From SAR202 cluster bacterium bin87 (GTDB taxonomy: Bacteria > Chloroflexota > Dehalococcoidia > Lucifugimonadales > UBA3495): a stretch of DNA of 64,000 nt. A model generated the notes under the pieces. It saw only the letters and a list, made by a program, of their open reading frames with translations, had not been told where the DNA came from and ran no database searches. This document shows, piece by piece, positions 1-64,000 of the stretch. The position numbers and the translations under genes are program-made. The stretch is from the NCBI GenBank assembly GCA_002238825.1, contig MPNC01000001.1, positions 434,001 through 498,000 of the forward strand. Reading direction: 5' to 3'. Position 1 is the first letter of the stretch, and each line of letters starts with the position of its first letter.

Positions 1-3
1 AGG

Positions 4-624
4 TTACTGTGGTGGGTCGTATTCCGGTGGACGGGTGGCGACCACCCGTCCGTTGTCGATTACCTCGCGGGGCAATAGACAACGAGCGATCCTTCCCCGC
101 CTGATCTGATGCGAAAACTGGAGGTCACGAGCACGACTGAAACGCCCCGGCGGGGAAACCATCAACAGTCTCTTGCCACTTGTGGATCGAACTTTTGCTA
201 CCGCCGGGAGCACGTCGCTGTCGGCGGTCACGATCACGGCGACGTCAAATGTTCCCTCAAGACAATCGGCAACGATGTCGACCGCCATTCGTACGTCTGT
301 CTGCTTTTCTTCGTGGGCGGTCCATCGGTTGCCGCATTGAAAGCATTCTTGTGGACGATCGCGAAATCCGCTGAGATGAACACTCACGCCAAAGGCCCGC
401 AAGGCGTTGACGTATTGTCGGTGCCGCGCATGCGCCTCGGGCATCCAGGTAGCGTAAGCGGAGTAGTAGTTGACCGCCGTCAGGACCTGGCCCACATTCA
501 GAAATGAAGCGACCAGTGCCCATGGATCAACCCACTTCAAGTGGCGTTGGTTCAGCGCATCGATAGCGTGGTACAGGTTAAACCCATCGATGTAGGCGAT
601 CACACGCTCTTGGTTCATCATCAA
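4..624 (-). CDS. NYN/LabA-like PIN-fold domain protein
   Basis: A 206-residue protein of the NYN domain family (PIN-like RNase fold). The N-terminal strand carries AYIDGFNLYH with Asp13. Further acidic positions of the expected metal site appear in KQTDVRMAVDIV and VTADSDVLPAV. A Cys pair (CFQCGNRW) sits in the middle, as in several LabA-like members, and might bind zinc. Family knowledge suggests a metal-dependent RNase or RNA-binding role; the target is unknown. Three ATG codons lie in a row at the start, so the start is uncertain by two residues and no clear ribosome site is visible. Two GC-rich hairpins lie just upstream. Confidence 0.8.
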   Translation of the reverse strand: MMMNQERVIAYIDGFNLYHAIDALNQRHLKWVDPWALVASFLNVGQVLTAVNYYSAYATWMPEAHARHRQYVNALRAFGVSVHLSGFRDRPQECFQCGNRWTAHEEKQTDVRMAVDIVADCLEGTFDVAVIVTADSDVLPAVAKVRSTSGKRLLMVSPPGRFSRARDLQFSHQIRRGRIARCLLPREVIDNGRVVATRPPEYDPPQ

Positions 625-635
625 TTAAATAAGAC

Positions 636-679
636 GCAGCCCCCGAAGGGGCTGCTATCCACCGGGGTTTACCCGGTGG
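636..679 (-). terminator. two tandem GC-rich hairpins
   Basis: Two perfect 8-bp stems lie side by side. The arms are 636-643/648-655 (on the minus strand a UUCG tetraloop) and 659-666/672-679 (5-nt loop). They follow the stop of the minus-strand gene ending at 708 and precede the NYN gene. On the minus strand the last hairpin is followed by a moderately T-rich stretch. This fits a terminator for the 2789-708 gene group, although a role as structured leader of the NYN gene is possible. Confidence 0.5.
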
Positions 680-707
680 GTGGACCACGCCCAGCATAGC
701 ATCCGCG

Positions 708-1271
708 TCAATCGGCGGTCAAACTTGGCGGCGCGGCGGCCGCCACCTCCAGCGCAGCGCCGGCCAATGCGCTCAGATCCACGCCGTCCAGCTTCTGGCC
801 CTGGACGCCCATCAACCGGAGGGGGCGGCCGGGCCGGGTGATGCTGATACGGTCGAGAACGTCCTGCCAGGCGGCGAGGTAGTCACAGGTGCCGCCTCCG
901 TTGGGATCGTCAGCGCCCTCGATGCTTTCGCCGGAAGGCAGGCGCACCACAGTGACAGCGCACGGGTCGGTGGAGGGCGCTAGAAGCATCACCGGAAGAT
1001 CGGATTCGGACAAGTCCGCCTGATCCAGCAGGCCGCGCACGGTAGCAGAGACCCCGTGCATGCCGAAGACTACCAGGTGAGCAAAACTGGCGTCCCGTTT
1101 TTCGAACTCGGTGCGATACCGCCGGAATATCTCATGCGAACCGGTGGCCTGCGGCTTGACCAGGAACAGGGCCATGGCGGGGAAGCCTTCCGGACCGATG
1201 GGCGCTGCCGTGAGGTCATCTCGCCAGCGGAGCAATTTTTCGTGGTCGTGCTGGTCGTAGTGGTGGGACAT
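708..1271 (-). CDS. hypothetical protein
   Basis: A 187-residue soluble protein that I do not recognise. The N-terminus is His/Asp-rich (MSHHYDQHDHEKLL), followed by an alpha/beta-looking region with hydrophobic strands (MALFLVKP, AHLVVFGMHG, LPVMLLAP). It has no signal peptide or membrane segment. It lies 9 bases after the VOC gene on the same strand and is probably the last gene of that transcription unit. The coding assignment rests on this spacing and on the absence of a better overlapping frame. Confidence 0.6.
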   Translation of the reverse strand: MSHHYDQHDHEKLLRWRDDLTAAPIGPEGFPAMALFLVKPQATGSHEIFRRYRTEFEKRDASFAHLVVFGMHGVSATVRGLLDQADLSESDLPVMLLAPSTDPCAVTVVRLPSGESIEGADDPNGGGTCDYLAAWQDVLDRISITRPGRPLRLMGVQGQKLDGVDLSALAGAALEVAAAAPPSLTAD

Positions 1272-1280
1272 GATGATCCT

Positions 1281-1751
1281 CTAGGCGTTCGCGTACGCCG
1301 TGCGCAGCCGTTCCAAATCGATTTTCACCATCGTGAGCAACTCGGTGATTACCGCGTCAGCCCGCGGGCCTTCCTTCATGAGCTCGGACAGGTCGGCGGG
1401 CACTATCTGCCAGTGGACGCCGAACTTGTCCTGGATCCAGCCGCACTGAATTGGCGAACCGTCTTCCGCCAGCCGGTCCCAATAGGCGTCGATCTCTTCC
1501 TGCGATTCGCAGTCGACGACGAACGAAATGGCCGGCGTGAACTCATAGGCCGGTATGCCGTCGAAGGCGGTGAAGCGCTGGCCCTTCACGACGAAGGAGA
1601 CGATGTGGCTGCCGGCGCCCGGGCCGTCCGGCAACGCCGTGTCGTCAATAATGCGCGAGTCCCGGAAGACCGAAACGTAGAAGTCAGCCGCCTCGCGGGC
1701 GCAACCGTCCAGCCACAGGAACGGGGTGATCTGAGGCGCGCCGTCGTTCAT
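1281..1751 (-). CDS. VOC family protein, PhnB/3-demethylubiquinone methyltransferase-like fold
   Basis: A protein of about 156 residues with the single-chain VOC (glyoxalase/bleomycin-resistance) layout typical of the PhnB-like subfamily. It opens with QITPFLWLDGCAREAADFY, has an internal GPGAGSHIVSF strand and ends with the IQDKFGVHWQIVP signature. The start at 1751 was chosen over the longer frame because GGAGG lies 11 bases upstream and the fold begins there. The substrate is unknown. It is followed by an unknown protein and preceded by two further VOC proteins on the same strand. Confidence 0.85.
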   Translation of the reverse strand: MNDGAPQITPFLWLDGCAREAADFYVSVFRDSRIIDDTALPDGPGAGSHIVSFVVKGQRFTAFDGIPAYEFTPAISFVVDCESQEEIDAYWDRLAEDGSPIQCGWIQDKFGVHWQIVPADLSELMKEGPRADAVITELLTMVKIDLERLRTAYANA

Positions 1752-1823
1752 TGTGGGCTGTGTCCTCCGCGTAGTGTCGCTGGCCCGCACCGCTGCGGCA
1801 CGACGCTGATCATTATGCCATGG

Positions 1824-2276
1824 TCAGCCGGCGTCGAACTGTACCAGAATGCCGTCCGGGTCGTATACGTAGAAGCTGCTGACCCTGCCTTCAGCATTGG
1901 TCCAGACGTCCATGGGCGCAGCCAGCGGGACGCCTTGCGCAGCGAGGTTTTCGGCGAGAGCCCGGGGGTCAGACACCGAGAACGAGATGTGACTGATACC
2001 GACCTGGTCAAGCTTGATCGGTGTTCCGTCGGGGTTTTCGCCGGGATGGCTTGTCATGGTCAGGGTGGGCTTGGCGCCGTCGGCATACGCCAGGCGCACC
2101 TGACGACGGGTGGCCCGGTTGTGGGCGTAGACGTGCGGCAGCCCTCCGGTGGTGGTGTCCTGGATCACGTCGCTGACGATGGACATCCCCAGCGCGTCGC
2201 AGTAGAACTGCAACGAGACATCGAGGTCCCGCACGCAGATGGCGATATGGGACACGCCCGAGGCGTTCATGGGCAT
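1824..2276 (-). CDS. VOC (glyoxalase/dioxygenase fold) protein, tandem copy A
   Basis: A 150-residue protein with two beta-alpha-beta-beta-beta modules. It has GVSHIAICVRDLDVSLQFY at the N-terminus and GISHISFSVSD starting the second module. It ends in YDPDGILVQF, where the Glu metal ligand of many glyoxalases is replaced by Gln (LVQF). The His residues of both GVSHI/GISHI motifs are kept. A strong Shine-Dalgarno sequence (AGGAGG) supports the start. It is a clear paralogue of the next upstream gene (2331-2789), so the pair arose by tandem duplication. Substrate unknown. Confidence 0.88.
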   Translation of the reverse strand: MPMNASGVSHIAICVRDLDVSLQFYCDALGMSIVSDVIQDTTTGGLPHVYAHNRATRRQVRLAYADGAKPTLTMTSHPGENPDGTPIKLDQVGISHISFSVSDPRALAENLAAQGVPLAAPMDVWTNAEGRVSSFYVYDPDGILVQFDAG

Positions 2277-2330
2277 GATTGATACCTCCTGTTCAGGCGC
2301 GGTTGCAGCGTTACCCGAAGGCCGGAGCCA

Positions 2331-2789
2331 TCAGCCTCCGCCGCTGTCGAATTGCACCAGGATGCCATCGGGATCGTATACGAAGATGCTGGAGACCTCG
2401 CCGTTGGCGTTGGTGAAGCCGTCCATGGGGCCGGCGAGTTCGACACCGGCGGCGATCAGTTCATCGGCAAGGGCCTTCACGTCGGGCACACTGAAAGAAA
2501 TGTGGCTGATGCCCACCTGGTCCAGTTTGATGGCCGACCCGTCGGCGTCGTCGCCGGGATGGCTGGTCATCACCAGGGTGGGAACGGCTCCGTCACCGTA
2601 GGACAGGATGGCCTGCCGACGGGTGGAACGGTCGTGCGCGTAGACGTGGGGCAGGCCGCCGGTGGAAGTGTCCTGGACGCGGTCGACGGTGACGGTCATT
2701 CCCAGGATGTCGCGGTAGAACTTGAGAGATTCGTCCAGGTCGCGGACGCAAACGGCGATGTGGGAAACGCCGGAAGAATTCATCGCCAT
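2331..2789 (-). CDS. VOC (glyoxalase/dioxygenase fold) protein, tandem copy B
   Basis: A 152-residue paralogue of the neighbouring VOC protein, with the same motif order: GVSHIAVCVRDLDESLKFY, TGGLPHVYAHDR, GISHISFSVPD and YDPDGILVQF. A GAGGAGG ribosome site precedes the ATG. Copy B is first in the unit and 54 bases separate it from copy A. Both copies share the Glu-to-Gln change in the final motif. This suggests a common ligand rather than standard glyoxalase I chemistry, but that is inference. Confidence 0.88.
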   Translation of the reverse strand: MAMNSSGVSHIAVCVRDLDESLKFYRDILGMTVTVDRVQDTSTGGLPHVYAHDRSTRRQAILSYGDGAVPTLVMTSHPGDDADGSAIKLDQVGISHISFSVPDVKALADELIAAGVELAGPMDGFTNANGEVSSIFVYDPDGILVQFDSGGG

Positions 2790-2867
2790 GGCAAGGCCTC
2801 CTCAGCCGGGGTGGAGCGTATTGGTATCAACAATCCGGCGTAATGCTACTGCCGCAGCCGGGGGATG

Positions 2868-4265
2868 TCAAAAACGGCTGCGAGTGGCGTGCCTCCCCCA
2901 GTCGTCCACGCGTTTCCACACGAGAATGAGGGCGGCCAGGCCGAGCAGCATCGCTCCCAGGTCGGTGGCCGGGAAGGACCACCAGACGCCCCACGTGCCG
3001 AAGACGTGAGACAGGCCGAATACCCAGGCCAGTAGCAGCACGACGCGTTGGGTCATGGTGAGCACCACCGACGGCCATGCCATGCCCAGGGCCTGAAAAG
3101 CGATGGAACTGACGAACTCGATGCCCACGATGGGCAGTGCCAGCAAAGCAATGCGGAGCGCGTCACCGGACTCGGCCGGCAGAGAATCCTGGGCGGAGAA
3201 AAGCGTCACGATGTACCCGGCCACCGGCAGAAGAACGGCGACCATGAGCGCTCCGCCAACGGTGGCCCCCAGGCAGCTCTGCCAGATCGCCTGTCGCACC
3301 CGGCCGTAGTACCCGGCCCCGTAGTTGTAGGCCGCCAACGGCAGGTACGCCAACGCCGCCCCGATGAAAGGCGCCAGGGCAAACTCCAGCACCGCGTTGA
3401 TGATGCCGAAAAGCGCGATGTAGGCGTCGCCGCCCGGGTACTGGCTCAGGATGTTGTTAATGACCACAACGACGACGGACCGAGCGCTCTCGATGATGAA
3501 GATGGGAATCCCCAGCGCGGAAATCTCGCGCATCAACCCCAACCGGGGGATCAGCGCATCCACGCTGATGCGCAGGGCGCTGCGCCCGGACAGGTAGAAC
3601 CAAACGGCGAAAAGAACCGCCCCGCCCTGAGCAGTCACGGTGGCGGCCGCGGCTCCGGTCACGCCCCACCCCAGCCCCAATATGAACAGCGCGTCCAGGA
3701 TAACGTTCAGGACCGCGCCGCCGGCCAACACAACGGTCGCCGTGCCGGGCCGTCCCTCGGCCATCAACAGGTTGTTGACCGCTATCGCGATCATGGTGAA
3801 CAGACTGCCGGGCAAGATGATGACCAGGTATTGGTGGGCGAACCCGACCGTATGTTCCGAGGCTCCCATCCAGATCGCCATCTGGTCCAGGTGGGTCAAT
3901 CCGGCGATGGTGGCAACAAGGTATACCGGGACTAGGATCGCCAGCGAGGAACCGATGGCCCGGGACGCCCGGCGCGGGTCGCGTGCGCCCAGCGCTCGGG
4001 ATACCACCGACATCGCTCCCAAGCCGGGCAACAGCCCGATGGCCACTGCCGCTATCTGGACCGGGAACGCCGCGGAAAGGCCGCTCAACGCGTTCACGCC
4101 CACCACGTTCCCGACGAACGCGCGGTCGACGATGCTGTACAGGGCCATCACGATGATGGCGAACATCGGCGGAAAGGCCATTTGCAGCAGCAGACGCCAC
4201 ATGGGTGCGGTGCCCATGGCCTCGACTTGTCGGGTTGATCGTGTCGATTGCTCGGGAGTTGTCAT
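2868..4265 (-). CDS. MATE family efflux transporter
   Basis: A 465-residue polytopic membrane protein with about 12 predicted helices in two similar halves, the size and architecture of multidrug and toxic compound extrusion proteins. The N-terminal half has LLLQMAFPPMF and IVDRAFVGNVVGVNALSGL, the latter resembling the conserved MATE helix 1-2 region. These exporters use a Na+ or H+ gradient to expel cationic drugs or metabolites; the substrate cannot be read from sequence. The start at 4265 lacks a good ribosome site. An internal ATG at 4217 (MGTAPMW) is an alternative. It is divergently arranged with yebC. Confidence 0.9.
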   Translation of the reverse strand: MTTPEQSTRSTRQVEAMGTAPMWRLLLQMAFPPMFAIIVMALYSIVDRAFVGNVVGVNALSGLSAAFPVQIAAVAIGLLPGLGAMSVVSRALGARDPRRASRAIGSSLAILVPVYLVATIAGLTHLDQMAIWMGASEHTVGFAHQYLVIILPGSLFTMIAIAVNNLLMAEGRPGTATVVLAGGAVLNVILDALFILGLGWGVTGAAAATVTAQGGAVLFAVWFYLSGRSALRISVDALIPRLGLMREISALGIPIFIIESARSVVVVVINNILSQYPGGDAYIALFGIINAVLEFALAPFIGAALAYLPLAAYNYGAGYYGRVRQAIWQSCLGATVGGALMVAVLLPVAGYIVTLFSAQDSLPAESGDALRIALLALPIVGIEFVSSIAFQALGMAWPSVVLTMTQRVVLLLAWVFGLSHVFGTWGVWWSFPATDLGAMLLGLAALILVWKRVDDWGRHATRSRF

Positions 4266-4287
4266 GAATCGGGGTGGGCGGTTTGTT

Positions 4288-4317
4288 TTGACCGGCTTAA
4301 CGCCGCGATGCTAAAAT
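4288..4317 (+). promoter_or_regulatory. sigma70-type promoter for yebC-ruvC-ruvA
   Basis: TTGACC (4288-4293) and TAAAAT (4312-4317) are separated by 18 bases in the divergent region between the MATE gene and yebC. The predicted transcript would have a leader of about 100 nt. A second -10-like TATAAG lies at 4333-4338. Confidence 0.6.
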
Positions 4318-4422
4318 CAAACGACCACGCATTATAAGTAGAACTCGGTGCGTGAGCGCATCCACCTGGACACCAGTCTCCGTAGAAGCGAGATGGGACG
4401 GGGTACGTCATGGAGGTGTCAA

Positions 4423-5190
4423 ATGTCCGGACATTCCAAGTGGTCGACAATCAAGCGCGCCAAGGGCGCTGCAGATGCCAAGCGTGGCGCGCTGTTCACC
4501 AAGCTGGCGCGCAACATCAGCCTGGCCGTTAAAGAAGGCGGTGGCGGTGACCCGGAGATGAACTTCCGGCTGCGCATCGCTGTGGACCAGGCCAAGTCCA
4601 ACAACATGCCGCTGGACAGCATCACTCGAGCCATCCGCCGGGCAACCGGCGAGGGCGGTGAGGGGATGGAGGATCTGGCGGAGGTCACCTACGAGGGGTA
4701 CGGTCCCAGCGGCGGAGCGATCCTCGTCAAGGCGCTGACCACCAACCGCAACCGGACCGCGTCCGAAGTGAGGTCGGCCTTCAACAAGGGCGGCGGCAAC
4801 CTGGGCGACTCGGGCTGCGTGGCCTGGAACTTCGACAGTCGCGGGGTGATCACCCTCGAGATCGACGACGAGTCGGTGGCCGAAGAGCTGATTATGACCG
4901 CCATCGACGCCGAGGCCGAGGACGTCAACTTCGAGGACGGCATCCTGGAGGTCTATACGGCTCCGGAGAACCTGCTGTCGGTGAAGATTGCCCTGGAGGG
5001 CGAGGGCGCCCTGCCTTCGTCCGCCGACGTGTCCATGGTCCCGAAAACCGTGGTGCCTCTGGCAGACCGGGCGGCGGAGCAGACCCTCCGGCTGCTGGAC
5101 AGCCTCGAAGAACTGGCCGATGTGCAGAAGGCGTACACCAACGCCGACTTCCCGGCGGAAGTGCTGGAACGCTACGGGACCGCCGCCTGA
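4423..5190 (+). CDS. yebC: YebC/PmpR family protein
   Basis: A 255-residue YebC-family protein beginning with the diagnostic MSGHSKWSTIKRAKGAADAK. It continues with LFTKLARNIS and the acidic, Gly-rich middle region (YEGYGPSGGAILV) of the family. YebC-type proteins were described as transcriptional regulators and more recently as translation factors relieving ribosome stalling at proline stretches. The true start at 4423 lies inside a longer open frame and is chosen for the family N-terminus and a GGAGGT site. It overlaps ruvC by one base (TGATG), so it is translationally coupled to the ruvCA genes, a common bacterial arrangement. Confidence 0.96.
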   Translation: MSGHSKWSTIKRAKGAADAKRGALFTKLARNISLAVKEGGGGDPEMNFRLRIAVDQAKSNNMPLDSITRAIRRATGEGGEGMEDLAEVTYEGYGPSGGAILVKALTTNRNRTASEVRSAFNKGGGNLGDSGCVAWNFDSRGVITLEIDDESVAEELIMTAIDAEAEDVNFEDGILEVYTAPENLLSVKIALEGEGALPSSADVSMVPKTVVPLADRAAEQTLRLLDSLEELADVQKAYTNADFPAEVLERYGTAA

Positions 5191-5711
5191 TGCGGGTCCT
5201 GGCCATCGACCCGGGCACACTGCGCATGGGGTACGGCGTCCTGGACGCCCACCCGGCTCCGGAAGCCGACGACTACGGAGTGGTGGCATTGCCCACGTCG
5301 ATGACGATCGAGACGCGGCTATACCAGCTGCACACGCACATCCTGAACATGATCCACGTGTTCCAGCCCGATGCCATTGCCGTCGAGGATCCATTCGTCG
5401 GCCGCGGCGAGCGCTCCTTCGCAAAGTCCGCGCTGGCGATTGGCCAGGCGCAGGCCGTGGTGCTGATCGGCGCGGCCAGCCAGGGGATCCCGGTGCACCG
5501 GTACTCGCCAGCCGAGGTGAAGATGGCGGTTGCGGACTACGGCCGGGCCACCAAGGAGCAGGTGCAGCAGATTGCCTCCTCGAGGTTGGGGTTGGCGCAG
5601 CAGCCGGAATCTGACGCCGCCGACGCTCTGGCAGTGGGTCTTTGCCACCTCCAGCGCATGCAGGCTGACGAACTGATCTCCCGCGAGATCGCGCCGGGCA
5701 AGGAACTTTAG
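5190..5711 (+). CDS. ruvC: Holliday junction resolvase RuvC
   Basis: The 173-residue endonuclease that cuts Holliday junctions as a dimer with RuvAB. All four acidic catalytic residues are present: Asp7 in LAIDPGT, Glu66 in IAVEDPF, and Asp142 and Asp145 in SDAADALA. The conserved YSPAEVK segment (about residues 105-111) is also present. Its start overlaps the yebC stop by one base. ruvA follows after three bases. No ruvB is seen in the window. Confidence 0.96.
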   Translation: MRVLAIDPGTLRMGYGVLDAHPAPEADDYGVVALPTSMTIETRLYQLHTHILNMIHVFQPDAIAVEDPFVGRGERSFAKSALAIGQAQAVVLIGAASQGIPVHRYSPAEVKMAVADYGRATKEQVQQIASSRLGLAQQPESDAADALAVGLCHLQRMQADELISREIAPGKEL

Positions 5712-5714
5712 GCA

Positions 5715-6302
5715 GTGTTGGTCGGCGTGCGGGGCGCGCTGGAGGCCGTCGGGTCGGACTGGGTGAACGTGCAGGTGGGCGGTGTCACCCTGCAGGTATC
5801 GGTGCCCGCATCTTCCGTCGCCGGTCTGGGTAGCGTGGGCGAGCAGGTGCGGCTCCACACCATCCTGCGCATCCAGAACGAACAACCGGTTCTGTACGGG
5901 TTTGTTGAAGCCGGCTCGGTGGAGCTTTTTGGCGCGCTCACGGGCGTATCGGGTATTGGCCCGCGTTCAGCGATGTCCATCCTCTCGGAGTTGGGAGAAG
6001 ACGGTTTTCGCCAGGCGGTGGCCTCGGAGGACGTCGTGGCGCTGGCTCGAGCCCAGGGCGTCGGACGGCGCACCGCGCAACGCGTGGTGCTGGAGCTGCG
6101 CGGCAAACTTCCGGACGCTGACGCCGGATCGCCAGTGCTCGTGGCGGCCGCCGGCACCGATGCCGAAGCCATCGAGGCGCTGACGGCCTTGGGTATGACG
6201 CTGGCCGACGCGCGGCAGGTGGTGGCCGGTCTTGAATTGCCGGCGGACGCAGCGGTCGAGGACAAGGTGCGCCAGGCCCTGATGGCCATCGGCGGCGGGT
6301 AG
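5715..6302 (+). CDS. ruvA: Holliday junction branch-migration protein RuvA
   Basis: A 195-residue RuvA that binds the four-way junction and loads the RuvB motor. Domain I (about 1-62) begins VGVRGAL and includes LYGF. Domain II holds two helix-hairpin-helix motifs (GVSGIGPRSA near 77-86 and GVGRRTAQRV near 115-124). A short C-terminal domain III (about 146-195) binds RuvB. A GTG start at 5715 is taken because it aligns with the family N-terminus. It belongs to the yebC-ruvC-ruvA unit. Confidence 0.95.
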   Translation: MLVGVRGALEAVGSDWVNVQVGGVTLQVSVPASSVAGLGSVGEQVRLHTILRIQNEQPVLYGFVEAGSVELFGALTGVSGIGPRSAMSILSELGEDGFRQAVASEDVVALARAQGVGRRTAQRVVLELRGKLPDADAGSPVLVAAAGTDAEAIEALTALGMTLADARQVVAGLELPADAAVEDKVRQALMAIGGG

Positions 6303-6312
6303 GGCAATGCCT

Positions 6313-6318
6313 TATAAT
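6313..6318 (+). promoter_or_regulatory. -10 like TATAAT upstream of uvrB
   Basis: A perfect TATAAT lies 71 bases before the uvrB start in the 86-base gap after ruvA. No convincing -35 is visible at the right distance, so this may be a weak or activator-dependent promoter for uvrB. Confidence 0.4.
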
Positions 6319-6388
6319 TCCGGTGACCTGATCGGATGGACTTATCAGTCCCAGCGCCGGTGGTAACGAGTTACGGAACGGAGGAACC

Positions 6389-8395
6389 ATGCCTGACTTT
6401 CAGCTGCTAGCGGATTTCGGCATGATGGGCGACCAGGAGCAGGCCGTGCATCGCCTCTCCGAGGGGCTGCGCGAAGGCCTGGGTTACCAGACCCTGCTGG
6501 GCGTGACCGGCAGCGGCAAGACCTTCACCATGGCCAACATCGTGCAGGAAGTGCAGCGGCCGACCATTGTCATCGCGCACAACAAGACGCTGGCAGCCCA
6601 GTTGGCCACGGAGTTCAAGGAGTTCTTCCCGAACAACGCCGTGGAGTATTTCGTCTCCTACTACGATTACTACCAGCCCGAGGCGTACATCCCCCGCACC
6701 GACACCTACATCGAGAAGGACAGCAGCGTCAACGAAGAGCTGGACAAGCTGCGTCTGGCTTCGACCACCTCGCTGCTGACGCGTCGGGACACGCTGATCG
6801 TGGCCTCCGTATCGTGCATCTACGGACTCGGCGACCCATCGGACTACTTCGAGATGGTGGCCCGGGTTGAGGTCGGTGAAGAGTACAACCGGCGGGCGCT
6901 GTTGCGTCAGCTGATCGACATGCAGTACGAGCGCAACGACACTGATCTGGCCCGCGGCCGGTTCACGGTACGCGGGGACACCCTCGAGATCGTGCCGGCG
7001 TACGAGGAATTCGCGGTCCGGATCCAGTTCTTCGGCGACGAGGTCGAACGCATCCTCACGCTGGACACGCTCACGGGCGAAGTCCTGAATGAGCGGAGTG
7101 AGTTTTCCGTATACCCCGCCAAGCACTTCGTGACCAGCCGCGAGAAATTGGACGCCGCGCTGATCGACATTGACGCGGAGATGAAGGAACGGGTGGACTG
7201 GCTCCATCAGCAGGGTAAGTTGCTGGAAGCACAACGGCTGGAGCAGCGCACCCGGTACGACATGGAGATGCTCAACGAGACCGGCTTCTGCGCCGGCGTT
7301 GAGAACTACGCCCGGCACCTGTCGCGGCGGCCGGCCGGCAGCCCACCCTGGACCCTGCTGGACTATTTCCCTGACGACTACCTGATGTTCGTGGACGAGT
7401 CCCACATGACGCTGCCCCAGGTGCGCGGGATGTACAACGGCGACATCTCCCGCAAGACCACGCTGGTGGAATTCGGGTTCCGCCTGCCTTCGGCCCTCGA
7501 CAACCGTCCCCTGCACTTCCAGGAGTTTGAGGAACATATCAACCAGGTGGTCTACGTATCCGCGACGCCGGGCCCACTGGAGCTCGAGCGCACCAGCACC
7601 ATCGTGGAGCAGGTGATCCGGCCCACCGGATTGCTGGATCCGACTATCGAGGTGAAGCCCACTGACGGACAGATCGATGACCTGCTGCACGAAATCCGCA
7701 ACCGCGTGGAGCAACAGGAGCGAGTGCTGGTGACCACGCTCACCAAGCGCATGGCGGAGGAGCTGGCCGACTACTTGTCTGAGGCGGGCATCCGCAACCA
7801 CTATCTGCACTCCGACATCGAGACGCTGAACCGGGTGGAGATCCTGCGGGACCTGCGGCTGGGCATCTACGACGTGGTGGTGGGCATCAACCTGTTGCGG
7901 GAGGGCCTGGACCTGCCCGAAGTCAGCCTCGTTGCGATCCTGGACGCCGACAAGGAAGGATACCTGCGCTCGACCACCTCACTGATCCAGACCGTGGGTC
8001 GCGCCGCCCGTCACGCCTCCGGGCATGTGATCATGTACGCCGACCGGGTTACCGTCTCGATGCAGAACGCCATTGATGAAACCTACCGTCGCCGGGCGAT
8101 CCAGGGGGCGCACAACGAACGCCACGGCATCGAGCCGCAGTCGATCCATAAGGCAGTGCGTGACATCACCGAGGGCCTGCGCGGCGTCGCGGAGACCAAG
8201 GCCTCCTACCAGGTCGCGCGGGAGGAGATGTCACGGGACGACATGTACCGGGTGATCAAGGACCTGGAGTTTCAGATGAAAGAGGCCGCCCGCTCCCTGG
8301 AGTTCGAGAAGGCGGCTCACCTGCGGGACGAGATGCTGGAACTCAAGAAGATCATCGTCACCGAGGAGAAGATGCTGGCAGTGGCGGGCGCCTAG
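6389..8395 (+). CDS. uvrB: Excinuclease ABC subunit B (UvrB)
   Basis: The 668-residue damage-verification helicase of nucleotide excision repair. It has Walker A GVTGSGKT at residues 38-45 and the beta-hairpin region [12 protein letters not shown] near 91-102. It also has the DESH helicase box, the helicase VI-type segment QTVGRAARH and a C-terminal UVR motif (about 630-664) that contacts UvrC and UvrA. The ribosome site GGAGG precedes ATG. One oddity is that the N-terminal Q-motif, normally PTGDQP, reads MMGDQE here. The ruvCA-uvrB association makes this a DNA-repair block. Confidence 0.97.
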
Positions 8396-8397
8396 TC

Positions 8398-9519
8398 CTA
8401 CCAGCGCTGGGCCAGGTTGGTGACGAGGTTGTAGATGAACCAGCCGTCGCCGGTGCGGAACTCCTGGGGCTTGGCGGTCTGCGCGTCTCGCATGACGCCG
8501 ATGCCGTCGGCGTAAGGGTCGAAAGACACGATGCGGTCGTAGCGGATGCGGAACCGCTTGCGCGGTCCGTGGAAGTAGATGTGCTTGCTGGTTACGCCCA
8601 GGAGCCCGGTGTCCTCGTGAACGGTCTCCTCCCACTCCACGGCACGACTGCTGAAAGTGCTGGGACGGTAATACAGGCCCTTGGCGACACGAATGCTGAC
8701 GCCGTGTGACGTGCCGCGGCGTTCCCGCCGGGTCTTCACCTCGTAGTAATCGACGCCGTCGATGACCCAGACCAGCTGCTCGGACTTCATCAGGTTGAAG
8801 GGGATCTGCGGCAACTCGCCCAGCCGTTCGGGGATCAGGCCTTCGGCCGCTTCGCGGATCACGGCCGACTTGATCATGTTGTGGTACGCGCCGTTGGCGT
8901 CCACGTCTGACTGTTCCAATCCGAAGCGCTGCAGGTAACGGATCAGGGCGTTTTCTTCGTCGAGGGACAGCACGCCGTCCTCCAGGGAGCCCTCGACCGC
9001 GGCTTCCCAGGCCTGGATGAGTAGCGACCTGCGCTCGGCGCGGGCGAACCCCGATTCTTCCATGGTATGGGCGAGGTCGTCCAAATGATCGTCACCCGTG
9101 TTGGTGGCCAGGGCCGCCAGCCTGGCGTCCAGCATGAGACGATCCCGGGCTGCCCGGTCCAGATCCGCGGTTGCTTCCCGGCCTGCCTTGTGCTCCTCTT
9201 CGATGGCGAATTGATCGCGGAAGTCCCGCAATCGGGCCTCTTCGGCCTGGGTCAGGATACCGTCGGCCAAGCCCTCGCGCACGGCCTGATGCCAACCCTC
9301 GGCGATCGCCGCGCGGATCCCGTCCTCATTGATGTATGCGCCGGCGGCGATGGCTTCGAGGTCCCCCACCAGGGCGGCCTCGCTGAAATGCGGTTGGCCG
9401 GCTGCGTCGGCGACCAACGCGACCATCCGTTGGCGTCCAGCGCGATGGGCGTTGTCGCATTCCTTGTGACTGCGGCGCAGAAAGCCGGCCTTCTCGCCGC
9501 AGTGTTTGCAGCTGCCCAT
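8398..9519 (-). CDS. hypothetical protein: Cys/His zinc motif, two TerB-like repeats, C-terminal PH-like region
   Basis: A 373-residue protein without a clear named family. Residues 4-21 hold a zinc-ribbon-like set (CKHCGEKAGFLRRSHKEC). Two alpha-helical repeats follow (about 30-115 and 125-215), each with a segment of the type VREGLADGILTQAEEARL or VEGSLEDGVLSLDEENAL, reminiscent of TerB-like folds. The C-terminal third is beta-rich (SHGVSIRVAKGLYYR, TGLLGVTSKHIYFHG, IVSFDPY) and looks like a bacterial PH/GRAM-type domain. It follows the D-glutamate cyclase genes by 7 bases. The domain calls are from appearance only; the function is unknown. Confidence 0.75.
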   Translation of the reverse strand: MGSCKHCGEKAGFLRRSHKECDNAHRAGRQRMVALVADAAGQPHFSEAALVGDLEAIAAGAYINEDGIRAAIAEGWHQAVREGLADGILTQAEEARLRDFRDQFAIEEEHKAGREATADLDRAARDRLMLDARLAALATNTGDDHLDDLAHTMEESGFARAERRSLLIQAWEAAVEGSLEDGVLSLDEENALIRYLQRFGLEQSDVDANGAYHNMIKSAVIREAAEGLIPERLGELPQIPFNLMKSEQLVWVIDGVDYYEVKTRRERRGTSHGVSIRVAKGLYYRPSTFSSRAVEWEETVHEDTGLLGVTSKHIYFHGPRKRFRIRYDRIVSFDPYADGIGVMRDAQTAKPQEFRTGDGWFIYNLVTNLAQRW

Positions 9520-9526
9520 TGGATCC

Positions 9527-10393
9527 CTAGGCCAACCGGGAGGTCACCAACTCATGCAGTTCCTTGAGCACGGCAGCGTTCTCTTCAAGGGTGAATTCGT
9601 CCACGAGGTAGTCATGCTCGCCGCTGACCCCACTCACGGCTCCGGCGTCCACGAGAAACCGGATGCAATCCGCGTCCGTGTCAACGTCGGGGAGCAGGTT
9701 CCGGCCAACCTCCAGCGACAGGGCGGCAACCAGCCCGTATCCACCCCAGTTGGAAGTGCTGGAAATTACGAGCTGATCACAGCCAACTACGGCAGGGTTA
9801 TCGGGTAACTGGTCGGCTTTCGCGACCACGTCCGCCAGGTTGCCCATGCCAATCTCGTTGCCGCCGTCGCCGATGCCGATGGAAGGCAGTCCCAGGCCGA
9901 ATAGTTTGTCGACGCGGGCCGTCTGCGGCGATATGTCACGGGCGCGCATGTTCCGGTAGATGCCGGCGGCGTCCGGCGAGCAGCGCTCGATTGAGACCAT
10001 CAACGCCGGGTTGAACTCGTCGACGATGGCGGTTGCCGAGGCGTCGTTGCCTGCGGCGTCGTCAGAGATGGGGAAATCGATCACTCGCGAAGAGTCGCCG
10101 GCGTGCCCCAACCAGGACGCCATCATGCCGGCCACCGGTGCGTCGGCGACGTAAATGACGGAGTGGCCGAGACTCCGAACGGCATTCCCTATGGCAAAGG
10201 CGCCGGGCGGCCCGTCCGTTTCCGGCGCGTCGCTCATGAGGATATAGAAGCCGGTGGTGATGACCACGGGGCCCGGATGCTGCAGGATGTAGCGCGCTGC
10301 CCGGGCGCAAAAATCGTCCGGCACGTGCGGCCGGAGAGCGCCAATCCCGCGCCGGTCGTGGTCCAGGACTATGTCTTCGATGGTGCGCGTCAT
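9527..10393 (-). CDS. DUF4392 protein, C-terminal half of D-glutamate cyclase
   Basis: A 288-residue protein of the DUF4392 family, the domain that forms the C-terminal half of eukaryotic D-glutamate cyclase (DGLUCY; D-glutamate to 5-oxo-D-proline). Visible hallmarks are HPGPVVITTGFYI, ETDGPPGAFAIGNAV, the SIERC motif near the middle, and IGIGDGGNEIGMGNL. A GGAG site precedes ATG. It sits 12 bases after the DUF1445 gene, whose product corresponds to the other half of the human enzyme. The two are therefore probably a split version of one enzyme. The activity is inferred from homology. Confidence 0.85.
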   Translation of the reverse strand: MTRTIEDIVLDHDRRGIGALRPHVPDDFCARAARYILQHPGPVVITTGFYILMSDAPETDGPPGAFAIGNAVRSLGHSVIYVADAPVAGMMASWLGHAGDSSRVIDFPISDDAAGNDASATAIVDEFNPALMVSIERCSPDAAGIYRNMRARDISPQTARVDKLFGLGLPSIGIGDGGNEIGMGNLADVVAKADQLPDNPAVVGCDQLVISSTSNWGGYGLVAALSLEVGRNLLPDVDTDADCIRFLVDAGAVSGVSGEHDYLVDEFTLEENAAVLKELHELVTSRLA

Positions 10394-10405
10394 GATGCTC
10401 CGTGT

Positions 10406-11203
10406 TCAGATTACTGCGTAGTCGGAGTCGCGGCGGTCGGTGATGAACATTTTTCCGGGAGAATGGGTGATCATCAGGGGAGGCTTGCAGTTGAGGGCGA
10501 CGGCCTGGGGCGTCACTCCGCAAGCCCAGAAGACCGGTGTTTCGCCCGGCTTGATTTCCACCGCCTCGCCGAACTCGGGGGCGTTGAGGTCGCGGATGCC
10601 GATGGCGTCGGGGTCGCCGATATGAATGGGAGCGCCATGGGTGTCCGGGAACCGGGAGGTCACCTGCACGGCACGGACGATTTGCTCCCGTGGGATCGGG
10701 CGCATGCTCACCACCATGGGGCCGGAGAACATGCCGGCGGGCCGGGTGGCGATGTTGGTGATGTACATTGGCACGTTGCTGCCGGCCTCCTGATGTCGCA
10801 GGGGGATGCCGCAGTCGGCCAACGCGGCTTCGAAGGAGAAGCTGCAACCCAGGAGGAAAGAAACCAGGTCATCCCGCCAAACATCGGCCACCGATGCCAA
10901 TTCGTCGACCATTTCGCCGTTTTCATAGATGCGATAGGCGGGCACGTCGGTGCTGATGTCCGCGCCCGGAGCGGTGAACGAGGGCTCGACCGAGCCGGGC
11001 TCGATGACCTCCAGGAGTGGGCAGGGTTGCGGGTTGCGCTGGCAGAACAGGAGGAAATCGAACGCGAGGTCACGGGGCAGAACGGCGAGGTTTGCCTGCA
11101 CGTGCCCATTGGCCAGGCCGGAGGTGACGCCGCCGTATTCTCCGGCTCGGATCAGCCGGCGCAGTTCGGCAGGGTGGGTGGGGAGCATGGTCGCGGTGGT
11201 CAT
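10406..11203 (-). CDS. DUF1445 putative hydro-lyase, N-terminal half of D-glutamate cyclase
   Basis: A 265-residue DUF1445 (UPF0317) protein, called putative hydro-lyase in databases. Recognisable segments are [60 protein letters not shown] and, near the end, [10 protein letters not shown] followed by [12 protein letters not shown]. The start at 11203 is chosen for the GGAG site and family length; the open frame runs 24 codons further upstream. In animals this domain is fused to DUF4392 in DGLUCY. Here the two are adjacent genes in the same order. Confidence 0.88.
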
Positions 11204-11230
11204 GGTGTGTCTCCAATTGGAACGGCGGGC

Positions 11231-11257
11231 TTGGCACGCCGTGTCGTATGCTAGAAT
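11231..11257 (+). promoter_or_regulatory. extended -10 promoter for the OmpR-type regulator
   Basis: TTGGCA (11231-11236) and TAGAAT (11252-11257), preceded by TGC, form an extended -10 promoter with a short 15-base spacer. It lies in the divergent region between the DUF1445 gene and the regulator. Confidence 0.45.
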
Positions 11258-11351
11258 TGCGCCGTTCGCACGCAATGATAGACAGGTGACCCGCCAGCGT
11301 CAATTTCAGGGCGGGTCTCGGGCGAATCAAACCAGCAATCAGGATTCCGGT

Positions 11352-12026
11352 TTGTATAACGTGTTCTTGCTCACTCGTCCGGGCGATGCAATGACCTTCC
11401 TGGCGGCCCAGATAGATCTCTCCGGGCTATCGTGTCGGGCGGGCAGCGACGTCATGGAACTCGAAGACGTAGCGCAGACCGACAAGCTGGACGTGGTGTT
11501 GCTGGACCTGTCGGCGGTGGGGATCGGCGCGCAATCGGTGATCGAACGGGTCAACCAACTGCATCTGCCCACCCTGCTGGTCATGGATTCAACGGCGATT
11601 GGCCAATTCGATCCCGCGATCAATCCCGACGACTTCATCGTGGCTCCGCTGGATTCTGCTGAACTGCTGGCCCGTGTCGGCCAGATTGTGTACCGCCGAG
11701 ACGGGCGTGGCGGGGATCAGTTGATCCGGGTCGGGGAGCTGACCATAGACCTGCAGAGCTACGAGGTCACCATGGCCGGCCGGCGGATCTCGCTGACCTA
11801 CAAGGAGTTCCAACTCCTCACCCTGCTGGCGTCCAATCCCGGCCGCGTCTACACCCGAGAGGCGTTGCTGAACCAGGTTTGGGGTTACGACTACCTCGGC
11901 GGCACGCGGACGGTGGACGTGCACATCCGGCGGCTGCGATCCAAGCTGGAAGACCCCGACCACCTGTTCGTGGAGACCATCTGGAACGTTGGCTACCGCT
12001 TTCGCGACGTTGCTGCGGAGGGATGA
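11352..12026 (+). CDS. OmpR/PhoB-type winged-helix regulator with degenerate receiver
   Basis: A protein of about 224 residues. The C-terminal half is a standard trans_reg_C winged helix (ISLTYKEFQLLTLLASNPG, YLGGTRTVDVHIRRLRSKL, TIWNVGYRF). The N-terminal half looks like a receiver but lacks the acidic pair after strand 1 (FLLTRPGD) and the conserved Lys after strand 5 (IVAPLD). An Asp at the phosphoacceptor position remains (VVLLDLS). The start is unclear: TTG at 11352 follows AGGA, and GTG at 11361 is possible. No histidine kinase is adjacent, so it may act without phosphorylation. Confidence 0.8.
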   Translation: MYNVFLLTRPGDAMTFLAAQIDLSGLSCRAGSDVMELEDVAQTDKLDVVLLDLSAVGIGAQSVIERVNQLHLPTLLVMDSTAIGQFDPAINPDDFIVAPLDSAELLARVGQIVYRRDGRGGDQLIRVGELTIDLQSYEVTMAGRRISLTYKEFQLLTLLASNPGRVYTREALLNQVWGYDYLGGTRTVDVHIRRLRSKLEDPDHLFVETIWNVGYRFRDVAAEG

Positions 12027-12077
12027 AGCGCAGCATCGGGACCCGCTCTTCCCCAATGGGTCGCGCTCGCGCCCCGG

Positions 12078-14642
12078 TCAGTCGCTGATGCTGCCCTGAA
12101 CCCGGGCCAGGAAGCGGTCCCTTTCCGCGACGATGCCCGCGTGCTTCGGGTCGGTCAATTCCGGATCAGCGTCGAGGATGGCTGCGGCCTCCTGACGTGC
12201 CAGTGCCATCAGGTCTTGGTCGAACACGCTGGCGATGCGAAGCGTGGTCTGGTCGCCGCTCTGGGTGGTGCCGAAAATGTCCCCTTCGTGGCGCATCTGC
12301 AGGTCGATCTCGGCCAGCTTGAACCCGTCGCGGTTGTTTTCCAGGGCTGACAGGCGCTCCCGCGCCCTCTCCGACTCCGACTCGGACATGAGCAGGCAGT
12401 AACTGCGGTGTTCCCCACGACCCACGCGGCCGCGGAACTGGTGCAGCTGGGCCAGCCCGAAGCGGTCAGCGCCGTCGATCATCATCACCGTGGCGTTGGG
12501 AACGTCGATGCCAACCTCCACCACGGCGGTGGCCACCAGGACGTTCAACTCGCCGTCCCGGAACTGGCGCATCACCTTGTCTTTGTCCCGTGAGGACAGG
12601 CGACCGTGGAGGAGGCCGATGTTTAGATCGGGGAACACATCATTCGAAAGGCGTTTGTGTTCCTCGGCGGCGGCGCGCACATCCAGATTTTCCGACTCCT
12701 CCACCAGCGGGCAGATGATGAACGCCTGCCGGCCGGCCTCCACCTGCTGGCGCACGAACCCGTAGGCGGCGTTGCGCTTGTCTTCAGGGACTAGTCGCGT
12801 GAGGATGTCCTGCCGACCCGGAGGCAACTCATCGATGGTCGACACGTCCAGGTCACCGTAGAGGGTAAGCTGCAGCGTGCGGGGTATGGGCGTCGCCGAC
12901 ATCATGAGGGCGTGGGGTTGCTCCGTGCCGACGCCCCGGAGCGCGGTGCGCTGGGCGACGCCGAAGCGGTGCTGCTCGTCAGTGATGGCCAGACACAGCC
13001 CGGGCAGATCCACTCCGTCCTGGATCAGAGCGTGGGTGCCGATCAGCAGGTCGAGGTGGCCCTCCGAGGCCAGGCGCAGGACCTCGCGTCGGGGCGCCGC
13101 CCGGGTGCTGCCGGTCAGCAGGCCCACGGTGAAAGGGCGGCGCAGGCTGGGGAGGTACGCGGAGAAGACGTTGGGCTGCTGCAGGGGTTGCTCGAAGGTG
13201 GAGAGAAGCCGCCCAACCGTGGCGAAGTGCTGCTCCGCCAACACCTCGGTCGGCGCCATGAGGGAAGACTGGCGATTGTCCGACGCCGCCGCCAGAATCG
13301 CGGTCAACGCGACCAGCGTCTTGCCGCTCCCCACTTCGCCCTGCAACAGGCGGCTCATGGGAGGCGTGCCCCGGGCCATGTCGGCCAGGATTTCGCCAAT
13401 GCAGCGCACCTGAGCCTTGGTGGGGGTGAAGGGAAGTTCGGAAAGGAACCCATCCACCGCCGGGCCGCTGTATTGCACCGGTGTCCCGATGGCGTCCCGC
13501 TCGCGATGCCGGCGGCGGCCCAGGATGGCCATCTGGAAGGCCAGTATTTCATCGAAGGCCAGACGGCGGCGCGACCGGTCGGCATGGGTCAGGTCCGGCG
13601 GGTAGTGCGCATCGCTGATGGCCTGGCGCAGGCCGACCAACCGCGTGCGCGCCAGCGTATCCTCCGGCATGGTTTCCGCAACGCCGCCCAGGAACCTTTC
13701 CAGAGCGCGCCAGGTGAGGCTTCGCAGGTTGCGCGCGGTCATGCCCTGGGTGAGGCGATACACCGGTGTGATGCGGCCCGCGTTCAGGGGCGGCGCGGAT
13801 TCGGTAACCACGTCGTAGTCGGGTGACTGGATTGCCAGCCGGCCCCGGTTGAGTTCGGCCCTGCCATGCACGACCATGGCGCTGCCGGATCTAAGGCTGC
13901 GGGCGAGGAAACCCTGTCCGTACCACTGCAGGTCGATGGCTCCGGTGTGGTCGCGCAGCGTCCCCTCAACCAGTTGCAACCTGCGCTGGCCGATATTGGA
14001 GGCACGGATGTTCACCAGCTCGCCTTCCAGGGTGAAGGTTGCGCCGGCGTAAATGTCGGCGATGTTGGTGACGTCGGCCCGGTCGTCGTACCGGCGCGGC
14101 AGCATGTAGAGCAGGTCCCTCACCGTGGCGGCCCCAAGCGACTCAAGGCGTTTTACGGTCCGGGCGTCCATGCGCCGGATCGCGGAGACGGGTTCGTCCG
14201 GATTGCCCGGGTTGGAGGCGGGAGCGGGCGCTACGTGCTGCCGCCGTCGCACGGGCACGTGGTGAACCGTATCGCCGGGGCCGAAGAGCTGAGTTTCCGC
14301 GACCGTCTCGGTCTCCGCCGGGTCTACCGGGCCCGGCGATGGCAGACTGTCGCGCCGAGAGCCGGCCGCTTGGGTCTCGCCGGCCAGGATGGCGCGCCAG
14401 GCGGCTACCCACTCTCGGCGTCGCCCTTGCGGAAGTTCGCGGTACGGCGCCGATATCAGAGTCGCGACGCGGTCGGGATGTTCTTCGAGGACCGCCCGGA
14501 GCTCGGGTTCCCAGCGCTCGATAAAACGGCGTATGCCGCCGCTCACCGCATTGTCGCCGAAACCCTTGTGTTCCTCCAGGGCAAGGATTTTGGCAAAGGC
14601 GTCGCGCCAAACGGGAACGGTTTCACCGCAGTGCGTGTCCAT
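12078..14642 (-). CDS. recG: ATP-dependent DNA helicase RecG
   Basis: An 854-residue RecG, which remodels stalled forks and branched DNA. An N-terminal extension of about 150 residues of low conservation precedes the wedge/OB domain (VRDLLYMLPRRYDDR, then LVNIRASNIGQRRLQLVEG). The helicase core has Walker A GEVGSGKT, the DEQH box in ITDEQHRFGVAQR, MMSATPIPRTL (motif III), and the C-terminal RGRVGRG (motif VI) and TAVVEVGIDVPNA segments. The usual length is about 690-830, so the N-terminal part is long. The start at 14642 has a poorly spaced ribosome site. Confidence 0.95.
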   Translation of the reverse strand: MDTHCGETVPVWRDAFAKILALEEHKGFGDNAVSGGIRRFIERWEPELRAVLEEHPDRVATLISAPYRELPQGRRREWVAAWRAILAGETQAAGSRRDSLPSPGPVDPAETETVAETQLFGPGDTVHHVPVRRRQHVAPAPASNPGNPDEPVSAIRRMDARTVKRLESLGAATVRDLLYMLPRRYDDRADVTNIADIYAGATFTLEGELVNIRASNIGQRRLQLVEGTLRDHTGAIDLQWYGQGFLARSLRSGSAMVVHGRAELNRGRLAIQSPDYDVVTESAPPLNAGRITPVYRLTQGMTARNLRSLTWRALERFLGGVAETMPEDTLARTRLVGLRQAISDAHYPPDLTHADRSRRRLAFDEILAFQMAILGRRRHRERDAIGTPVQYSGPAVDGFLSELPFTPTKAQVRCIGEILADMARGTPPMSRLLQGEVGSGKTLVALTAILAAASDNRQSSLMAPTEVLAEQHFATVGRLLSTFEQPLQQPNVFSAYLPSLRRPFTVGLLTGSTRAAPRREVLRLASEGHLDLLIGTHALIQDGVDLPGLCLAITDEQHRFGVAQRTALRGVGTEQPHALMMSATPIPRTLQLTLYGDLDVSTIDELPPGRQDILTRLVPEDKRNAAYGFVRQQVEAGRQAFIICPLVEESENLDVRAAAEEHKRLSNDVFPDLNIGLLHGRLSSRDKDKVMRQFRDGELNVLVATAVVEVGIDVPNATVMMIDGADRFGLAQLHQFRGRVGRGEHRSYCLLMSESESERARERLSALENNRDGFKLAEIDLQMRHEGDIFGTTQSGDQTTLRIASVFDQDLMALARQEAAAILDADPELTDPKHAGIVAERDRFLARVQGSISD

Positions 14643-14696
14643 TCTCCCGACTCCATGCGGAGCCCGATTGTGTTCGGATCGGCCGGCGGGCGGCCG

Positions 14697-15530
14697 TCAG
14701 GGGAGGGTGGAGACTGCCACCGCGCCCGGACCCACGTGGGTCCCGATGGCGGAACCGACCTGCAGGGTGTAGGTGTTTTCAGGATTTACCAGGTCGGACA
14801 GGCGGTCCCGCATCTCTTCGGCCGGCCCGACGTCGGTGGTATAAGCGACGGCGAGTTTGGAGGCCGGGCCCTGTTCGCGCACCAACTCCTCCAGCCGTTG
14901 CAGTCCGCGGCGCATGTTGCGGGGCCGGTCGACCGGGAGCACCTCGCCATTGGCCACTTTGAGGATTGGTTTCACCTTCATCAATGAACCCATGAAGGCC
15001 TGGGCCTTTCCGATCCTGCCGCCCTTCTGCAGGTATTCCAACGTGTCCACCATGGCGAATCCGTAGCTGCCACCGGCGCGGGATTGGGCGGCGGAGACCA
15101 CAGAATCAAGGGTGGCGTCCGGCGCGGCGGCGTCCTCGGCAGCGGCGATGACCTGGAGCATGTGTCCCACGGAAGCGGTGCCGGAGTCGACCACGGTCAC
15201 GGCGCCATCGTCAAATTGCGACGCGGCCTGGGCAGCGGAGTTGTACGTGCCGCTGAGTTGCCTGGCGACGGTGACGCACACCACCTGGTCGCCGGCCGAG
15301 ACCAGGGGTTCCATCGCGCCGGTAAAGTCGCCGGGCGTGGGTTGCGATGTGCTCGGCAGTTGCGATGAGGACTGGAGGCGAGCGTAAAACTGGGTGGGAT
15401 TGATGTCGATACCCTGGCGGAAGGACTCCTCTCCGAACAGGACGTAGGCTGGGACGACGCAGATTCCGAAATGTTCGACGGTATCCCGGGTAATGTCGCA
15501 GGTACTGTCTGTGATGATTTTTATGGCCAT
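14697..15530 (-). CDS. DegV family fatty-acid-binding protein (FakB-like)
   Basis: A 277-residue DegV protein. It opens with IKIITDSTCDI, has SQPTPGDF and RQLSGTYNSA lipid-binding segments, and near the C-terminus YTTDVGPAEEM and IGTHVGPGAVAV. Family members bind a fatty acid that the partner kinase FakA phosphorylates, giving acyl phosphate for phospholipid synthesis. The gene lies 37 bases after the FakA-like gene on the same strand, which supports that pairing. A GGAG site precedes ATG. Confidence 0.92.
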   Translation of the reverse strand: MAIKIITDSTCDITRDTVEHFGICVVPAYVLFGEESFRQGIDINPTQFYARLQSSSQLPSTSQPTPGDFTGAMEPLVSAGDQVVCVTVARQLSGTYNSAAQAASQFDDGAVTVVDSGTASVGHMLQVIAAAEDAAAPDATLDSVVSAAQSRAGGSYGFAMVDTLEYLQKGGRIGKAQAFMGSLMKVKPILKVANGEVLPVDRPRNMRRGLQRLEELVREQGPASKLAVAYTTDVGPAEEMRDRLSDLVNPENTYTLQVGSAIGTHVGPGAVAVSTLP

Positions 15531-15567
15531 GCGGGACGCTCCTTCGCCGACTCGCGACTGAACTGAG

Positions 15568-17244
15568 TTATTCCACTGACACCAGGTACGGATAATGGGG
15601 CTGGCCGCCTTCGTACACGTCCACCTCTGCTCCCCCGTATGCTTCCTCCATCTCTTCCTGCAGGGCGGCGGCCGATTCGGCCGAAGCGCCCTCCCCCCAA
15701 TACAGCGTAATCACGCTGTTTTCGTCGGCGGACGAGTGCGGCAGTCCCTCGCGGACGGCGTCGTCGGCGGTTTCCGCAAGGGCGGCGAGTTGCCCGTCCA
15801 GGATTGCCATGTACTCGCCCTCGTGGACTTCCCTGCCGTCGACCACGGAGTCGCGGACTGCCTGGGTTATCTCAAGGGTTTCCACGCCGGCGCGAGCTGA
15901 TTCCATGTTCGCCATATTGTCGTCGACGGACACTTCCGGGTTGAACCCGAGCAGCGCGCCGGTGCCCTGGGGCATGGTACGGGTTCCCAGGACGTGCAAC
16001 GTTATTTCGCCGGTGTCGGCTTCCGTCGCCTGGTTGGCGGTGAGAATGACGTTGTGGTTGTTGGGCAGGACAATGACATCCGTGGTGCCGGCGGACATGG
16101 CGGCGTCGATGATTTCGCTGGCGCTGGGGTTTAGTGTTTGCCCGCCCGGAATGATGGCCGCGCTACCGGCATCCAGGAACAGGTCGGCAAGACCCTTTCC
16201 TGAGGCGACTGCTATCACCGAAATGCCGGCCCGGATCTCGGTGGGCCGGGCGCGCTCCCGGTGCCCCGCCGCCCAGTCGCGGTTTTGCAGGCTCATGTTG
16301 TCGATTTTCAGCTCATCCAGGTCGCCGAAGCCGATGCCGTAACTCAGCGCCGAGCCGGGGTCGGTGGTGTGGACGTGGATGCGTACCGCCTGCCCGCCAC
16401 CCACGACGACGGTGGAGTCGCAGATTTCGGAGAATCCTTCCCGTAACACGTCCACGTTCAACTCTTGTCCGTGGATGACGAACTGGGTGCAGTAACCGAA
16501 TTCATCCGCCTCGTGGGCGTCGAGGAAATCGGCGTCGACGGCAACCGACGCCGTCTGGTGCGGGTTGATCACGCCGCCCACGCTGCGCAGGCCCAGATCG
16601 ACGGCCGGGCCGCTCTCGCCCAGAAGATGTTGCAGCGCGCCGCCGATGATCGCCACGACCCCCAAGCCTCCGGAGTCGACCACGCCCGCTTCCTTGAGCA
16701 CAGGCAACTGGTCTGGGGTGCGGGCCAGGGCTTCAATCGCGCCGTCGTATGCCACCCGCCACAAGGCGATGACGTCCTGCTCGCCGGCGTCGTTGGCCCG
16801 CACGGCGGCATCAGAGGCGCCCCGAATTACCGACAGCATTGTGCCCTCGCGGGGTTCGCTCACCGCATGGTAGGCGGAGTCCGTCGCCGAGCGGAACGCG
16901 GCCACGGCGTGGGACGAGTCGATCTCGACAGATCCGGCAACGCCGTCGGCGAAACCTCGCAGCAACTGCGACAGGATGACGCCGCTGTTGCCGCGGGCTC
17001 CCCAGAAGGCGCCGGTGGCGATGGATTCCGCGACTTCCCCGGCGGTGTCCGCGTCGGCGTCCTTGTTCATCTGATCAACGCCCGAGCGGAGCGTGAGCAA
17101 CATGTTGGTACCGGTGTCGCCGTCCGGAACCGGGAAGACATTCAGCGCGTTGGCGGCGTCCCGATACAGTTCCATGTAGGCGACTGCGCCGAGCATAGCC
17201 TGACGCAGATCTGAACCCTGTAACGTGGTGAAAAGCGATGTCAT
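15568..17244 (-). CDS. fakA: FakA-type fatty acid kinase (DAK2/YloV family)
   Basis: A 558-residue protein with an N-terminal Dak2/DhaL-type kinase domain (about 8-200), showing NVFPVPDGDTGTNM and ATGAFWGARGNSGVILSQ, and AGVVDSGGLGVVAII further on. The middle and C-terminal regions match the YloV/FakA architecture (IDNMSLQNRDW; GGQTLNPSASEII; VIVLPNNHNVI). It phosphorylates fatty acid carried by a DegV/FakB protein, and the next gene encodes such a partner. A TATACT sequence on the minus strand upstream (17283-17278) may be its -10. No strong ribosome site is visible. Confidence 0.92.
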   Translation of the reverse strand: MTSLFTTLQGSDLRQAMLGAVAYMELYRDAANALNVFPVPDGDTGTNMLLTLRSGVDQMNKDADADTAGEVAESIATGAFWGARGNSGVILSQLLRGFADGVAGSVEIDSSHAVAAFRSATDSAYHAVSEPREGTMLSVIRGASDAAVRANDAGEQDVIALWRVAYDGAIEALARTPDQLPVLKEAGVVDSGGLGVVAIIGGALQHLLGESGPAVDLGLRSVGGVINPHQTASVAVDADFLDAHEADEFGYCTQFVIHGQELNVDVLREGFSEICDSTVVVGGGQAVRIHVHTTDPGSALSYGIGFGDLDELKIDNMSLQNRDWAAGHRERARPTEIRAGISVIAVASGKGLADLFLDAGSAAIIPGGQTLNPSASEIIDAAMSAGTTDVIVLPNNHNVILTANQATEADTGEITLHVLGTRTMPQGTGALLGFNPEVSVDDNMANMESARAGVETLEITQAVRDSVVDGREVHEGEYMAILDGQLAALAETADDAVREGLPHSSADENSVITLYWGEGASAESAAALQEEMEEAYGGAEVDVYEGGQPHYPYLVSVE

Positions 17245-17410
17245 GCCAAAACTGTTATCGGATAAGTATTGGTCGCGAGTATATCACAGCGGATTTTCCG
17301 TTCCGCATTGACATATTTGCCGGGGTTTGAGGAGTCCTCTGATTTGCCGGCCGGCAATTGACGTGGCACACTCTGGACATCCAGCGATTTCCGCGAACGA
17401 AGAGGCGCCC

Positions 17411-18271
17411 ATGAGTCAGCAACTTCCGCCTGAAGTCCTCAACCTGATCGATGCCGCACTCACCGAAGACCAGGCTTTCAATGATCCGACCACCCAGACT
17501 TTGATACCGGATGGCGTGATGGGGAATGGCATGCTGCGAGCCAAGGCCGACGGCGTGCTTGCCGGTGGCCCGGTGGCGGAGGCAGTATTCAGACGCATTG
17601 ACCCGGGGCTCGAGGTCGAGCTGCTGCTGGGCGACGGAACCGAACTTGAGCCCGGCACGGATATCGCCAGCGTCGTGGGATCGGCGGCGGCGATCCTGCG
17701 GGCCGAACGTACCGCGCTGAACTTCATGCAGCGCATGAGCGGAATCGCCTCCGCGACCAACCGGTACGTGCGTGCGGTTGAAGGTACGGCGGCGCGCATC
17801 GTCGATACCCGCAAGACCGCCCCGGGACACCGGTATCTGGACAAGTACAGCGTACGCATGGGCGGCGGATACAACCATCGCATCAACCTGGCGGACGGCA
17901 TCCTGATCAAGGACAACCACTTGGCAGCGCGGGCCTCTCTGGAAGAGCCTTTGGGAGCCGTCGTGCGCCACGCTATATCGCGCGCATCCCACACCATCCG
18001 CGTTGAGGTCGAGGTGGAGTCGCTGGAGCAGGTCCGCGAGGCGGTGGATGCCGGCGCGCACATCATCATGCTGGACAACATGCCGGTGGAAATGATGCGT
18101 GAGGCGGTGGAGATCATCGGCGGTCGGGCATCCATAGAGGCGTCCGGAGGGATCACGCTGGCCACCGTGCGCGACGTGGCGCAGACCGGAGTGGACCTGA
18201 TCAGCATCGGCGGCCTGACCCACTCCACTGATGCGCTCGACATCTCCCTGGATCTGGAGTTTCCTGACTAG
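17411..18271 (+). CDS. nadC: nicotinate-nucleotide diphosphorylase (carboxylating), NadC
   Basis: A 286-residue quinolinate phosphoribosyltransferase that makes nicotinate mononucleotide in de novo NAD synthesis. Signature residues are in RTALNFMQRMSGIAS, the DTRKTAPG loop, KYSVRMGGGYNHR, LIKDNH, VEVEV, and the C-terminal IEASGGI and SIGGLTHS. The start at 17411 is taken from family length; the frame continues upstream. nadA and nadB are not in the window. It is divergent from fakA. Confidence 0.95.
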   Translation: MSQQLPPEVLNLIDAALTEDQAFNDPTTQTLIPDGVMGNGMLRAKADGVLAGGPVAEAVFRRIDPGLEVELLLGDGTELEPGTDIASVVGSAAAILRAERTALNFMQRMSGIASATNRYVRAVEGTAARIVDTRKTAPGHRYLDKYSVRMGGGYNHRINLADGILIKDNHLAARASLEEPLGAVVRHAISRASHTIRVEVEVESLEQVREAVDAGAHIIMLDNMPVEMMREAVEIIGGRASIEASGGITLATVRDVAQTGVDLISIGGLTHSTDALDISLDLEFPD

Positions 18272-18296
18272 CATCCGCTCTCGCCGAACCACCGGC

Positions 18297-18326
18297 TTGA
18301 ACGCGGGTGGCGCGCGGCGGTATATT
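18297..18326 (+). promoter_or_regulatory. promoter upstream of the CMD protein gene
   Basis: TTGAAC (18297-18302) and TATATT (18321-18326) with an 18-base spacer lie in the gap between nadC and the next gene, 45 bases before its ATG. Confidence 0.55.
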
Positions 18327-18370
18327 GCCGGTGCCAGTCCCAACAATCTAAGCGCAAGGAGCATTCTCCA

Positions 18371-18916
18371 ATGGCCCGTTTGAGTGATGTAACCCGTGAT
18401 CAACTCGCCCCTGAACACCAGGAATTTTTCGACTCCATTGCCAGCAGTCGCGGCAGCGTCCGCGGCCCGTACGGCGTGCTGCTGCATAGCCCCGACCTGG
18501 CGGCGAGAGTGGCGCACACCGGCGCCTACGCTCGGTTCGACCTGGATATTTCCGAAGCCCACCGCGAGATCATCATCTGCGCGACGGCCCGGGAGATCCG
18601 CCAGCAGTACGAGTTCTCGGCCCATGCCCGCCTGGCGCGGCAGGCCGGCGTCTCGGAAGACGTGGTCAACGCCATCGCCACTGGAAAAGCGCCCGAGGGC
18701 TTGAGCGGCATTGAGGCCTCTCTGGTCAAGTACGTCCAGGAGTTGTTCCGCAACCACAAGGTGAGCGACGAGACTTTCGACGCCGTTTCCGGCCATTTCG
18801 GAATTCAGAAGACGTTGGAAATCACCGTGCTCATGGGCCACTATCTCCTGGTGGGCCAGGTCCTCTCCGCCTTCGAGGTAGACCTTCCCGAGGGTGTGCA
18901 GCCGGAGATAACCTAA
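18371..18916 (+). CDS. carboxymuconolactone decarboxylase (AhpD-like fold) family protein
   Basis: A 181-residue helical protein of the CMD/AhpD superfamily. The core is LDISEAHREIIICATAREI followed by YEFSAHARLARQAGVSEDVV, the usual position of the active-site helix. The CxxC pair of true AhpD peroxidases is absent, so it is probably a decarboxylase/isomerase-like or structural member, not a peroxidase. A related gene lies at 57938-58486. AAGGAG precedes the ATG. The substrate is unknown. Confidence 0.88.
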   Translation: MARLSDVTRDQLAPEHQEFFDSIASSRGSVRGPYGVLLHSPDLAARVAHTGAYARFDLDISEAHREIIICATAREIRQQYEFSAHARLARQAGVSEDVVNAIATGKAPEGLSGIEASLVKYVQELFRNHKVSDETFDAVSGHFGIQKTLEITVLMGHYLLVGQVLSAFEVDLPEGVQPEIT

Positions 18917-18984
18917 TCGCGGGTTGGTTCAACCAACACAGCGCAAATCACCTGAAACGACGCCTACCCTGAGGAGAACCGACC

Positions 18985-19692
18985 ATGGAACCCCTGATTC
19001 GCAACATTAAAGACTTTCCCGCCGGCGCTCCGGCCCGTCTGATCAGCGCCGACGACAACCCGGCGCTGGTAACCCTGGCCTATTCCGTTATCGAGCCGGG
19101 CGGCACCAGTTCACATCACATCCACGAGTGGGAGCACGAGGTCTACATCATTGAGGGAAGCGGCACGCTGGTGGCGGATGGCAAGGAATACCCCGTCAAA
19201 GCCGGCGATGCGATGTTCATTCCTCCCATGGTGGACCACGTTACCCGCAACGACGGCGGCGATGGCAACATCCGCCGGATCGAAATCAACCCCATCTCCG
19301 CGGCCAGCGGCAACGCCCGCCCCGGCGGGTCGGAACCCGGGGCCGGCACTCCGCCCGTGATCCGCAACCACGCGGACCTGAACGCCGAGACTGGGCACAC
19401 CATGCTGGGCGGGCGGGACGGTTGTCCCAACTACCTCATGCTGTACAACGGCGCGATGCAGCCCGGCGCGGTGAGCCATCCCGAAACGGGCGGACACAAC
19501 CACGAGTGGGACCACACTGTCTTCGTCCTCGAGGGGACGGGTACGCTGGTGGTGTCGGGCACGGAGTACACGGTGACGGCCGGCGACGCCATCCGGGTTC
19601 CGCCGGTTGAGCATCACCAGTGGAAGAACGAGACCGACGCTCCGATGCTGCGGGTCACCTTCAACGACATCAAGTCGGAAGGCCACGGCTGA
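18985..19692 (+). CDS. double-cupin domain protein
   Basis: A 235-residue protein made of two cupin barrels. The first metal-binding motif is HHIHEWEHEVYIIEGSGTL, with the closing PPMVDHVTRN. The second is HNHEWDHTVFVLEGTGTL with PPVEHHQWKN. Both keep the His/His/Glu/His ligand pattern, so two metal sites are likely. Bicupins include dioxygenases, isomerases and oxalate enzymes; nothing here decides the substrate. A strong GAGGAG ribosome site precedes it. It follows the CMD gene by 68 bases and may share its transcript. Confidence 0.88.
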   Translation: MEPLIRNIKDFPAGAPARLISADDNPALVTLAYSVIEPGGTSSHHIHEWEHEVYIIEGSGTLVADGKEYPVKAGDAMFIPPMVDHVTRNDGGDGNIRRIEINPISAASGNARPGGSEPGAGTPPVIRNHADLNAETGHTMLGGRDGCPNYLMLYNGAMQPGAVSHPETGGHNHEWDHTVFVLEGTGTLVVSGTEYTVTAGDAIRVPPVEHHQWKNETDAPMLRVTFNDIKSEGHG

Positions 19693-19787
19693 TTCAAGGC
19701 CGAAGGCGTCATCAGACACGAGGCGATCGCGGGCCATAGCGACGCGGTTGCCTCGTTCGCGTTTCAGACCGCCAGGATCGTTTCCAT

Positions 19788-21101
19788 ATGGCAGAATCCA
19801 CCCTCATTCATTCCGTGCGGGGGCGTGAAGTGCTCGACTCGCGCGGCAATCCCACCGTGGAGGTTGACGTAACGCTGCATGGCGGCGCTTTCGGTAGCGC
19901 GATCGTACCGTCCGGAGCGTCGACCGGGCGGCATGAGGCGGTGGAACTGCGGGACGGCGATCCGACCCGGTATGAAGGCAAGGGTGTGTTGCGGGCGGTC
20001 GCAGCCGTGAACGACGTTATCAGCCCTGCGGTTTGCGGAATCGCCGACGCCGCCGATCAGCGCGAGTTGGACGGCCGGCTGCGCGAGTTGGACGGTACGG
20101 CCAATAAGGCTAACCTGGGAGCCAACGCGATCCTGGGCATTTCCCTTGCCGCCGCTCATGCCGCTGCCAACGCCGCAGGGCAACCGCTCTACCGGTACCT
20201 GGGCGGACCGGACGCCTGCGTCGTTCCGATGCCGATGGTCAACATCATCAGCGGCGGGCGACACGCGGCCGGCGGCCTGGACATGCAGGACTTCCTGGCA
20301 ATCCCCATCGGCGCCGAAACCTACCGTGAGGCGTTGCAGATGGTGGTGGCGGTGTACCGGGCGGTGGGCCGCGTCCTGTCCCAGACCGGACCCTACGCCT
20401 ACGGTGTCGCCGACGAGGGCGGATACGGCCCGCCACTGCCCTGCCACGAGGACGCGCTGGGCCTGCTCTACGATGCCACCCGCTTGGCCGGCTACCGGTG
20501 CGCCCGGGACGGCGATATCGCCATCGGGCTCGATGTGGCGGCCACCGAGTTCGCCGGTGATGGTGGACAATACGCGCTGAACGCCGAGGGTCGCACATTC
20601 ACATCCGAGGAACTGGTCGACCTGCTGGACCACTGGGGCAAGACCTACCCCATCATTTCCATCGAGGACGGCCTGGCCGAGGACGACTGGGAAGGCTGGG
20701 ACTACCTGACGCGAAAACTGGGCGGTGCAACCCAACTGATCGGCGACGATTTGTTCACCACGAACCCCGGACGCCTGACGCGTGGCGCCAACGACGGGAT
20801 CGCCAACGCGGTCCTGGTGAAACCCAATCAGATTGGCACCCTGACCGAGACATTGGAAACCGTCAAGTTGGCGCAGGGGCGGGGCTACCTCCCGGTGATC
20901 TCGGCCCGATCCGGGGAGACGGAGGACACCACCATCGCCGACCTCGCCGTGGCCACCGGGGCCGGACAGATCAAGATCGGCTCGATCACCCGCTCCGAGA
21001 GACTCGCCAAGTACAACCGGCTACTGCGTATAGAGGAAGAGCTAGGGCAGCAAGCTCGCTTTGCTGGACGGGATGTTTTCGCTCGGTTCTTGACACCATG
21101 A
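19788..21101 (+). CDS. eno: enolase family protein with altered active-site residues
   Basis: A 437-residue protein aligned along its whole length with enolase (2-phosphoglycerate to phosphoenolpyruvate). It begins REVLDSRGNPTVEVDV, has the PSGASTGRHEA loop, His159, Glu210 in ADEGGYGP, the Asp/Glu/Asp magnesium ligands (GLDVAA, SIEDGL, IGDDLF), the base Lys in VKPNQIG and Lys in GQIKIGS. Two conserved catalytic positions differ: MQDF has Asp at 168 where Glu is usual, and ISARSGETED has Ala at 373 where His is usual. It could be the glycolytic enzyme or a neofunctionalised paralogue. Its stop overlaps the rsmG start (ATGA). Confidence 0.85.
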   Translation: MAESTLIHSVRGREVLDSRGNPTVEVDVTLHGGAFGSAIVPSGASTGRHEAVELRDGDPTRYEGKGVLRAVAAVNDVISPAVCGIADAADQRELDGRLRELDGTANKANLGANAILGISLAAAHAAANAAGQPLYRYLGGPDACVVPMPMVNIISGGRHAAGGLDMQDFLAIPIGAETYREALQMVVAVYRAVGRVLSQTGPYAYGVADEGGYGPPLPCHEDALGLLYDATRLAGYRCARDGDIAIGLDVAATEFAGDGGQYALNAEGRTFTSEELVDLLDHWGKTYPIISIEDGLAEDDWEGWDYLTRKLGGATQLIGDDLFTTNPGRLTRGANDGIANAVLVKPNQIGTLTETLETVKLAQGRGYLPVISARSGETEDTTIADLAVATGAGQIKIGSITRSERLAKYNRLLRIEEELGQQARFAGRDVFARFLTP

Positions 21102-21838
21102 CGACCGGGGCTGAGTTGGGGATGGAAATCCTCAACGAACAGGCGGCGCGCTTGGGGTTGGACCTATCGGCGGACCAGTTGGCGCAATTCGCCCAGTACC
21201 AGCGGCTGCTCGCAGAGGCGAATCAGCGGGCGAACCTGACGGCCATCACCGATCCCGAAGCCGTGCAGGTGCGGCACTTCTTTGATTCGTTGACCGCCGT
21301 GAAGGCGGTCGACGACTGGCGGGACAACCTTCGGGTGGTCGATCTCGGCGCCGGCGCGGGGTTTCCCGGGGTTCCGCTCAAGATTGTTTTTCCAGGCATC
21401 CGGTTAACGCTGGTGGAATCGACGGCCAAGAAGACGGCATTTCTCCACACCCTGGCAGCGGGTCTGGGCCTGGACGATGTGGACATTGTCACAATGCGGG
21501 TCGAGGACTTGGCGCGCACGGAGGGTTACCGCGGCCAATTCGATGTCGCCCTCGCTCGCGGGGTGGCGTCGTTGTCGGTGCTCGTCGAGTACGCGCTCCC
21601 GCTCTGCAAAGGGCACGGGACATTGGTGGCGTGGAAGGGAAGGGACGGTCCCGCTGAGGCGCAATCGGCGATCAACGCGCTGTCGGAGCTGGGCGGGAAG
21701 GTTACGGGCGTCGTTTCCATGAACGATCTGTCGCCGCCGCTGCCCCCGGACCGTTGGCTCATTACCGTGGAAAAGGTGCGCCGGACGCCGGGGAAGTATC
21801 CCCGTCGGGTCGGCGTTCCGGCCAAGCAGCCGTTATAG
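21098..21838 (+). CDS. rsmG: 16S rRNA (guanine527-N7)-methyltransferase RsmG
   Basis: A 246-residue SAM-dependent methyltransferase that modifies G527 of 16S rRNA. It shows the family N-terminal helix QFAQYQRLLAEANQRANLTAI-like region and RHFFDSL. The SAM-binding VVDLGAGAGFPGVPLKI follows, then ARGVASLSVLVEY. It is translationally coupled to the enolase gene through an ATGA overlap. Its 3' end overlaps the convergent AOR gene by six bases. Resistance to streptomycin on loss of RsmG is known from other bacteria. Confidence 0.93.
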   Translation: MTTGAELGMEILNEQAARLGLDLSADQLAQFAQYQRLLAEANQRANLTAITDPEAVQVRHFFDSLTAVKAVDDWRDNLRVVDLGAGAGFPGVPLKIVFPGIRLTLVESTAKKTAFLHTLAAGLGLDDVDIVTMRVEDLARTEGYRGQFDVALARGVASLSVLVEYALPLCKGHGTLVAWKGRDGPAEAQSAINALSELGGKVTGVVSMNDLSPPLPPDRWLITVEKVRRTPGKYPRRVGVPAKQPL

Positions 21839-23755
21839 GACAATCGAGGCCGGCTCGACGCGACCGCCCGTTGTCCAACCCCGGGCGCGATAGTAGTCGT
21901 CGATCATCCGGTCCAAGTCTTCCTTGGTGAGACCCACGCCAGCCGCGACACCGTCCGCGAGGGGTTCGTTCAGGGCGCGATCCGGAAGGGTGTCGTCGGA
22001 GCGCCGCCAGCCCCAACGCTGGTTGTAGCGCTTTTTGAGGTCCGCTATCTGGGCGGCAGCGCGGCGCAGTTCGGCGGCGTCGAAATCGTCCCATCCGGTC
22101 ACCATGCGGTAAACGGCAGCCGATTCTTCCCAGAAATCGCCGAAAGCCCGGCGGAGGAACTTGCACCAGATAAGCGAATCCAGCGCCGCCGCGAAGTCCT
22201 CGCTGTCGGCCGCGATCTTCCCGCGTCGTCCGTCGACGGCCAGGCGGTCCACCTCCGGCGAGAAGTCGGCGTCGTAAGCCGAGGTGCGGTTGTGGCAGGC
22301 GCCGCGCGGGGTCGTGGCCAGGCCCAATGCCAGGGTCTTCAGGCTGCGGGGTTCGTAGCCGGGCATCTCCAGCCCCTTGACCTGCATGGCCCAGGCCCCT
22401 GATCCGCCGCCAACCCGTTCGGCGGCCAGACGAGTGCCGTCGGCCAGTAGGTTGCCCAGCACACCACGACGGTAGCCGATGTCTTCCAGGAGTTGGATTA
22501 CTGCCGCGCCGTCACCGAAGTTCAGCCCCGCGTGGGCGAGGTCGGCGCCGTCGCGGAGGTCCAGGGACGGCAACAACCCGCGCCCGGCGGTTTCCATGGC
22601 CCAGGCGATGACGCCGCCGGCGGAAATGGTGTCCAGACCCAGTTCGTCGCAGCGGCGCACGGCGCGGATGACCGCATCGGGATCGCCGACGCCCACCAAC
22701 GGGCCCAGGGCGAAGAGGCTTTCGTACTCCAGGCGGGCGCTGACCTCGCCGTCCTTCTGCGTCCCCTGCGCCTTACTTCCCACCGTGACGATCTTTTCGC
22801 ATCCGATGGTGCAGTTGGCGCAGTGGGCGGAACGAGTGGTCTTGGTCTGGTGCAGCGCCTCGCCGCTGACCGCCTCGGCGTCCTCGAAGGTGGACTGCTG
22901 GAAGTTGCGCGTGGGCAGCGTGCCCAGGCGGTTGAACACGGAGACGTTGGCGATGGTCCCCAACTCGCGGTACTTCGCGGTGGCGGCCCCGAGGCTGCGC
23001 CGGCTGAGGTCCCGGGCGTAACCTCGCAGGTCTTCAGGATGGGCCACCGGCGGGTCCGAGTCAGGATTTCCTCTAACGGCGATTGCCTTCAGGTTCTTGC
23101 TGCCCATGACCGCCCCGGGGCCGCAGCGTCCGGCCTGTCGTCCGCCGTCGTTGGCGATGCTGGCGAAGCGGACCAGGTTCTCCCCGGCCGGGCCGATGCA
23201 GGCCACCCGCACGGGACGCCGGCCACCGTCGTCCAGCTCCTGTTTGACCGTTGCTTCGGTGTCCAGCGTGGAAAGGCCCAGCAGGTGGCCGGCGTTCCTG
23301 ATGTGTGGGACACCGTCGGTATCGATGTGGAGCAGAGCCGGATGTTCGGAGCGCCCGGCGATCACCAGCGCGTCTCCGCAGGCCCGTTTCAGCTCAACGG
23401 CCAGGTGGCTGGAAGACAGCCCATCGGCGATAAAACCGGTGAGCGGGGAACGAGTCATCACGGCGAACTTGCTCGAGGTCGTCAGGCGGGTGCCGACGAG
23501 CGGACTGGTAACGAAAATCAGCGGATTGTCGGGAGACAATGCCGAATCGAGCAGTTGCTTCCGGTTATCATCCGAAAGGATTTCACCGTCGTGGTCAACG
23601 ATAGGGCTGCCGTAACGATGCAACATCCAGGTACCCAGGCCGATGCCCCCTACGGTAGCCCGCAAGGCATCTTGAGGTATCGGGTCGCGTCGATATTCGC
23701 CGGTGGTCAGGTCAACCACCGTCGCAAAACCACGGTAGCCATAGAGCGCGTCCAT
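21833..23755 (-). CDS. aldehyde:ferredoxin oxidoreductase family protein
   Basis: A protein of about 640 residues of the tungsten/molybdenum bis-pterin AOR family. The N-terminal domain has VGGIGLGTWML and SKFAVMTRSPLTG. The [4Fe-4S] ligands are CANCTIGC (CX2CX3C) plus the distal Cys in DSLIWCKF near the C-terminus. The family oxidises aldehydes to acids with ferredoxin as acceptor, usually in anaerobic metabolism. The start at 23755 is taken because MDALYGYRGFATVVDL matches the family N-terminus. It lies 5 bases after the MoaD-like gene and forms a unit with mobA and that gene. Confidence 0.93.
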   Translation of the reverse strand: MDALYGYRGFATVVDLTTGEYRRDPIPQDALRATVGGIGLGTWMLHRYGSPIVDHDGEILSDDNRKQLLDSALSPDNPLIFVTSPLVGTRLTTSSKFAVMTRSPLTGFIADGLSSSHLAVELKRACGDALVIAGRSEHPALLHIDTDGVPHIRNAGHLLGLSTLDTEATVKQELDDGGRRPVRVACIGPAGENLVRFASIANDGGRQAGRCGPGAVMGSKNLKAIAVRGNPDSDPPVAHPEDLRGYARDLSRRSLGAATAKYRELGTIANVSVFNRLGTLPTRNFQQSTFEDAEAVSGEALHQTKTTRSAHCANCTIGCEKIVTVGSKAQGTQKDGEVSARLEYESLFALGPLVGVGDPDAVIRAVRRCDELGLDTISAGGVIAWAMETAGRGLLPSLDLRDGADLAHAGLNFGDGAAVIQLLEDIGYRRGVLGNLLADGTRLAAERVGGGSGAWAMQVKGLEMPGYEPRSLKTLALGLATTPRGACHNRTSAYDADFSPEVDRLAVDGRRGKIAADSEDFAAALDSLIWCKFLRRAFGDFWEESAAVYRMVTGWDDFDAAELRRAAAQIADLKKRYNQRWGWRRSDDTLPDRALNEPLADGVAAGVGLTKEDLDRMIDDYYRARGWTTGGRVEPASIVL

Positions 23756-23760
23756 GACAC

Positions 23761-24087
23761 TCAGCCACCGGCCTGGTTGGACAAGAGCAGGATCGAGTCT
23801 CCCTCCTGCCAGGGCCAAACTGCGTCGGTATCGGGCGACAAAAAGGCCAGGCCATTACGGTTCAAGGCGTAGCCGTCCGCCACGGCAGCCGCGCCGTCCT
23901 CAGCGAGATGCAGCGCGTTGCCGACCAGCGAGGGGCATTCGCGAGCCAGGGCGTCGACCAGCGCCGGGACGGGAGACCGCGTGTCTACAGTGAGCGTCAC
24001 GCTGCTGGCGCCGGCGTGGATACGTGCCATGCCGAATAACTCCACGGTGACGACCACCAAATTGCGGGGAGCGGTCAGCGAGTTCAT
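23761..24087 (-). CDS. MoaD/ThiS-like sulfur carrier protein
   Basis: A 108-residue protein with a beta-grasp layout: TVELFGMARIHAG at the start, PVPALVDALARECP helix, and a C-terminus ending SNQAGG. The terminal Gly-Gly is what MoaD and ThiS need for adenylation and thiocarboxylate formation. It probably delivers sulfur to molybdopterin for the adjacent AOR. The start at 24087 overlaps the mobA stop by ATGA. Other MoaD-type proteins would be needed elsewhere for housekeeping use. Confidence 0.8.
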   Translation of the reverse strand: MNSLTAPRNLVVVTVELFGMARIHAGASSVTLTVDTRSPVPALVDALARECPSLVGNALHLAEDGAAAVADGYALNRNGLAFLSPDTDAVWPWQEGDSILLLSNQAGG

Positions 24088-24704
24088 CGTGCCAGTTCCA
24101 TGGCCCGCGCCAAATCTTCCGGCCGGTTGATGTTGAAGAAACTGAGCAGGTCGGGATCGAAGTCCCGGATGTCGTTCTCCGGTACGTACCGGACGGCAAC
24201 GTCGTCGAAGAAACCGGATATTTTCAGCTGACCGGCTCTCAGCCGGGCCTCGATCGGTGGCAGGCAACGTCGCGTGTACAAGGCGTGGGTAGGTTCGGGG
24301 CGGCCATCCACGACCGGAACGACCGCGTCAAATCCGTCGCGCAACGACGCCAGGTGCGATAACAGGGGCGCCGACAGGAAGGGCATGTCGCAGGCCGACA
24401 CCAGGGACCATTGGGTCGGCGAGGCGTTCAACCCGGTGTAGATGCCGCCGAGCGACCCGCAATCGGGAAACACGTCGACGGCGACCAGGTGGTCATCGTC
24501 CAGCGGCAGTTCGGCGGCGCGATCCTGGTCAGCAACCACGACCACCACGTGATGGGCGGAGACCGCTTCGGACGCGCGTCGGATCACTCGTCTGATGAGC
24601 GGTTCTCCGGCGAAGGGTTCAACCGCCTTGTCGCGTCCCAGTCGCCGGCTCTGGCCGCCGGCAAGGATTACGGCTGTGATTGCTGATTTGCCGACGGAAT
24701 TCAT
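24084..24704 (-). CDS. mobA: molybdenum cofactor guanylyltransferase MobA
   Basis: A 206-residue nucleotidyltransferase. It starts with the classic ITAVILAGGQSRRLGRDKA, has FPDCGSLGGIYTGL, and the VSACDMPFL motif with the Asp that binds Mg-GTP. MobA attaches GMP to molybdopterin to form the MGD cofactor of DMSO-reductase-type enzymes. It heads the mobA, moaD-like, AOR unit. The association is a little unusual because AOR enzymes carry bis-pterin without guanine nucleotide. Confidence 0.92.
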   Translation of the reverse strand: MNSVGKSAITAVILAGGQSRRLGRDKAVEPFAGEPLIRRVIRRASEAVSAHHVVVVVADQDRAAELPLDDDHLVAVDVFPDCGSLGGIYTGLNASPTQWSLVSACDMPFLSAPLLSHLASLRDGFDAVVPVVDGRPEPTHALYTRRCLPPIEARLRAGQLKISGFFDDVAVRYVPENDIRDFDPDLLSFFNINRPEDLARAMELAR

Positions 24705-24818
24705 AACGGAGATCGTCCCGGAGACCGGATAAGTTCAGCATATCACCGACAAATGGGAATCGCACGTTATCCGCCGGGCAGAACGGGGCAATCGCATCCT
24801 GATTGAAACGCCGCCGGC

Positions 24819-24838
24819 ATTCCAGCGAAAGCGGGAAT
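24819..24838. repeat. imperfect hairpin with GAAA loop, intergenic
   Basis: In the 258-base gap between mobA and the hydrolase gene, arms 24819-24826 and 24831-24838 pair with one mismatch around a GAAA loop. The sequence resembles short palindromic repeats dispersed in many bacterial genomes. No gene or clear promoter is visible in the rest of the gap. Confidence 0.4.
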
Positions 24839-24962
24839 CCGTTGTTCGAAATGACCAGCCTCGTGGACGATGCGCGTTCTGTACTGTCAATGGAATCCGT
24901 CTATCGCCGGAGCGACGAGTGCGGATTTGTCGAAATATGATTGCCCCGCCGGGCAGGAGCGG

Positions 24963-25778
24963 TCAAACTCCCTGCTCGCCCAGAAATTCCCGGATGCGCT
25001 GCACGCACCATTCGGGGTAGATGACGTTTACGCCGTGGCCCAGGCCGGGCCACACATCCAGACGGCTGTTGGGGATTTCGGAGGCCATGAACTCCTGCTG
25101 CTCCATGCCTGTTGTCAGCGATTCGTCGCCGGTGAGCAGCAGTGTGGGGACTTTGATGTCCTTCAGGTGCGGGCCGAAGTCGAGGCTGTCGAGGTAACTG
25201 TGAAGAGCCTGGCCAATCTCGGGCGGCGTCTTGTCCATCTCGGAGATGTACCAGTCCTTGAGGCCCTCGTCGGCGTGGCGCATGTCCAGACGGAAGTTGA
25301 TGGTCGCCGCGCTCCATGCTCCGATGCCGCCCTGCTCCATGGTGGCCAGCCAGCTGCCTCCCGGCGTGGAGTTTTCGCGGCGAGTCAGGCGACACGGCGA
25401 GTTGCACAGCGCCAACGCCCGGCACCGGTCCGGATAGTCATGGGCGAACTGCATCCCCATGATGCCGCCGAACGATTCGCCGACGTAAACGACGCGTTCC
25501 ACGCCGGCGTCGTCGAGGATCGCCAACAGGTCTCCCATGAGCGTGTCCAGCGTGGGTTGGTAGCGGGCGGGGTCGATGGCAGACTGGCCCATGCCGCGCA
25601 TGTCCGGGCGGATGACCCGATACTCGCGGCCCAGCAGGGGCGGCCAGTTGTACCAGAACTTGCCGCTGCGGGAGAACCCGTGTTGCAGGACTATGGCGTT
25701 GGGAGCCGACCGCCAGGGGTCGGTGAAATCGTCCAGGAAATAGTGCAGTTTGGCGTCGCCACGCTGGATGGTGGGCAC
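24963..25778 (-). CDS. alpha/beta hydrolase
   Basis: A 271-residue serine hydrolase of the alpha/beta fold. The oxyanion loop is VLQHGFSRSGKFW, the nucleophile elbow is VGESFGG, the acid is probably the Asp in LLLTGDES, and the His is in WPGLGHGVN. A GTG start at 25778 is preferred: it follows GGGAG and begins just before IQRGDAKLHYF, while the longer open frame upstream has no domain. Related enzymes include haloperoxidase-like and 3-oxoadipate enol-lactonase-like hydrolases; the substrate is unknown. Divergent from the decarboxylase operon. Confidence 0.85.
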   Translation of the reverse strand: MPTIQRGDAKLHYFLDDFTDPWRSAPNAIVLQHGFSRSGKFWYNWPPLLGREYRVIRPDMRGMGQSAIDPARYQPTLDTLMGDLLAILDDAGVERVVYVGESFGGIMGMQFAHDYPDRCRALALCNSPCRLTRRENSTPGGSWLATMEQGGIGAWSAATINFRLDMRHADEGLKDWYISEMDKTPPEIGQALHSYLDSLDFGPHLKDIKVPTLLLTGDESLTTGMEQQEFMASEIPNSRLDVWPGLGHGVNVIYPEWCVQRIREFLGEQGV

Positions 25779-25881
25779 GGTGCGTCTCCCGATTGCGGTT
25801 TTCGCTCGTATACCATACCCTTGCGGCACGGGCAATCCAGGGAGCGCTGAATAGCCCATTTTCACCGGAGGAAACAAGGCC

Positions 25882-27012
25882 ATGCCGGGCACGCTGGCGT
25901 CTACTCCCCTGTCCGAAATCGAGATCCAGGCACGGCTGACCGGGCTCCTCAGTGACCTGGACATTTTTTCGCAACGCCAGATCGGATATCCCACGAACCA
26001 AACCTACGATTTTTCTTCCCTGTTGCCCTTCCTGGCATACTCCATCAACAACGTCGGCGATCCCTTTCACGCCAGCAACTACTGGAGCAACACGCACGCA
26101 TTCGAGCGGGAGGTTATCTCGCGTTTCGCAGACCTGATGCGCATTGACGCCGGAGATGCGTGGGGGTATGTAACTTCCGGGGGAACCGAGGGGAACATGT
26201 ACGGGCTGTACCTGGCCCGGGAGCTCTTCCCCAACGCCATGTTCTATTTCTCGGAGGAGACCCATTACAGCGTCCTGAAAAACGTTCGCGTGCTCAACGC
26301 CCGGCACATCATGATACGCCGGCAGGACAACGGTGAGATTGACTACGATGACCTCCGCGACATGATTCGGGTCAACCGAGACCTCCCGGTTGTGATCATG
26401 GCCAACGTGGGCACCACCATGCGCGGGGCCGTAGACGATATTCCCCGGCTTCGGGAAATCCTGACGGACCTGGCCATCACCAACTCGTACATTCACGCGG
26501 ACGCCGCCCTCAGCGGCATGATCCTGCCTTTCGTGAACGATCCGCAACCTTACGGATTCGATGCTGGCATTGACAGTGTGTCCGTGAGCGGCCACAAGAT
26601 GATCGGCGCGCCGTTGCCCTGTGGCGTGGTCCTGACCAGGCGGCCCTACGTGGAGCGGGTGGGCCGTGCTATCGAGTACGTCGGGGTCCAGGACACCACG
26701 CTGTCCGGCTCGCGGAGCGCGTTTGCGCCGCTGCTCCTCTGGCACGCCATGGCGCGGCTTGGAGACGCGGGATTTCGCCGGCTGGTGGCCGGAGCTCTGG
26801 AAACCGCCGAGTACGCCGTGGGCCAGTTCAACGAGCGGGGAATCCCGGCGTGGCGACACCGGAATTCGGTCACCGTGGTTTTCCCCAGGCCGGCGCCGGA
26901 AGTATTCCGCAAATGGCAGATGGCGCCCGAAGCCGAGATCACTCACGTCATTACCATGCCGCACGTGACCCACGAGATGATTGACGAACTCGTGGATGAT
27001 TGTGCCAGTTGA
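25882..27012 (+). CDS. PLP-dependent histidine decarboxylase-like protein (group II)
   Basis: A 376-residue enzyme strikingly similar to bacterial pyridoxal-type histidine decarboxylase. Shared motifs are DAWGYVTSGGTEGNMYG (95-108), THYSVLKNVR with the PLP-stacking His128, IHADAALSGMILPF with Asp207, and VSVSGHKMIGAP with the Schiff-base Lys239. The family removes CO2 from histidine or related amino acids. Whether histidine is the substrate here is open. It starts an apparent operon with an ACT protein, an HpaB-type monooxygenase and a MOSC protein. GGAGG precedes ATG. Confidence 0.88.
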   Translation: MPGTLASTPLSEIEIQARLTGLLSDLDIFSQRQIGYPTNQTYDFSSLLPFLAYSINNVGDPFHASNYWSNTHAFEREVISRFADLMRIDAGDAWGYVTSGGTEGNMYGLYLARELFPNAMFYFSEETHYSVLKNVRVLNARHIMIRRQDNGEIDYDDLRDMIRVNRDLPVVIMANVGTTMRGAVDDIPRLREILTDLAITNSYIHADAALSGMILPFVNDPQPYGFDAGIDSVSVSGHKMIGAPLPCGVVLTRRPYVERVGRAIEYVGVQDTTLSGSRSAFAPLLLWHAMARLGDAGFRRLVAGALETAEYAVGQFNERGIPAWRHRNSVTVVFPRPAPEVFRKWQMAPEAEITHVITMPHVTHEMIDELVDDCAS

Positions 27013-27025
27013 TGTGCGCTTTACC

Positions 27026-27436
27026 ATGAATCATTCCGGTCCGATCAACCGCATCGTCATCATGGCCGACAACGAAGTCGGAGTGATCGCGGACATCACG
27101 AGCGCGCTGGCCGCCGAACAGATCAACGTCGAATCTATCAACACTGAGACTGCCGGGAACCGCGGCACGGTGGTGTTGACCGTGGACAATTACGACCGGG
27201 CCCTGTATGTGCTGAACGGCGCGGGTTTCAAGGCGGTCGGAGATGATGCGCTGGTTATCCGGTTGCCGGACGAACCGGGCGCCCTGGCCGCCGCGGCCGA
27301 TCGCCTGAAGCAGGCCGGCGTCAACATCCAGAGCATGCACATCCTCAACCGTCGGGAGGGATACGCATTGATCGCGCTGACGGTCGATGATCGCCCGCGA
27401 GCAGTGGACGCCGTCGGTAGTGACGCGATCGTCTGA
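27026..27436 (+). CDS. double ACT-domain protein
   Basis: A 136-residue protein with two ACT modules. The first begins NRIVIMADNEVGVIADITSALA; the second begins with LPDEPGALAAAADRLKQAG and ends NRREGYALIALTVDD. ACT domains bind small ligands, most often amino acids, and control enzymes. It begins 13 bases after the decarboxylase stop, so it could sense the amino-acid substrate of that enzyme. The ATG at 27026 is preferred, but GTG at 27014 is possible. Confidence 0.82.
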   Translation: MNHSGPINRIVIMADNEVGVIADITSALAAEQINVESINTETAGNRGTVVLTVDNYDRALYVLNGAGFKAVGDDALVIRLPDEPGALAAAADRLKQAGVNIQSMHILNRREGYALIALTVDDRPRAVDAVGSDAIV

Positions 27437-27482
27437 CGCCCATTTCGCTGGATTTGATTGGACAGGAAACGGAGGAACGCCC

Positions 27483-28937
27483 ATGCCCGCGCGCACCGGC
27501 GCACAATACATCGACGGGATACGAGAGCGGGCCGCTGAGGTCTATATCGGCGGGCAGCGGGTCAAGGATGTGACGGCTCATCCCGCCTTTGCCGGCGGAC
27601 TGCGTACCGTGGCCGGACTCCTGGACATGCAGCACGATCCGGACGTGGGCGACGACATGGTCTACGCGTCGCCGTCCACCGGCGATCCGGTTGGCCTCTC
27701 CTTCATCATGCCCCGCGACCGGGCTGACCTGGAGCGGCGGCGCCAGATGATGTCCAACTGGGCGCTGGCGTCGTGCGGCATGATGGGCCGCACGCCCGAT
27801 TTTCTCAACGTGGCGGTGATGTCGATGGCGGCGGCGTCAGACTACTGCGGCCAGAACCGTCCCGAGTTCAAGCAGAACATCCTCGATTATTACGAGTACA
27901 TCCGCGAAAACGACATCGTAATGACCCACACCCTGGTCAATCTGCAGCGCAGCCGTGCCGTCGGCCAGACGCCCTTCGATGATCGCACCGAGGTGGCGTT
28001 GTCGGTCGTGCGGGAAACCGACGCCGGCATCGTAGTGCGCGGGGCCCGCGTGCTGGCGACGCTCGGGCCGCTGTCGGATGAGATCGCGGTTTATCCGGCG
28101 CGCACGCGACGCGTACCGACTGGGGAAGAGGGCAAATTCGCGTTCGGCTTTGCGATCCCCTGCGAAACTGCCGGCCTCAAATTCCAGTGCCGGGATACCG
28201 TGGATCTGGGCAGGTCCCACTTCGATCACCCGGCCGGCAGCCGGTTCGAGGAGATGGACGCCATCGTGTTCTTTGACGATGTGCTGGTTCCCTGGGATCG
28301 GGTGTTTCTGTATAACGACGTGGCCCTGTGCAACCAATGGGGAGAGCGCACCAACCGCAACGCGCACACCGGCCACCAGGTTGTCACCAAGAACGTGGTC
28401 AAATGCGAGTTCATGCTGGGCCTCGCCTCGCTGATGGTGGACACGCTGGGGTCCGGCGACCTGCCGCAGACCCAGCACCTGATCTCCGAGTTGATCGAGA
28501 ACCTGGAAATCACCAGGGCCCTGCTGGCGGCGTCCGAAGCGCAGGCTTCCACCGACGAGTGGGGGATCTTCTGTCCCGACTACCGCCCATTGCTGGTGGC
28601 GCGCAAGCAGATGATCACCATGTATCCCCGCATGGCGGAAATCCTGCATCTGCTCGGCTCCAGCAGCCTGATGGCGCTGCCTTCCGAGGCCGACCTCAAT
28701 GGTCCTCTGGCCGAGGACATTCTCCGCTATCTGGACACCGACACTGCCACGGCTGAAGAGCGGATCCGCCTGTTCCGGCTGGCGTGGGACGTGTCCTGCA
28801 GCGCGTTCGGCGGTCGTCAGACGCTGTACGAGCGCTATTTCGGCGGGGACGCGGCCCGCAACGCCGCGTTGCTGTACCAGATCTACGACCGCACCGACGC
28901 TCGCAACATGGTCGATGAGTTCCTGTCCCTGGAGTAG
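27483..28937 (+). CDS. HpaB-type (4-hydroxyphenylacetate 3-hydroxylase family) flavin-dependent protein
   Basis: A 484-residue acyl-CoA-dehydrogenase-fold flavoprotein of the HpaB/PvcC group. It starts ARTGAQYIDGIRERAAEVYIGG, a family signature, followed by HPAFAGG, MGRTPDFLN, THTLVNLQRSR and the FFDDVLVPWDRVF segment. Members use reduced FAD to hydroxylate phenols; a few relatives are dehydratases. The usual flavin reductase HpaC is not next to it. GGAGG precedes ATG. Its place after a decarboxylase/ACT pair suggests an aromatic or heterocyclic amine substrate, which is inference. Confidence 0.88.
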   Translation: MPARTGAQYIDGIRERAAEVYIGGQRVKDVTAHPAFAGGLRTVAGLLDMQHDPDVGDDMVYASPSTGDPVGLSFIMPRDRADLERRRQMMSNWALASCGMMGRTPDFLNVAVMSMAAASDYCGQNRPEFKQNILDYYEYIRENDIVMTHTLVNLQRSRAVGQTPFDDRTEVALSVVRETDAGIVVRGARVLATLGPLSDEIAVYPARTRRVPTGEEGKFAFGFAIPCETAGLKFQCRDTVDLGRSHFDHPAGSRFEEMDAIVFFDDVLVPWDRVFLYNDVALCNQWGERTNRNAHTGHQVVTKNVVKCEFMLGLASLMVDTLGSGDLPQTQHLISELIENLEITRALLAASEAQASTDEWGIFCPDYRPLLVARKQMITMYPRMAEILHLLGSSSLMALPSEADLNGPLAEDILRYLDTDTATAEERIRLFRLAWDVSCSAFGGRQTLYERYFGGDAARNAALLYQIYDRTDARNMVDEFLSLE

Positions 28938-28942
28938 CGCCT

Positions 28943-29707
28943 GTGATTACCGTTGCCGAAATCAACATCGCGCCGGTCAAGTCCATGGCGCTGGTGCCGC
29001 TGACCGAGACGAGGCTGGACCTCGGCGGCATCCTGGACGACCGCCGGTTCTACCTCGTGAACAGCCAGGGTCGTTTGCTCTCACGCCGAAACGTGGGCAA
29101 GCTTGCCCAGCTGGTGACTTCATGGGACCCGTCGTCCGAATTGTTGCGCATTGAGTTCCCCGACGGCAACGTATTGGAGGGAACACCGGAGCTGGATCGC
29201 CCGGTATGGACGATCATATGGGGTCGTCGCGTGCGCAGTCGCGCGTTGATGGGCGACTGGATGCCGGCCATCAGCGAGTTTTGCGGCCAGCCGGCCACGC
29301 TGATGATGTCCGACCTGCCCTGCCAGGTCTTCGACGAGTTCCCGGTGTCGGTCCTGTCCCGTGCGTCAGTGGAGCGATTGTCGAGCCAGATGGGCATGTC
29401 GGAGGACGAGTGCCTGGCGACTGACCGCTTCCGCCCGACCCTGCTGCTGGATGGGTGCGAGGAGCACGAGGAAGACGGCTGGATGAACCGGACCCTGTCC
29501 ATTGGCGATGCCCTGGTGCGTGTCCTGGCTCCGGACCCGCGCTGTGCGATCATCGACCAGGACCCGGTCACCGGCGAAACCGACACCGAAGCAGTGAAGT
29601 CGATCCTGGGTTACCGCCCCAACGCGCTGGCGGCGTACTTCGGCGTGTACGGCATCGTGGAGAAGCCGGGCGTCGTGCGCGTTGGTGATAGAGTAGAAGT
29701 GGGCTGA
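28943..29707 (+). CDS. MOSC domain protein (YcbX/mARC-like)
   Basis: A 254-residue protein with the N-terminal MOSC beta-barrel (VAEINIAPVKSM, DRRFYLVNSQG) and the MOSC core. The core has DRFRPTLLLDG and the molybdenum-ligating cysteine motif PDPRCAIIDQDPVTGE. mARC/YcbX enzymes reduce N-hydroxylated compounds with a molybdopterin cofactor. A GTG start lies 5 bases after the HpaB-type gene, implying co-transcription. A MOSC reductase following an oxygenase could reverse or detoxify an N-oxygenated product, but this is speculation. Confidence 0.88.
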   Translation: MITVAEINIAPVKSMALVPLTETRLDLGGILDDRRFYLVNSQGRLLSRRNVGKLAQLVTSWDPSSELLRIEFPDGNVLEGTPELDRPVWTIIWGRRVRSRALMGDWMPAISEFCGQPATLMMSDLPCQVFDEFPVSVLSRASVERLSSQMGMSEDECLATDRFRPTLLLDGCEEHEEDGWMNRTLSIGDALVRVLAPDPRCAIIDQDPVTGETDTEAVKSILGYRPNALAAYFGVYGIVEKPGVVRVGDRVEVG

Positions 29708-29749
29708 CTGCGCTGGGATAGAGCCGCGCAACGGACTGGAGGCAGAACA

Positions 29750-30064
29750 ATGTCCGACACGATATTGATGACGGAATCAGTTCAAGTCATTCACAGCGAT
29801 GAATTTGGTAAGTCCGATTACATCATCAATCTGACCCTGAACTATTATCAGGAAGCGGGGCAGTGGATAGGTTTCTGCGAAGAGTTGGGCACTTCCGCTT
29901 TCGCAGATGACTTGGAACAGACGCAGGCCGAGCTGCGGGAGGCCGTAGAGTTGCAGTTGAATGGCGTGGAGCGGATTACGGACGTGCGGGATTATCTCGT
30001 CGACAATGAGGTAGTCATTCAGCCGGTCAGACTATCCCGACAAGCTGGTTTCGCTATTGTATGA
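29750..30064 (+). CDS. hicB: HicB-family antitoxin
   Basis: A 104-residue protein with the HicB partial RNase H-like fold: a beta-strand start (YIINLTLNYYQEAGQWIGFCEELG) followed by the conserved Ala-rich turn and helix TSAFADDLEQTQAELREAVELQLNGV. There is no obvious C-terminal DNA-binding domain of normal size. The start has a GGAGG site. It overlaps the toxin gene by ATGA. Antitoxin-first order is one of the two known arrangements. Base composition is less GC-rich than neighbouring genes, consistent with transfer. Confidence 0.82.
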   Translation: MSDTILMTESVQVIHSDEFGKSDYIINLTLNYYQEAGQWIGFCEELGTSAFADDLEQTQAELREAVELQLNGVERITDVRDYLVDNEVVIQPVRLSRQAGFAIV

Positions 30065-30309
30065 ATATCTCCGGGCGTTATCTCATGCGCCTCTTGGAAC
30101 TCGACGGTTGGATCAGAGATCGCCGGGCCAACCACGGGATATTGTTCTATAAGGAATTTCCTGGAGAAAAACGGCCTAGGTTCACCGTCATACCGGACAA
30201 GTCAACGCCGTTGCCCGATACCATGTTGGGACGCATTCTTAGCGTGAAGCAAACCGGCATCGGTCGGGCTGGATTGCAACGCCTTATTGACCTGGAACGA
30301 GAGGGCTAA
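30061..30309 (+). CDS. hicA: HicA-family mRNA interferase toxin
   Basis: An 82-residue dsRBD-like toxin. It starts NISGRYLMRLLELDGWIRD, keeps the catalytic His in RANHGILFY, and has the ending TMLGRILSVKQTGIGRAG like the HicA LRxILRxAGI motif. Family toxins cleave mRNA independently of the ribosome. It is coupled to the antitoxin through ATGA. The EFPGEKRPRF insertion makes it slightly longer than the minimal HicA. Confidence 0.8.
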   Translation: MNISGRYLMRLLELDGWIRDRRANHGILFYKEFPGEKRPRFTVIPDKSTPLPDTMLGRILSVKQTGIGRAGLQRLIDLEREG

Positions 30310-30320
30310 TGAGTGAGTTC

Positions 30321-30348
30321 AGGGGCGCTGCCATGATGCAGCGGCCCT
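30321..30348. terminator. hairpin between hicA and the aminotransferase gene
   Basis: The 10-nt arms 30322-30331 and 30338-30347, plus an outer A-T pair, form a stem with one G-G mismatch and a 6-nt loop. It lies between two convergent genes and probably ends transcription in both directions, though no long T-run follows. Confidence 0.45.
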
Positions 30349-30382
30349 GTCTCAAGAGAATTTGCGCGCGTGGCTTACGCGG

Positions 30383-31723
30383 TCAGTGCTGCACCATTCC
30401 CTCTTCCATCAAGGCGGCGATGGCGCCGTCGAACGCCTCGATGGTGAAGTCGATGTCGACCTCGGTATGGGTGCCCGATAGCACGCCGCTGGTGCGCGAC
30501 ATCAGGTCCACGCCACGCACCTGCAGAGCCTGGCGCAGGCTGCGCTGGATCTGGGCCGGCTGGTTCTTCAGTTGGGATGCGTCCAGGCCGTCAATGCTGC
30601 GGGCGCCGAAGAACAGGTGGAAGGTTGAGGCTTCGCCGTAGACCGTTGCGTTGACCTCGCGCCGGTCCACCACCTCGCGAAGGCCCACCCGGAGACGCTC
30701 GGCCATGACGTCGGCCTGGGCGTTGTACTCGCCGGTGGCAACCAGGCGCAGGGCGGCGTTGCCGGACGCGGCAGCGTAGGGATTGGCGTTGAAGGTGCCG
30801 CCATGGAGGACCCGCTCGTACCGGTCGTGGTGGCTGTCGCCGGTCTGGTGCATGACGGCCATCACCTCATCGCGTCCGCCCACCGCGCCGCCGGGCAAAC
30901 CACCGGTGACGATCTTGGCCATGGTGCAGAGGTCGGGATCGACTCCCAGCCGTTCCTGCGCTCCCCCGGGCGCCCACCGGAACCCGGTGATCACTTCGTC
31001 CAGGATCATCACTGCGCCGTGCTCGCGGGTCAGGCGGCGCACGCCGTCCAGGAACCCGTCGGGCAGGGGCACCGTGCCATAGGACGCGCCCGACGCCTCG
31101 GTGATGACGCCGGCGATATTGTCGTCGCTGTTCAGCGCGTTCTCCAGCGCGGCGAGATCCGTGGGCAGCACTATGATCGAGTCGATCGCTCCCTGGGGAA
31201 TTCCAATAGAGGCTGGAACGTCGAAGGGCGGCAGGTTGCCGGGCATTACATAATCGTGCCAGCCGTGATAGTGGGACTCCCAGCGGATGATCTTTTCTTT
31301 GCCGGTGTAGGCGCGGGCGACGCGCATGGCCAGCATGGTCGCTTCCGCCCCCGATCCCACGAAGCGCACCTTGTCGACACAGGGCATCAGGGTGCAGACG
31401 CGTTCGCCCCATTCCAGCATGGACTCGGTGGGCGCGCCGAAGTGCGAGCCGTCGGCCAGGACGCCGGAGAGCGCAGCAACCACCTCGGGATGGGCGTGGC
31501 CCAACAACAGCGACGCGGATCCCATGCCGTAGTCCACGTACTCGTTCCCGTCAATGTCCCACTTGCGGGGACCGCTGCCGCGCGCAATCACCACCGGGAA
31601 CGGGTCGGAGGTATAGCCGTCGTGCCCCGCGCTGCCCGAGGGGAACCGGGCCTGGTAGCTCGGTTGCAGTTCCCGCGACCGGGGGTTCATGCGAATGTAC
31701 TGTTCCTGGATGGTCTCAGCCAT
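30383..31723 (-). CDS. class III aminotransferase, glutamate-1-semialdehyde aminomutase-like
   Basis: A 446-residue PLP enzyme of the class III family. It has the DYGMGSASLLLGHAHPEV start region, RFVGSGAEATMLAMRVARA phosphate-binding segment, LILDEV-type MILDEVITGFR with the Asp that contacts the pyridine nitrogen, and MAKIVTGGLPGGAVGG with the Schiff-base Lys. The overall pattern resembles glutamate-1-semialdehyde 2,1-aminomutase, but such relatives often act on other amino compounds, and no haem genes are near. AGGAG precedes ATG. Upstream on the same strand lie an esterase and a flavin oxidoreductase. Confidence 0.9.
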   Translation of the reverse strand: MAETIQEQYIRMNPRSRELQPSYQARFPSGSAGHDGYTSDPFPVVIARGSGPRKWDIDGNEYVDYGMGSASLLLGHAHPEVVAALSGVLADGSHFGAPTESMLEWGERVCTLMPCVDKVRFVGSGAEATMLAMRVARAYTGKEKIIRWESHYHGWHDYVMPGNLPPFDVPASIGIPQGAIDSIIVLPTDLAALENALNSDDNIAGVITEASGASYGTVPLPDGFLDGVRRLTREHGAVMILDEVITGFRWAPGGAQERLGVDPDLCTMAKIVTGGLPGGAVGGRDEVMAVMHQTGDSHHDRYERVLHGGTFNANPYAAASGNAALRLVATGEYNAQADVMAERLRVGLREVVDRREVNATVYGEASTFHLFFGARSIDGLDASQLKNQPAQIQRSLRQALQVRGVDLMSRTSGVLSGTHTEVDIDFTIEAFDGAIAALMEEGMVQH

Positions 31724-31752
31724 GATGGTAACTCCTGTTACAGTGTCGCGGG

Positions 31753-33717
31753 TTAGTTGTCTGCGGCGACTAGGGCGTCAGGTTGCCCCAGCGCCGCGCC
31801 GAAAACGTGGGACAACTGGGCGCTGGCTGCGTTCACTGCCTGCCTTCCCTTGTCGATGACATGGGGCAGGCCGAAGAACCCGTGGATTACGCCGTCGTAC
31901 CGGATGAGCGTGGTTTCGACGCCGGCGTCTTCCAGGGCGCTGGCGTAGGCCTCTCCCTCGTCGCGCAGCGGGTCAAACTCCGCCGTGATCACCAGGGCGG
32001 GAGGCAGGTCAGACGACAGCCGGGCCCTTCCGGGAGACGCGAAGATGTTGTAACCGGACAGGTCGGTGTTGTCGATGTAGTGGTCCCAGAACCAGCGCAT
32101 GCTCGCGGTCTCAAGGAACATGCCCTGGCCGTTGACGTTGTAGGAGCGCGTATCGTAGGCGTAGTCGGTGGCCGGATAGACCAGCAACTGGAACGCCAAC
32201 GGCTGGGGAAAGTCGTCCTGCGCCAGGGCCACTGCCGCGGCGAGGTTGCCGCCGGCGCTGTCGCCTCCAACCGCGATCAGGTCGGCCCGGCTGCCCAGTG
32301 CATCGGCGTTGTGCATGGCCCACATGGTGGCGGAGAGACAGTCCTCGAACGGAGTGGGGAACTTGTACTCAGGAGCGAGACGGTAGTCCACTGAGATTAC
32401 TACGCAGTTGCCGCCCACGCAGAGATCGCGGGCGGTGGCGTCGGCGGTTTCAACGTTGCCGATGACCCACCCGCCACCGTGGAACCAGACCAGGGTCCCC
32501 CACGGACCGTCGGTGGCCGGCGTGTAGATGCGGACCGGCACGGCTCCCGGTTCCTTTCCGTGTTCGTTCCTGATTACGTGATCCTCGACCTTGCCAACGG
32601 CGGGGCCTTCGGGCCGGGGACGGCTGTTCATGATCTCACGGCACTCGTTCACGTCCATTTCCTGGAAGGGCTTGATGCCCATGGAGTCGAAGAGTTCCAG
32701 GACGTGAGCGGCCTGGGGGTCGAGCAGTTTGCGCATGGCCGACGGGTCGCCCTCGTGGCGGCGGTGATATTCCTCGGTCATGTCGTCGACGGCGCCGCGC
32801 AGGAACCGGCAGGCGTCATCCATCGCCTCGCGGGCGGTGTCCATGATGCTGGCCATGCTGAAGAAACCGTGGATCATCCCGTCGTAGCGGTTGATCTCGG
32901 CCGGCACGCCCAACTCGTTGAGCAATCGGCCGTAGGCCTCGCCTTCGTCGCGCAGGGGATCGTACTCAGCGGTGATGATCAGCGCGGGGGCCAATTCGTC
33001 GATGTCGTCGAAATCGGCGCTGAGCTGAAGCGGGGCGGCCAGCGGGTCTTCCGCCTGCGATGGATCGGCCAGGTACTGGTCCCAGAACCAGATCATCCCT
33101 TCGCGCTCCAGGCTGTAACCGGTGCCGTTGTCGATGTATGAGCCGGTGTCGAACTTGTAGTCGGTTACCGGGTAGACCAGGAGCTGTTGGCTGACGCGGA
33201 AGTCTCCCGTCTCGGCGGCCTTGATATTAACCGCCGTCGCCAGGTTGCCGCCGGCGCTGTCTCCGCCAACCGCGACTACTCCGGGCACTCCACCGAGTTC
33301 ACCGGCGTGGTCGCTGGCCCAAACGGTCGCGTAATAGCAATCGTCGAAGGGTTCGGGGAACTTGGCCTCCGGAGCAAGACGGTAGTCCACGGACACGACC
33401 ACGCACCGGGAGCCCGCGCAGAGTTGGCGAGCCGTGCCGTCCGCAGAGTCCAGGTTGCCTACCACCCAGCCGCCGCCGTGATACCAAACGAGAATCGGGA
33501 ACGGTCCGTCGCCCTCGGGCGTGTAGATCCGTACCGGCACGTCTCCGGCGGGCCCGGGGACGCTTCGGTCCTGAACTTTGCCCACTTCGGGGCCAGCGCC
33601 CCGGGTGCGCTTGGCCGCGTTGATTCGCGCCTCTTGGGGTGTGACGGTGTGGTTGGGCGGCAAGCCCAGAGCGCGGGTCGCTTCAATAACCTCTTGCGCT
33701 TGCGGATGCAGTGGCAT
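31753..33717 (-). CDS. fused tandem HSL-type alpha/beta hydrolase (two esterase domains)
   Basis: A 654-residue polypeptide containing two complete hormone-sensitive-lipase-type esterase domains. Domain 1 (about 1-310) has WYHGGGWVVGNL, GGDSAGGNLATAV, the Asp in TAEYDPLRDEGEA and His in GMIHGFFSM. Domain 2 (about 335-645) repeats it with WFHGGGWVIGNV, GGDSAGGNLAAAV, TAEFDPLRDEGEA and GVIHGFFGL. Both triads look intact. Members of this family are normally about 310 residues, so this is a duplication and in-frame fusion. The start is chosen for the GGAGG site. It may cleave small acyl esters. Confidence 0.9.
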   Translation of the reverse strand: MPLHPQAQEVIEATRALGLPPNHTVTPQEARINAAKRTRGAGPEVGKVQDRSVPGPAGDVPVRIYTPEGDGPFPILVWYHGGGWVVGNLDSADGTARQLCAGSRCVVVSVDYRLAPEAKFPEPFDDCYYATVWASDHAGELGGVPGVVAVGGDSAGGNLATAVNIKAAETGDFRVSQQLLVYPVTDYKFDTGSYIDNGTGYSLEREGMIWFWDQYLADPSQAEDPLAAPLQLSADFDDIDELAPALIITAEYDPLRDEGEAYGRLLNELGVPAEINRYDGMIHGFFSMASIMDTAREAMDDACRFLRGAVDDMTEEYHRRHEGDPSAMRKLLDPQAAHVLELFDSMGIKPFQEMDVNECREIMNSRPRPEGPAVGKVEDHVIRNEHGKEPGAVPVRIYTPATDGPWGTLVWFHGGGWVIGNVETADATARDLCVGGNCVVISVDYRLAPEYKFPTPFEDCLSATMWAMHNADALGSRADLIAVGGDSAGGNLAAAVALAQDDFPQPLAFQLLVYPATDYAYDTRSYNVNGQGMFLETASMRWFWDHYIDNTDLSGYNIFASPGRARLSSDLPPALVITAEFDPLRDEGEAYASALEDAGVETTLIRYDGVIHGFFGLPHVIDKGRQAVNAASAQLSHVFGAALGQPDALVAADN

Positions 33718-33812
33718 GTTCGGCCTCCACCGGGGTCGGTCTACTATAGTTAGAGCCGCCGGGGCGCGCTTTTGAGCGTGAACCGGCGGCCCGATTGACT
33801 CTTGATCGTGGG

Positions 33813-34985
33813 CTACGCGCTCCGGTTGGCGTAGTCCTCGCGCGCCCGATCCAGCGCTCGGGACCGGCCGGCCATCAGCTGCTCGTTGCGTTCGTAGGCC
33901 CATTGGTTGGACGCGATTGTCGCTTCGGCCGAGCCCTGGAAGTGCGGCATCACATGGCGTGCCATCAACTCGTAGCTGTGGAGCATGTGCTCCCTGGCGG
34001 CCCAGTCCACGGTCTGCACCATGAACGATCCGAAACCGCCGCTGCGTTCTTCGAGCCGTTTGATCCCTTCGATGCAGTCGTCGGGCGTGCCGATGATCCA
34101 GGCGCCGCGTTCGGCCAGCACGTCAATTATTTTGTCGGGTGGGCCGTCGACCACTGCCGGCCGCCCCATGGTGTGCTCGAAGTATTCGCGCTGATACCTG
34201 CCGGCGCCGACCCTCGCCTGCTCAAAGGCATCCTTGCGCGTGTCGGCCAGGTGAACCGGCAAGACCAGCCGCCAGTCGAAACGGTCGACGGTCTGGTTGT
34301 GCTCAGCGGCGGATTCTTCGCAGATGTCCCACAGTTCGCTCAGCTCGATCCCTTGTGGTGCGGCAGGATCCCGCGGTGTCGTGATCGTCAGCACCGACGC
34401 CCCGTGTTTGCCGGCAAGGGCCACGCCGGATGGGGTCTGCACCGACGCCACCGAAATGGGCATGTGCGGGGTCTGGTAGGGCCGCAACTGCAGCATGGCT
34501 TCGTTCAGCTCGAACCAGTCGCTCTTGTGGGTGATCGGTTCCTTTTCGGTGAACAGCCGCATGATGACGCCCAGGGCCTCGTCCATGCGCAGGCGCTGCT
34601 TGGTGGGGTCGATGCCCATCATGTAGGCGTCGCCTGGCAAGGCTCCGGGACCCACCCCCAGCATCACTCGTCCCCGAGTCATGTGGTCGAGTTGGGTCAT
34701 CCAGTTGGCGACCATGAACGGATGGTGATACGGAAGGCTTACCACGCCCGTCCCCAGCTTGATGTGCTTGGTGCGGTCGGCGGCGACTCCGATGAAGATC
34801 TCCGGCGAGGAAATGATCTCCCAACCGGCGCTGTGGTGCTCGCCAATCCAGGCCTCATCAAATCCCAGGTAATCGAGCCACTGCACCAACTCCATGTCGC
34901 GTTCCAGCGCCAGGGTCGGATTCTCGCCGGCGCGGTGAAATGGGCCCATAAAGATGCCAAACTTCATGCGGTCGGGTAATGCCAT
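33813..34985 (-). CDS. LLM-class (luciferase-like) flavin-dependent monooxygenase
   Basis: A 390-residue bacterial-luciferase-family protein. It begins MKFGIFMGPFH and has DEAWIGEHH, IKLGTGVVSLPYHHPFMVA, RGRVMLGVGPGALPGD and the C-terminal AWIIGTPDDCIEGI typical of FMN-dependent members. They use FMNH2 supplied by a reductase to oxidise organic substrates; many copies are typical of SAR202-type Chloroflexota. A GGAGG site fixes the start at 34985, 34 codons inside the open frame. It precedes the esterase and aminotransferase genes on the same strand, perhaps one catabolic set. Confidence 0.92.
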   Translation of the reverse strand: MALPDRMKFGIFMGPFHRAGENPTLALERDMELVQWLDYLGFDEAWIGEHHSAGWEIISSPEIFIGVAADRTKHIKLGTGVVSLPYHHPFMVANWMTQLDHMTRGRVMLGVGPGALPGDAYMMGIDPTKQRLRMDEALGVIMRLFTEKEPITHKSDWFELNEAMLQLRPYQTPHMPISVASVQTPSGVALAGKHGASVLTITTPRDPAAPQGIELSELWDICEESAAEHNQTVDRFDWRLVLPVHLADTRKDAFEQARVGAGRYQREYFEHTMGRPAVVDGPPDKIIDVLAERGAWIIGTPDDCIEGIKRLEERSGGFGSFMVQTVDWAAREHMLHSYELMARHVMPHFQGSAEATIASNQWAYERNEQLMAGRSRALDRAREDYANRSA

Positions 34986-35159
34986 TGGGGAGCCTCCTCC
35001 TCGTCCGCTGCCTGCGGATGCGTTACGAAGAGCCGGTGCGCGAACGCGACGAAAGCCGCAGCAGCATGGGCGCTTCGTAGAACCCATGGGTTGAAAATGC
35101 TAGCCGCATTATATGGGGCGCAGCCGGCGGCGGCAAGCGACGCCCCGGCAGGGCGCGGC

Positions 35160-35165
35160 TATAAT
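35160..35165 (+). promoter_or_regulatory. -10 like TATAAT before the coiled-coil protein gene
   Basis: A perfect TATAAT lies 42 bases before the ATG at 35208, with no clear -35. The position gives a leader of about 35 nt. Confidence 0.4.
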
Positions 35166-35207
35166 GGATTTGCCACCATCCCACCGCCAATTACGAGGAA
35201 AAATCGC

Positions 35208-36773
35208 ATGGCGACCATTACTCAACGGGCCATCGCGCTGGGCAGTCAGAATCAGATCCGCAAAGCGGACAGCCTCGCCCGCGAGTGGGCGATCGCGCAC
35301 GCCGGCGCGTATCAGGGTCAAGCTCGGCGCGCCTTGGGCGGCTCAGACCCGTTTCGCGAATGGCGCGACGATAACCTGGCGGTTCGTATCGTCAAGCTGA
35401 TGACCGATTCCTTCAAGCAGGTGCAGATCTGCAGCGTACGGTACCAGCACTCACCCGAATATGAACCCTATGCCGCCTACATCATGACGTACCTTTCGTC
35501 CGAACCAGATCAAGCGGGAGGACATTGCATCGCGGTTACTGCGGCGCCCGATGCCTGGCCGGCCATGCAGCTGCCATGGGATGACAAGACGGGACCCGCG
35601 AACCTCGATGAGTTGTTCGAAGCCGTTGGCGCTGATCGCTCGCTGCCATCCAATGCCGGGGAAACATCGCAACCAGCAAAAACCATCGCTGACCTGTTCG
35701 CCATCCATGACACCGCGGTCGTCCTCACTGAACCGGGGCAGGCCAGCGACGAGTTCCTGGAACTGGCGCGCCGGCATGACGATTGGGCGTCCGTAGTGAA
35801 CATCAGTGCCGCAGAGCAGTTAGCGATCAGTCACGAACTTCCCGACCACCAACTTCGGGCCTGGGTGCAGGCCAGGATCGCCGTCTTTTCCCGCTACGCG
35901 GACTCCGATGGCATCCGCCTGCGTTTCGCGGAAACCGACTCCGAGCAAGCGGCCGCTTTTCTGGACGAAGCGCACGACAGCGCCGTCAACGGTATTGCAA
36001 ATCGCAATTCCCTGGTCCTGATGCGACTGCTGGAATCCGTTTCATCTATGCTGACCGATTCAATGCTCAAGGATGCCAGGTCTGCCGATAATCCATCGAC
36101 TGAACCCGCAACGGAGCCGCCAGTCGAGGCAGCAGAACCGGTTGGGGATTCGGCAACCCAGCAGCGGGTCTATCTTCTCGAAGACCAACTCAGCGAGGCT
36201 GAAGCCACGATTTCCGAATTGAAGGATCGTCTGGCCAAGTACGAAACAGACGATCCCCACGAGCCGGATGAACTCCCTGATGATGCTCCGGACAATCGCC
36301 TTCCGGCGGATCTGGACGTCAACCGCGCGCTGACGGTGATTAGCGCCATCGACAATGATAAGCGGTTTCCCAAACTGCGTTTCCTGACCAGCTGTCTGAA
36401 GCCGCTGGAAGACTACGGCAAACCGCGGCCCAACGGCGTGGAGATATTGAAAGCCCTGGACGCCATCAATAAGCTCGCTCAAGCGTGGTACAACACACCA
36501 TCCGGGCATATCGGGACCTGGAATATGTACTTTGTCGACCTGCCCGGTTGGAAACATGCCGACGACGAATCCGATCACACGATGTCCCTGTTCGGAGAGA
36601 AGCGTTCGTTCAGCGACCAGGACAATGCCCGTCAGGTGACCATCACCCGGCATCTCACCTACCAGGGTTCCAGTGGCGGTCTGCAAATTTACTTTGACCG
36701 GGACGACATCACCGAGACCTTCATCGTCGGCTACATCGGCGAACACCTGCCCTACGCTACCAGCCGCTCCTGA
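35208..36773 (+). CDS. hypothetical coiled-coil protein
   Basis: A 521-residue protein that I do not recognise. Residues 1-290 form an alpha/beta region without a known motif. Around 300-330 is an acidic Pro-rich linker (STEPATEPPVEAAEPV). Around 333-365 a heptad-like coiled coil appears (VYLLEDQLSEAEATISELKD). The C-terminal domain (about 380-521) ends in LQIYFDRDD and IVGYIGEHLPY, resembling the end of some small nuclease or toxin-like domains. GAGGA precedes ATG and a TATAAT lies upstream, so it appears to be a monocistronic unit. The function is unknown; a defence or stress role is only a guess. Confidence 0.7.
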   Translation: MATITQRAIALGSQNQIRKADSLAREWAIAHAGAYQGQARRALGGSDPFREWRDDNLAVRIVKLMTDSFKQVQICSVRYQHSPEYEPYAAYIMTYLSSEPDQAGGHCIAVTAAPDAWPAMQLPWDDKTGPANLDELFEAVGADRSLPSNAGETSQPAKTIADLFAIHDTAVVLTEPGQASDEFLELARRHDDWASVVNISAAEQLAISHELPDHQLRAWVQARIAVFSRYADSDGIRLRFAETDSEQAAAFLDEAHDSAVNGIANRNSLVLMRLLESVSSMLTDSMLKDARSADNPSTEPATEPPVEAAEPVGDSATQQRVYLLEDQLSEAEATISELKDRLAKYETDDPHEPDELPDDAPDNRLPADLDVNRALTVISAIDNDKRFPKLRFLTSCLKPLEDYGKPRPNGVEILKALDAINKLAQAWYNTPSGHIGTWNMYFVDLPGWKHADDESDHTMSLFGEKRSFSDQDNARQVTITRHLTYQGSSGGLQIYFDRDDITETFIVGYIGEHLPYATSRS

Positions 36774-36932
36774 CTCAGCGCTCGCCAACGCTTGGGCACT
36801 TCTTATGCGTAACCTCTGGCCTGCGGGTCGTCACGGCAACCGGGGGCGCGCGAAATTCGTGCGCAGTCACGCTTCACGCCAATAGCGTGATAAACGGCTA
36901 GCGCCGCTAGACGACGAAACGGGTACGCAATA

Positions 36933-36956
36933 GGGGGTTGCCCACAGGCAACCCCC
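36933..36956. terminator. strong hairpin between convergent genes
   Basis: A perfect 10-bp stem (36933-36942 with 36947-36956) and a CACA loop sit between the convergent coiled-coil and epimerase genes. No T-run follows on either side. The rest of the 223-base gap has a small palindrome at 36898-36910 but no gene that I can support. Confidence 0.55.
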
Positions 36957-36996
36957 GCACCGGTCCATCGACAGTTAGAACCTTGGGCCCGACCTG

Positions 36997-37932
36997 TTAA
37001 CCGACCAGAGGCAACCCCTCGTCGGCGCGCACCTCGTTGATGATCTCCAACACCCGTTGCTGCAGGGGCGGGTAGGATAGCTCGAACTCCGTCAGGAGCC
37101 GGCTGTTGTCGACCAGGTAGTTGCCGGAGTGCTCCCGGCCGCCGGGGTTGTCGAAGGAAATCTGGGCGTCCGGCAGGTATCCGCGTACGATGTCGGCCAG
37201 ATCGCCAAGGCTGATCGGCGTGCCGCCGGAGTTGTACACCTGCTGCTCGCTGCTGTCCACCAGCGACACGCGCACGAAGGCCTCGGCAATGTCCTCCACG
37301 TGAATGGGCAGACGCATCATTTCCTGGTACGGGAAGCTGACGGGCTCGCCGCGAGCGGGCAGGGTTACGCAGCGCACATGGTCCACGGATCCGCGAACCT
37401 TGTCCGGACCGGTGACGTTGGCCGGCCGGATACCGGAGATGGACATGCCGTAGTTCTCGTTGAACATCTTGGCCTGGAACTCGTTGAAAATCTTGTGCGT
37501 CGCGTACTGGCTGTCGCCGTAGGTCGCCTCGTCCTCGTTGATCTCGCGGTCGCCAAAGTTGGCCTGCTGCCCGCTGACCGCCACCGAGCTGGCGTAGACG
37601 ATGCGGTTCACGCCGAGCAGGCGGCCCGCCTCGAAGCAGTTGTCCATGCCGAGGATGTTCAGGCGCATCTGGTGGTGCGGGTTGCCCTCGCCGCCGCCCA
37701 GCAGGTAGGCCAGGTTGATGATGCGGTCGGGCTGTGATTCGACGATGGCGCGGGTGACCTGCTCGAAATCCGTGATGTCCACTCTGGAGCTGCGCACTAC
37801 GCCGGCATCCACGCCGGGGATGTCGGGTAGCGGGTTGATGTCCGTGGCGTACACGTCCTCGCCACGCTCCACCAACTTGCGGACCACGCGTGGGCCGATG
37901 AAACCGGAAGCTCCCAAGACCAGAACCGTCAT
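36997..37932 (-). CDS. NAD-dependent epimerase/dehydratase (extended SDR)
   Basis: A 311-residue extended short-chain dehydrogenase. The Rossmann motif is VLGASGFIGPRVV, the adenine-ribose Asp is in YATDINP, and the catalytic pair is in the YxxxK motif SQYATHK, with the Ser in YASSVAVSG. This family includes UDP-glucose 4-epimerases and sugar dehydratases; the substrate is not evident. GGAGG precedes ATG. The next gene upstream on the strand is a methyltransferase. Confidence 0.9.
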   Translation of the reverse strand: MTVLVLGASGFIGPRVVRKLVERGEDVYATDINPLPDIPGVDAGVVRSSRVDITDFEQVTRAIVESQPDRIINLAYLLGGGEGNPHHQMRLNILGMDNCFEAGRLLGVNRIVYASSVAVSGQQANFGDREINEDEATYGDSQYATHKIFNEFQAKMFNENYGMSISGIRPANVTGPDKVRGSVDHVRCVTLPARGEPVSFPYQEMMRLPIHVEDIAEAFVRVSLVDSSEQQVYNSGGTPISLGDLADIVRGYLPDAQISFDNPGGREHSGNYLVDNSRLLTEFELSYPPLQQRVLEIINEVRADEGLPLVG

Positions 37933-38014
37933 GTCTGCACCTCCAGATGCGTCATAGTCAAACCTGATGCGGCGCTGCCACCGCAGTTGTCGAAAGGAAT
38001 GCTGATGCCCTGCG

Positions 38015-38854
38015 TTACCGGCGCACGGCCACGAAGAACAGCCGCCGGAACGGATACAGGGTGACCCCGTCCGGCCGCTTGGGGTACTCGGCGTTCAACC
38101 GGCGCCGGTACTCGGCCAGATAGGTTTCTCTTTCGCCGTCTTCCAAGCCGTTGAGAATGGGGCGCAGGCCGGTTCCGGTGACCCATTCGAGCACGGCGTC
38201 ATCTCCGGTCAATACGTGCTGGTACTCCGTGGTCCAGACATCCAGGTGGCTGGCCTCGGGCGCCAGCAGGTCGTAGTAGAAGTCCGGATCCTGGACCCAG
38301 CGGTTCCCCACGGCGGAACGCAATTCGGCTGATCCGACGGGTCCACCACCGTCGCCTCCATTGTCGAGGGTTTCGCGCATGATCTGGTGTGACCGCATGT
38401 CCCACGAAAGGGGCGCCTGGATCGCCAGGCAACCTCCTGGCGGCAGCATGCTCCACAGGCGTGGCACCAACTCCTGGTGGTCGGGCACCCACTGGATCAC
38501 GGCGTTGGAATAGAACACCGACGGCGTTTCAGCCGGTTGCCATCCGGCCAGATCTCCCTGCTCCCAACGGACCCGGCTCGCTCCGGCTCCGTTGCCCGAT
38601 TCGGCAGCCTGCGCCAGCATCTCGGGGGAGTTATCCATGCCGATGACTTCGGCCTGGGGCCAACGGTCGGCCAGCAGGCGGGTCACATTGCCGCTGCCGC
38701 ACCCGAGGTCGTAAACCACCTGGGGACGTTCCAACGGGATGCGTCCCATCAGGTCAAGCGCCGGACGCACGCGGTGGTCGGCGAACTTCAGATACTGGCC
38801 CGGATCCCACGATTCTCCGGCCAAATCACGCTGGTGGGGGGTTGCTTGCGTCAT
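38015..38854 (-). CDS. trans-aconitate 2-methyltransferase-like SAM methyltransferase
   Basis: A 279-residue class I methyltransferase with the Tam layout: WDPGQYLKFADHRVRPALDL at the N-terminus, the SAM motif VVYDLGCGSGNVTRLLADRW, and FYSNAVIQWVPDHQELVPRL. It ends LYPFRRLFFVAVR, as in E. coli Tam. Tam methylates trans-aconitate, a spontaneous by-product of the TCA cycle. The match is good but a related acid could be the substrate. It stands alone between the epimerase and the ABC transporter genes. Confidence 0.82.
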   Translation of the reverse strand: MTQATPHQRDLAGESWDPGQYLKFADHRVRPALDLMGRIPLERPQVVYDLGCGSGNVTRLLADRWPQAEVIGMDNSPEMLAQAAESGNGAGASRVRWEQGDLAGWQPAETPSVFYSNAVIQWVPDHQELVPRLWSMLPPGGCLAIQAPLSWDMRSHQIMRETLDNGGDGGGPVGSAELRSAVGNRWVQDPDFYYDLLAPEASHLDVWTTEYQHVLTGDDAVLEWVTGTGLRPILNGLEDGERETYLAEYRRRLNAEYPKRPDGVTLYPFRRLFFVAVRR

Positions 38855-38962
38855 CTTGAGTTGCTCACTCCCGACTTCAGGCTGAACGTGCGGCGAGTAT
38901 AGGCACGCGGGATTCGAGCGTCAACCAAGCGGTGTATCCGGTGCCCCTCCGACACCGCGGGA

Positions 38963-40276
38963 TCAGCGTCCTTCCAGCGCCAGGAGTTTTCCGTCCGCCG
39001 TGGGTAGGTACAGCGTTCGTCCCGACACGGACGGCGCTGCCGACAGCGGGTGATCGCCGGCGTCGTGCTTCCATTTTGTCTCGCCGGCGCCCACCGACAG
39101 GCCGTGGAGAGTCCCGTCGGCCGTGCCCAGTACCAGGGTGTCGCCCGCGATGACGGGCTCGGCGGACACTTCGGCGTCCAGCTGGGCCGACCAGGCCACG
39201 GACCCATCGTGGCCGTTGAAGGCAGTTACCCGGGACGCTTCGTTGATCACAAACAGTTTTCCGTCGGCGTAGGCCGGGCTGTATTTGACCTTCCCGCGCG
39301 CGGAACCGACCCACAATGAGCCCGTTTGCCGGGGCGGGTCTGAGCGCAAGCGCCAGGCGAAGAAGTTGAACTTGGCCACGTAGGCGAGGCGACTGAAAGG
39401 CCGGCTGATCGCGGAGGGATCTACGGCCCAAACCCCGCCGCGGTTGGTGACAAAAAACGCCCGACCGTCGGCGACCACGGGTCCACCGGCCACGGGGGTG
39501 CCCGCGTAGAACTCCAGCCGCCGCCGCCCGGTGTCAGGGTCCACCGTGATGAGCCGTTCGCCCAGGGACGTGACCGCGACAACCGACCCGTCGGTCGCGG
39601 GATGGGCGACCACCCAGCCGTTGGCGTCGGCGGACCAACGCGGTGTCCCGTTGACGGCGTCCAGGGCTTCGAGCCGCCCGTTGGTGGATCCGATGTACAG
39701 CGTTCCGTCGGCCACTATCGGCGAACCCAGAACGATGTTCCCCAGGTCATGCTCCCAGCGCACGTCACCCGTGCTTCGGTCCAGTGCGAGCACGCGATGG
39801 TCCCGCGTGCCCAGGTACACCAGGTCTTCGGCCACAGCCGGGGCGCTGTCCGATGGCGAGCCGATGGTGCGTGTCCAGACCAGGTTGCCGTCGTTGGCGT
39901 CCAGAGAAACCACAATCCCGTTTTCGGTGGCGAAGAACAGCCGCTCTCCCGCCACGGCCGGAGTTCCCAGCACGGTCCCGGGGGTGTCGATCACCCACCG
40001 GATGGAAAAAGGGGGAGCCGGCGCTGATTCCGGCGACCAGCCGGCGCCGCCCAGGTTTCCCCTGACCGAAGCCCAATCGTGGGGGCCGTTCGGAGTTGTG
40101 TGCGCGGAGGTCGTCGGCGGTGGAGGATTCAGCAGAGGCCAAAGCTGGTAAGCCCGAACGGACCACAGCGCCAGCAGGAGCAGGATGATCAGGCCAAGAG
40201 CCAGCCAAATACGGATATTGCGAAACCGCCAGGCGCTTCGGCTGACGGTCTCGTCGTAGATTCTGGATCGACGCAC
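38963..40276 (-). CDS. membrane-anchored PQQ-like beta-propeller protein
   Basis: A protein of about 437 residues. It has one N-terminal transmembrane segment (IWLALGLIILLLLALWSV, near 20-40), then an extracytoplasmic seven- or eight-bladed propeller with repeats such as WTRTIGSPSDSAPAVAEDL, WEHDLGNIVLGSPIVADG and WKHDAGDHPLSAAPSVSG. It resembles BamB and PQQ-dehydrogenase propellers, but no complete quinoprotein dehydrogenase metal site is evident. The start is uncertain; GTG at 40276, just after the permease stop, is used. It is the last gene of the ABC importer unit and may act in binding or assembly. Confidence 0.78.
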   Translation of the reverse strand: MRRSRIYDETVSRSAWRFRNIRIWLALGLIILLLLALWSVRAYQLWPLLNPPPPTTSAHTTPNGPHDWASVRGNLGGAGWSPESAPAPPFSIRWVIDTPGTVLGTPAVAGERLFFATENGIVVSLDANDGNLVWTRTIGSPSDSAPAVAEDLVYLGTRDHRVLALDRSTGDVRWEHDLGNIVLGSPIVADGTLYIGSTNGRLEALDAVNGTPRWSADANGWVVAHPATDGSVVAVTSLGERLITVDPDTGRRRLEFYAGTPVAGGPVVADGRAFFVTNRGGVWAVDPSAISRPFSRLAYVAKFNFFAWRLRSDPPRQTGSLWVGSARGKVKYSPAYADGKLFVINEASRVTAFNGHDGSVAWSAQLDAEVSAEPVIAGDTLVLGTADGTLHGLSVGAGETKWKHDAGDHPLSAAPSVSGRTLYLPTADGKLLALEGR

Positions 40277-40307
40277 CGGTCGATTCTGCGTGTTTTGCTG
40301 GGACCGG

Positions 40308-41234
40308 TTACGTGCGTCCGCGCAGCTTGGGATCCAGCACGTCACGGATCGAATCGCCGAACAGGTTGAAGGCGAGCACGGTGATGGTGATGGCCAACCC
40401 GGGGAACATGACCATCCACCATCGCGGGAACAACCCGGCCGACACAGTTCCGCCGAGCATGTTGCCCCAGGTGGCGGTGGGCAACGGTACGCCAACTCCG
40501 AGGAACCCCAGGGATGCTTCGAGGATGATCACAGACCCCAGGTGCGCGGTTGCCAGCACCAGCCAGGGAGCGACGCACTGAGGAGCGATGTGCCGCACCA
40601 TAACGCGGGTGCCCGATGCCCCGATGGCCTGGGCGGCGTCCACGTAGGCGTTTTCCTTCACGCTGAGGGTGACCGACCGGACCACTCTCACCGATAACGG
40701 TACGCGCGTGATGCTGATCGCGACGATCACCGTCCACACGCCGGCGCCCATCGCCAGCACCAGCAGCATGGCCAGAATGAGCGTTGGGAACGACATCAAC
40801 AGTTCGAGGAACCGTTGGCTGTACATATCAAATCTGCCGCCGATGTATCCGGTGGCAACACCCCAGGCGGCGCCGAAGAGGTCACCCACCATCACGGCCA
40901 TGAAGGCGACGAAGAGCGAAACACGCGCGCCGTAGATGATGCGGCTGTACAGGTCACGACCGATATCGTCGGTGCCCAGCCAGTGGCTACTGGTCGGAGC
41001 TTCTCGCAACGCGCGGAAATCCGCCTCTAGAATGGGGTCATGGGTGGCAATTACGGGAGCGAAAATAGCAACGGCCAGGATCACGATGATCAGTATTCCG
41101 CTGACCGCTCCAACCGGATTTCGCCGGGAGAAACGCGCTATGCCCAGCAGCCATCCATCCCGTCGGGGCTCGGCCTGCGGGTCGAGGATTGCGCCGGTTG
41201 GTTCGGCGAGGGTTGGTCGATCTGCCTGTGCCAC
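40308..41234 (-). CDS. ABC transporter permease, DppC/OppC family
   Basis: A 308-residue inner-membrane permease with about six helices. It has the DppC N-terminal region GILIIVILAVAIFAPVIA, HWLGTDDIGRDLYSRIIYGAR, and the ATPase-contact EAA loop DAAQAIGASGTRVMVRHI. It ends FNLFGDSIRDVLDPKLRG, diagnostic for DppC/OppC. With the DppB-type permease and the family 5 binding protein upstream, it makes the membrane part of a peptide, nickel or opine importer. The start is GTG at 41234, 27 bases after the dppB-like stop. Confidence 0.94.
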   Translation of the reverse strand: MAQADRPTLAEPTGAILDPQAEPRRDGWLLGIARFSRRNPVGAVSGILIIVILAVAIFAPVIATHDPILEADFRALREAPTSSHWLGTDDIGRDLYSRIIYGARVSLFVAFMAVMVGDLFGAAWGVATGYIGGRFDMYSQRFLELLMSFPTLILAMLLVLAMGAGVWTVIVAISITRVPLSVRVVRSVTLSVKENAYVDAAQAIGASGTRVMVRHIAPQCVAPWLVLATAHLGSVIILEASLGFLGVGVPLPTATWGNMLGGTVSAGLFPRWWMVMFPGLAITITVLAFNLFGDSIRDVLDPKLRGRT

Positions 41235-41261
41235 GGATCTGCTCCTGAACGTGCTTCGGTA

Positions 41262-42218
41262 TTAGCTGTAGCGGATGCGAGGGTCGATCCAGGCGTAAGA
41301 GATGTCGACCAGCAGGTTGGTGACGACGAAGATGATCCCGTAGAGCAGCACCAAATTCTGGATCACGACATAGTCACGTTCGAGGAACGCGAACACCAGC
41401 GTACGGCCCAGACCGGGAACGCCGAAGGCCTGTTCAACCGCGACCGACCCGCCGATCAGGAAACCCAGTAGAACACCCGACAGGGTTATCACCGGCATGA
41501 TGGCGTTGCGGAGAGCGTGGCGGGCAATGACCATCCGTTCCGCCAGGCCCTTGGCCCGGGCGGTCCGAATGTAGTCCTCATGAATGGTCTCCAGCAGGGC
41601 GGATCGGGCCATTCGCGAAACATAGGCCGCTTGCCCGATACCCAGCACCAGGGCCGGACCCCACACGATCTGAAGGTTTTGCCAGGGGTTCTCCCAGATG
41701 TTTATCACCTCCAGTGGCGCCTTCCACTGGAAGCTCAATACAAGCACAAGGACGATCAGAGTGCCCAACCAGAAGTTGGGAATCGCCAGGAACAGGATCG
41801 AAAAGAATCTACCGGCGTAGTCAAGCGCGCTGTTCCGTTTCATTGCGGCGATAATGCCGACCGGCAGTCCAACCACCCAGGACAGGATCACTGAGACTAT
41901 GGCGATCTCCAGGGTAATGGGCCCGCGGCTCTTGATCAGGTCCATCACGGAGCTTGACCGCCAGAAAGACTGCCCCAACTTGAGCGTAACGATATCCTTC
42001 AACCAGTCCACGTACTGCAGGTGGATCGGCTTGTCGAGTCCAAGGCTGGCGATGATTCTCTCGCGGTCCTCTTCGCTCATCTGCAGCGTGCCTTCCTCGC
42101 CGAACATGACAGTGAGGACATCACCCGGCAGAATTCGCATCACCAGGAAGATGATAATGGTCAACCCGATCAAAGCGGGAATAGCCAACAACACCCGGCG
42201 CAGGATGTATTTGTGCAT
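41262..42218 (-). CDS. ABC transporter permease, DppB/OppB family
   Basis: A 318-residue permease of the DppB type. It starts YILRRVLLAIPALIGLTIIIF with MRILPGD, has the EAA loop RTARAKGLAERMVIARHALRNA and the C-terminal ending VVTNLLVDISYAWIDPRIRYS. It pairs with the DppC-type protein encoded next. GAGG precedes the ATG. A strong hairpin separates it from the upstream binding protein gene. Confidence 0.94.
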   Translation of the reverse strand: MHKYILRRVLLAIPALIGLTIIIFLVMRILPGDVLTVMFGEEGTLQMSEEDRERIIASLGLDKPIHLQYVDWLKDIVTLKLGQSFWRSSSVMDLIKSRGPITLEIAIVSVILSWVVGLPVGIIAAMKRNSALDYAGRFFSILFLAIPNFWLGTLIVLVLVLSFQWKAPLEVINIWENPWQNLQIVWGPALVLGIGQAAYVSRMARSALLETIHEDYIRTARAKGLAERMVIARHALRNAIMPVITLSGVLLGFLIGGSVAVEQAFGVPGLGRTLVFAFLERDYVVIQNLVLLYGIIFVVTNLLVDISYAWIDPRIRYS

Positions 42219-42269
42219 GGACTTTGGCCTCGGTGATGTTACGGGAGCGGCAATTGCTGCCGGTGGTCA

Positions 42270-42295
42270 TCGGGGCGGGAGTTTACCCGCCCCGA
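42270..42295 (-). terminator. intercistronic hairpin between binding protein and permease genes
   Basis: The 10-bp perfect stem (42270-42279 and 42286-42295) with a 6-nt loop lies in the 97-base gap after the substrate-binding protein. It may protect or partly terminate the mRNA so that the binding protein is made in excess over the permeases, a known pattern in ABC operons. Confidence 0.6.
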
Positions 42296-42315
42296 CATGA
42301 TACAGCGTCGTCCGA

Positions 42316-44130
42316 TTATTGGGCTTGGCACTCGGCGTCCAGCCACACGGTGTCCATGCGGTCAAGGTTGTGGACCAGGGCGCCGTTCTTGCCCTCGATG
42401 CCGTGGACGCAGGTGCGCCATGCGGCGAGGGTGCGGTTGTACCAGAACTCGATGGTTGGCGGGTCATTGTCCAATATGCGGGCGGCCTGCTGGACCAGTT
42501 CGTAGCGCTTTTCTGCGTCCGCTTCCACGTCGACCTGGTCCATTATCGCGTCAAATTCGGCATTGCAATAGTTGGAGTGGTTCTCGCCGCCGCCGCAGCG
42601 GTACCAGCTGTTGAGGTATGCCGACGGGTCTATGAACGGCGAAGCGATGGCGCCCACGGTGATGTCGAAGTTGCGGTTGGCGAGTTCTTCGAACCACACT
42701 GCGAATGGGGCAGCGCGCAGTTCCGACTCGATACCAAGGATCCGGTTGAATTCCAACTGGGCGACCTGGGCCGCCGCTTCGCGGTAGGGACCGGCGCGCC
42801 AGAGCAGGTCAACGTTCTGGATGCCATCGGCGTATCCGGCTTCTTCCATCAGGCGCTTGGCTTCGGCCTCCGCGGCCGGACGGTCGAAGATCAGGCGAGC
42901 ATCAACCTCTTCCTGCGGAAGCTGGAAAGCCTGCTCGGGGAAGGTCCAACCGGTGCCGCCCTTGTAGCCAAACAACCACTCGCCGCCGACTTCGTGGAGG
43001 GCGTCGCGGTCGATGGCGAGCCACATTGCGCGCCGGACCCGAGCGTCGTTCCAGGGTTCGCGGTCGGTGTTGAACCAGATGGCGAAGTAGGAATAGGACG
43101 AGAAGGGTTGGCCTTCAAACTTGTCCTTGAAATCGTCGTCGTTCTGCATCAGTTCGTAGGCCGCCGGGTCAACGGTCTGAGCAAAGTCAACGTTGCCGGC
43201 GAGGAGCGCGGCTGAGCGATTGGTGGGGGAGCCCAGCGGGAAGGTCCAGACTTCGTCGAGGTACGGCAGGCCCTCGTTCCAATAGTCCGGGAACCGCTCA
43301 TTCTTCCAGACCTCTCCCTCCTGGTGGTCCAGGAAGCGGAAGGCGCCGGTGCCGGGAGCGTTTTGGCCATTGAGCTTGAGGTCGTAGCTGTTGGCGTCAA
43401 GGAACGCCCTCGGGAAAACCCCGTGCCATTCCAGGGCGAACGCGTTGAGACCGTAATTCAGCGGCGGGGCCTTGGTGAAGGTGAATTGCACCGTCTGCGG
43501 ATCCACCACTTCCACGGAAGGGCCGAACGGGTCATAGAGACCCTTGCGGGCGCTCACGACGCCGGCCGGTGGATCCAGGACGCGCTCCCACGAAGCCGCC
43601 ACGTCGTCCGCGGTCATGATGGTGCCGTCATGGAACATGACCCCCTCGCGCAGAGGGAAGGTCCAGATCGCGCCGTCCTCGGATACGTCCCAGGTGGTTG
43701 CCAGGTCCGCGATGATGGTCTTGCCGGCGTCCAGGGGGTTGTAGCGCAGCAACCCGTTCAGCAGCATCATCTGCTTGAACGAGTTGGACACGCTGGAGAC
43801 CTGCATCAGGTCATAATGCGAAGGGTCGCCGTAGCCGCCACGCCGCAGGATCCCGCCGTACTCGGCGTCGGCGTACGCGTCTTTCGTCACGGGGTTTTCT
43901 ACAACCTCGGTGGGAAGGGAGGCGGGAAGCGGGGTGGGCGTTGCTTCCGGCGCGGATGACTGAGGCTGCTGTACGGGTTGGCTGCCGCTCCCCTGGTCGC
44001 CAGACTGACTCCCGGCGGGTGCGACGGCCTCCGGCTCTTCTGCGCCGCCACAGGCCACAACGGCCAGCATGGAAATCGCCAGCAAAGCGGCGATCACTGA
44101 GATCGGCGACAAAATAAAACGACGCTGCAT
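42316..44130 (-). CDS. ABC transporter substrate-binding lipoprotein, family 5
   Basis: A 604-residue extracytoplasmic binding protein of the SBP_bac_5 family. The signal peptide ends in a lipobox (LAVVAC, Cys about 27), followed by a flexible Gln/Ser/Pro linker. The family signature TTWDVSEDGAIWTFPLREGVMFHDG and the DDVAASWERVLDPP segment lie in the N-terminal lobe. Ligands are usually peptides but can be other amphipathic compounds. A good AGGAG site precedes the ATG at 44130; a TTG one codon earlier is less likely. No ATPase genes are seen in the cluster. Confidence 0.93.
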   Translation of the reverse strand: MQRRFILSPISVIAALLAISMLAVVACGGAEEPEAVAPAGSQSGDQGSGSQPVQQPQSSAPEATPTPLPASLPTEVVENPVTKDAYADAEYGGILRRGGYGDPSHYDLMQVSSVSNSFKQMMLLNGLLRYNPLDAGKTIIADLATTWDVSEDGAIWTFPLREGVMFHDGTIMTADDVAASWERVLDPPAGVVSARKGLYDPFGPSVEVVDPQTVQFTFTKAPPLNYGLNAFALEWHGVFPRAFLDANSYDLKLNGQNAPGTGAFRFLDHQEGEVWKNERFPDYWNEGLPYLDEVWTFPLGSPTNRSAALLAGNVDFAQTVDPAAYELMQNDDDFKDKFEGQPFSSYSYFAIWFNTDREPWNDARVRRAMWLAIDRDALHEVGGEWLFGYKGGTGWTFPEQAFQLPQEEVDARLIFDRPAAEAEAKRLMEEAGYADGIQNVDLLWRAGPYREAAAQVAQLEFNRILGIESELRAAPFAVWFEELANRNFDITVGAIASPFIDPSAYLNSWYRCGGGENHSNYCNAEFDAIMDQVDVEADAEKRYELVQQAARILDNDPPTIEFWYNRTLAAWRTCVHGIEGKNGALVHNLDRMDTVWLDAECQAQ

Positions 44131-44434
44131 CAATGTACTCCTGTCTAAAGACCTTCCCGCGAGGAAGGCGTTTCGGCGGTTCAGGCCGGCAGCATTGACA
44201 TCAAATACTGACGATCATCTAATATATTTTCGCGTAATGATAACGGATTCCGGCGACAATGCGGTCAGCGCGGTTTCCACCCGATTACGCGGGACGGATT
44301 TTAGGTTTCGCTATCACCTCTGTCAATACTTCGGGTCAGGTACGATTACTATTCCGGCAGACACGGCCCGTCAACGGCCTTGTGCTATACTGCCGCCGTT
44401 GCCCGATATGACCAGATTCATACGGAGTCGCCCC
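44131..44434. other. divergent intergenic region, promoters only
   Basis: The 304-base region between two divergent genes is more AT-rich than its surroundings. It has a hairpin at 44152-44168 in the leader of the binding-protein gene (6-bp stem, 5-nt loop) and a TATACT (44386-44391) before the Nudix gene. I see no gene here. Confidence 0.5.
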
Positions 44435-45202
44435 ATGGTTTCGCCCCTAGTCGCTACCCCCAATCCGTTCCGTGGAGTGGTTGTCAACACCGCCGAACTG
44501 CCGCCCGATCCCGCCGAATTCGCCGAGCGTTTGGATGCCTCGATAGCAGAGTGGCGTGACGCAGGTTACGAAGTGGCCTGGGTGGATATCCCCATCGGCC
44601 TGGCCTCGCATGTGCCGGTAGCCGTGCAGCGCGGATTCGGGTACCACCATGCGGACGACGACGGGATTACGGCGACCCTGTCCCTGATCCCCGGCTCGTT
44701 CATTCCACCCTATGCAACCCACTATGTGGGAGCCGGAGGCGTGGTGGTGAACGACCGGGACGAATTGCTGGTCGTGTGCGAACGCTACCGCATCGACAAT
44801 CGCCCGCCCTTCTACAAGTTGCCCGGCGGAGCCCTGGAACCGGGAGAGAACATCGTCGACTCCATCGTCCGTGAGGTCTTCGAGGAAACCGGAATCGAGG
44901 CCGAGTTTCAGGCATTGGCCTGTTTTCGTCACTGGCACGGTTATCGTTACGGCAAGTCCGACATTTACTTCGTTTGCCGACTGAGAGCGCTGACCGAGCA
45001 GATCAAGATGGGCGAAAAGGAGATCGAGGAGTGCCTCTGGATGCCGGTCAAGGACTTCATGGCGGATGACGACATCAGCCCCTTCAACAAGGGCATCGTC
45101 CGTTCCGCCCTTGAAAGCGACGGCGTCGTGCGGGCCGACATGCCCGGCATGCCCCATGACCCCACGCGGGAATATTTTCTGCCCAACTTCATCCGGGACT
45201 AG
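44435..45202 (+). CDS. Nudix hydrolase with NUDT6-like N-terminal domain
   Basis: A 255-residue protein. The N-terminal pre-Nudix part (about 1-90) has WVDIPIGLASHVPVAVQRGFGYHH, typical of the NUDT6/plant NUDT2-type group. The catalytic Nudix domain follows: YVGAGGVVVN, then the box from residue about 132, GALEPGENIVDSIVREVFEE with the metal-binding Glu residues intact. These enzymes hydrolyse nucleotide-linked diphosphates (ADP-ribose, NADH-like). The start at 44435 has GGAG upstream; an ATG at 44409 is an alternative. An orphan molybdenum hydroxylase gene follows. Confidence 0.9.
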   Translation: MVSPLVATPNPFRGVVVNTAELPPDPAEFAERLDASIAEWRDAGYEVAWVDIPIGLASHVPVAVQRGFGYHHADDDGITATLSLIPGSFIPPYATHYVGAGGVVVNDRDELLVVCERYRIDNRPPFYKLPGGALEPGENIVDSIVREVFEETGIEAEFQALACFRHWHGYRYGKSDIYFVCRLRALTEQIKMGEKEIEECLWMPVKDFMADDDISPFNKGIVRSALESDGVVRADMPGMPHDPTREYFLPNFIRD

Positions 45203-45286
45203 ACGTCGTTCGCGTGTCACTCGTGACCCTGGCGCGTCCGCCGGCACGTTTCCCTTTTCGTCACCGCTGACCACTGGAGGAACCCC

Positions 45287-47578
45287 ATGACCACTACCGC
45301 AAAACCCGATCAGCAATACCGTGTCATCGGCACCCGTCCCGTCCGGCACGACGGCGTGGACAAGGTGACCGGCGCGGCCCGGTACGGCGCCGATATCAAC
45401 CTTCCTGGAATGCTTCACGCCAAGGTGCTCCGCAGCCCGTACTCGCACGCGCGCATCCGCAGTATTGACACCAGCCGGGCCGAAGCGCTGCCCGGCGTTG
45501 TGGCGGTGGCAACCTCCGCCGATTTTCCCATCATTGAAGACCGTATCCTCGACTTCGCCGAGGTCCAGGGGAACGCCCGCATGATCGCCGAGAACATGTT
45601 GGCCAAGGACAAGGCGCTGTACGCCGGCCACGCGGTTGCGGCAATCTGCGCCACCAGCGCCCACATCGCGCAGGAAGCCCTTGCGCTGGTCGATGTGGAC
45701 TACGAAGTGTTGCCCACCGTGCTCACGTGGCGTGAGGCCATGGCCGACGACGCGACGCTGCTCCATGACGACATGACCACCTACTTCAGGCAGGAACGCT
45801 TCGCCCGCGGCGATGACACCGGGGTGAAGAGCAACGTTGCCGGTCACATCCAGCACAAGATTGGCGATGTAGACCAGGGGTTCGGTGAAGCGGACATCGT
45901 AATCGAGCGGGAGTTTGAAACCCAAACCGTTCATCAGGGTTACATCGAGCCCCACGTCTCCACGGCCATGTGGTCGGCCGACGGCCGGGTGACGGTTTGG
46001 ACCAGCACCCAGGGCCTGTTCAACATTCGATCCCAGACCGCCGCGATCATAGGCGTGCCGGAATCCCAGGTGAAGGTAGTGCCCATGGAGATCGGCGGCG
46101 GGTTCGGCGCCAAGGCCATCGCGTACCTGGACCCGGTAGCCGCAGTGCTGTCGCGCAAGACCGGGCGACCGGTCAAGGTGGCGATGGACCGCACCGAGGT
46201 ATTCGTGGGCAGCGGCCCCGCGTCGGCCACCTTCATGCGCTGCAAGATGGGCGTCAAGAACGATGGGACCATGGTGGCGGGCCAGCTCTACATGGTCTAT
46301 GAAGCGGGCGCCTTCCCCGGCTCGCCGGTGGGCGGCGGCGCGCTGACCGGGTTCGGCCCTTACAAAATGGACCACATGCTGGTCGACGGCCTGGACGTCG
46401 TATGCAACAAGCAGAAGGTCCAGGCCTATCGCGCTCCGGGCCAGCCTCAGGTCGCCTTCGCCGTCGAGGCCGTGGTGGATGAGTTGGCCGAGATGCTGGG
46501 CATCGAGCCCATGCAGTTCCGCCTGCAAAACGCCGTCCAGGAGGGCGACCGCATGCCCAACGGCGTGCCGCACCGGGTGTTCGGTTGCATCGAGATGGAA
46601 GAGGCAATGGTCAATAGTGACCACTTCAAGGCTCCGCTGGACGGCCCCAACCAGGGACGTGGCATTGCTGTCGGGTTCCGCTGGCAAGCCGGTCAAGCTT
46701 CGTCTGCCACCATCAACGTCAATGCCGACGGCACCCTGAACCTGATCACCGGGTCGGTGGACATCGGGGGCACGCGTACCGCCGTCGCCATGCAGGTGGC
46801 TGAAACCCTGGGAATTGACGTGGACCGCATTGCGCCCACGGTGGTTGACACCGACACGGTAGGCTGGACTGCGACGACCGGCGGCAGCCGGATTGCCTTT
46901 GACACTGGCCTGGCCGCCATCGCGGCATCCGAAGACCTGCGTGACCAGATGGCCCAACGGTGCGCCCTGGTATGGGAGGTCGAGCCCGACAACGTTGAAT
47001 TTGCCGACGGGGTGTTCACCTGCACCAGCACCGAAGAGCGCATGACCATGGCCGAGGTGGCGAACCGCATGATGCGGACCGGCGGGCCGCTGACCGCATC
47101 GGCGTCCGCGACCTCAACCGGAGTTGGTCCGGTTATCGCCGGCAACATCATCGACGTTGAGGTCGATCCGGATACCGGCAAGGTGGACATCCTGCGCTGC
47201 ACGGCGTTCATCGACTCCGGAACCTCGGTGCACCCGAGCTACGTGGAGGGCCAGATGCAGGGCGGAACCGTGCAGGGCCTCGGCTGGGCGATGTCAGAGG
47301 ACTACACCTACGCGGACGACGGACGGATGCTGAACTCCAGTTTCCTGGACTACCGCATGCCGACCGCGCTGGACCTTCCCATGATTGACACCGTGGTCGT
47401 GGAAGTGCCCAACCCGCGTCATCCGTACGGTTTGCGCGGCGTGGGCGAAGCCCCGCTTATTCCGCCGCTGGCCGCGCTGCACAACGCGATCTATCACGCG
47501 GTCGGAGTTCGGGTGAACAAGCTCCCCATGTCGCCGACGGCGGTGTTGGAAGCGCTGCAGGAAGCGGACGGCCAGTAG
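45287..47578 (+). CDS. xanthine dehydrogenase family molybdopterin-binding subunit (copy 1)
   Basis: A 763-residue large subunit of the molybdenum hydroxylase family. It begins RVIGTRPVRHDGVDKVTGAARYGADI and has EIGGGFGAKAIAYLDPVAA (cofactor contact), QAYRAPGQPQ at the active-site loop, MQGGTVQGLGWAMSEDY and the catalytic Glu in RGVGEAPLIPP. The loop is not the AYxCSFR of form I CO dehydrogenase, so CO oxidation is unlikely. No FAD or 2Fe-2S subunit genes are adjacent. A paralogue is at 58578-60842. A GGAGG site precedes ATG. Confidence 0.93.
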   Translation: MTTTAKPDQQYRVIGTRPVRHDGVDKVTGAARYGADINLPGMLHAKVLRSPYSHARIRSIDTSRAEALPGVVAVATSADFPIIEDRILDFAEVQGNARMIAENMLAKDKALYAGHAVAAICATSAHIAQEALALVDVDYEVLPTVLTWREAMADDATLLHDDMTTYFRQERFARGDDTGVKSNVAGHIQHKIGDVDQGFGEADIVIEREFETQTVHQGYIEPHVSTAMWSADGRVTVWTSTQGLFNIRSQTAAIIGVPESQVKVVPMEIGGGFGAKAIAYLDPVAAVLSRKTGRPVKVAMDRTEVFVGSGPASATFMRCKMGVKNDGTMVAGQLYMVYEAGAFPGSPVGGGALTGFGPYKMDHMLVDGLDVVCNKQKVQAYRAPGQPQVAFAVEAVVDELAEMLGIEPMQFRLQNAVQEGDRMPNGVPHRVFGCIEMEEAMVNSDHFKAPLDGPNQGRGIAVGFRWQAGQASSATINVNADGTLNLITGSVDIGGTRTAVAMQVAETLGIDVDRIAPTVVDTDTVGWTATTGGSRIAFDTGLAAIAASEDLRDQMAQRCALVWEVEPDNVEFADGVFTCTSTEERMTMAEVANRMMRTGGPLTASASATSTGVGPVIAGNIIDVEVDPDTGKVDILRCTAFIDSGTSVHPSYVEGQMQGGTVQGLGWAMSEDYTYADDGRMLNSSFLDYRMPTALDLPMIDTVVVEVPNPRHPYGLRGVGEAPLIPPLAALHNAIYHAVGVRVNKLPMSPTAVLEALQEADGQ

Positions 47579-47604
47579 ACGCCCGCCTCGCTTCGCGAAC
47601 CCAA

Positions 47605-47631
47605 AAGGGGCCGGTTTTACACCGGCCCCTT
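47605..47631. terminator. bidirectional terminator hairpin
   Basis: A perfect 11-bp stem (47605-47615 and 47621-47631), with a 5-nt loop and AT-rich flanks, stands between the convergent molybdenum hydroxylase gene and the hypothetical gene ending at 47657. Confidence 0.8.
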
Positions 47632-47656
47632 GTAATTTAAACGCGCGTCGACCCTA

Positions 47657-48199
47657 CTACTCGCGTGCGGTTAATACTTCGGTCAGCATGAGAAAGTTGG
47701 CCTGGAGCTCGGGCGCCAGGGTAGTTCCGCCCCGTGACAGGAGCAACAGCAATCGCACCTGGGCCGCGAGATCCGCAGCAAGCTTGCGCTTGGCTTCTGC
47801 CACGGTGTCGGCCGCGATCGGCACTCTGAGGCCGTGAAGCGGCAGCGCGTGACGCGACTCGCCACACCAGTACTGGTCGAGGCTGTCGATGATGACCACC
47901 GGAATGTCTTTCGAAACCACAAAGGGCGCTTCCGGAGGACTGTCGGCGGGAGTCAGAACGTCGGCGAACGCCCGGGTCACGTCGCTGTGATTGATGTGGA
48001 ACGTCGCGGCGTTGGGCTGGCTGGTCGACGTGTTTTGCCACGACCAACCGTCCGGCATCGCGGTGTTGTGGTTCGGCGTGACGCTGACGGGAAGCGAGAT
48101 GTCCTCGGCCAGTGGCCGACCGTCCGTCTGGTCGTCCGCAGGGTCACGCAACCCGTAGCGGGGCTCGGCGACGTCTTCCGGTTGCTCGGGAGTAGTCAT
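47657..48199 (-). CDS. hypothetical protein
   Basis: A 180-residue soluble protein that I do not recognise. A polar N-terminal half (NTSTSQPNAATFHINHSDV) is followed by a folded part with IPVVIIDSLDQYW and a C-terminal helix rich in Leu and Ala (AKRKLAADLAAQVRLLLLLS). GGAGG precedes ATG. It is 16 bases from the upstream partner gene on the same strand, so the two are very likely co-expressed. Confidence 0.65.
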   Translation of the reverse strand: MTTPEQPEDVAEPRYGLRDPADDQTDGRPLAEDISLPVSVTPNHNTAMPDGWSWQNTSTSQPNAATFHINHSDVTRAFADVLTPADSPPEAPFVVSKDIPVVIIDSLDQYWCGESRHALPLHGLRVPIAADTVAEAKRKLAADLAAQVRLLLLLSRGGTTLAPELQANFLMLTEVLTARE

Positions 48200-48215
48200 C
48201 CAGACCTCCGCACCA

Positions 48216-48620
48216 TCAGTGGCCGTGACCGTCGCCGTCGATTTCCCAGGCAGCGTACACCTGCTCGGGCAGGGGGATGGGACCCACGGCTTCCTCGTAC
48301 TCGCGGACGTGCTTGGCGGACAGGACGGCGATGGCCTTCATCATCTGGGGGCTGACCTTGATCCGCGCCCTCAGGATGGGTTCGCGTTCCTCAACCTGCT
48401 CGCCGAAAAACAGCACCGCCGAGTACAGGCTGCTGAAGATGTGGAAAGAGTCGCTGTAGAACGTGATCGGATCCAGCGGGCTGGGTCCTTCTGCTGCAGC
48501 CGGCGCTGGGGCGGCGGCCGTGTTGACGTTCAACGCCGGGACGTCGCCCGGGTTGACGTAACTTTCCTCCTGGGGCGGCTTGTCCTCGGGCGGCACGTAA
48601 GGACGTTGGATGATGGGCAT
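48216..48620 (-). CDS. small DUF3467-like hypothetical protein
   Basis: A 134-residue protein. A Pro/Ala-rich N-terminus leads to a folded part (TFYSDSFHIFSSLYSAVLFFG, then RARIKVSPQMMKAIAVLSAKHVREYE) that resembles DUF3467 proteins. It ends in a short His/Asp-rich tail (DGDGHGH) that could bind metal. GGAGG precedes the ATG. The resemblance is from memory; the function is unknown. It is the first gene of a two-gene unit with the downstream unknown protein. Confidence 0.6.
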   Translation of the reverse strand: MPIIQRPYVPPEDKPPQEESYVNPGDVPALNVNTAAAPAPAAAEGPSPLDPITFYSDSFHIFSSLYSAVLFFGEQVEEREPILRARIKVSPQMMKAIAVLSAKHVREYEEAVGPIPLPEQVYAAWEIDGDGHGH

Positions 48621-48712
48621 GATACCTCCGTCCCTGTCCGCGGCATGGACGCGGCAGGTTGATGCGGCGATTGGCCGCCATTATAGCGAGTCTGGCGGCG
48701 GGTTGCTGACGA

Positions 48713-49225
48713 TCAGCCGTCCGGTTGGGACAGGCCGTCGATGAATTCCAGGCCAGGCAGTTTCCCCAGCTCCCGGGGTGGCATCTTTACCTTGGCCGAC
48801 CGGCTGCCGGCGCCGAGGATGATGTAGTCCATCTCCAGCAGGCGCTGGTCGGCGTAGACGGGGAGATCGTCCGGCAAGGCGAGGATGGTGACGCCGCCGA
48901 TCATCATGCCCGTCAACTCCTGGGTCTCCTCGGCGGAGGCGAAGGAGGCGCGGGACACCCCCATGAGGCGGCGCACGCACCGGTTGACATCTAGGCGGTC
49001 ACAGGCGCGCACAACGCATGCCGAATAGGCTGCGGCGCCGCGTTTGCTCGCCACGATGATGGTGTTGGCAGAGTGTGGCAGGTCGTAGCCGTACTGGGCG
49101 CAAAAATCCGCGGTGTCCCCGTACTGCGGGTCAATGGATATCCATTCCCAATCGGCAATCCCCAACTCGGTGAGGGCTGTACGGACACGGGTTTCCAGGG
49201 CGTCGGTGTCGTTGACTGCTGCCAT
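48713..49225 (-). CDS. YbaK/aminoacyl-tRNA deacylase-domain protein
   Basis: A 170-residue YbaK/EbsC-like protein. It has the core DFCAQYGYDLPHSANTIIVAS, a VVRACDRLDVNRCVRRLMG segment similar to the family Lys-containing helix (Lys is not conserved here), MIGGVTILALPDDLPVYADQ, and IILGAGSRSAKVKMPP near the end. YbaK-type domains clear mischarged tRNA, though several stand-alone members act otherwise. The start at 49225 is chosen for fold length. It lies 5 bases after the MaoC-like gene. Confidence 0.75.
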   Translation of the reverse strand: MAAVNDTDALETRVRTALTELGIADWEWISIDPQYGDTADFCAQYGYDLPHSANTIIVASKRGAAAYSACVVRACDRLDVNRCVRRLMGVSRASFASAEETQELTGMMIGGVTILALPDDLPVYADQRLLEMDYIILGAGSRSAKVKMPPRELGKLPGLEFIDGLSQPDG

Positions 49226-49230
49226 GGCGC

Positions 49231-50235
49231 TTATCCGAAACTCAGCGTGGCGTCGGAAAGGCTCACCAGTTCGTCGCGCTGGTTCACGCCTTTGATCCGG
49301 CACTGGACTTTCCGCTGGCCGTACAGGTTGCCGCCCGTTCCGGTAACCTCGCCGGAGAAGGTCACCACGTCGCCGGCTCGGAAGGGAGTGATGGCCCGCA
49401 TCACCAGGTTGCCACCGTTGTACAGGGCTTCAGGGGGGGCATTGAGGCCGATGAACCGGTCGACGTAGGACATGGTCGCCGGTCCGGCGTTGACCGCGCC
49501 GCCGAAAATGTTCTGGCGGGCGAATTCTTCGTCAGTGTGGATGTTGCTTTCACTGGGGCGGCCGGCAAGCCGTTGGGCGTTTTTGCGCAGAATGTTCTCG
49601 GTGGTCTCGCCCACGGACAGGGTGCGCGGCAGCGGCGCCCCCACCAGAGAGCTCTCCCAGGTCAGGTACTGCGCCGGGTCGGGGATGGCAGCAACATCGG
49701 CGGCGGGAGCGGAACCGGTCGATATCTCCGGAACGGATCGTTGGCCTGCGGAGTATTCGAATATGCAGGTGTAATCGTAGCTGGCCACCACCGCGCCGGC
49801 CTCGTCAAAGGCTGATACGCGGAACGTCACAAACTTGCTCCCCCGGCGTTCGTACTTTTGGTACACCCGTCGGGTGCCGGTGAGCGTTTCGCCGGACCTC
49901 ACCGGCCGATACCAGCGCATCTCGCACTTGGCAAAAGGGGTCTGACGGCGGTTGGTCTGGGAACGCTCCTGGGCCACAAACCCGTTGGCTTCGGCAATCT
50001 CGTCACGGAGCAAAGGCGCGTAGGTCAACGCCATGGTCGGCATTGCCATGATCGGCCCGGGATCCTGCCCCGGGGCCGGCATGGAATACCGCGGGTCGGG
50101 ATTTTGGGAGCATGCGGCGTATTCGGCGACGTTTTCGGCTGACAGAGTCACCCGCGTTTCCGCGCCGGACTGGCCGGTGCGTACGGCGTCGTAGGTCCAA
50201 AGACGTTCGGCTGCGGTGGCGTTCGTTTGGGTCAT
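49231..50235 (-). CDS. MaoC-like double-hotdog protein
   Basis: A 334-residue protein with two hotdog domains. The N-terminal half (about 20-170) is of the FAS1-like dehydratase type (PTMALTYAPLLRDEIAEANGF, MRWYRPVRSGETLTGTRRV). The C-terminal half (about 205-334) is MaoC-like (IHTDEEFARQNIFGGAVNAGP, TPFRAGDVVTFSGEVTG). Double hotdogs of this kind hydrate enoyl-CoA or dehydrate hydroxyacyl-CoA. The catalytic Asp/His pair of hydratase 2 is not cleanly visible, so an acyl-CoA-binding role is possible. GGAGG precedes ATG. Confidence 0.82.
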   Translation of the reverse strand: MTQTNATAAERLWTYDAVRTGQSGAETRVTLSAENVAEYAACSQNPDPRYSMPAPGQDPGPIMAMPTMALTYAPLLRDEIAEANGFVAQERSQTNRRQTPFAKCEMRWYRPVRSGETLTGTRRVYQKYERRGSKFVTFRVSAFDEAGAVVASYDYTCIFEYSAGQRSVPEISTGSAPAADVAAIPDPAQYLTWESSLVGAPLPRTLSVGETTENILRKNAQRLAGRPSESNIHTDEEFARQNIFGGAVNAGPATMSYVDRFIGLNAPPEALYNGGNLVMRAITPFRAGDVVTFSGEVTGTGGNLYGQRKVQCRIKGVNQRDELVSLSDATLSFG

Positions 50236-50318
50236 GTTGGCTGCCTCCTGGAGTCTGCGGGGATTATAACCCGCCGGCATGGGGCGGCTCCAAACGTTCG
50301 AACCATTTTCCCGCCAGT

Positions 50319-51110
50319 CTAGGCGGGTTTACGCCCCACGAACAGGTTTCCGCCGAAACCGCCTTCGTATGCGTTGGTAGGTACGTATTCCGCTTGCAAT
50401 CCGACATCGGTTAACGCTTCCAGCCACAGCGATTTGGGGAACAGGCCGCTGGTATGGCGGTCGATCTCGACCTGGATGTCACCATCTCGGTTGATGATGA
50501 ACACGAACACGGACTCCACCGTGGTGGCATCGGGTGACGGCTGCGCGACGTATTCGATGAACGTCACGTTGCTCTCTTCGGTCGCGCGAGTCCAGTCGAC
50601 CACCCGAGAACCGGCGAATGTGTCCCGCAGGCAATCGGGAGCCAGCAAGACCAGCCCGCCGGGGACCAGATGCGTCCGCGCCGTTTCGACGGCCGCCCGC
50701 AGGTCCGCCTCAGTCACCATGTAGTTCACCGCGTCGTGAATGGTGACCACGTCAAAGGTGCGCCCCAGGCGTATGGTGCGCATGTCCCCGAGGTGATGGA
50801 TGGTCTCCGGGTTCAGCTTCTTCGAAATGTCCAACATCTGTGAGGATATATCCACGGCCTCAGTGGCGAAATAGCGGGTGAAGTGCGACAGCAGGTGGCC
50901 ACCCCCGCAGCCCAGGTCCAACAATCCGGGTCGCGGGTCCCACGCCGGCTGGTTCCCCGTCCACCCGAACTCGGACCAGATCAGATCTCGCCACTCCGCG
51001 GCTTCGACCCTGTACTCCTCGGGCGGGCTGATGACGGGCCAAAGATGGGCCAGATCGTGGTAGAGGCGCAGGGTCACGGCGAGTTCAGGCCGCCTTCGCG
51101 GTGAGGCCAT
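50319..51110 (-). CDS. class I SAM-dependent methyltransferase
   Basis: A 263-residue methyltransferase. The SAM motif is GLLDLGCGGGHLLSHFTRYF (about 63-82), motif II region is FDVVTIHDAVNYM, and motif III is LVPGGLVLLAPDCL. The C-terminal beta strands match generic small-molecule methyltransferases. It overlaps a short unknown gene upstream by 26 bases. Substrate unknown. Confidence 0.88.
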   Translation of the reverse strand: MASPRRRPELAVTLRLYHDLAHLWPVISPPEEYRVEAAEWRDLIWSEFGWTGNQPAWDPRPGLLDLGCGGGHLLSHFTRYFATEAVDISSQMLDISKKLNPETIHHLGDMRTIRLGRTFDVVTIHDAVNYMVTEADLRAAVETARTHLVPGGLVLLAPDCLRDTFAGSRVVDWTRATEESNVTFIEYVAQPSPDATTVESVFVFIINRDGDIQVEIDRHTSGLFPKSLWLEALTDVGLQAEYVPTNAYEGGFGGNLFVGRKPA

Positions 51111-51324
51111 AAGTGTCCACGTACAGAAATTCCCGGATCCGGCCCAGGGTCGATCCCGACGCCGGTGGGTTGTTGTATATCCAACGTTCCAGATTGCTGA
51201 TGATCACGCCGGGCTCCAGCTCGATGGCCGGGCGGCCCAATCGCTCCCACCGGGCGATCATGCGCGGAGCGTCTGCCGGGACCGCAAAGTGTGAATTGGA
51301 CAATATCGCAGAGTAGGTGCTCAT
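51085..51324 (-). CDS. small hypothetical protein
   Basis: A 79-residue protein, unlike any family that I know. It has a helix-turn pattern (MIARWERLGRPAIELEPGV) and a C-terminal IREFLYVDTYGLTAKAA. A good GAGG ribosome site 7 bases before the ATG and a 26-base overlap with the methyltransferase gene support it as a real, translationally coupled gene. Confidence 0.55.
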   Translation of the reverse strand: MSTYSAILSNSHFAVPADAPRMIARWERLGRPAIELEPGVIISNLERWIYNNPPASGSTLGRIREFLYVDTYGLTAKAA

Positions 51325-51410
51325 CGTTAGACCTCATGTTCGAATTACGAACAAGTGTACGACGTCCAGCGGATGAGCGCAAGTGGTAATGGCGATGCGT
51401 CAGAAGCGGG

Positions 51411-52154
51411 TTACTCCGTCAATAATCGGTCAAGCCAGGAGTCGATCAGGTCGACACCGCGGGCTCCCGCGCTGACATGGGCGATACGGCCCTGCTTGTC
51501 GATGAACACGTAGCTGGGCACGCCCCTGATACCGTATGCCGCGGCCAGTTGCGCGCTCTCGTCAAACACGTTCGGGAAGGTCAGTTGATTACGTTCCACG
51601 AATGCGATCGTGGCTGCCTCAGTGGTATTGAACTGCGAAACCCCGATGACGTCGACGCCGGCAGCATCCAGTTTGTCCCGGTAGAGGGACGCTACGGCGG
51701 GCAACTCCCGCCCACAGTGGGGTCACCAGGGCGCCCAGAATGCCAGGAGCGTGGGCGAACCGTAGGCGTCCGGCAGGGAAAACTCCGAACCGTCCAGCAT
51801 CTGCGCGTTGAACGGTATCGCCGGCTGTCGGTCTTCGGTTGTGGCCTTGGTGGGCGTCGGCCAGGGCGTGTAGGTCGGTTGGGGCCGCGGTGTATACGTA
51901 GGCGCCGGCGTGTCGGTGGGAGGGACCGCGGTCGCCGTGGGAGTGGGAGCAGGCGGAGCCGTGGGATCCGCGGTCGGCAGCAGCGCTTCAACGGTGGCGC
52001 CGTAATCACCAGCCGGATTTTCGGCTGGCGTCCGGTTGCACCCAATCAAGGTGGCGCATACGGCTACAAGGATTGCGACCAGAACGAGATGATGCAGCGC
52101 CTGGTTGTTGGTTCGGCCCAGGATTGCGGGAGTGATGTGCATCCGGCGGTTCAT
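51411..52154 (-). CDS. TlpA/ResA-like thioredoxin lipoprotein with in-frame UGA (probable selenocysteine)
   Basis: A 247-residue reading frame containing one internal TGA (51723-51725) at codon 144. A signal segment ends in a lipobox (ATLIGC, Cys39), followed by a Thr/Pro-rich linker (about 61-103) and a thioredoxin-fold domain. The motif reads FWAPW-UGA-PHCGRELP, so UGA falls exactly on the first Cys of the CxxC active site and Cys147 remains as the partner. The fold continues in the same frame through GIRGVPSYVFID (cis-Pro loop) to a TAA stop. A SECIS-like hairpin follows. I read it as Sec144 in a UxxC redox centre. Alternatives are a point nonsense mutation or sequencing error. Confidence 0.8.
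51696..51725 (-). promoter_or_regulatory. putative bacterial SECIS element downstream of UGA
   Basis: After the UGA (51725-51723) the minus-strand RNA can fold a 6-bp all-GC stem (51712-51707 with 51701-51696) around the loop AGUUG (51706-51702). The apical loop starts 16 nt after the UGA and has G as its second base. This meets the bacterial SECIS pattern (loop 16-37 nt away, G in the first two loop positions), at the short end of the range. Confidence 0.6.
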
Positions 52155-52208
52155 GGCGCATCTACCCTAGCATATTTTGCGCGAGGCGGCACCGTGCGCC
52201 TTCGAACC

Positions 52209-52368
52209 GTAACTGTTCAGAGTTGCTGGGGAGGTGTCATTGCGAGCGCAGCGCGGCAATCTCGTTGATGCCGGGGGGTCCTTCAGGGCAGACGTTGCTG
52301 CTGCGATATCGAGATTGCCACGGCGCAAGCGCCTCGCAATGACAACCTCCTGAAATCTGAACAGTTAC
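52209..52368. repeat. 160-bp MITE-like palindromic element
   Basis: Outer inverted repeats of 13 bp (52209-52221 and 52356-52368) enclose an inner pair based on GTCATTGCGAG (about 52231-52246 and 52333-52349), then GCGGCAATCTCG with its complement further in. Only a core of about 45 bases is unpaired. The GTCATTGCGAG/CTCGCAATGAC motif is common in dispersed intergenic repeats of many bacteria. It has no transposase and could form a long cruciform or RNA hairpin. Confidence 0.75.
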
Positions 52369-52470
52369 TGCGAACCCGCAGGGCCTTTCGAAAGTCGTTG
52401 CGAAGAGCGGATCGAGGTGGCAATCCCGTCGCTGCAACCAGGCTTTCCCGTATGGGTCATATTCGCGAAG

Positions 52471-52500
52471 CGAGATTGCCGCGCTGCGCTCGCATTGGCC
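52471..52500. repeat. degenerate inverted half-copy of the 160-bp element
   Basis: This 30-base stretch matches the reverse complement of the inner left arm of the neighbouring palindromic element at about 26 of 30 positions. The region between 52390 and 52460 also has weaker similarity. It is probably a decayed second copy. Confidence 0.6.
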
Positions 52501-52709
52501 AAAGCTGCTTTGGAACGGCCCTGTCGAAATCGTCGGCGGGAGCGGGCGGGTTGGCTCGCGGAACGCGCCCGGTTGAGCGCCTCTCGGCCCGGTCGTTCGC
52601 GGGCGATCTCCTGCGGTGCGATATACTACGGTGCAAACTTGGTTATCCGCCGTTCCCGCGGATTTCGTGCCCCTGCATCGGGGGATGCAGACCGGGAGCG
52701 GTGCCGCCG

Positions 52710-54401
<1,692 letters not shown>

Positions 54402-54441
54402 ATACCCGCGCGGTCACAGCGACCGATTGGCGAAAAGTCGA

Positions 54442-54467
54442 GGGGGCGGGTCTGAAAACCCGCCCCC
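54442..54467. terminator. bidirectional terminator hairpin
   Basis: A perfect 10-bp GC stem (54442-54451 and 54458-54467) with a CTGAAA loop, followed by CTCTTTC, lies between the convergent mutase and EF-G-like genes. Confidence 0.8.
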
Positions 54468-54497
54468 CTCTTTCACTGCGTGCTCAGGCTTGGGCTG

Positions 54498-56525
54498 TTA
54501 CGCGGTTGCCTCCGCCTTGGCCTGCTTGGCGATGTCGATCACCCGCTGCTCGATGTTCTGGGGCACCTGTTCATAGTGGTCGAATTCGAACCGGTAGGAG
54601 CCGCGTCCGCCCGTCATCGACCGCAGGTCCTGGGAGTACCGCTGAACCTCGGACTGCGGCACCTCGGCCTCGATCACGGTGTAGCGGGCCTCCGGGACCA
54701 TGCCCAGGATGCGGCCGCGCTTGCTGTTGATGTCGCTGATGATGTCACCGGTGTAGGTTTCTGGGACCGTGACGTATAGCCTGACGATGGGCTCCAGCAG
54801 CACCGGAGACGCCTTGGTCATGCCCTGGCGGAGAGCCTGGCTGCCCGCGATCTCGAAGGCGATGGGCTTGCCGTCGACCGGGTGCGTGCTGCCGTCGTAT
54901 ATGATCGCTTTGAGGTCGACGACGGGGAAACCGGCGAGCACCCCTTCTTTCAGGGTGTTCACCACGCCTTTCTCTACCGCTGGGATGAGTTCGCGCGGCA
55001 CCCGTCCGCCCGTGACCTCATTGCCGAACTCGAAGCCTTCGTCGCGAATCTTGGGTTCTAACCGCAGCAGCACATGGCCGTACTGACCACTGCCGCCGGT
55101 CTGCTTCTTGTGGCGGTACTCGGAATTGGTGATCTGCGTGATGGTTTCCCGATAAGGGACGACGGGCAGTTTGACGTTCAGGCTGGCGCCGAACTTCCGC
55201 TTGATGCGGTCCAGTGCCACTTCGATCTGCACCTCGCCCAATCCCGTCAACAGGCTCTCGCTGGTTTCCGGATTGCGGGTGAACTGCAGGCTGGGGTCAT
55301 CCTCGACGATTCGCGCCAACGAGGTCGACATCTTGTCCAGGTCGGCCTGGGTGGCGGGTACGATGGCCAGCGAATAGAAACCCTTGGGGAATTCTATTCC
55401 GGGCAGGGTAACCCGGGCGTCGCTGGCGGCGAGGGTGTCGCCGGTCAGGGTTGAACCCAGCTTGCCGATGGCGCCGATATCGCCGGCTACCACTTCAGCC
55501 ACGTTCTCCTGGCTGTTGCCCTGCGGAAAATAGGCCTGTCCCAGCCGTTCGGACTGGTTCCGCGTCACGTTGTAGATTTCGCCGTTGGATTTAATCGACC
55601 CGCGGTACACGCGGAACATCGACAATTTTCCGACGAACGGATCCGACGTGGTCTTGAACACCACCGCCGCGACGGGACCGGCTTCGTCAGCGTCAACCGA
55701 ATCGTCTCCCGATGTTTGTGGAGCGTCGGCCGGCGCCGGCAGGAAGTCGCGGATAACCTGCGCCAATTCGTCGAGACCGATGTTCTGCGTAGCCGAGGTA
55801 ACGAGTATGGGGATGAGGTCACCGTTAAGCACGGCCTGGCGAGCGCCGGCGGTCACTTCCGCGGCGGTGATCTCCTCGCCTTCCAGGTACTTGTCGGCCA
55901 GGGAGTCGTCCGACTCGGCCACCGCCTCGATGAGCCGCTCGCGGGCGCTGTCGAAGTCGCCGATGACGTCGGCGGGAATGTCCGACGGCGGGTCGATTAC
56001 GCTGACCAGGCCGGTGAAGTCCTGCGCCTCGCCGATGGGCAGCTGGAACGGAACGCAGCGGCTCCCGAAAATGTCCTGAAGCTCCTGAACATTGCGTTCG
56101 AAGTTGGCGTTCTCGCGATCCATCTTGTTCAGGACGAAAGCCACCGGGAGTCCGCGTTCCTGTGCCATGGACCAGCCGCGTTCGGTGCCGACGTCGACGC
56201 CGGTGGGAGCGGCCACGAGGATTACGGCAGACTCGACCACTCGCATCGCGGCCACGGCTTCGCCGAGAAACTCGTCGTAGCCAGGGGTGTCCAGCATGTT
56301 GATCTTGTTGTCGCCATCGCTGATCCGCAGCAGGCTGGTCTGGACGCTGGAAGACCGCTTGGTTTCCTCCGGCTCGTAGTCCGAAGCGGTGTTGCCGTCT
56401 TCCACTCTGCCGATGCGATTGATCACTTTAGCGTTGAACAACATGGTCTCGGCGAGGGTGGTCTTGCCCGCCCCGCTGTGGGAGATCAAAGCGACATTAC
56501 GGATGGTACTGGCGGATACGGCCAT
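54498..56525 (-). CDS. elongation factor G-like GTPase (EF-G2 type)
   Basis: A 675-residue translational GTPase. P-loop SHSGAGKT (residues 15-22), the DTPGYDEF switch II region, NKMD in VAFVLNKMDREN, domain II, and domains III-V with LTGLGEVQIEVALDRIKRKF and the GGSGQYGHVLLRLEP segment are present. The P-loop variant and shorter length match the EF-G2/FusA-like paralogue rather than the main EF-G, and no rps12-rps7-tuf context exists. The role may be ribosome rescue or a stress-specific translocation function. It is convergent with the mutase gene. Confidence 0.9.
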   Translation of the reverse strand: MAVSASTIRNVALISHSGAGKTTLAETMLFNAKVINRIGRVEDGNTASDYEPEETKRSSSVQTSLLRISDGDNKINMLDTPGYDEFLGEAVAAMRVVESAVILVAAPTGVDVGTERGWSMAQERGLPVAFVLNKMDRENANFERNVQELQDIFGSRCVPFQLPIGEAQDFTGLVSVIDPPSDIPADVIGDFDSARERLIEAVAESDDSLADKYLEGEEITAAEVTAGARQAVLNGDLIPILVTSATQNIGLDELAQVIRDFLPAPADAPQTSGDDSVDADEAGPVAAVVFKTTSDPFVGKLSMFRVYRGSIKSNGEIYNVTRNQSERLGQAYFPQGNSQENVAEVVAGDIGAIGKLGSTLTGDTLAASDARVTLPGIEFPKGFYSLAIVPATQADLDKMSTSLARIVEDDPSLQFTRNPETSESLLTGLGEVQIEVALDRIKRKFGASLNVKLPVVPYRETITQITNSEYRHKKQTGGSGQYGHVLLRLEPKIRDEGFEFGNEVTGGRVPRELIPAVEKGVVNTLKEGVLAGFPVVDLKAIIYDGSTHPVDGKPIAFEIAGSQALRQGMTKASPVLLEPIVRLYVTVPETYTGDIISDINSKRGRILGMVPEARYTVIEAEVPQSEVQRYSQDLRSMTGGRGSYRFEFDHYEQVPQNIEQRVIDIAKQAKAEATA

Positions 56526-56706
56526 AGTGGTTCCCCTTTTGTCCCAGAAATAGGATGCAATTAGCGGATTGTAGCGAAATTATGTCGCCCGTTGCAACCG
56601 AAGGGCAGCGCGGATAGAATAGTAGGCCAGCGACCGGTAGTGAGCCGCCCCCCGGCGACTCCTCCCTTTGGGGCCGGCCGCTCCTTTTTTGCTCTGATCC
56701 GAGGGG

Positions 56707-57198
56707 CTACCGGTGCGATTTCGGACGGCTCGCGGGGGAATATCCTGGGTCTTCGGGAAGGTCATCGAGCCGTGCCGCGGCTGAGGCCAACGCATCGCAG
56801 CGCTCGTTGTCCGGGTTCCCGCTGTGTCCGCGCACCCACTTGAAGTCGGTGGGATGCCGTTCCAGCAAGTCCAGCAGGCGTTCCCAGAGGTCGGGGTTAA
56901 CCGCCGCCTCGCGTTTATTGCGCATCCAACCGTTGCTGCGCCACTTCGCTGCCCAGCCCTTGCTGACGGCGTCGACCAGGTAGCGGGAGTCGGAGAACAG
57001 CGTGACCTGGCACGGCTTGGTGAGGGCCTCCAGCCCGACGATCGCCGCCAACAGCTCCATTCGGTTGTTGGTGGTCAGCGAGTAGCCGCCTGAAAGTTCC
57101 TTGCGTCGCCCGCGATGGTCCAGGATCACTCCGTAGCCGCCGGGTCCCGGGTTGCCCAGGCAGGCGCCGTCGGTGTGGATGGTGACCTCGGTTGTCAT
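56707..57198 (-). CDS. rnhA: ribonuclease HI
   Basis: A 163-residue RNase H that degrades the RNA of RNA-DNA hybrids. The catalytic residues are all visible: Asp10 in HTDGACLGNPG, Glu48 in NNRMELLAAI, Asp70 in LFSDSRYLV, His125 in WVRGHSGNPDNE and Asp135 in ERCDALA. The handle loop region KGWAAKWRSNGWMRNKREAA is also present. The C-terminus is slightly extended. The 181-base gap upstream holds nothing that I can name. Confidence 0.95.
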   Translation of the reverse strand: MTTEVTIHTDGACLGNPGPGGYGVILDHRGRRKELSGGYSLTTNNRMELLAAIVGLEALTKPCQVTLFSDSRYLVDAVSKGWAAKWRSNGWMRNKREAAVNPDLWERLLDLLERHPTDFKWVRGHSGNPDNERCDALASAAARLDDLPEDPGYSPASRPKSHR

Positions 57199-57223
57199 CG
57201 AGCGTCGGGTGCCCCACGGAGCG

Positions 57224-57880
57224 TCAGGCTGCGGGGTGTCGCGCGACCTGCCTCATGACGGCGCGCGTGAGCCCAACGCACTTGTGACTCACCTTGGCAG
57301 CCCACTCGTCCTGAGCAGCGGCTTTCCACGCGTCGGATTCAAGCACCGACGGGTCTTCGATCTGGTATACGGCGACGTACTTGGGGAAGCCGTCCGCGTT
57401 GGTGGCCTCCACGCGGTAGCGCCGCGCTCCCGCGACCCCGTCGACTGCGCACAAGCCGGGCAGATGGACGGTGTCATACAGGCGGTTGAATTCGTCCTCC
57501 GCGTCGGCAGGAATGTCGGTGCGGACGACGAAGATATGGGCGGCCTCAGCGGTTGGATCTCCGGCGTCGGATATCCGCTTCAGCATCGTGTGGGTGCGGT
57601 TCGTAGCGTGGGGGCGGATCTTGGTGGCCCAATCGCCCTTCTCGCCCTCGATGCGCCAGCCCTCCGAGTACGGAACCCCGGGTTCGTCGATTCCGTAGAG
57701 TGCGGCGTAGCGGGCGAACTGCGCCGCGTTAGTGGATTCGAGCTGGTAGCGGTTGCATGTGTGAACGCCGGGAGCCTGGCACAGGTACTTTGCGTGCTCC
57801 GTGTCGTACACCCGGTTGAACTCGGCCTCCCAGTCGGAGGGAATATCCATCTGGACGAAGTACGCGTAATCGGCTGGCAT
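57224..57880 (-). CDS. duplicated dimeric alpha-beta barrel (EthD/Dabb-like) protein
   Basis: A 218-residue protein formed by two repeats of about 105 residues. The first has DIPSDWEAEFNRVYDTEHAKY and RYQLESTNAAQFARYAALYG; the second has DIPADAEDEFNRLYDTVHLPG and RYRVEATNADGFPKYVAVYQ. The pattern fits a ferredoxin-like dimeric barrel, with the duplication making a one-chain pseudo-dimer. Related proteins bind or oxidise small aromatic compounds, but no catalytic residue is certain. GGAGG precedes ATG. Confidence 0.8.
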   Translation of the reverse strand: MPADYAYFVQMDIPSDWEAEFNRVYDTEHAKYLCQAPGVHTCNRYQLESTNAAQFARYAALYGIDEPGVPYSEGWRIEGEKGDWATKIRPHATNRTHTMLKRISDAGDPTAEAAHIFVVRTDIPADAEDEFNRLYDTVHLPGLCAVDGVAGARRYRVEATNADGFPKYVAVYQIEDPSVLESDAWKAAAQDEWAAKVSHKCVGLTRAVMRQVARHPAA

Positions 57881-57937
57881 TTCATCACCTCCGTGTTGCG
57901 GCTCAAATGCGGCTCAAAATCAAATAGGTACGTCGAA

Positions 57938-58486
57938 TCAGTAAGTCAGCGCGTCCGCCGTGCCGTCGGGAAGCTCCACAGCCAGGGCCTGCAGCGTGTG
58001 CGCCAGGCCGTGGTAGTAGGCGACCACCACCAGCAAGTCGACGATCCCCGCGTCGCCGATGATCGCCCGCAACGCCTCGAACGACGCGTCCGAAACACGG
58101 TGGTGACGCAGAAGCTCGATGACAAAACCGGACACGGCTGCATCGTCGCCCGACAGTCCGTTGGGCGCGCGGTATTCGTGTATGGCGGCGATCTCGGCGT
58201 CGGTCAGCCCGGCGTTGCGCGCGGCGGGTTGGTTCACTGTCCAGACGTAGTGGCCGGAGGCCTCGCGAGCCGCGGTCAGCACGGCAACCGCCTTGACCCG
58301 TGGGTCCAGCGGCGTCTGGAAGCGGACGTATCCGCCGAGGTGCGCGAAGTTGCTCGCTGCCTGCGGGTTGTTCAGGATTGCCGCGTAGTTGCGCTGCACT
58401 CCGCCTCGTGAAGTTTCGATATCGTCCCAAACCGCCTGTCCTGCGGCGTCCATATTTTCCCTGGTGGCAAAAGGTACCCGAGCCAT
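57938..58486 (-). CDS. carboxymuconolactone decarboxylase family protein
   Basis: A 182-residue CMD-fold protein. The core is LDPRVKAVAVLTAAREASGHYVW followed by NQPAARNAGLTDAEIAAI. The CxxC of AhpD is absent. It shares the overall pattern FRYVQFDLP-like ending (LQALAVELPDG) with the protein at 18371-18916, so both are of the same branch. AGGAGG precedes ATG. Function unknown; close to an oxidative gene group. Confidence 0.86.
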   Translation of the reverse strand: MARVPFATRENMDAAGQAVWDDIETSRGGVQRNYAAILNNPQAASNFAHLGGYVRFQTPLDPRVKAVAVLTAAREASGHYVWTVNQPAARNAGLTDAEIAAIHEYRAPNGLSGDDAAVSGFVIELLRHHRVSDASFEALRAIIGDAGIVDLLVVVAYYHGLAHTLQALAVELPDGTADALTY

Positions 58487-58521
58487 GTGATGGCCTCCTA
58501 GTTCGTTTCGTGATTAGAAAT

Positions 58522-58550
58522 GCCGGCGGCGATTGACAACCGCCGCCGGC
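58522..58550 (-). terminator. terminator after the molybdenum hydroxylase gene
   Basis: The 10-bp perfect stem (58522-58531 and 58541-58550) with a 9-nt loop lies downstream of the minus-strand molybdenum hydroxylase stop, followed on that strand by ATTTCTAATC. Confidence 0.65.
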
Positions 58551-58577
58551 CAAAGGACCTCTCCGTGTAACCGCGCC

Positions 58578-60842
58578 CTACTCGCCGTTAGTTCCCCAGA
58601 GCTCTTCCAGGATGGCGCCGGGCGACATGGGCAGGTTGTCCATGCGAATGCCGATAGCGTCGTGGATGGCATTGGCGATGGCGGCCATGGGAGGAACGAT
58701 GGGTACCTCGCCCACCCCGCGCACACCGTAGGGATGCCCCGGGTTGGCCTTTTCCACGATGACCGTGTCGATCATCGGCAGGTCCAGGCTGGTCGGCATT
58801 CGGTAGTCCAGGAAGCTTGAGTTGACCATGTCGCCGGAGTCGTTCATGAAGTACTCTTCGTTGAGCGCCCAGCCGATGCCCTGCACCGCGCCGCCCTGCA
58901 TCTGACCTTCCACGTAGCTGGGGTGGATGGCCTTGCCGGCGTCCTGCACGACGGTGTACCGCAGCACTTCGACCTTGCCGGTGTCGGGGTCGACTTCGAC
59001 GTCCACCAGGTGGGTGCCGAAGGCTCCGCCCTCTCCTCCGGGGCTGACGCTGACCTGGGCAGATACGGGACCACCGGTCCGCGCCAACTGCGAGGACAGC
59101 TCCTTGAAGGACATCTGCAGGTCCTCGTCGGAGTTGTGCTTGAAGATGCCGTCGGCCAGGTCGATCTCCGAAGGTTCCTTTTCCCAGATCTGGCCGGCGC
59201 GGTCGATCATCTTCCGCTTGATTTCCTGGGCGCACTCGTAGGCGGCCCAGCCGGTGGCGAAAGTGGTGCGGCTGCCGCCGGTGAGGAAGGTGTAACCCAC
59301 CGCGTCGGTGTCGCCCACGCTGGGCCGGACATCTTCGGCGGGGATGCCCAGAACTTCGGCTGCCTGCATGGCGATGGACGCGCGCGACCCGCCGATGTCG
59401 GTGGATCCTTCCACCAGGCCAATGGTGCCGTCGGCGTTGACGCTGATGCTCGCGCTGGACGCCAGGCCGATGTTCATCCAGTACCCGCTGGCCACGCCGC
59501 GACCTCGGTTGGGACCGGATATTTCGGACTTGTAGTGGTCGCTGTCCTTGGCCGCCTCTAGGGTTTCAATGTTGCCGATCACGCGGAACTGCGGGCCGTC
59601 GACCCGGCGGTTCCCTTCCTTGCTGGCGTTCTTCAGGCGGAACTCCAGCGGGTCCATGCCGCACTTGGCGGCCAGTTCGTCTACCACCTGCTCGCCGCCG
59701 AAGGCGGAGATCGGAGCGCCCGGAGCGCGGTAGGCGAAGGAACGCGGCTTGTTGGTGACCACGTCGTATCCCTCGACCCGTTGGTTTTCCAGGGCGTACG
59801 GCGCAAACACGCACTGGGCGCCGGCCGTTACCGGGGAGGAACCGGGGAACGCGCCGGCCTCATACATGAGGACCGCGTCGGCCGCGACCAGCGTCCCATC
59901 CCGCTTGGCTCCCATCTTGATCTTGACGTACGCGCCGGCAGTCGGTCCGGTGGCCTCGAAGGTCTCGGTGCGGCTCATCTGCATCTTGACCGGGCGGCCG
60001 GTTTTCTTCGAAAGCAACGCGGCCACCGGTTCTAGGTACAGCGGTATCTTGCCGCCGAACCCGCCGCCGATCTCCATGGGCACGACCTTGATGCGAGACA
60101 CGGGCAAATCGAGCACGCCGGCCAGGGCGTCGCGGGCGACGAATGCGCCTTGCGTGCTGGTCCAGACCGTCAGGTATCCGTCAGTGTTCCACAGTGCGGA
60201 CGCGTTCTGGGGTTCGATGTAGCCCTGGTGCACCGTGCGCGTGTTGAATTCGCGTTCGATAACGAAGTCAGCCTCCGCGAAGGCGGATTCCACGTCCCCC
60301 TGTTCGTACACGAACCGGTTGGAAACGTTGCTGTGCTTGTCGGTTTCTTCGCCGAACTCGGTGGTGGTCATGTCCTCGTGGAGCAGGTCGGCGTCGTCCT
60401 TCATCGCGTCCAGCACGTTGGTGCTGGCTTTGAGGACTTCGTAGTCGACCTTGATGAGGTTGACCGCCTCTTCCGCGACGTGTGCGGAGTCGGCGGCGAC
60501 CGCCGCTATGGGATGGCCGCGGAACAGGACTTTGTCAGCGGCCAGGATGTTGTTGCTGGCCGAGCGCGCCGACATCGGCGGGTTCTCTTTGCCGGCGATG
60601 GGGAGGTCGGCGCCGGTCACCACACCGCGCACGCCGGGCAGAGCTTCGGCCGCCGAGGTGTCGATGGACTTGATCCGAGCGTGGGCGTGAGGGCTCCGCA
60701 GCACTTTGCCGAAGAGCATGCCGGTCATCTCGAAGTCCGCGCCGTATCTGGCCCGCCCTGTCACCTTGTCGGCGCCGTCGTGGCGAACAGGCCGCGTGCC
60801 GACGACATTATAGTTGGTGTTTGAGAGCACGATATTGGTCAT
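58578..60842 (-). CDS. xanthine dehydrogenase family molybdopterin-binding subunit (copy 2)
   Basis: A 754-residue paralogue of the protein at 45287-47578. It shares NVVGTRPVRHDGADKVTGRA, EIGGGFGGKIPLYLEPVAA, AYRAPGAPIS at the active-site loop, MQGGAVQGIGWALNEEY and the catalytic Glu in RGVGEVPIVPP. The substrate pocket loop excludes form I CO dehydrogenase. No small or FAD subunit genes are next to it; a sulfite-oxidase-like fusion and a FAD oxidase lie upstream on the same strand. GAGG precedes ATG at 60842. Confidence 0.93.
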   Translation of the reverse strand: MTNIVLSNTNYNVVGTRPVRHDGADKVTGRARYGADFEMTGMLFGKVLRSPHAHARIKSIDTSAAEALPGVRGVVTGADLPIAGKENPPMSARSASNNILAADKVLFRGHPIAAVAADSAHVAEEAVNLIKVDYEVLKASTNVLDAMKDDADLLHEDMTTTEFGEETDKHSNVSNRFVYEQGDVESAFAEADFVIEREFNTRTVHQGYIEPQNASALWNTDGYLTVWTSTQGAFVARDALAGVLDLPVSRIKVVPMEIGGGFGGKIPLYLEPVAALLSKKTGRPVKMQMSRTETFEATGPTAGAYVKIKMGAKRDGTLVAADAVLMYEAGAFPGSSPVTAGAQCVFAPYALENQRVEGYDVVTNKPRSFAYRAPGAPISAFGGEQVVDELAAKCGMDPLEFRLKNASKEGNRRVDGPQFRVIGNIETLEAAKDSDHYKSEISGPNRGRGVASGYWMNIGLASSASISVNADGTIGLVEGSTDIGGSRASIAMQAAEVLGIPAEDVRPSVGDTDAVGYTFLTGGSRTTFATGWAAYECAQEIKRKMIDRAGQIWEKEPSEIDLADGIFKHNSDEDLQMSFKELSSQLARTGGPVSAQVSVSPGGEGGAFGTHLVDVEVDPDTGKVEVLRYTVVQDAGKAIHPSYVEGQMQGGAVQGIGWALNEEYFMNDSGDMVNSSFLDYRMPTSLDLPMIDTVIVEKANPGHPYGVRGVGEVPIVPPMAAIANAIHDAIGIRMDNLPMSPGAILEELWGTNGE

Positions 60843-61004
60843 AAGTCGCCTCGCTGCTGGTAGTAATTGCCGGCCGATTTTAGCACAGCCCCCACCGCCG
60901 CCCCAACCCCGGCCGTCGGTATTGAGGATAAACCACCCCACGTTCAGCTTGGTCGCCACGATCAGTGTCTACCGCGATGAATGCGGGTCGGCGCGCGAGA
61001 GAGT

Positions 61005-62036
61005 TCAGGTCAGCGGTAATGGCGGCTGCCACAGCTTGCCCGTCTGGTTGACGGTGATCGTGTCGACCCACTTCACCCAGTCGTAGCCGCGCTTGTGCGG
61101 CTCGACGAGACGCGCCGGAAACCCATGCCCGGACGAGAGCAGCCGGCCGTCGACTCTGGTGGCCAGCAGGGCGCGCTCGGCTTCCGCCAGAGAGTACCGG
61201 CGGAAGTATCCGGTGCGTGAACGGATGGTGATGCTGCCGGCGCCGGGCTTGAGTTTCGCTCGGGAGAGCAGTTGCGCGACGGGCATGCCTTCCCACTGCC
61301 GGATGGTGTGCCATCCCCCGGTGCAGTCCAGGGTCGCGGTGACGGTTTCACTCCATGTCTGGAGCTCCGTGAGTCCCATGCGAAAGGGGGATTCCACGTG
61401 GCCGTCGATGCTCAGGTTCCACGTCGAAACGTCGATGGCGGGCACCCTATCGTTCAACCACATGGTAACCGGGAAGTCGGGGCCGTTTTCCGGGTACGAG
61501 CCGGTGAACCGACGTTCCGCTCCGGGGCCGGCTGCCAGCACCCCCGCCAACTCGGCGGTGCGCCAGGCCAGGAACCCGGCCATGGCCAGGACGATCACGC
61601 GGAGGACATGACGACGGTCAGCCAGGTATCGCCGGCGCAGGCTGATGCGGTGCCGGAAGGAGTGCCACAGCAACAGCGGGATCAGCATCCACGCCAGGTT
61701 CATGTGGATGGTCGTGCCGGAGAACCCCATCCAGTCGTACGGTCCGAGGTGGCTCCAGGCCAATCCCAGGCCAAGCACGATCAGCAGCCCCAGCAAGAGA
61801 ACGATGGACCACACCATCTGGTTCAGGGAGCGGCGCCAGTTGGTCCGGGTACGCAACGAACCCAGAATGTTGCGGGATTTCCACACAAAGAGCGCCAGGA
61901 TGGCGAACCCGAAAATGCGATGCAGGTGCATCGCGCCGATCCACTCTGGGTTCGAGTGCGTGAGGCCCAGGTATCCGGTCAGCAGCTCGGCAATGACCAG
62001 AACGATCAATGCGATGTTGGCCCAGGGGAAACGCAT
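61005..62036 (-). CDS. cytochrome b-like membrane domain fused to sulfite-oxidase-type molybdopterin domain
   Basis: A 343-residue fusion. Residues 1-165 have about five transmembrane segments and candidate haem ligands His37, His39, His111 and His125. Residues about 175-343 form an Oxidored_molyb domain, with the Mo-ligating Cys238 in TLDCTGGWHTIRQWEG, and RSRTGYFRRYSLAEAERALLA with SSGHGFPARLVEP further on. This looks like YedY and its haem-b partner YedZ combined in one chain in reverse order. It probably passes electrons between the quinone pool and an extracytoplasmic substrate. Three bases separate it from the upstream membrane gene. Confidence 0.85.
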   Translation of the reverse strand: MRFPWANIALIVLVIAELLTGYLGLTHSNPEWIGAMHLHRIFGFAILALFVWKSRNILGSLRTRTNWRRSLNQMVWSIVLLLGLLIVLGLGLAWSHLGPYDWMGFSGTTIHMNLAWMLIPLLLWHSFRHRISLRRRYLADRRHVLRVIVLAMAGFLAWRTAELAGVLAAGPGAERRFTGSYPENGPDFPVTMWLNDRVPAIDVSTWNLSIDGHVESPFRMGLTELQTWSETVTATLDCTGGWHTIRQWEGMPVAQLLSRAKLKPGAGSITIRSRTGYFRRYSLAEAERALLATRVDGRLLSSGHGFPARLVEPHKRGYDWVKWVDTITVNQTGKLWQPPLPLT

Positions 62037-62039
62037 GGC

Positions 62040-62492
62040 TCATCCGGCGTTGGCAGATCTCGCCAGGCGAAGCTGGTCCCGGCCCCAGAGGATTACGATG
62101 CCCGCCAGGCCCAGGTGCAGAAGCGTGGAAATCCAGGCGGTAAACCAACCGGAATCGCCGAAGACGGTCAACCCGAGCGCCAAACGCGCCAGCATGACGG
62201 CGACGTACACGGACCCGATGACGATGACGCACCGGCTGCCCGTCGCGTTCAACAACCGCGCGCGGTGAACCATGCTGCAAATTGCCGCGCCCAACAGGGC
62301 GACGATGACTACCTGGGATGCCAGCAGTGCCGGGTATGGCATACCGCTGCCCTGCCAGGCGTCGAAAGCAGGCAGGAATTCTTGTGGGAACCACCGCTGC
62401 ACGGCCTGTCCGGCCACGCGCAACAGAAACGCGGCGGACAGCGCCGATACCACAACAATGGACCATAGCTCGCGGCGGATGGTCGCTTGCAT
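62040..62492 (-). CDS. four-helix membrane protein of unknown function
   Basis: A 150-residue membrane protein with about four helices (WSIVVVSALSAAFLLRVAG, PALLASQVVIVALLGAAIC, CVIVIGSVYVAVMLARLALG, WISTLLHLGLAGIVILWG). No family motif is evident. Its ATG overlaps the stop of the FAD oxidase gene (TGATG), and the haem/molybdenum fusion starts three bases after its stop, so it is probably a membrane component of one redox unit. Confidence 0.75.
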   Translation of the reverse strand: MQATIRRELWSIVVVSALSAAFLLRVAGQAVQRWFPQEFLPAFDAWQGSGMPYPALLASQVVIVALLGAAICSMVHRARLLNATGSRCVIVIGSVYVAVMLARLALGLTVFGDSGWFTAWISTLLHLGLAGIVILWGRDQLRLARSANAG

Positions 62493-63898
62493 CACGTCTC
62501 CCCGGCATACGCCCGGTACCAGTCGCTGGAGAACACGTTGCACGGATCATACTGCCTTTTGCGGGACAGGAACTCCGGGAACTGCGGATAGCACGCGGCC
62601 AGTTGCTCGGGCGTGGCAAATTTGTTGTAGGTCAGAAAGTAGCTGCCGTCCCGCTCGATGGCCAGGTCGATGAGCGCCCGCAAGGCGTCTTTGACGCGCT
62701 GGATGCCGGCGGGATCATGGTCCACGTGCAGGTTGACGACGATGCACGCGTAGGGCTGCCGGGCCCAATTGAGCACGGTTTCGTCGTCACGCTCGATGAG
62801 GCGTATGGTGCCGTATATCACGTTGGCTTCCCGCCGCCGCAAATCCGCGCCGGCCGCGCCCATGAACCCGGGCAATTCGGGCAACGGCACGTACAACTCG
62901 GTGATGGTCTCGGAACCGGGTACGCTGAAATCGAGCCGCCGGTCGAGTTCATGGTGGTAGTGGTCGATGTACTGGCTCAACTGGAAAGTGTCGCTGTCGT
63001 AGGTCTGTCCGTCGGTGCTCCGGTAAAACCCGGCATATTCGTCAAACGCGCGGGCTTTGTCGGCATGGGACCAGTACAACAGTTGCCGCCACGCAGCTTC
63101 GGTGAGCAGGTTTTGTGGCGGTGTCGCAGTTCGGGCCTCCGCGTCGCTGACCGGCTGATAGCAGGACAGGACGCCATCCCGAAGGAAACCGGGCGATTTC
63201 TCATCGGTGCGGTACTGGAAATCGCCGTAGGTGAAACCATTCGCAATCCGCTGCTGGAAAAGCTCTCCGACCTTGTCGATAGTGGTGACTTCCACCACCC
63301 GGCGCACGCGGTGGGCCGGCATGAGGCGCAGGTCGACGGTGGTGATCACGCCGAACAGCCCGTATCCGCCGATGGCCAGGCGGAACAGATCGGGATTCTG
63401 TTCCCGATCGCACCGGATCAGGTTGCCGTCTGGGTTGATCATTTCGAAAGCATTCACGTCCTGCACGATTGGCCGATAGGTCAGCCCGCGCCCGTGGCCG
63501 TTGGCGGCCAGGGCGCCGCCGATGCTGAGCCGGTCGGCGCCGGTCTGCTTTTGCACGACGCTCCAGCGCCGGTCAGCGTTTTCCTGCATCGCGCGCAGAC
63601 CACAAACCAGATCCGACCACCTGATCCCGGCCTCTACCGTAACGATACCTCGATCAGCGTCCAGGTTGACGATGCGATTCAAATGGCGCGTGTCCAACAA
63701 CGTCCCGCCGGACAAAAATTGCTGCCCGCCCATGGCGTGGCGGCCCGCGGCGACGCTCAGGCTCCGGCCGGCGTCGCGGGCCCTGGCTACCGCATGGCGT
63801 GTTTCGGTAACCGTCTGCGGTGCGATGATCTCACTGACTTGCGTTTCGTTCAATGCAGAATGGATGTCGTTGACCGTAACGGATTTTGTGGTTGGCAT
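62492..63898 (-). CDS. FAD-linked oxidase (PCMH-type)
   Basis: A 468-residue flavoprotein of the vanillyl-alcohol-oxidase fold. The FAD-binding N-terminal domain has SLSVAAGRHAMGGQQ, with the His at the position of covalent flavin attachment in aldonolactone/alditol oxidases, and TGADRLSIGGALAANGHGRG and YGLFGVITTVDLRLMP. The C-terminal domain ends CYPQFPEFLSRKRQYDPCNVF, as in decaprenyl-phosphoribose oxidase-like proteins. The substrate is unknown. It leads a three-gene unit with the membrane proteins. The start has no visible ribosome site. Confidence 0.87.
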   Translation of the reverse strand: MPTTKSVTVNDIHSALNETQVSEIIAPQTVTETRHAVARARDAGRSLSVAAGRHAMGGQQFLSGGTLLDTRHLNRIVNLDADRGIVTVEAGIRWSDLVCGLRAMQENADRRWSVVQKQTGADRLSIGGALAANGHGRGLTYRPIVQDVNAFEMINPDGNLIRCDREQNPDLFRLAIGGYGLFGVITTVDLRLMPAHRVRRVVEVTTIDKVGELFQQRIANGFTYGDFQYRTDEKSPGFLRDGVLSCYQPVSDAEARTATPPQNLLTEAAWRQLLYWSHADKARAFDEYAGFYRSTDGQTYDSDTFQLSQYIDHYHHELDRRLDFSVPGSETITELYVPLPELPGFMGAAGADLRRREANVIYGTIRLIERDDETVLNWARQPYACIVVNLHVDHDPAGIQRVKDALRALIDLAIERDGSYFLTYNKFATPEQLAACYPQFPEFLSRKRQYDPCNVFSSDWYRAYAGET

Positions 63899-64000
63899 GG
63901 TGCGAATCGTCGTCCTTTTTGCTAATTTCGTGCTTACTTGTACCTACGAGCGCGAGAGCATTGCGGATGAACCCCTCGTGGTACACTCCCGTCGCGTTGG

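Follow-up and report, generated by a model that had tools for sequence, protein, structure and literature searches.

Does the TGA that interrupts a thioredoxin-like reading frame in this stretch of DNA (64,000 nucleotides, hereafter the window) end translation, or does it specify selenocysteine (Sec)? The frame starts with an ATG at 52154, comprises 247 codons and contains this TGA as its sole internal stop. Taken together, the data presented below indicate with high confidence that the gene at 52154-51411 encodes a predicted Sec-containing TlpA/ResA-like protein.

51411..52154, minus strand: predicted TlpA/ResA-like selenoprotein gene, 247 amino acids with UGA read as Sec, stop codon TAA at 51413-51411; orthologues have an identical architecture.
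51723..51725, minus strand: predicted Sec codon (UGA), residue 144, in place of the first Cys of the CxxC motif (U-P-H-C147); TGA in 11 of 11 same-genus orthologues.

A preliminary description of this DNA, which gave no strand, had placed a single in-frame TGA at the first Cys of a thioredoxin motif, with homology on both sides. Both statements hold for codon 144 of the minus-strand gene. The active-site motif reads FWAPW-U-PHC, and the match to PF00578 (AhpC-TSA) runs across the TGA (residues 110-226, E 3.9e-24, 85.4 bits against the Pfam cut-off of 26). The dN/dS ratio was 0.22 over the 35 codons that precede the TGA and 0.19 over the 103 that follow it; given these nearly equal values, the region beyond the apparent stop is selected as protein. 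Synonymous divergence was lowest around the UGA and the codons of the hairpin described below, with a pS of 0.32 over ten codons (+1 to +10) versus 0.59 further on.

The TGA is shared by close relatives. The order-wide sample comprised 197 genomes, 11 of them from the same genus, and all 11 carry the TGA form at codon 144. Orthologues at four loci (L029-L032) from Dehalococcoidia/Chloroflexota, with 76-79% identity, likewise all have TGA. The two sets overlap, as L031 is the contig of genome G138, with an equal length of 4,377,943 bases and the gene at an equal place, and L029 and L032 appear to be the same genes as those of G126 and G187, respectively, with identical domain and UGA-flanking sequences; only L030 clearly adds a different relative. 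Among the matches listed from other genera, almost all are without an internal stop, and the 19 that we inspected have TGC or TGT at this codon (FWASWCPPC and similar). This TGA/Cys variation bears out the replacement of Cys by Sec that had been proposed for this position. One match flagged with a TGA (L095) was rejected, because its active site has Cys (FWASWCPPC) and the TGA lies upstream of it. In a tree of 38 domains, which took in the listed best matches only, all 18 Sec forms grouped on the same side of a branch with full support. The tree shows one apparent Cys/Sec switch within the sampled domains, which is not the history of the whole family. A profile scan of viral contigs matched one distant relative. 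A lone nonsense codon in a 67-contig draft assembly might be suspected to reflect faulty sequencing or assembly, or a gene that decays after a premature stop. Either is virtually impossible: all 11 same-genus genomes share this TGA, as does the apparently distinct L030, and purifying selection downstream equals that upstream.

Directly after the UGA lies the hairpin that would direct Sec insertion.

51696..51712, minus strand: SECIS hairpin GGCGGG-AGUUG-CCCGCC, supported by folding and by covariation including a four-way compensatory pair.

The preliminary description had stated that this hairpin follows the rules for bacterial SECIS elements, which proved correct and was strengthened by the covariation. 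The loop starts 16 nt from the UGA and comprises 5 nt, with G at its second position followed by U; the stem has 6 bp and the folding energy is -15.5 kcal/mol (45 nt). The hairpin thereby falls within every published bacterial-SECIS constraint (spacing of 16-37 nt, loop of 3-9 nt, stem of 4-16 bp, minimum free energy of at most -7.5 kcal/mol; PMC13188914), and our test for SECIS membership also required a G within the first two loop positions. Alignment columns 14 and 30, compared over 14 distinct sequences, pair as G-C (8), A-U (4), C-G (1) or U-A (1), with zero mismatches. The base in column 14 is the middle one of a Gly, Gln, Leu or Ala codon and column 30 is the wobble base of an alanine codon (GCN), so that their covariation is unexplained by protein selection. 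Where column 30 ends an alanine codon, the synonymous choice follows which amino acid is encoded five codons upstream, on the other side of the loop; the exception is L069, in which the codon is GTT (Val) and an A-U pair is still kept. Covariation lay above all 500 shuffles on three measures, among them the cells changed on both sides (7 versus 2.0 ± 1.1 in shuffles, 0/500 as high) and the covariation score (0.215 versus 0.073, 0/500 as high), and the signal vanished when the partner column was slid by 1-3 positions. Because shuffling leaves shared ancestry in, the argument depends mainly on the slide control and on the four pair types. Cys homologues have a weaker hairpin at the same place (mean score 9.7 versus 16.1, p = 1.6e-4, with rows that are related to one another). 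Of the 18 Sec-form sequences, two did not pass a strict hairpin scan, namely L093 and one gene of the L094 pair. An Rfam scan of the window gave no match at gathering thresholds.

A six-frame scan of the window with a loose rule returned 12 pairs of UGA and SECIS-like hairpin, of which the gene studied here alone lies at a recognisable thioredoxin motif. Two pairs with higher hairpin scores were set aside, as no recognisable motif was seen by eye around their TGA. Elsewhere in the window, a minus-strand frame at 1826 with a glyoxalase-like DPDGILVQF motif ends at a TGA, past which another open frame and a weak hairpin are found; this TGA is probably an ordinary stop.

The source genome (4.96 Mb, a draft assembly of 67 contigs, reported to be 100% complete) contains all four Sec genes that had been named in the preliminary description: selA (E 2.1e-163), selB (E 3.2e-105, above cut-off), selC, present as a single tRNA-Sec gene (anticodon UCA, 66 bits), and selD (locus L025, E 1.7e-111). 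The latter has one internal TGA in an HCAGU motif and is likely a further selenoprotein. Nine of the 14 AhpC/TSA-family matches in the genome contain one TGA, in every case at the catalytic position (motifs TSGU, WUPHC (two), GNUTR, WUPYC, CUVNC, TUPPF, WUPEC and WUPVC). The PF00578-family loci L099, L097, L098, L096, L002 and L007, with TGA at the catalytic position, are likely other selenoproteins of the same genome; at L099, on contig C16, two TlpA-like genes (WUPEC, WUPVC) lie side by side, with selA about 10 kb away. Counted by a search for the AhpC/TSA family and selD, the genome likely holds at least ten UGA-Sec genes from these two families. SelA scored above cut-off in 170 of the 197 order genomes, and both genome and order appear rich in Sec use. 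A genome-wide reassignment of TGA to Trp or Gly, which would turn codon 144 into a plain sense codon and could account for the many TGA-containing frames in the genome, has a negligible chance of being correct: at least four gene-like open frames in the window terminate at TGA, which therefore is not reassigned genome-wide, internal TGAs of the AhpC/TSA family are located only at catalytic Cys positions, and codon 144 is Cys in relatives, neither Trp nor Gly.

The predicted selenoprotein can be divided into three parts.

52038..52154, minus strand: putative lipoprotein signal peptide with lipobox LIGC and predicted lipidated Cys39, read from the sequence by inspection.
51828..52037, minus strand: Thr/Pro-rich spacer of about 70 residues, read from the sequence; kept yet fast-evolving in orthologues.
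51414..51827, minus strand: ResA/TlpA thioredoxin-fold domain with Sec144, Cys147, Glu150 and Pro213, from Pfam, alignment and structural model.

With a lipobox Cys after a hydrophobic signal, the gene product is a predicted lipoprotein. The lipobox reads IGC, TGC or LGC in the four closest relatives. Most orthologues show a recognisable lipobox-like motif, and the AlphaFold2 model contains a hydrophobic helix at residues 18-38. Signal and spacer are weakly constrained (dN/dS 0.36), and the pLDDT minimum lies within the spacer, at residues 41-60. The thioredoxin-fold domain was modelled with a pLDDT above 90 (overall mean 83.6), and the best Foldseek matches are ResA structures (rmsd 1.2-1.4 Å, target TM 0.87-0.93). 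Columns 144, 147 and 213 are invariant in 28 sequences when U is read as C, and Pro213 sits where the cis-Pro is expected. Glu150 lies three residues past Cys147 and presumably matches Glu80 of ResA; in a paralogous group, this position is Gln.

From these parts, a mechanism may be proposed. SelB bound to the hairpin just after UGA-144 would bring Sec-tRNA(Sec), so that the ribosome inserts Sec and does not stop. Judged by its sequence, the product would then be exported and lipidated at Cys39, with the thioredoxin domain held outside the membrane by the Thr/Pro tether. By the chemistry of the family, Sec144 would act as the attacking nucleophile of a thiol-disulfide exchange and Cys147 as the resolving thiol. 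Termination competes with SelB delivery at UGA codons in general, and it may be speculated that the UGA also acts as a selenium-sensitive switch, yielding a short lipid-anchored stub at low and the full enzyme at high selenium. The location of the UGA late in the frame, past anchor and linker, would fit such a role, but a stub that lacks the active site would serve no evident purpose, and its signal and spacer are weakly constrained, which makes a switch very unlikely.

By analogy with its family, the protein probably functions as a thiol-disulfide oxidoreductase. A role as oxidase or isomerase of exported proteins, in which our confidence is about even, is somewhat favoured over that of a CcdA-driven reductase in cytochrome c maturation, because the catalytic pair encloses a DsbA-type Pro-His dipeptide and searches of the genus yielded no CcdA/DsbD. 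The CcdA/DsbD profile (PF02683), which matched in 10 of 14 controls, had no match in the organism's own genome (G000) or in 12 further same-genus genomes, and VKOR was not found in the own genome. It could be imagined that the genus uses the lipid-anchored UPHC selenoprotein family as an extracytoplasmic disulfide core that replaces CcdA/DsbD and VKOR, together with an undiscovered membrane partner, although we regard this as quite doubtful. A ResA/CcmG-type reductase that is fed by CcdA and serves cytochrome c maturation is rather unlikely as well. Both the closest NCBIfam score and the closest structures are those of ResA, and genes for cytochrome c assembly (PF01578) are present in the genome, but the score for ResA sensu stricto (NF002854) is 85.2 bits and thus below the NCBIfam cut-off of 170, the UPHC motif is DsbA-like, CcdA/DsbD is missing from the 13 genus genomes searched, and a Cys-type paralogue (L004) is encoded about 2.7 kb from a PF01578 gene. 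This TlpA paralogue (G000 C45:104646-108299, partly L004 and L101) is likely the cytochrome-c-maturation thioredoxin, though no CcdA/DsbD was found.

The gene is located between those for methylmalonyl-CoA mutase and a methyltransferase, which is followed by a MaoC-like protein, and this order is the same in four relatives. The region between the selenoprotein and mutase genes (52180-52500) is repeat-rich and resembles a small MITE: it contains inverted copies of CATTGCGAGCGCAGCGCGGCAATCTCG as well as a 16-bp inverted repeat (52209-52224 / 52353-52368). This stretch looks like an insertion, since the same gap measures only about 100-170 nt in the four relatives. Right before the ATG (52155-52180), an AAARTRTGCTA(C/G)GGTA-like block is conserved in these relatives and overlaps a candidate promoter element.

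52169..52174, minus strand: possible -10 box TATGCT, seen by eye.

As this candidate box is so near to the ATG, the leader of the selenoprotein mRNA may be very short or absent (leaderless).

Selenoproteins of related kinds are already catalogued, comprising Prx-like, thiol-disulfide isomerase-like (cd02966), DsbA-like and UGC TlpA families (PMC13188914, PMC1088965, PMC2398784). The UxxC thiol-disulfide isomerase-like and Prx-like members share with the protein described here the thioredoxin fold, a PF00578/TlpA-like domain, Sec at the first position and a bacterial SECIS, the likeness to the cd02966 selenoproteins being one of UxxC motif and PF00578 domain; what sets it apart is a predicted lipoprotein anchor followed by a Thr/Pro spacer, the UPHC motif, and a lineage that goes unmentioned in those sources. 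The preliminary description had called a lipid-anchored Sec protein with such a linker unusual. Lipobox and linker are found in the four closest orthologues, whereas the UxxC TlpA/DsbA-type kind as such is not unusual. The ResA-like WAxxUGC selenoproteins of NF041054 (WAxxUGC_long) also have Sec in a ResA-like domain (E 9.7e-16), but with UGC instead of UPHC, and the match of 58 bits stays far below the cut-off of 300. ResA and StoA of Bacillus (PDB 1st9, 3c71, 3erw, 4nmu) have the same fold, catalytic pair, cis-Pro position and membrane anchoring, as well as the Glu three residues past the second Cys; in contrast to them, the protein has Sec for Cys, PH where these have EP between the two catalytic residues, and no CcdA partner that we could find. 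The Pro-His dipeptide is that of DsbA, and PDB 3c71 is, by its title, a ResA variant given the Pro-His motif. The pneumococcal surface lipoprotein Etrx2 (PDB 4hqz, E 4.6e-14) resembles the predicted product in its lipid-anchored extracytoplasmic TlpA-like domain, but is a Cys form. The partner of Etrx2 is CcdA2, a partner of the CcdA type that was not found in the genus studied here.

The gene therefore adds to the known UxxC TlpA-like selenoproteins; new are its lineage, the predicted lipoprotein form, the UPHC motif and the setting with no detectable CcdA/DsbD (13 genus genomes) or VKOR (own genome). A literature search on sponge- and Chloroflexota-related selenoproteins and on those of SAR202 found no paper, and the string "Chloroflex" is not in the text of a 2026 review of prokaryotic selenoproteomes, nor is "Chloroflexi" in the GOS paper. 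In automatic annotation, a gene of this type would be expected to appear as two pieces, a truncated lipoprotein and an orphaned half domain. Its SECIS hairpin is a clear natural case of RNA pairing that ties synonymous codon choice to the choice of a neighbouring amino acid, and the gene represents a well-supported selenoprotein in Chloroflexota, a phylum unmentioned in that review.
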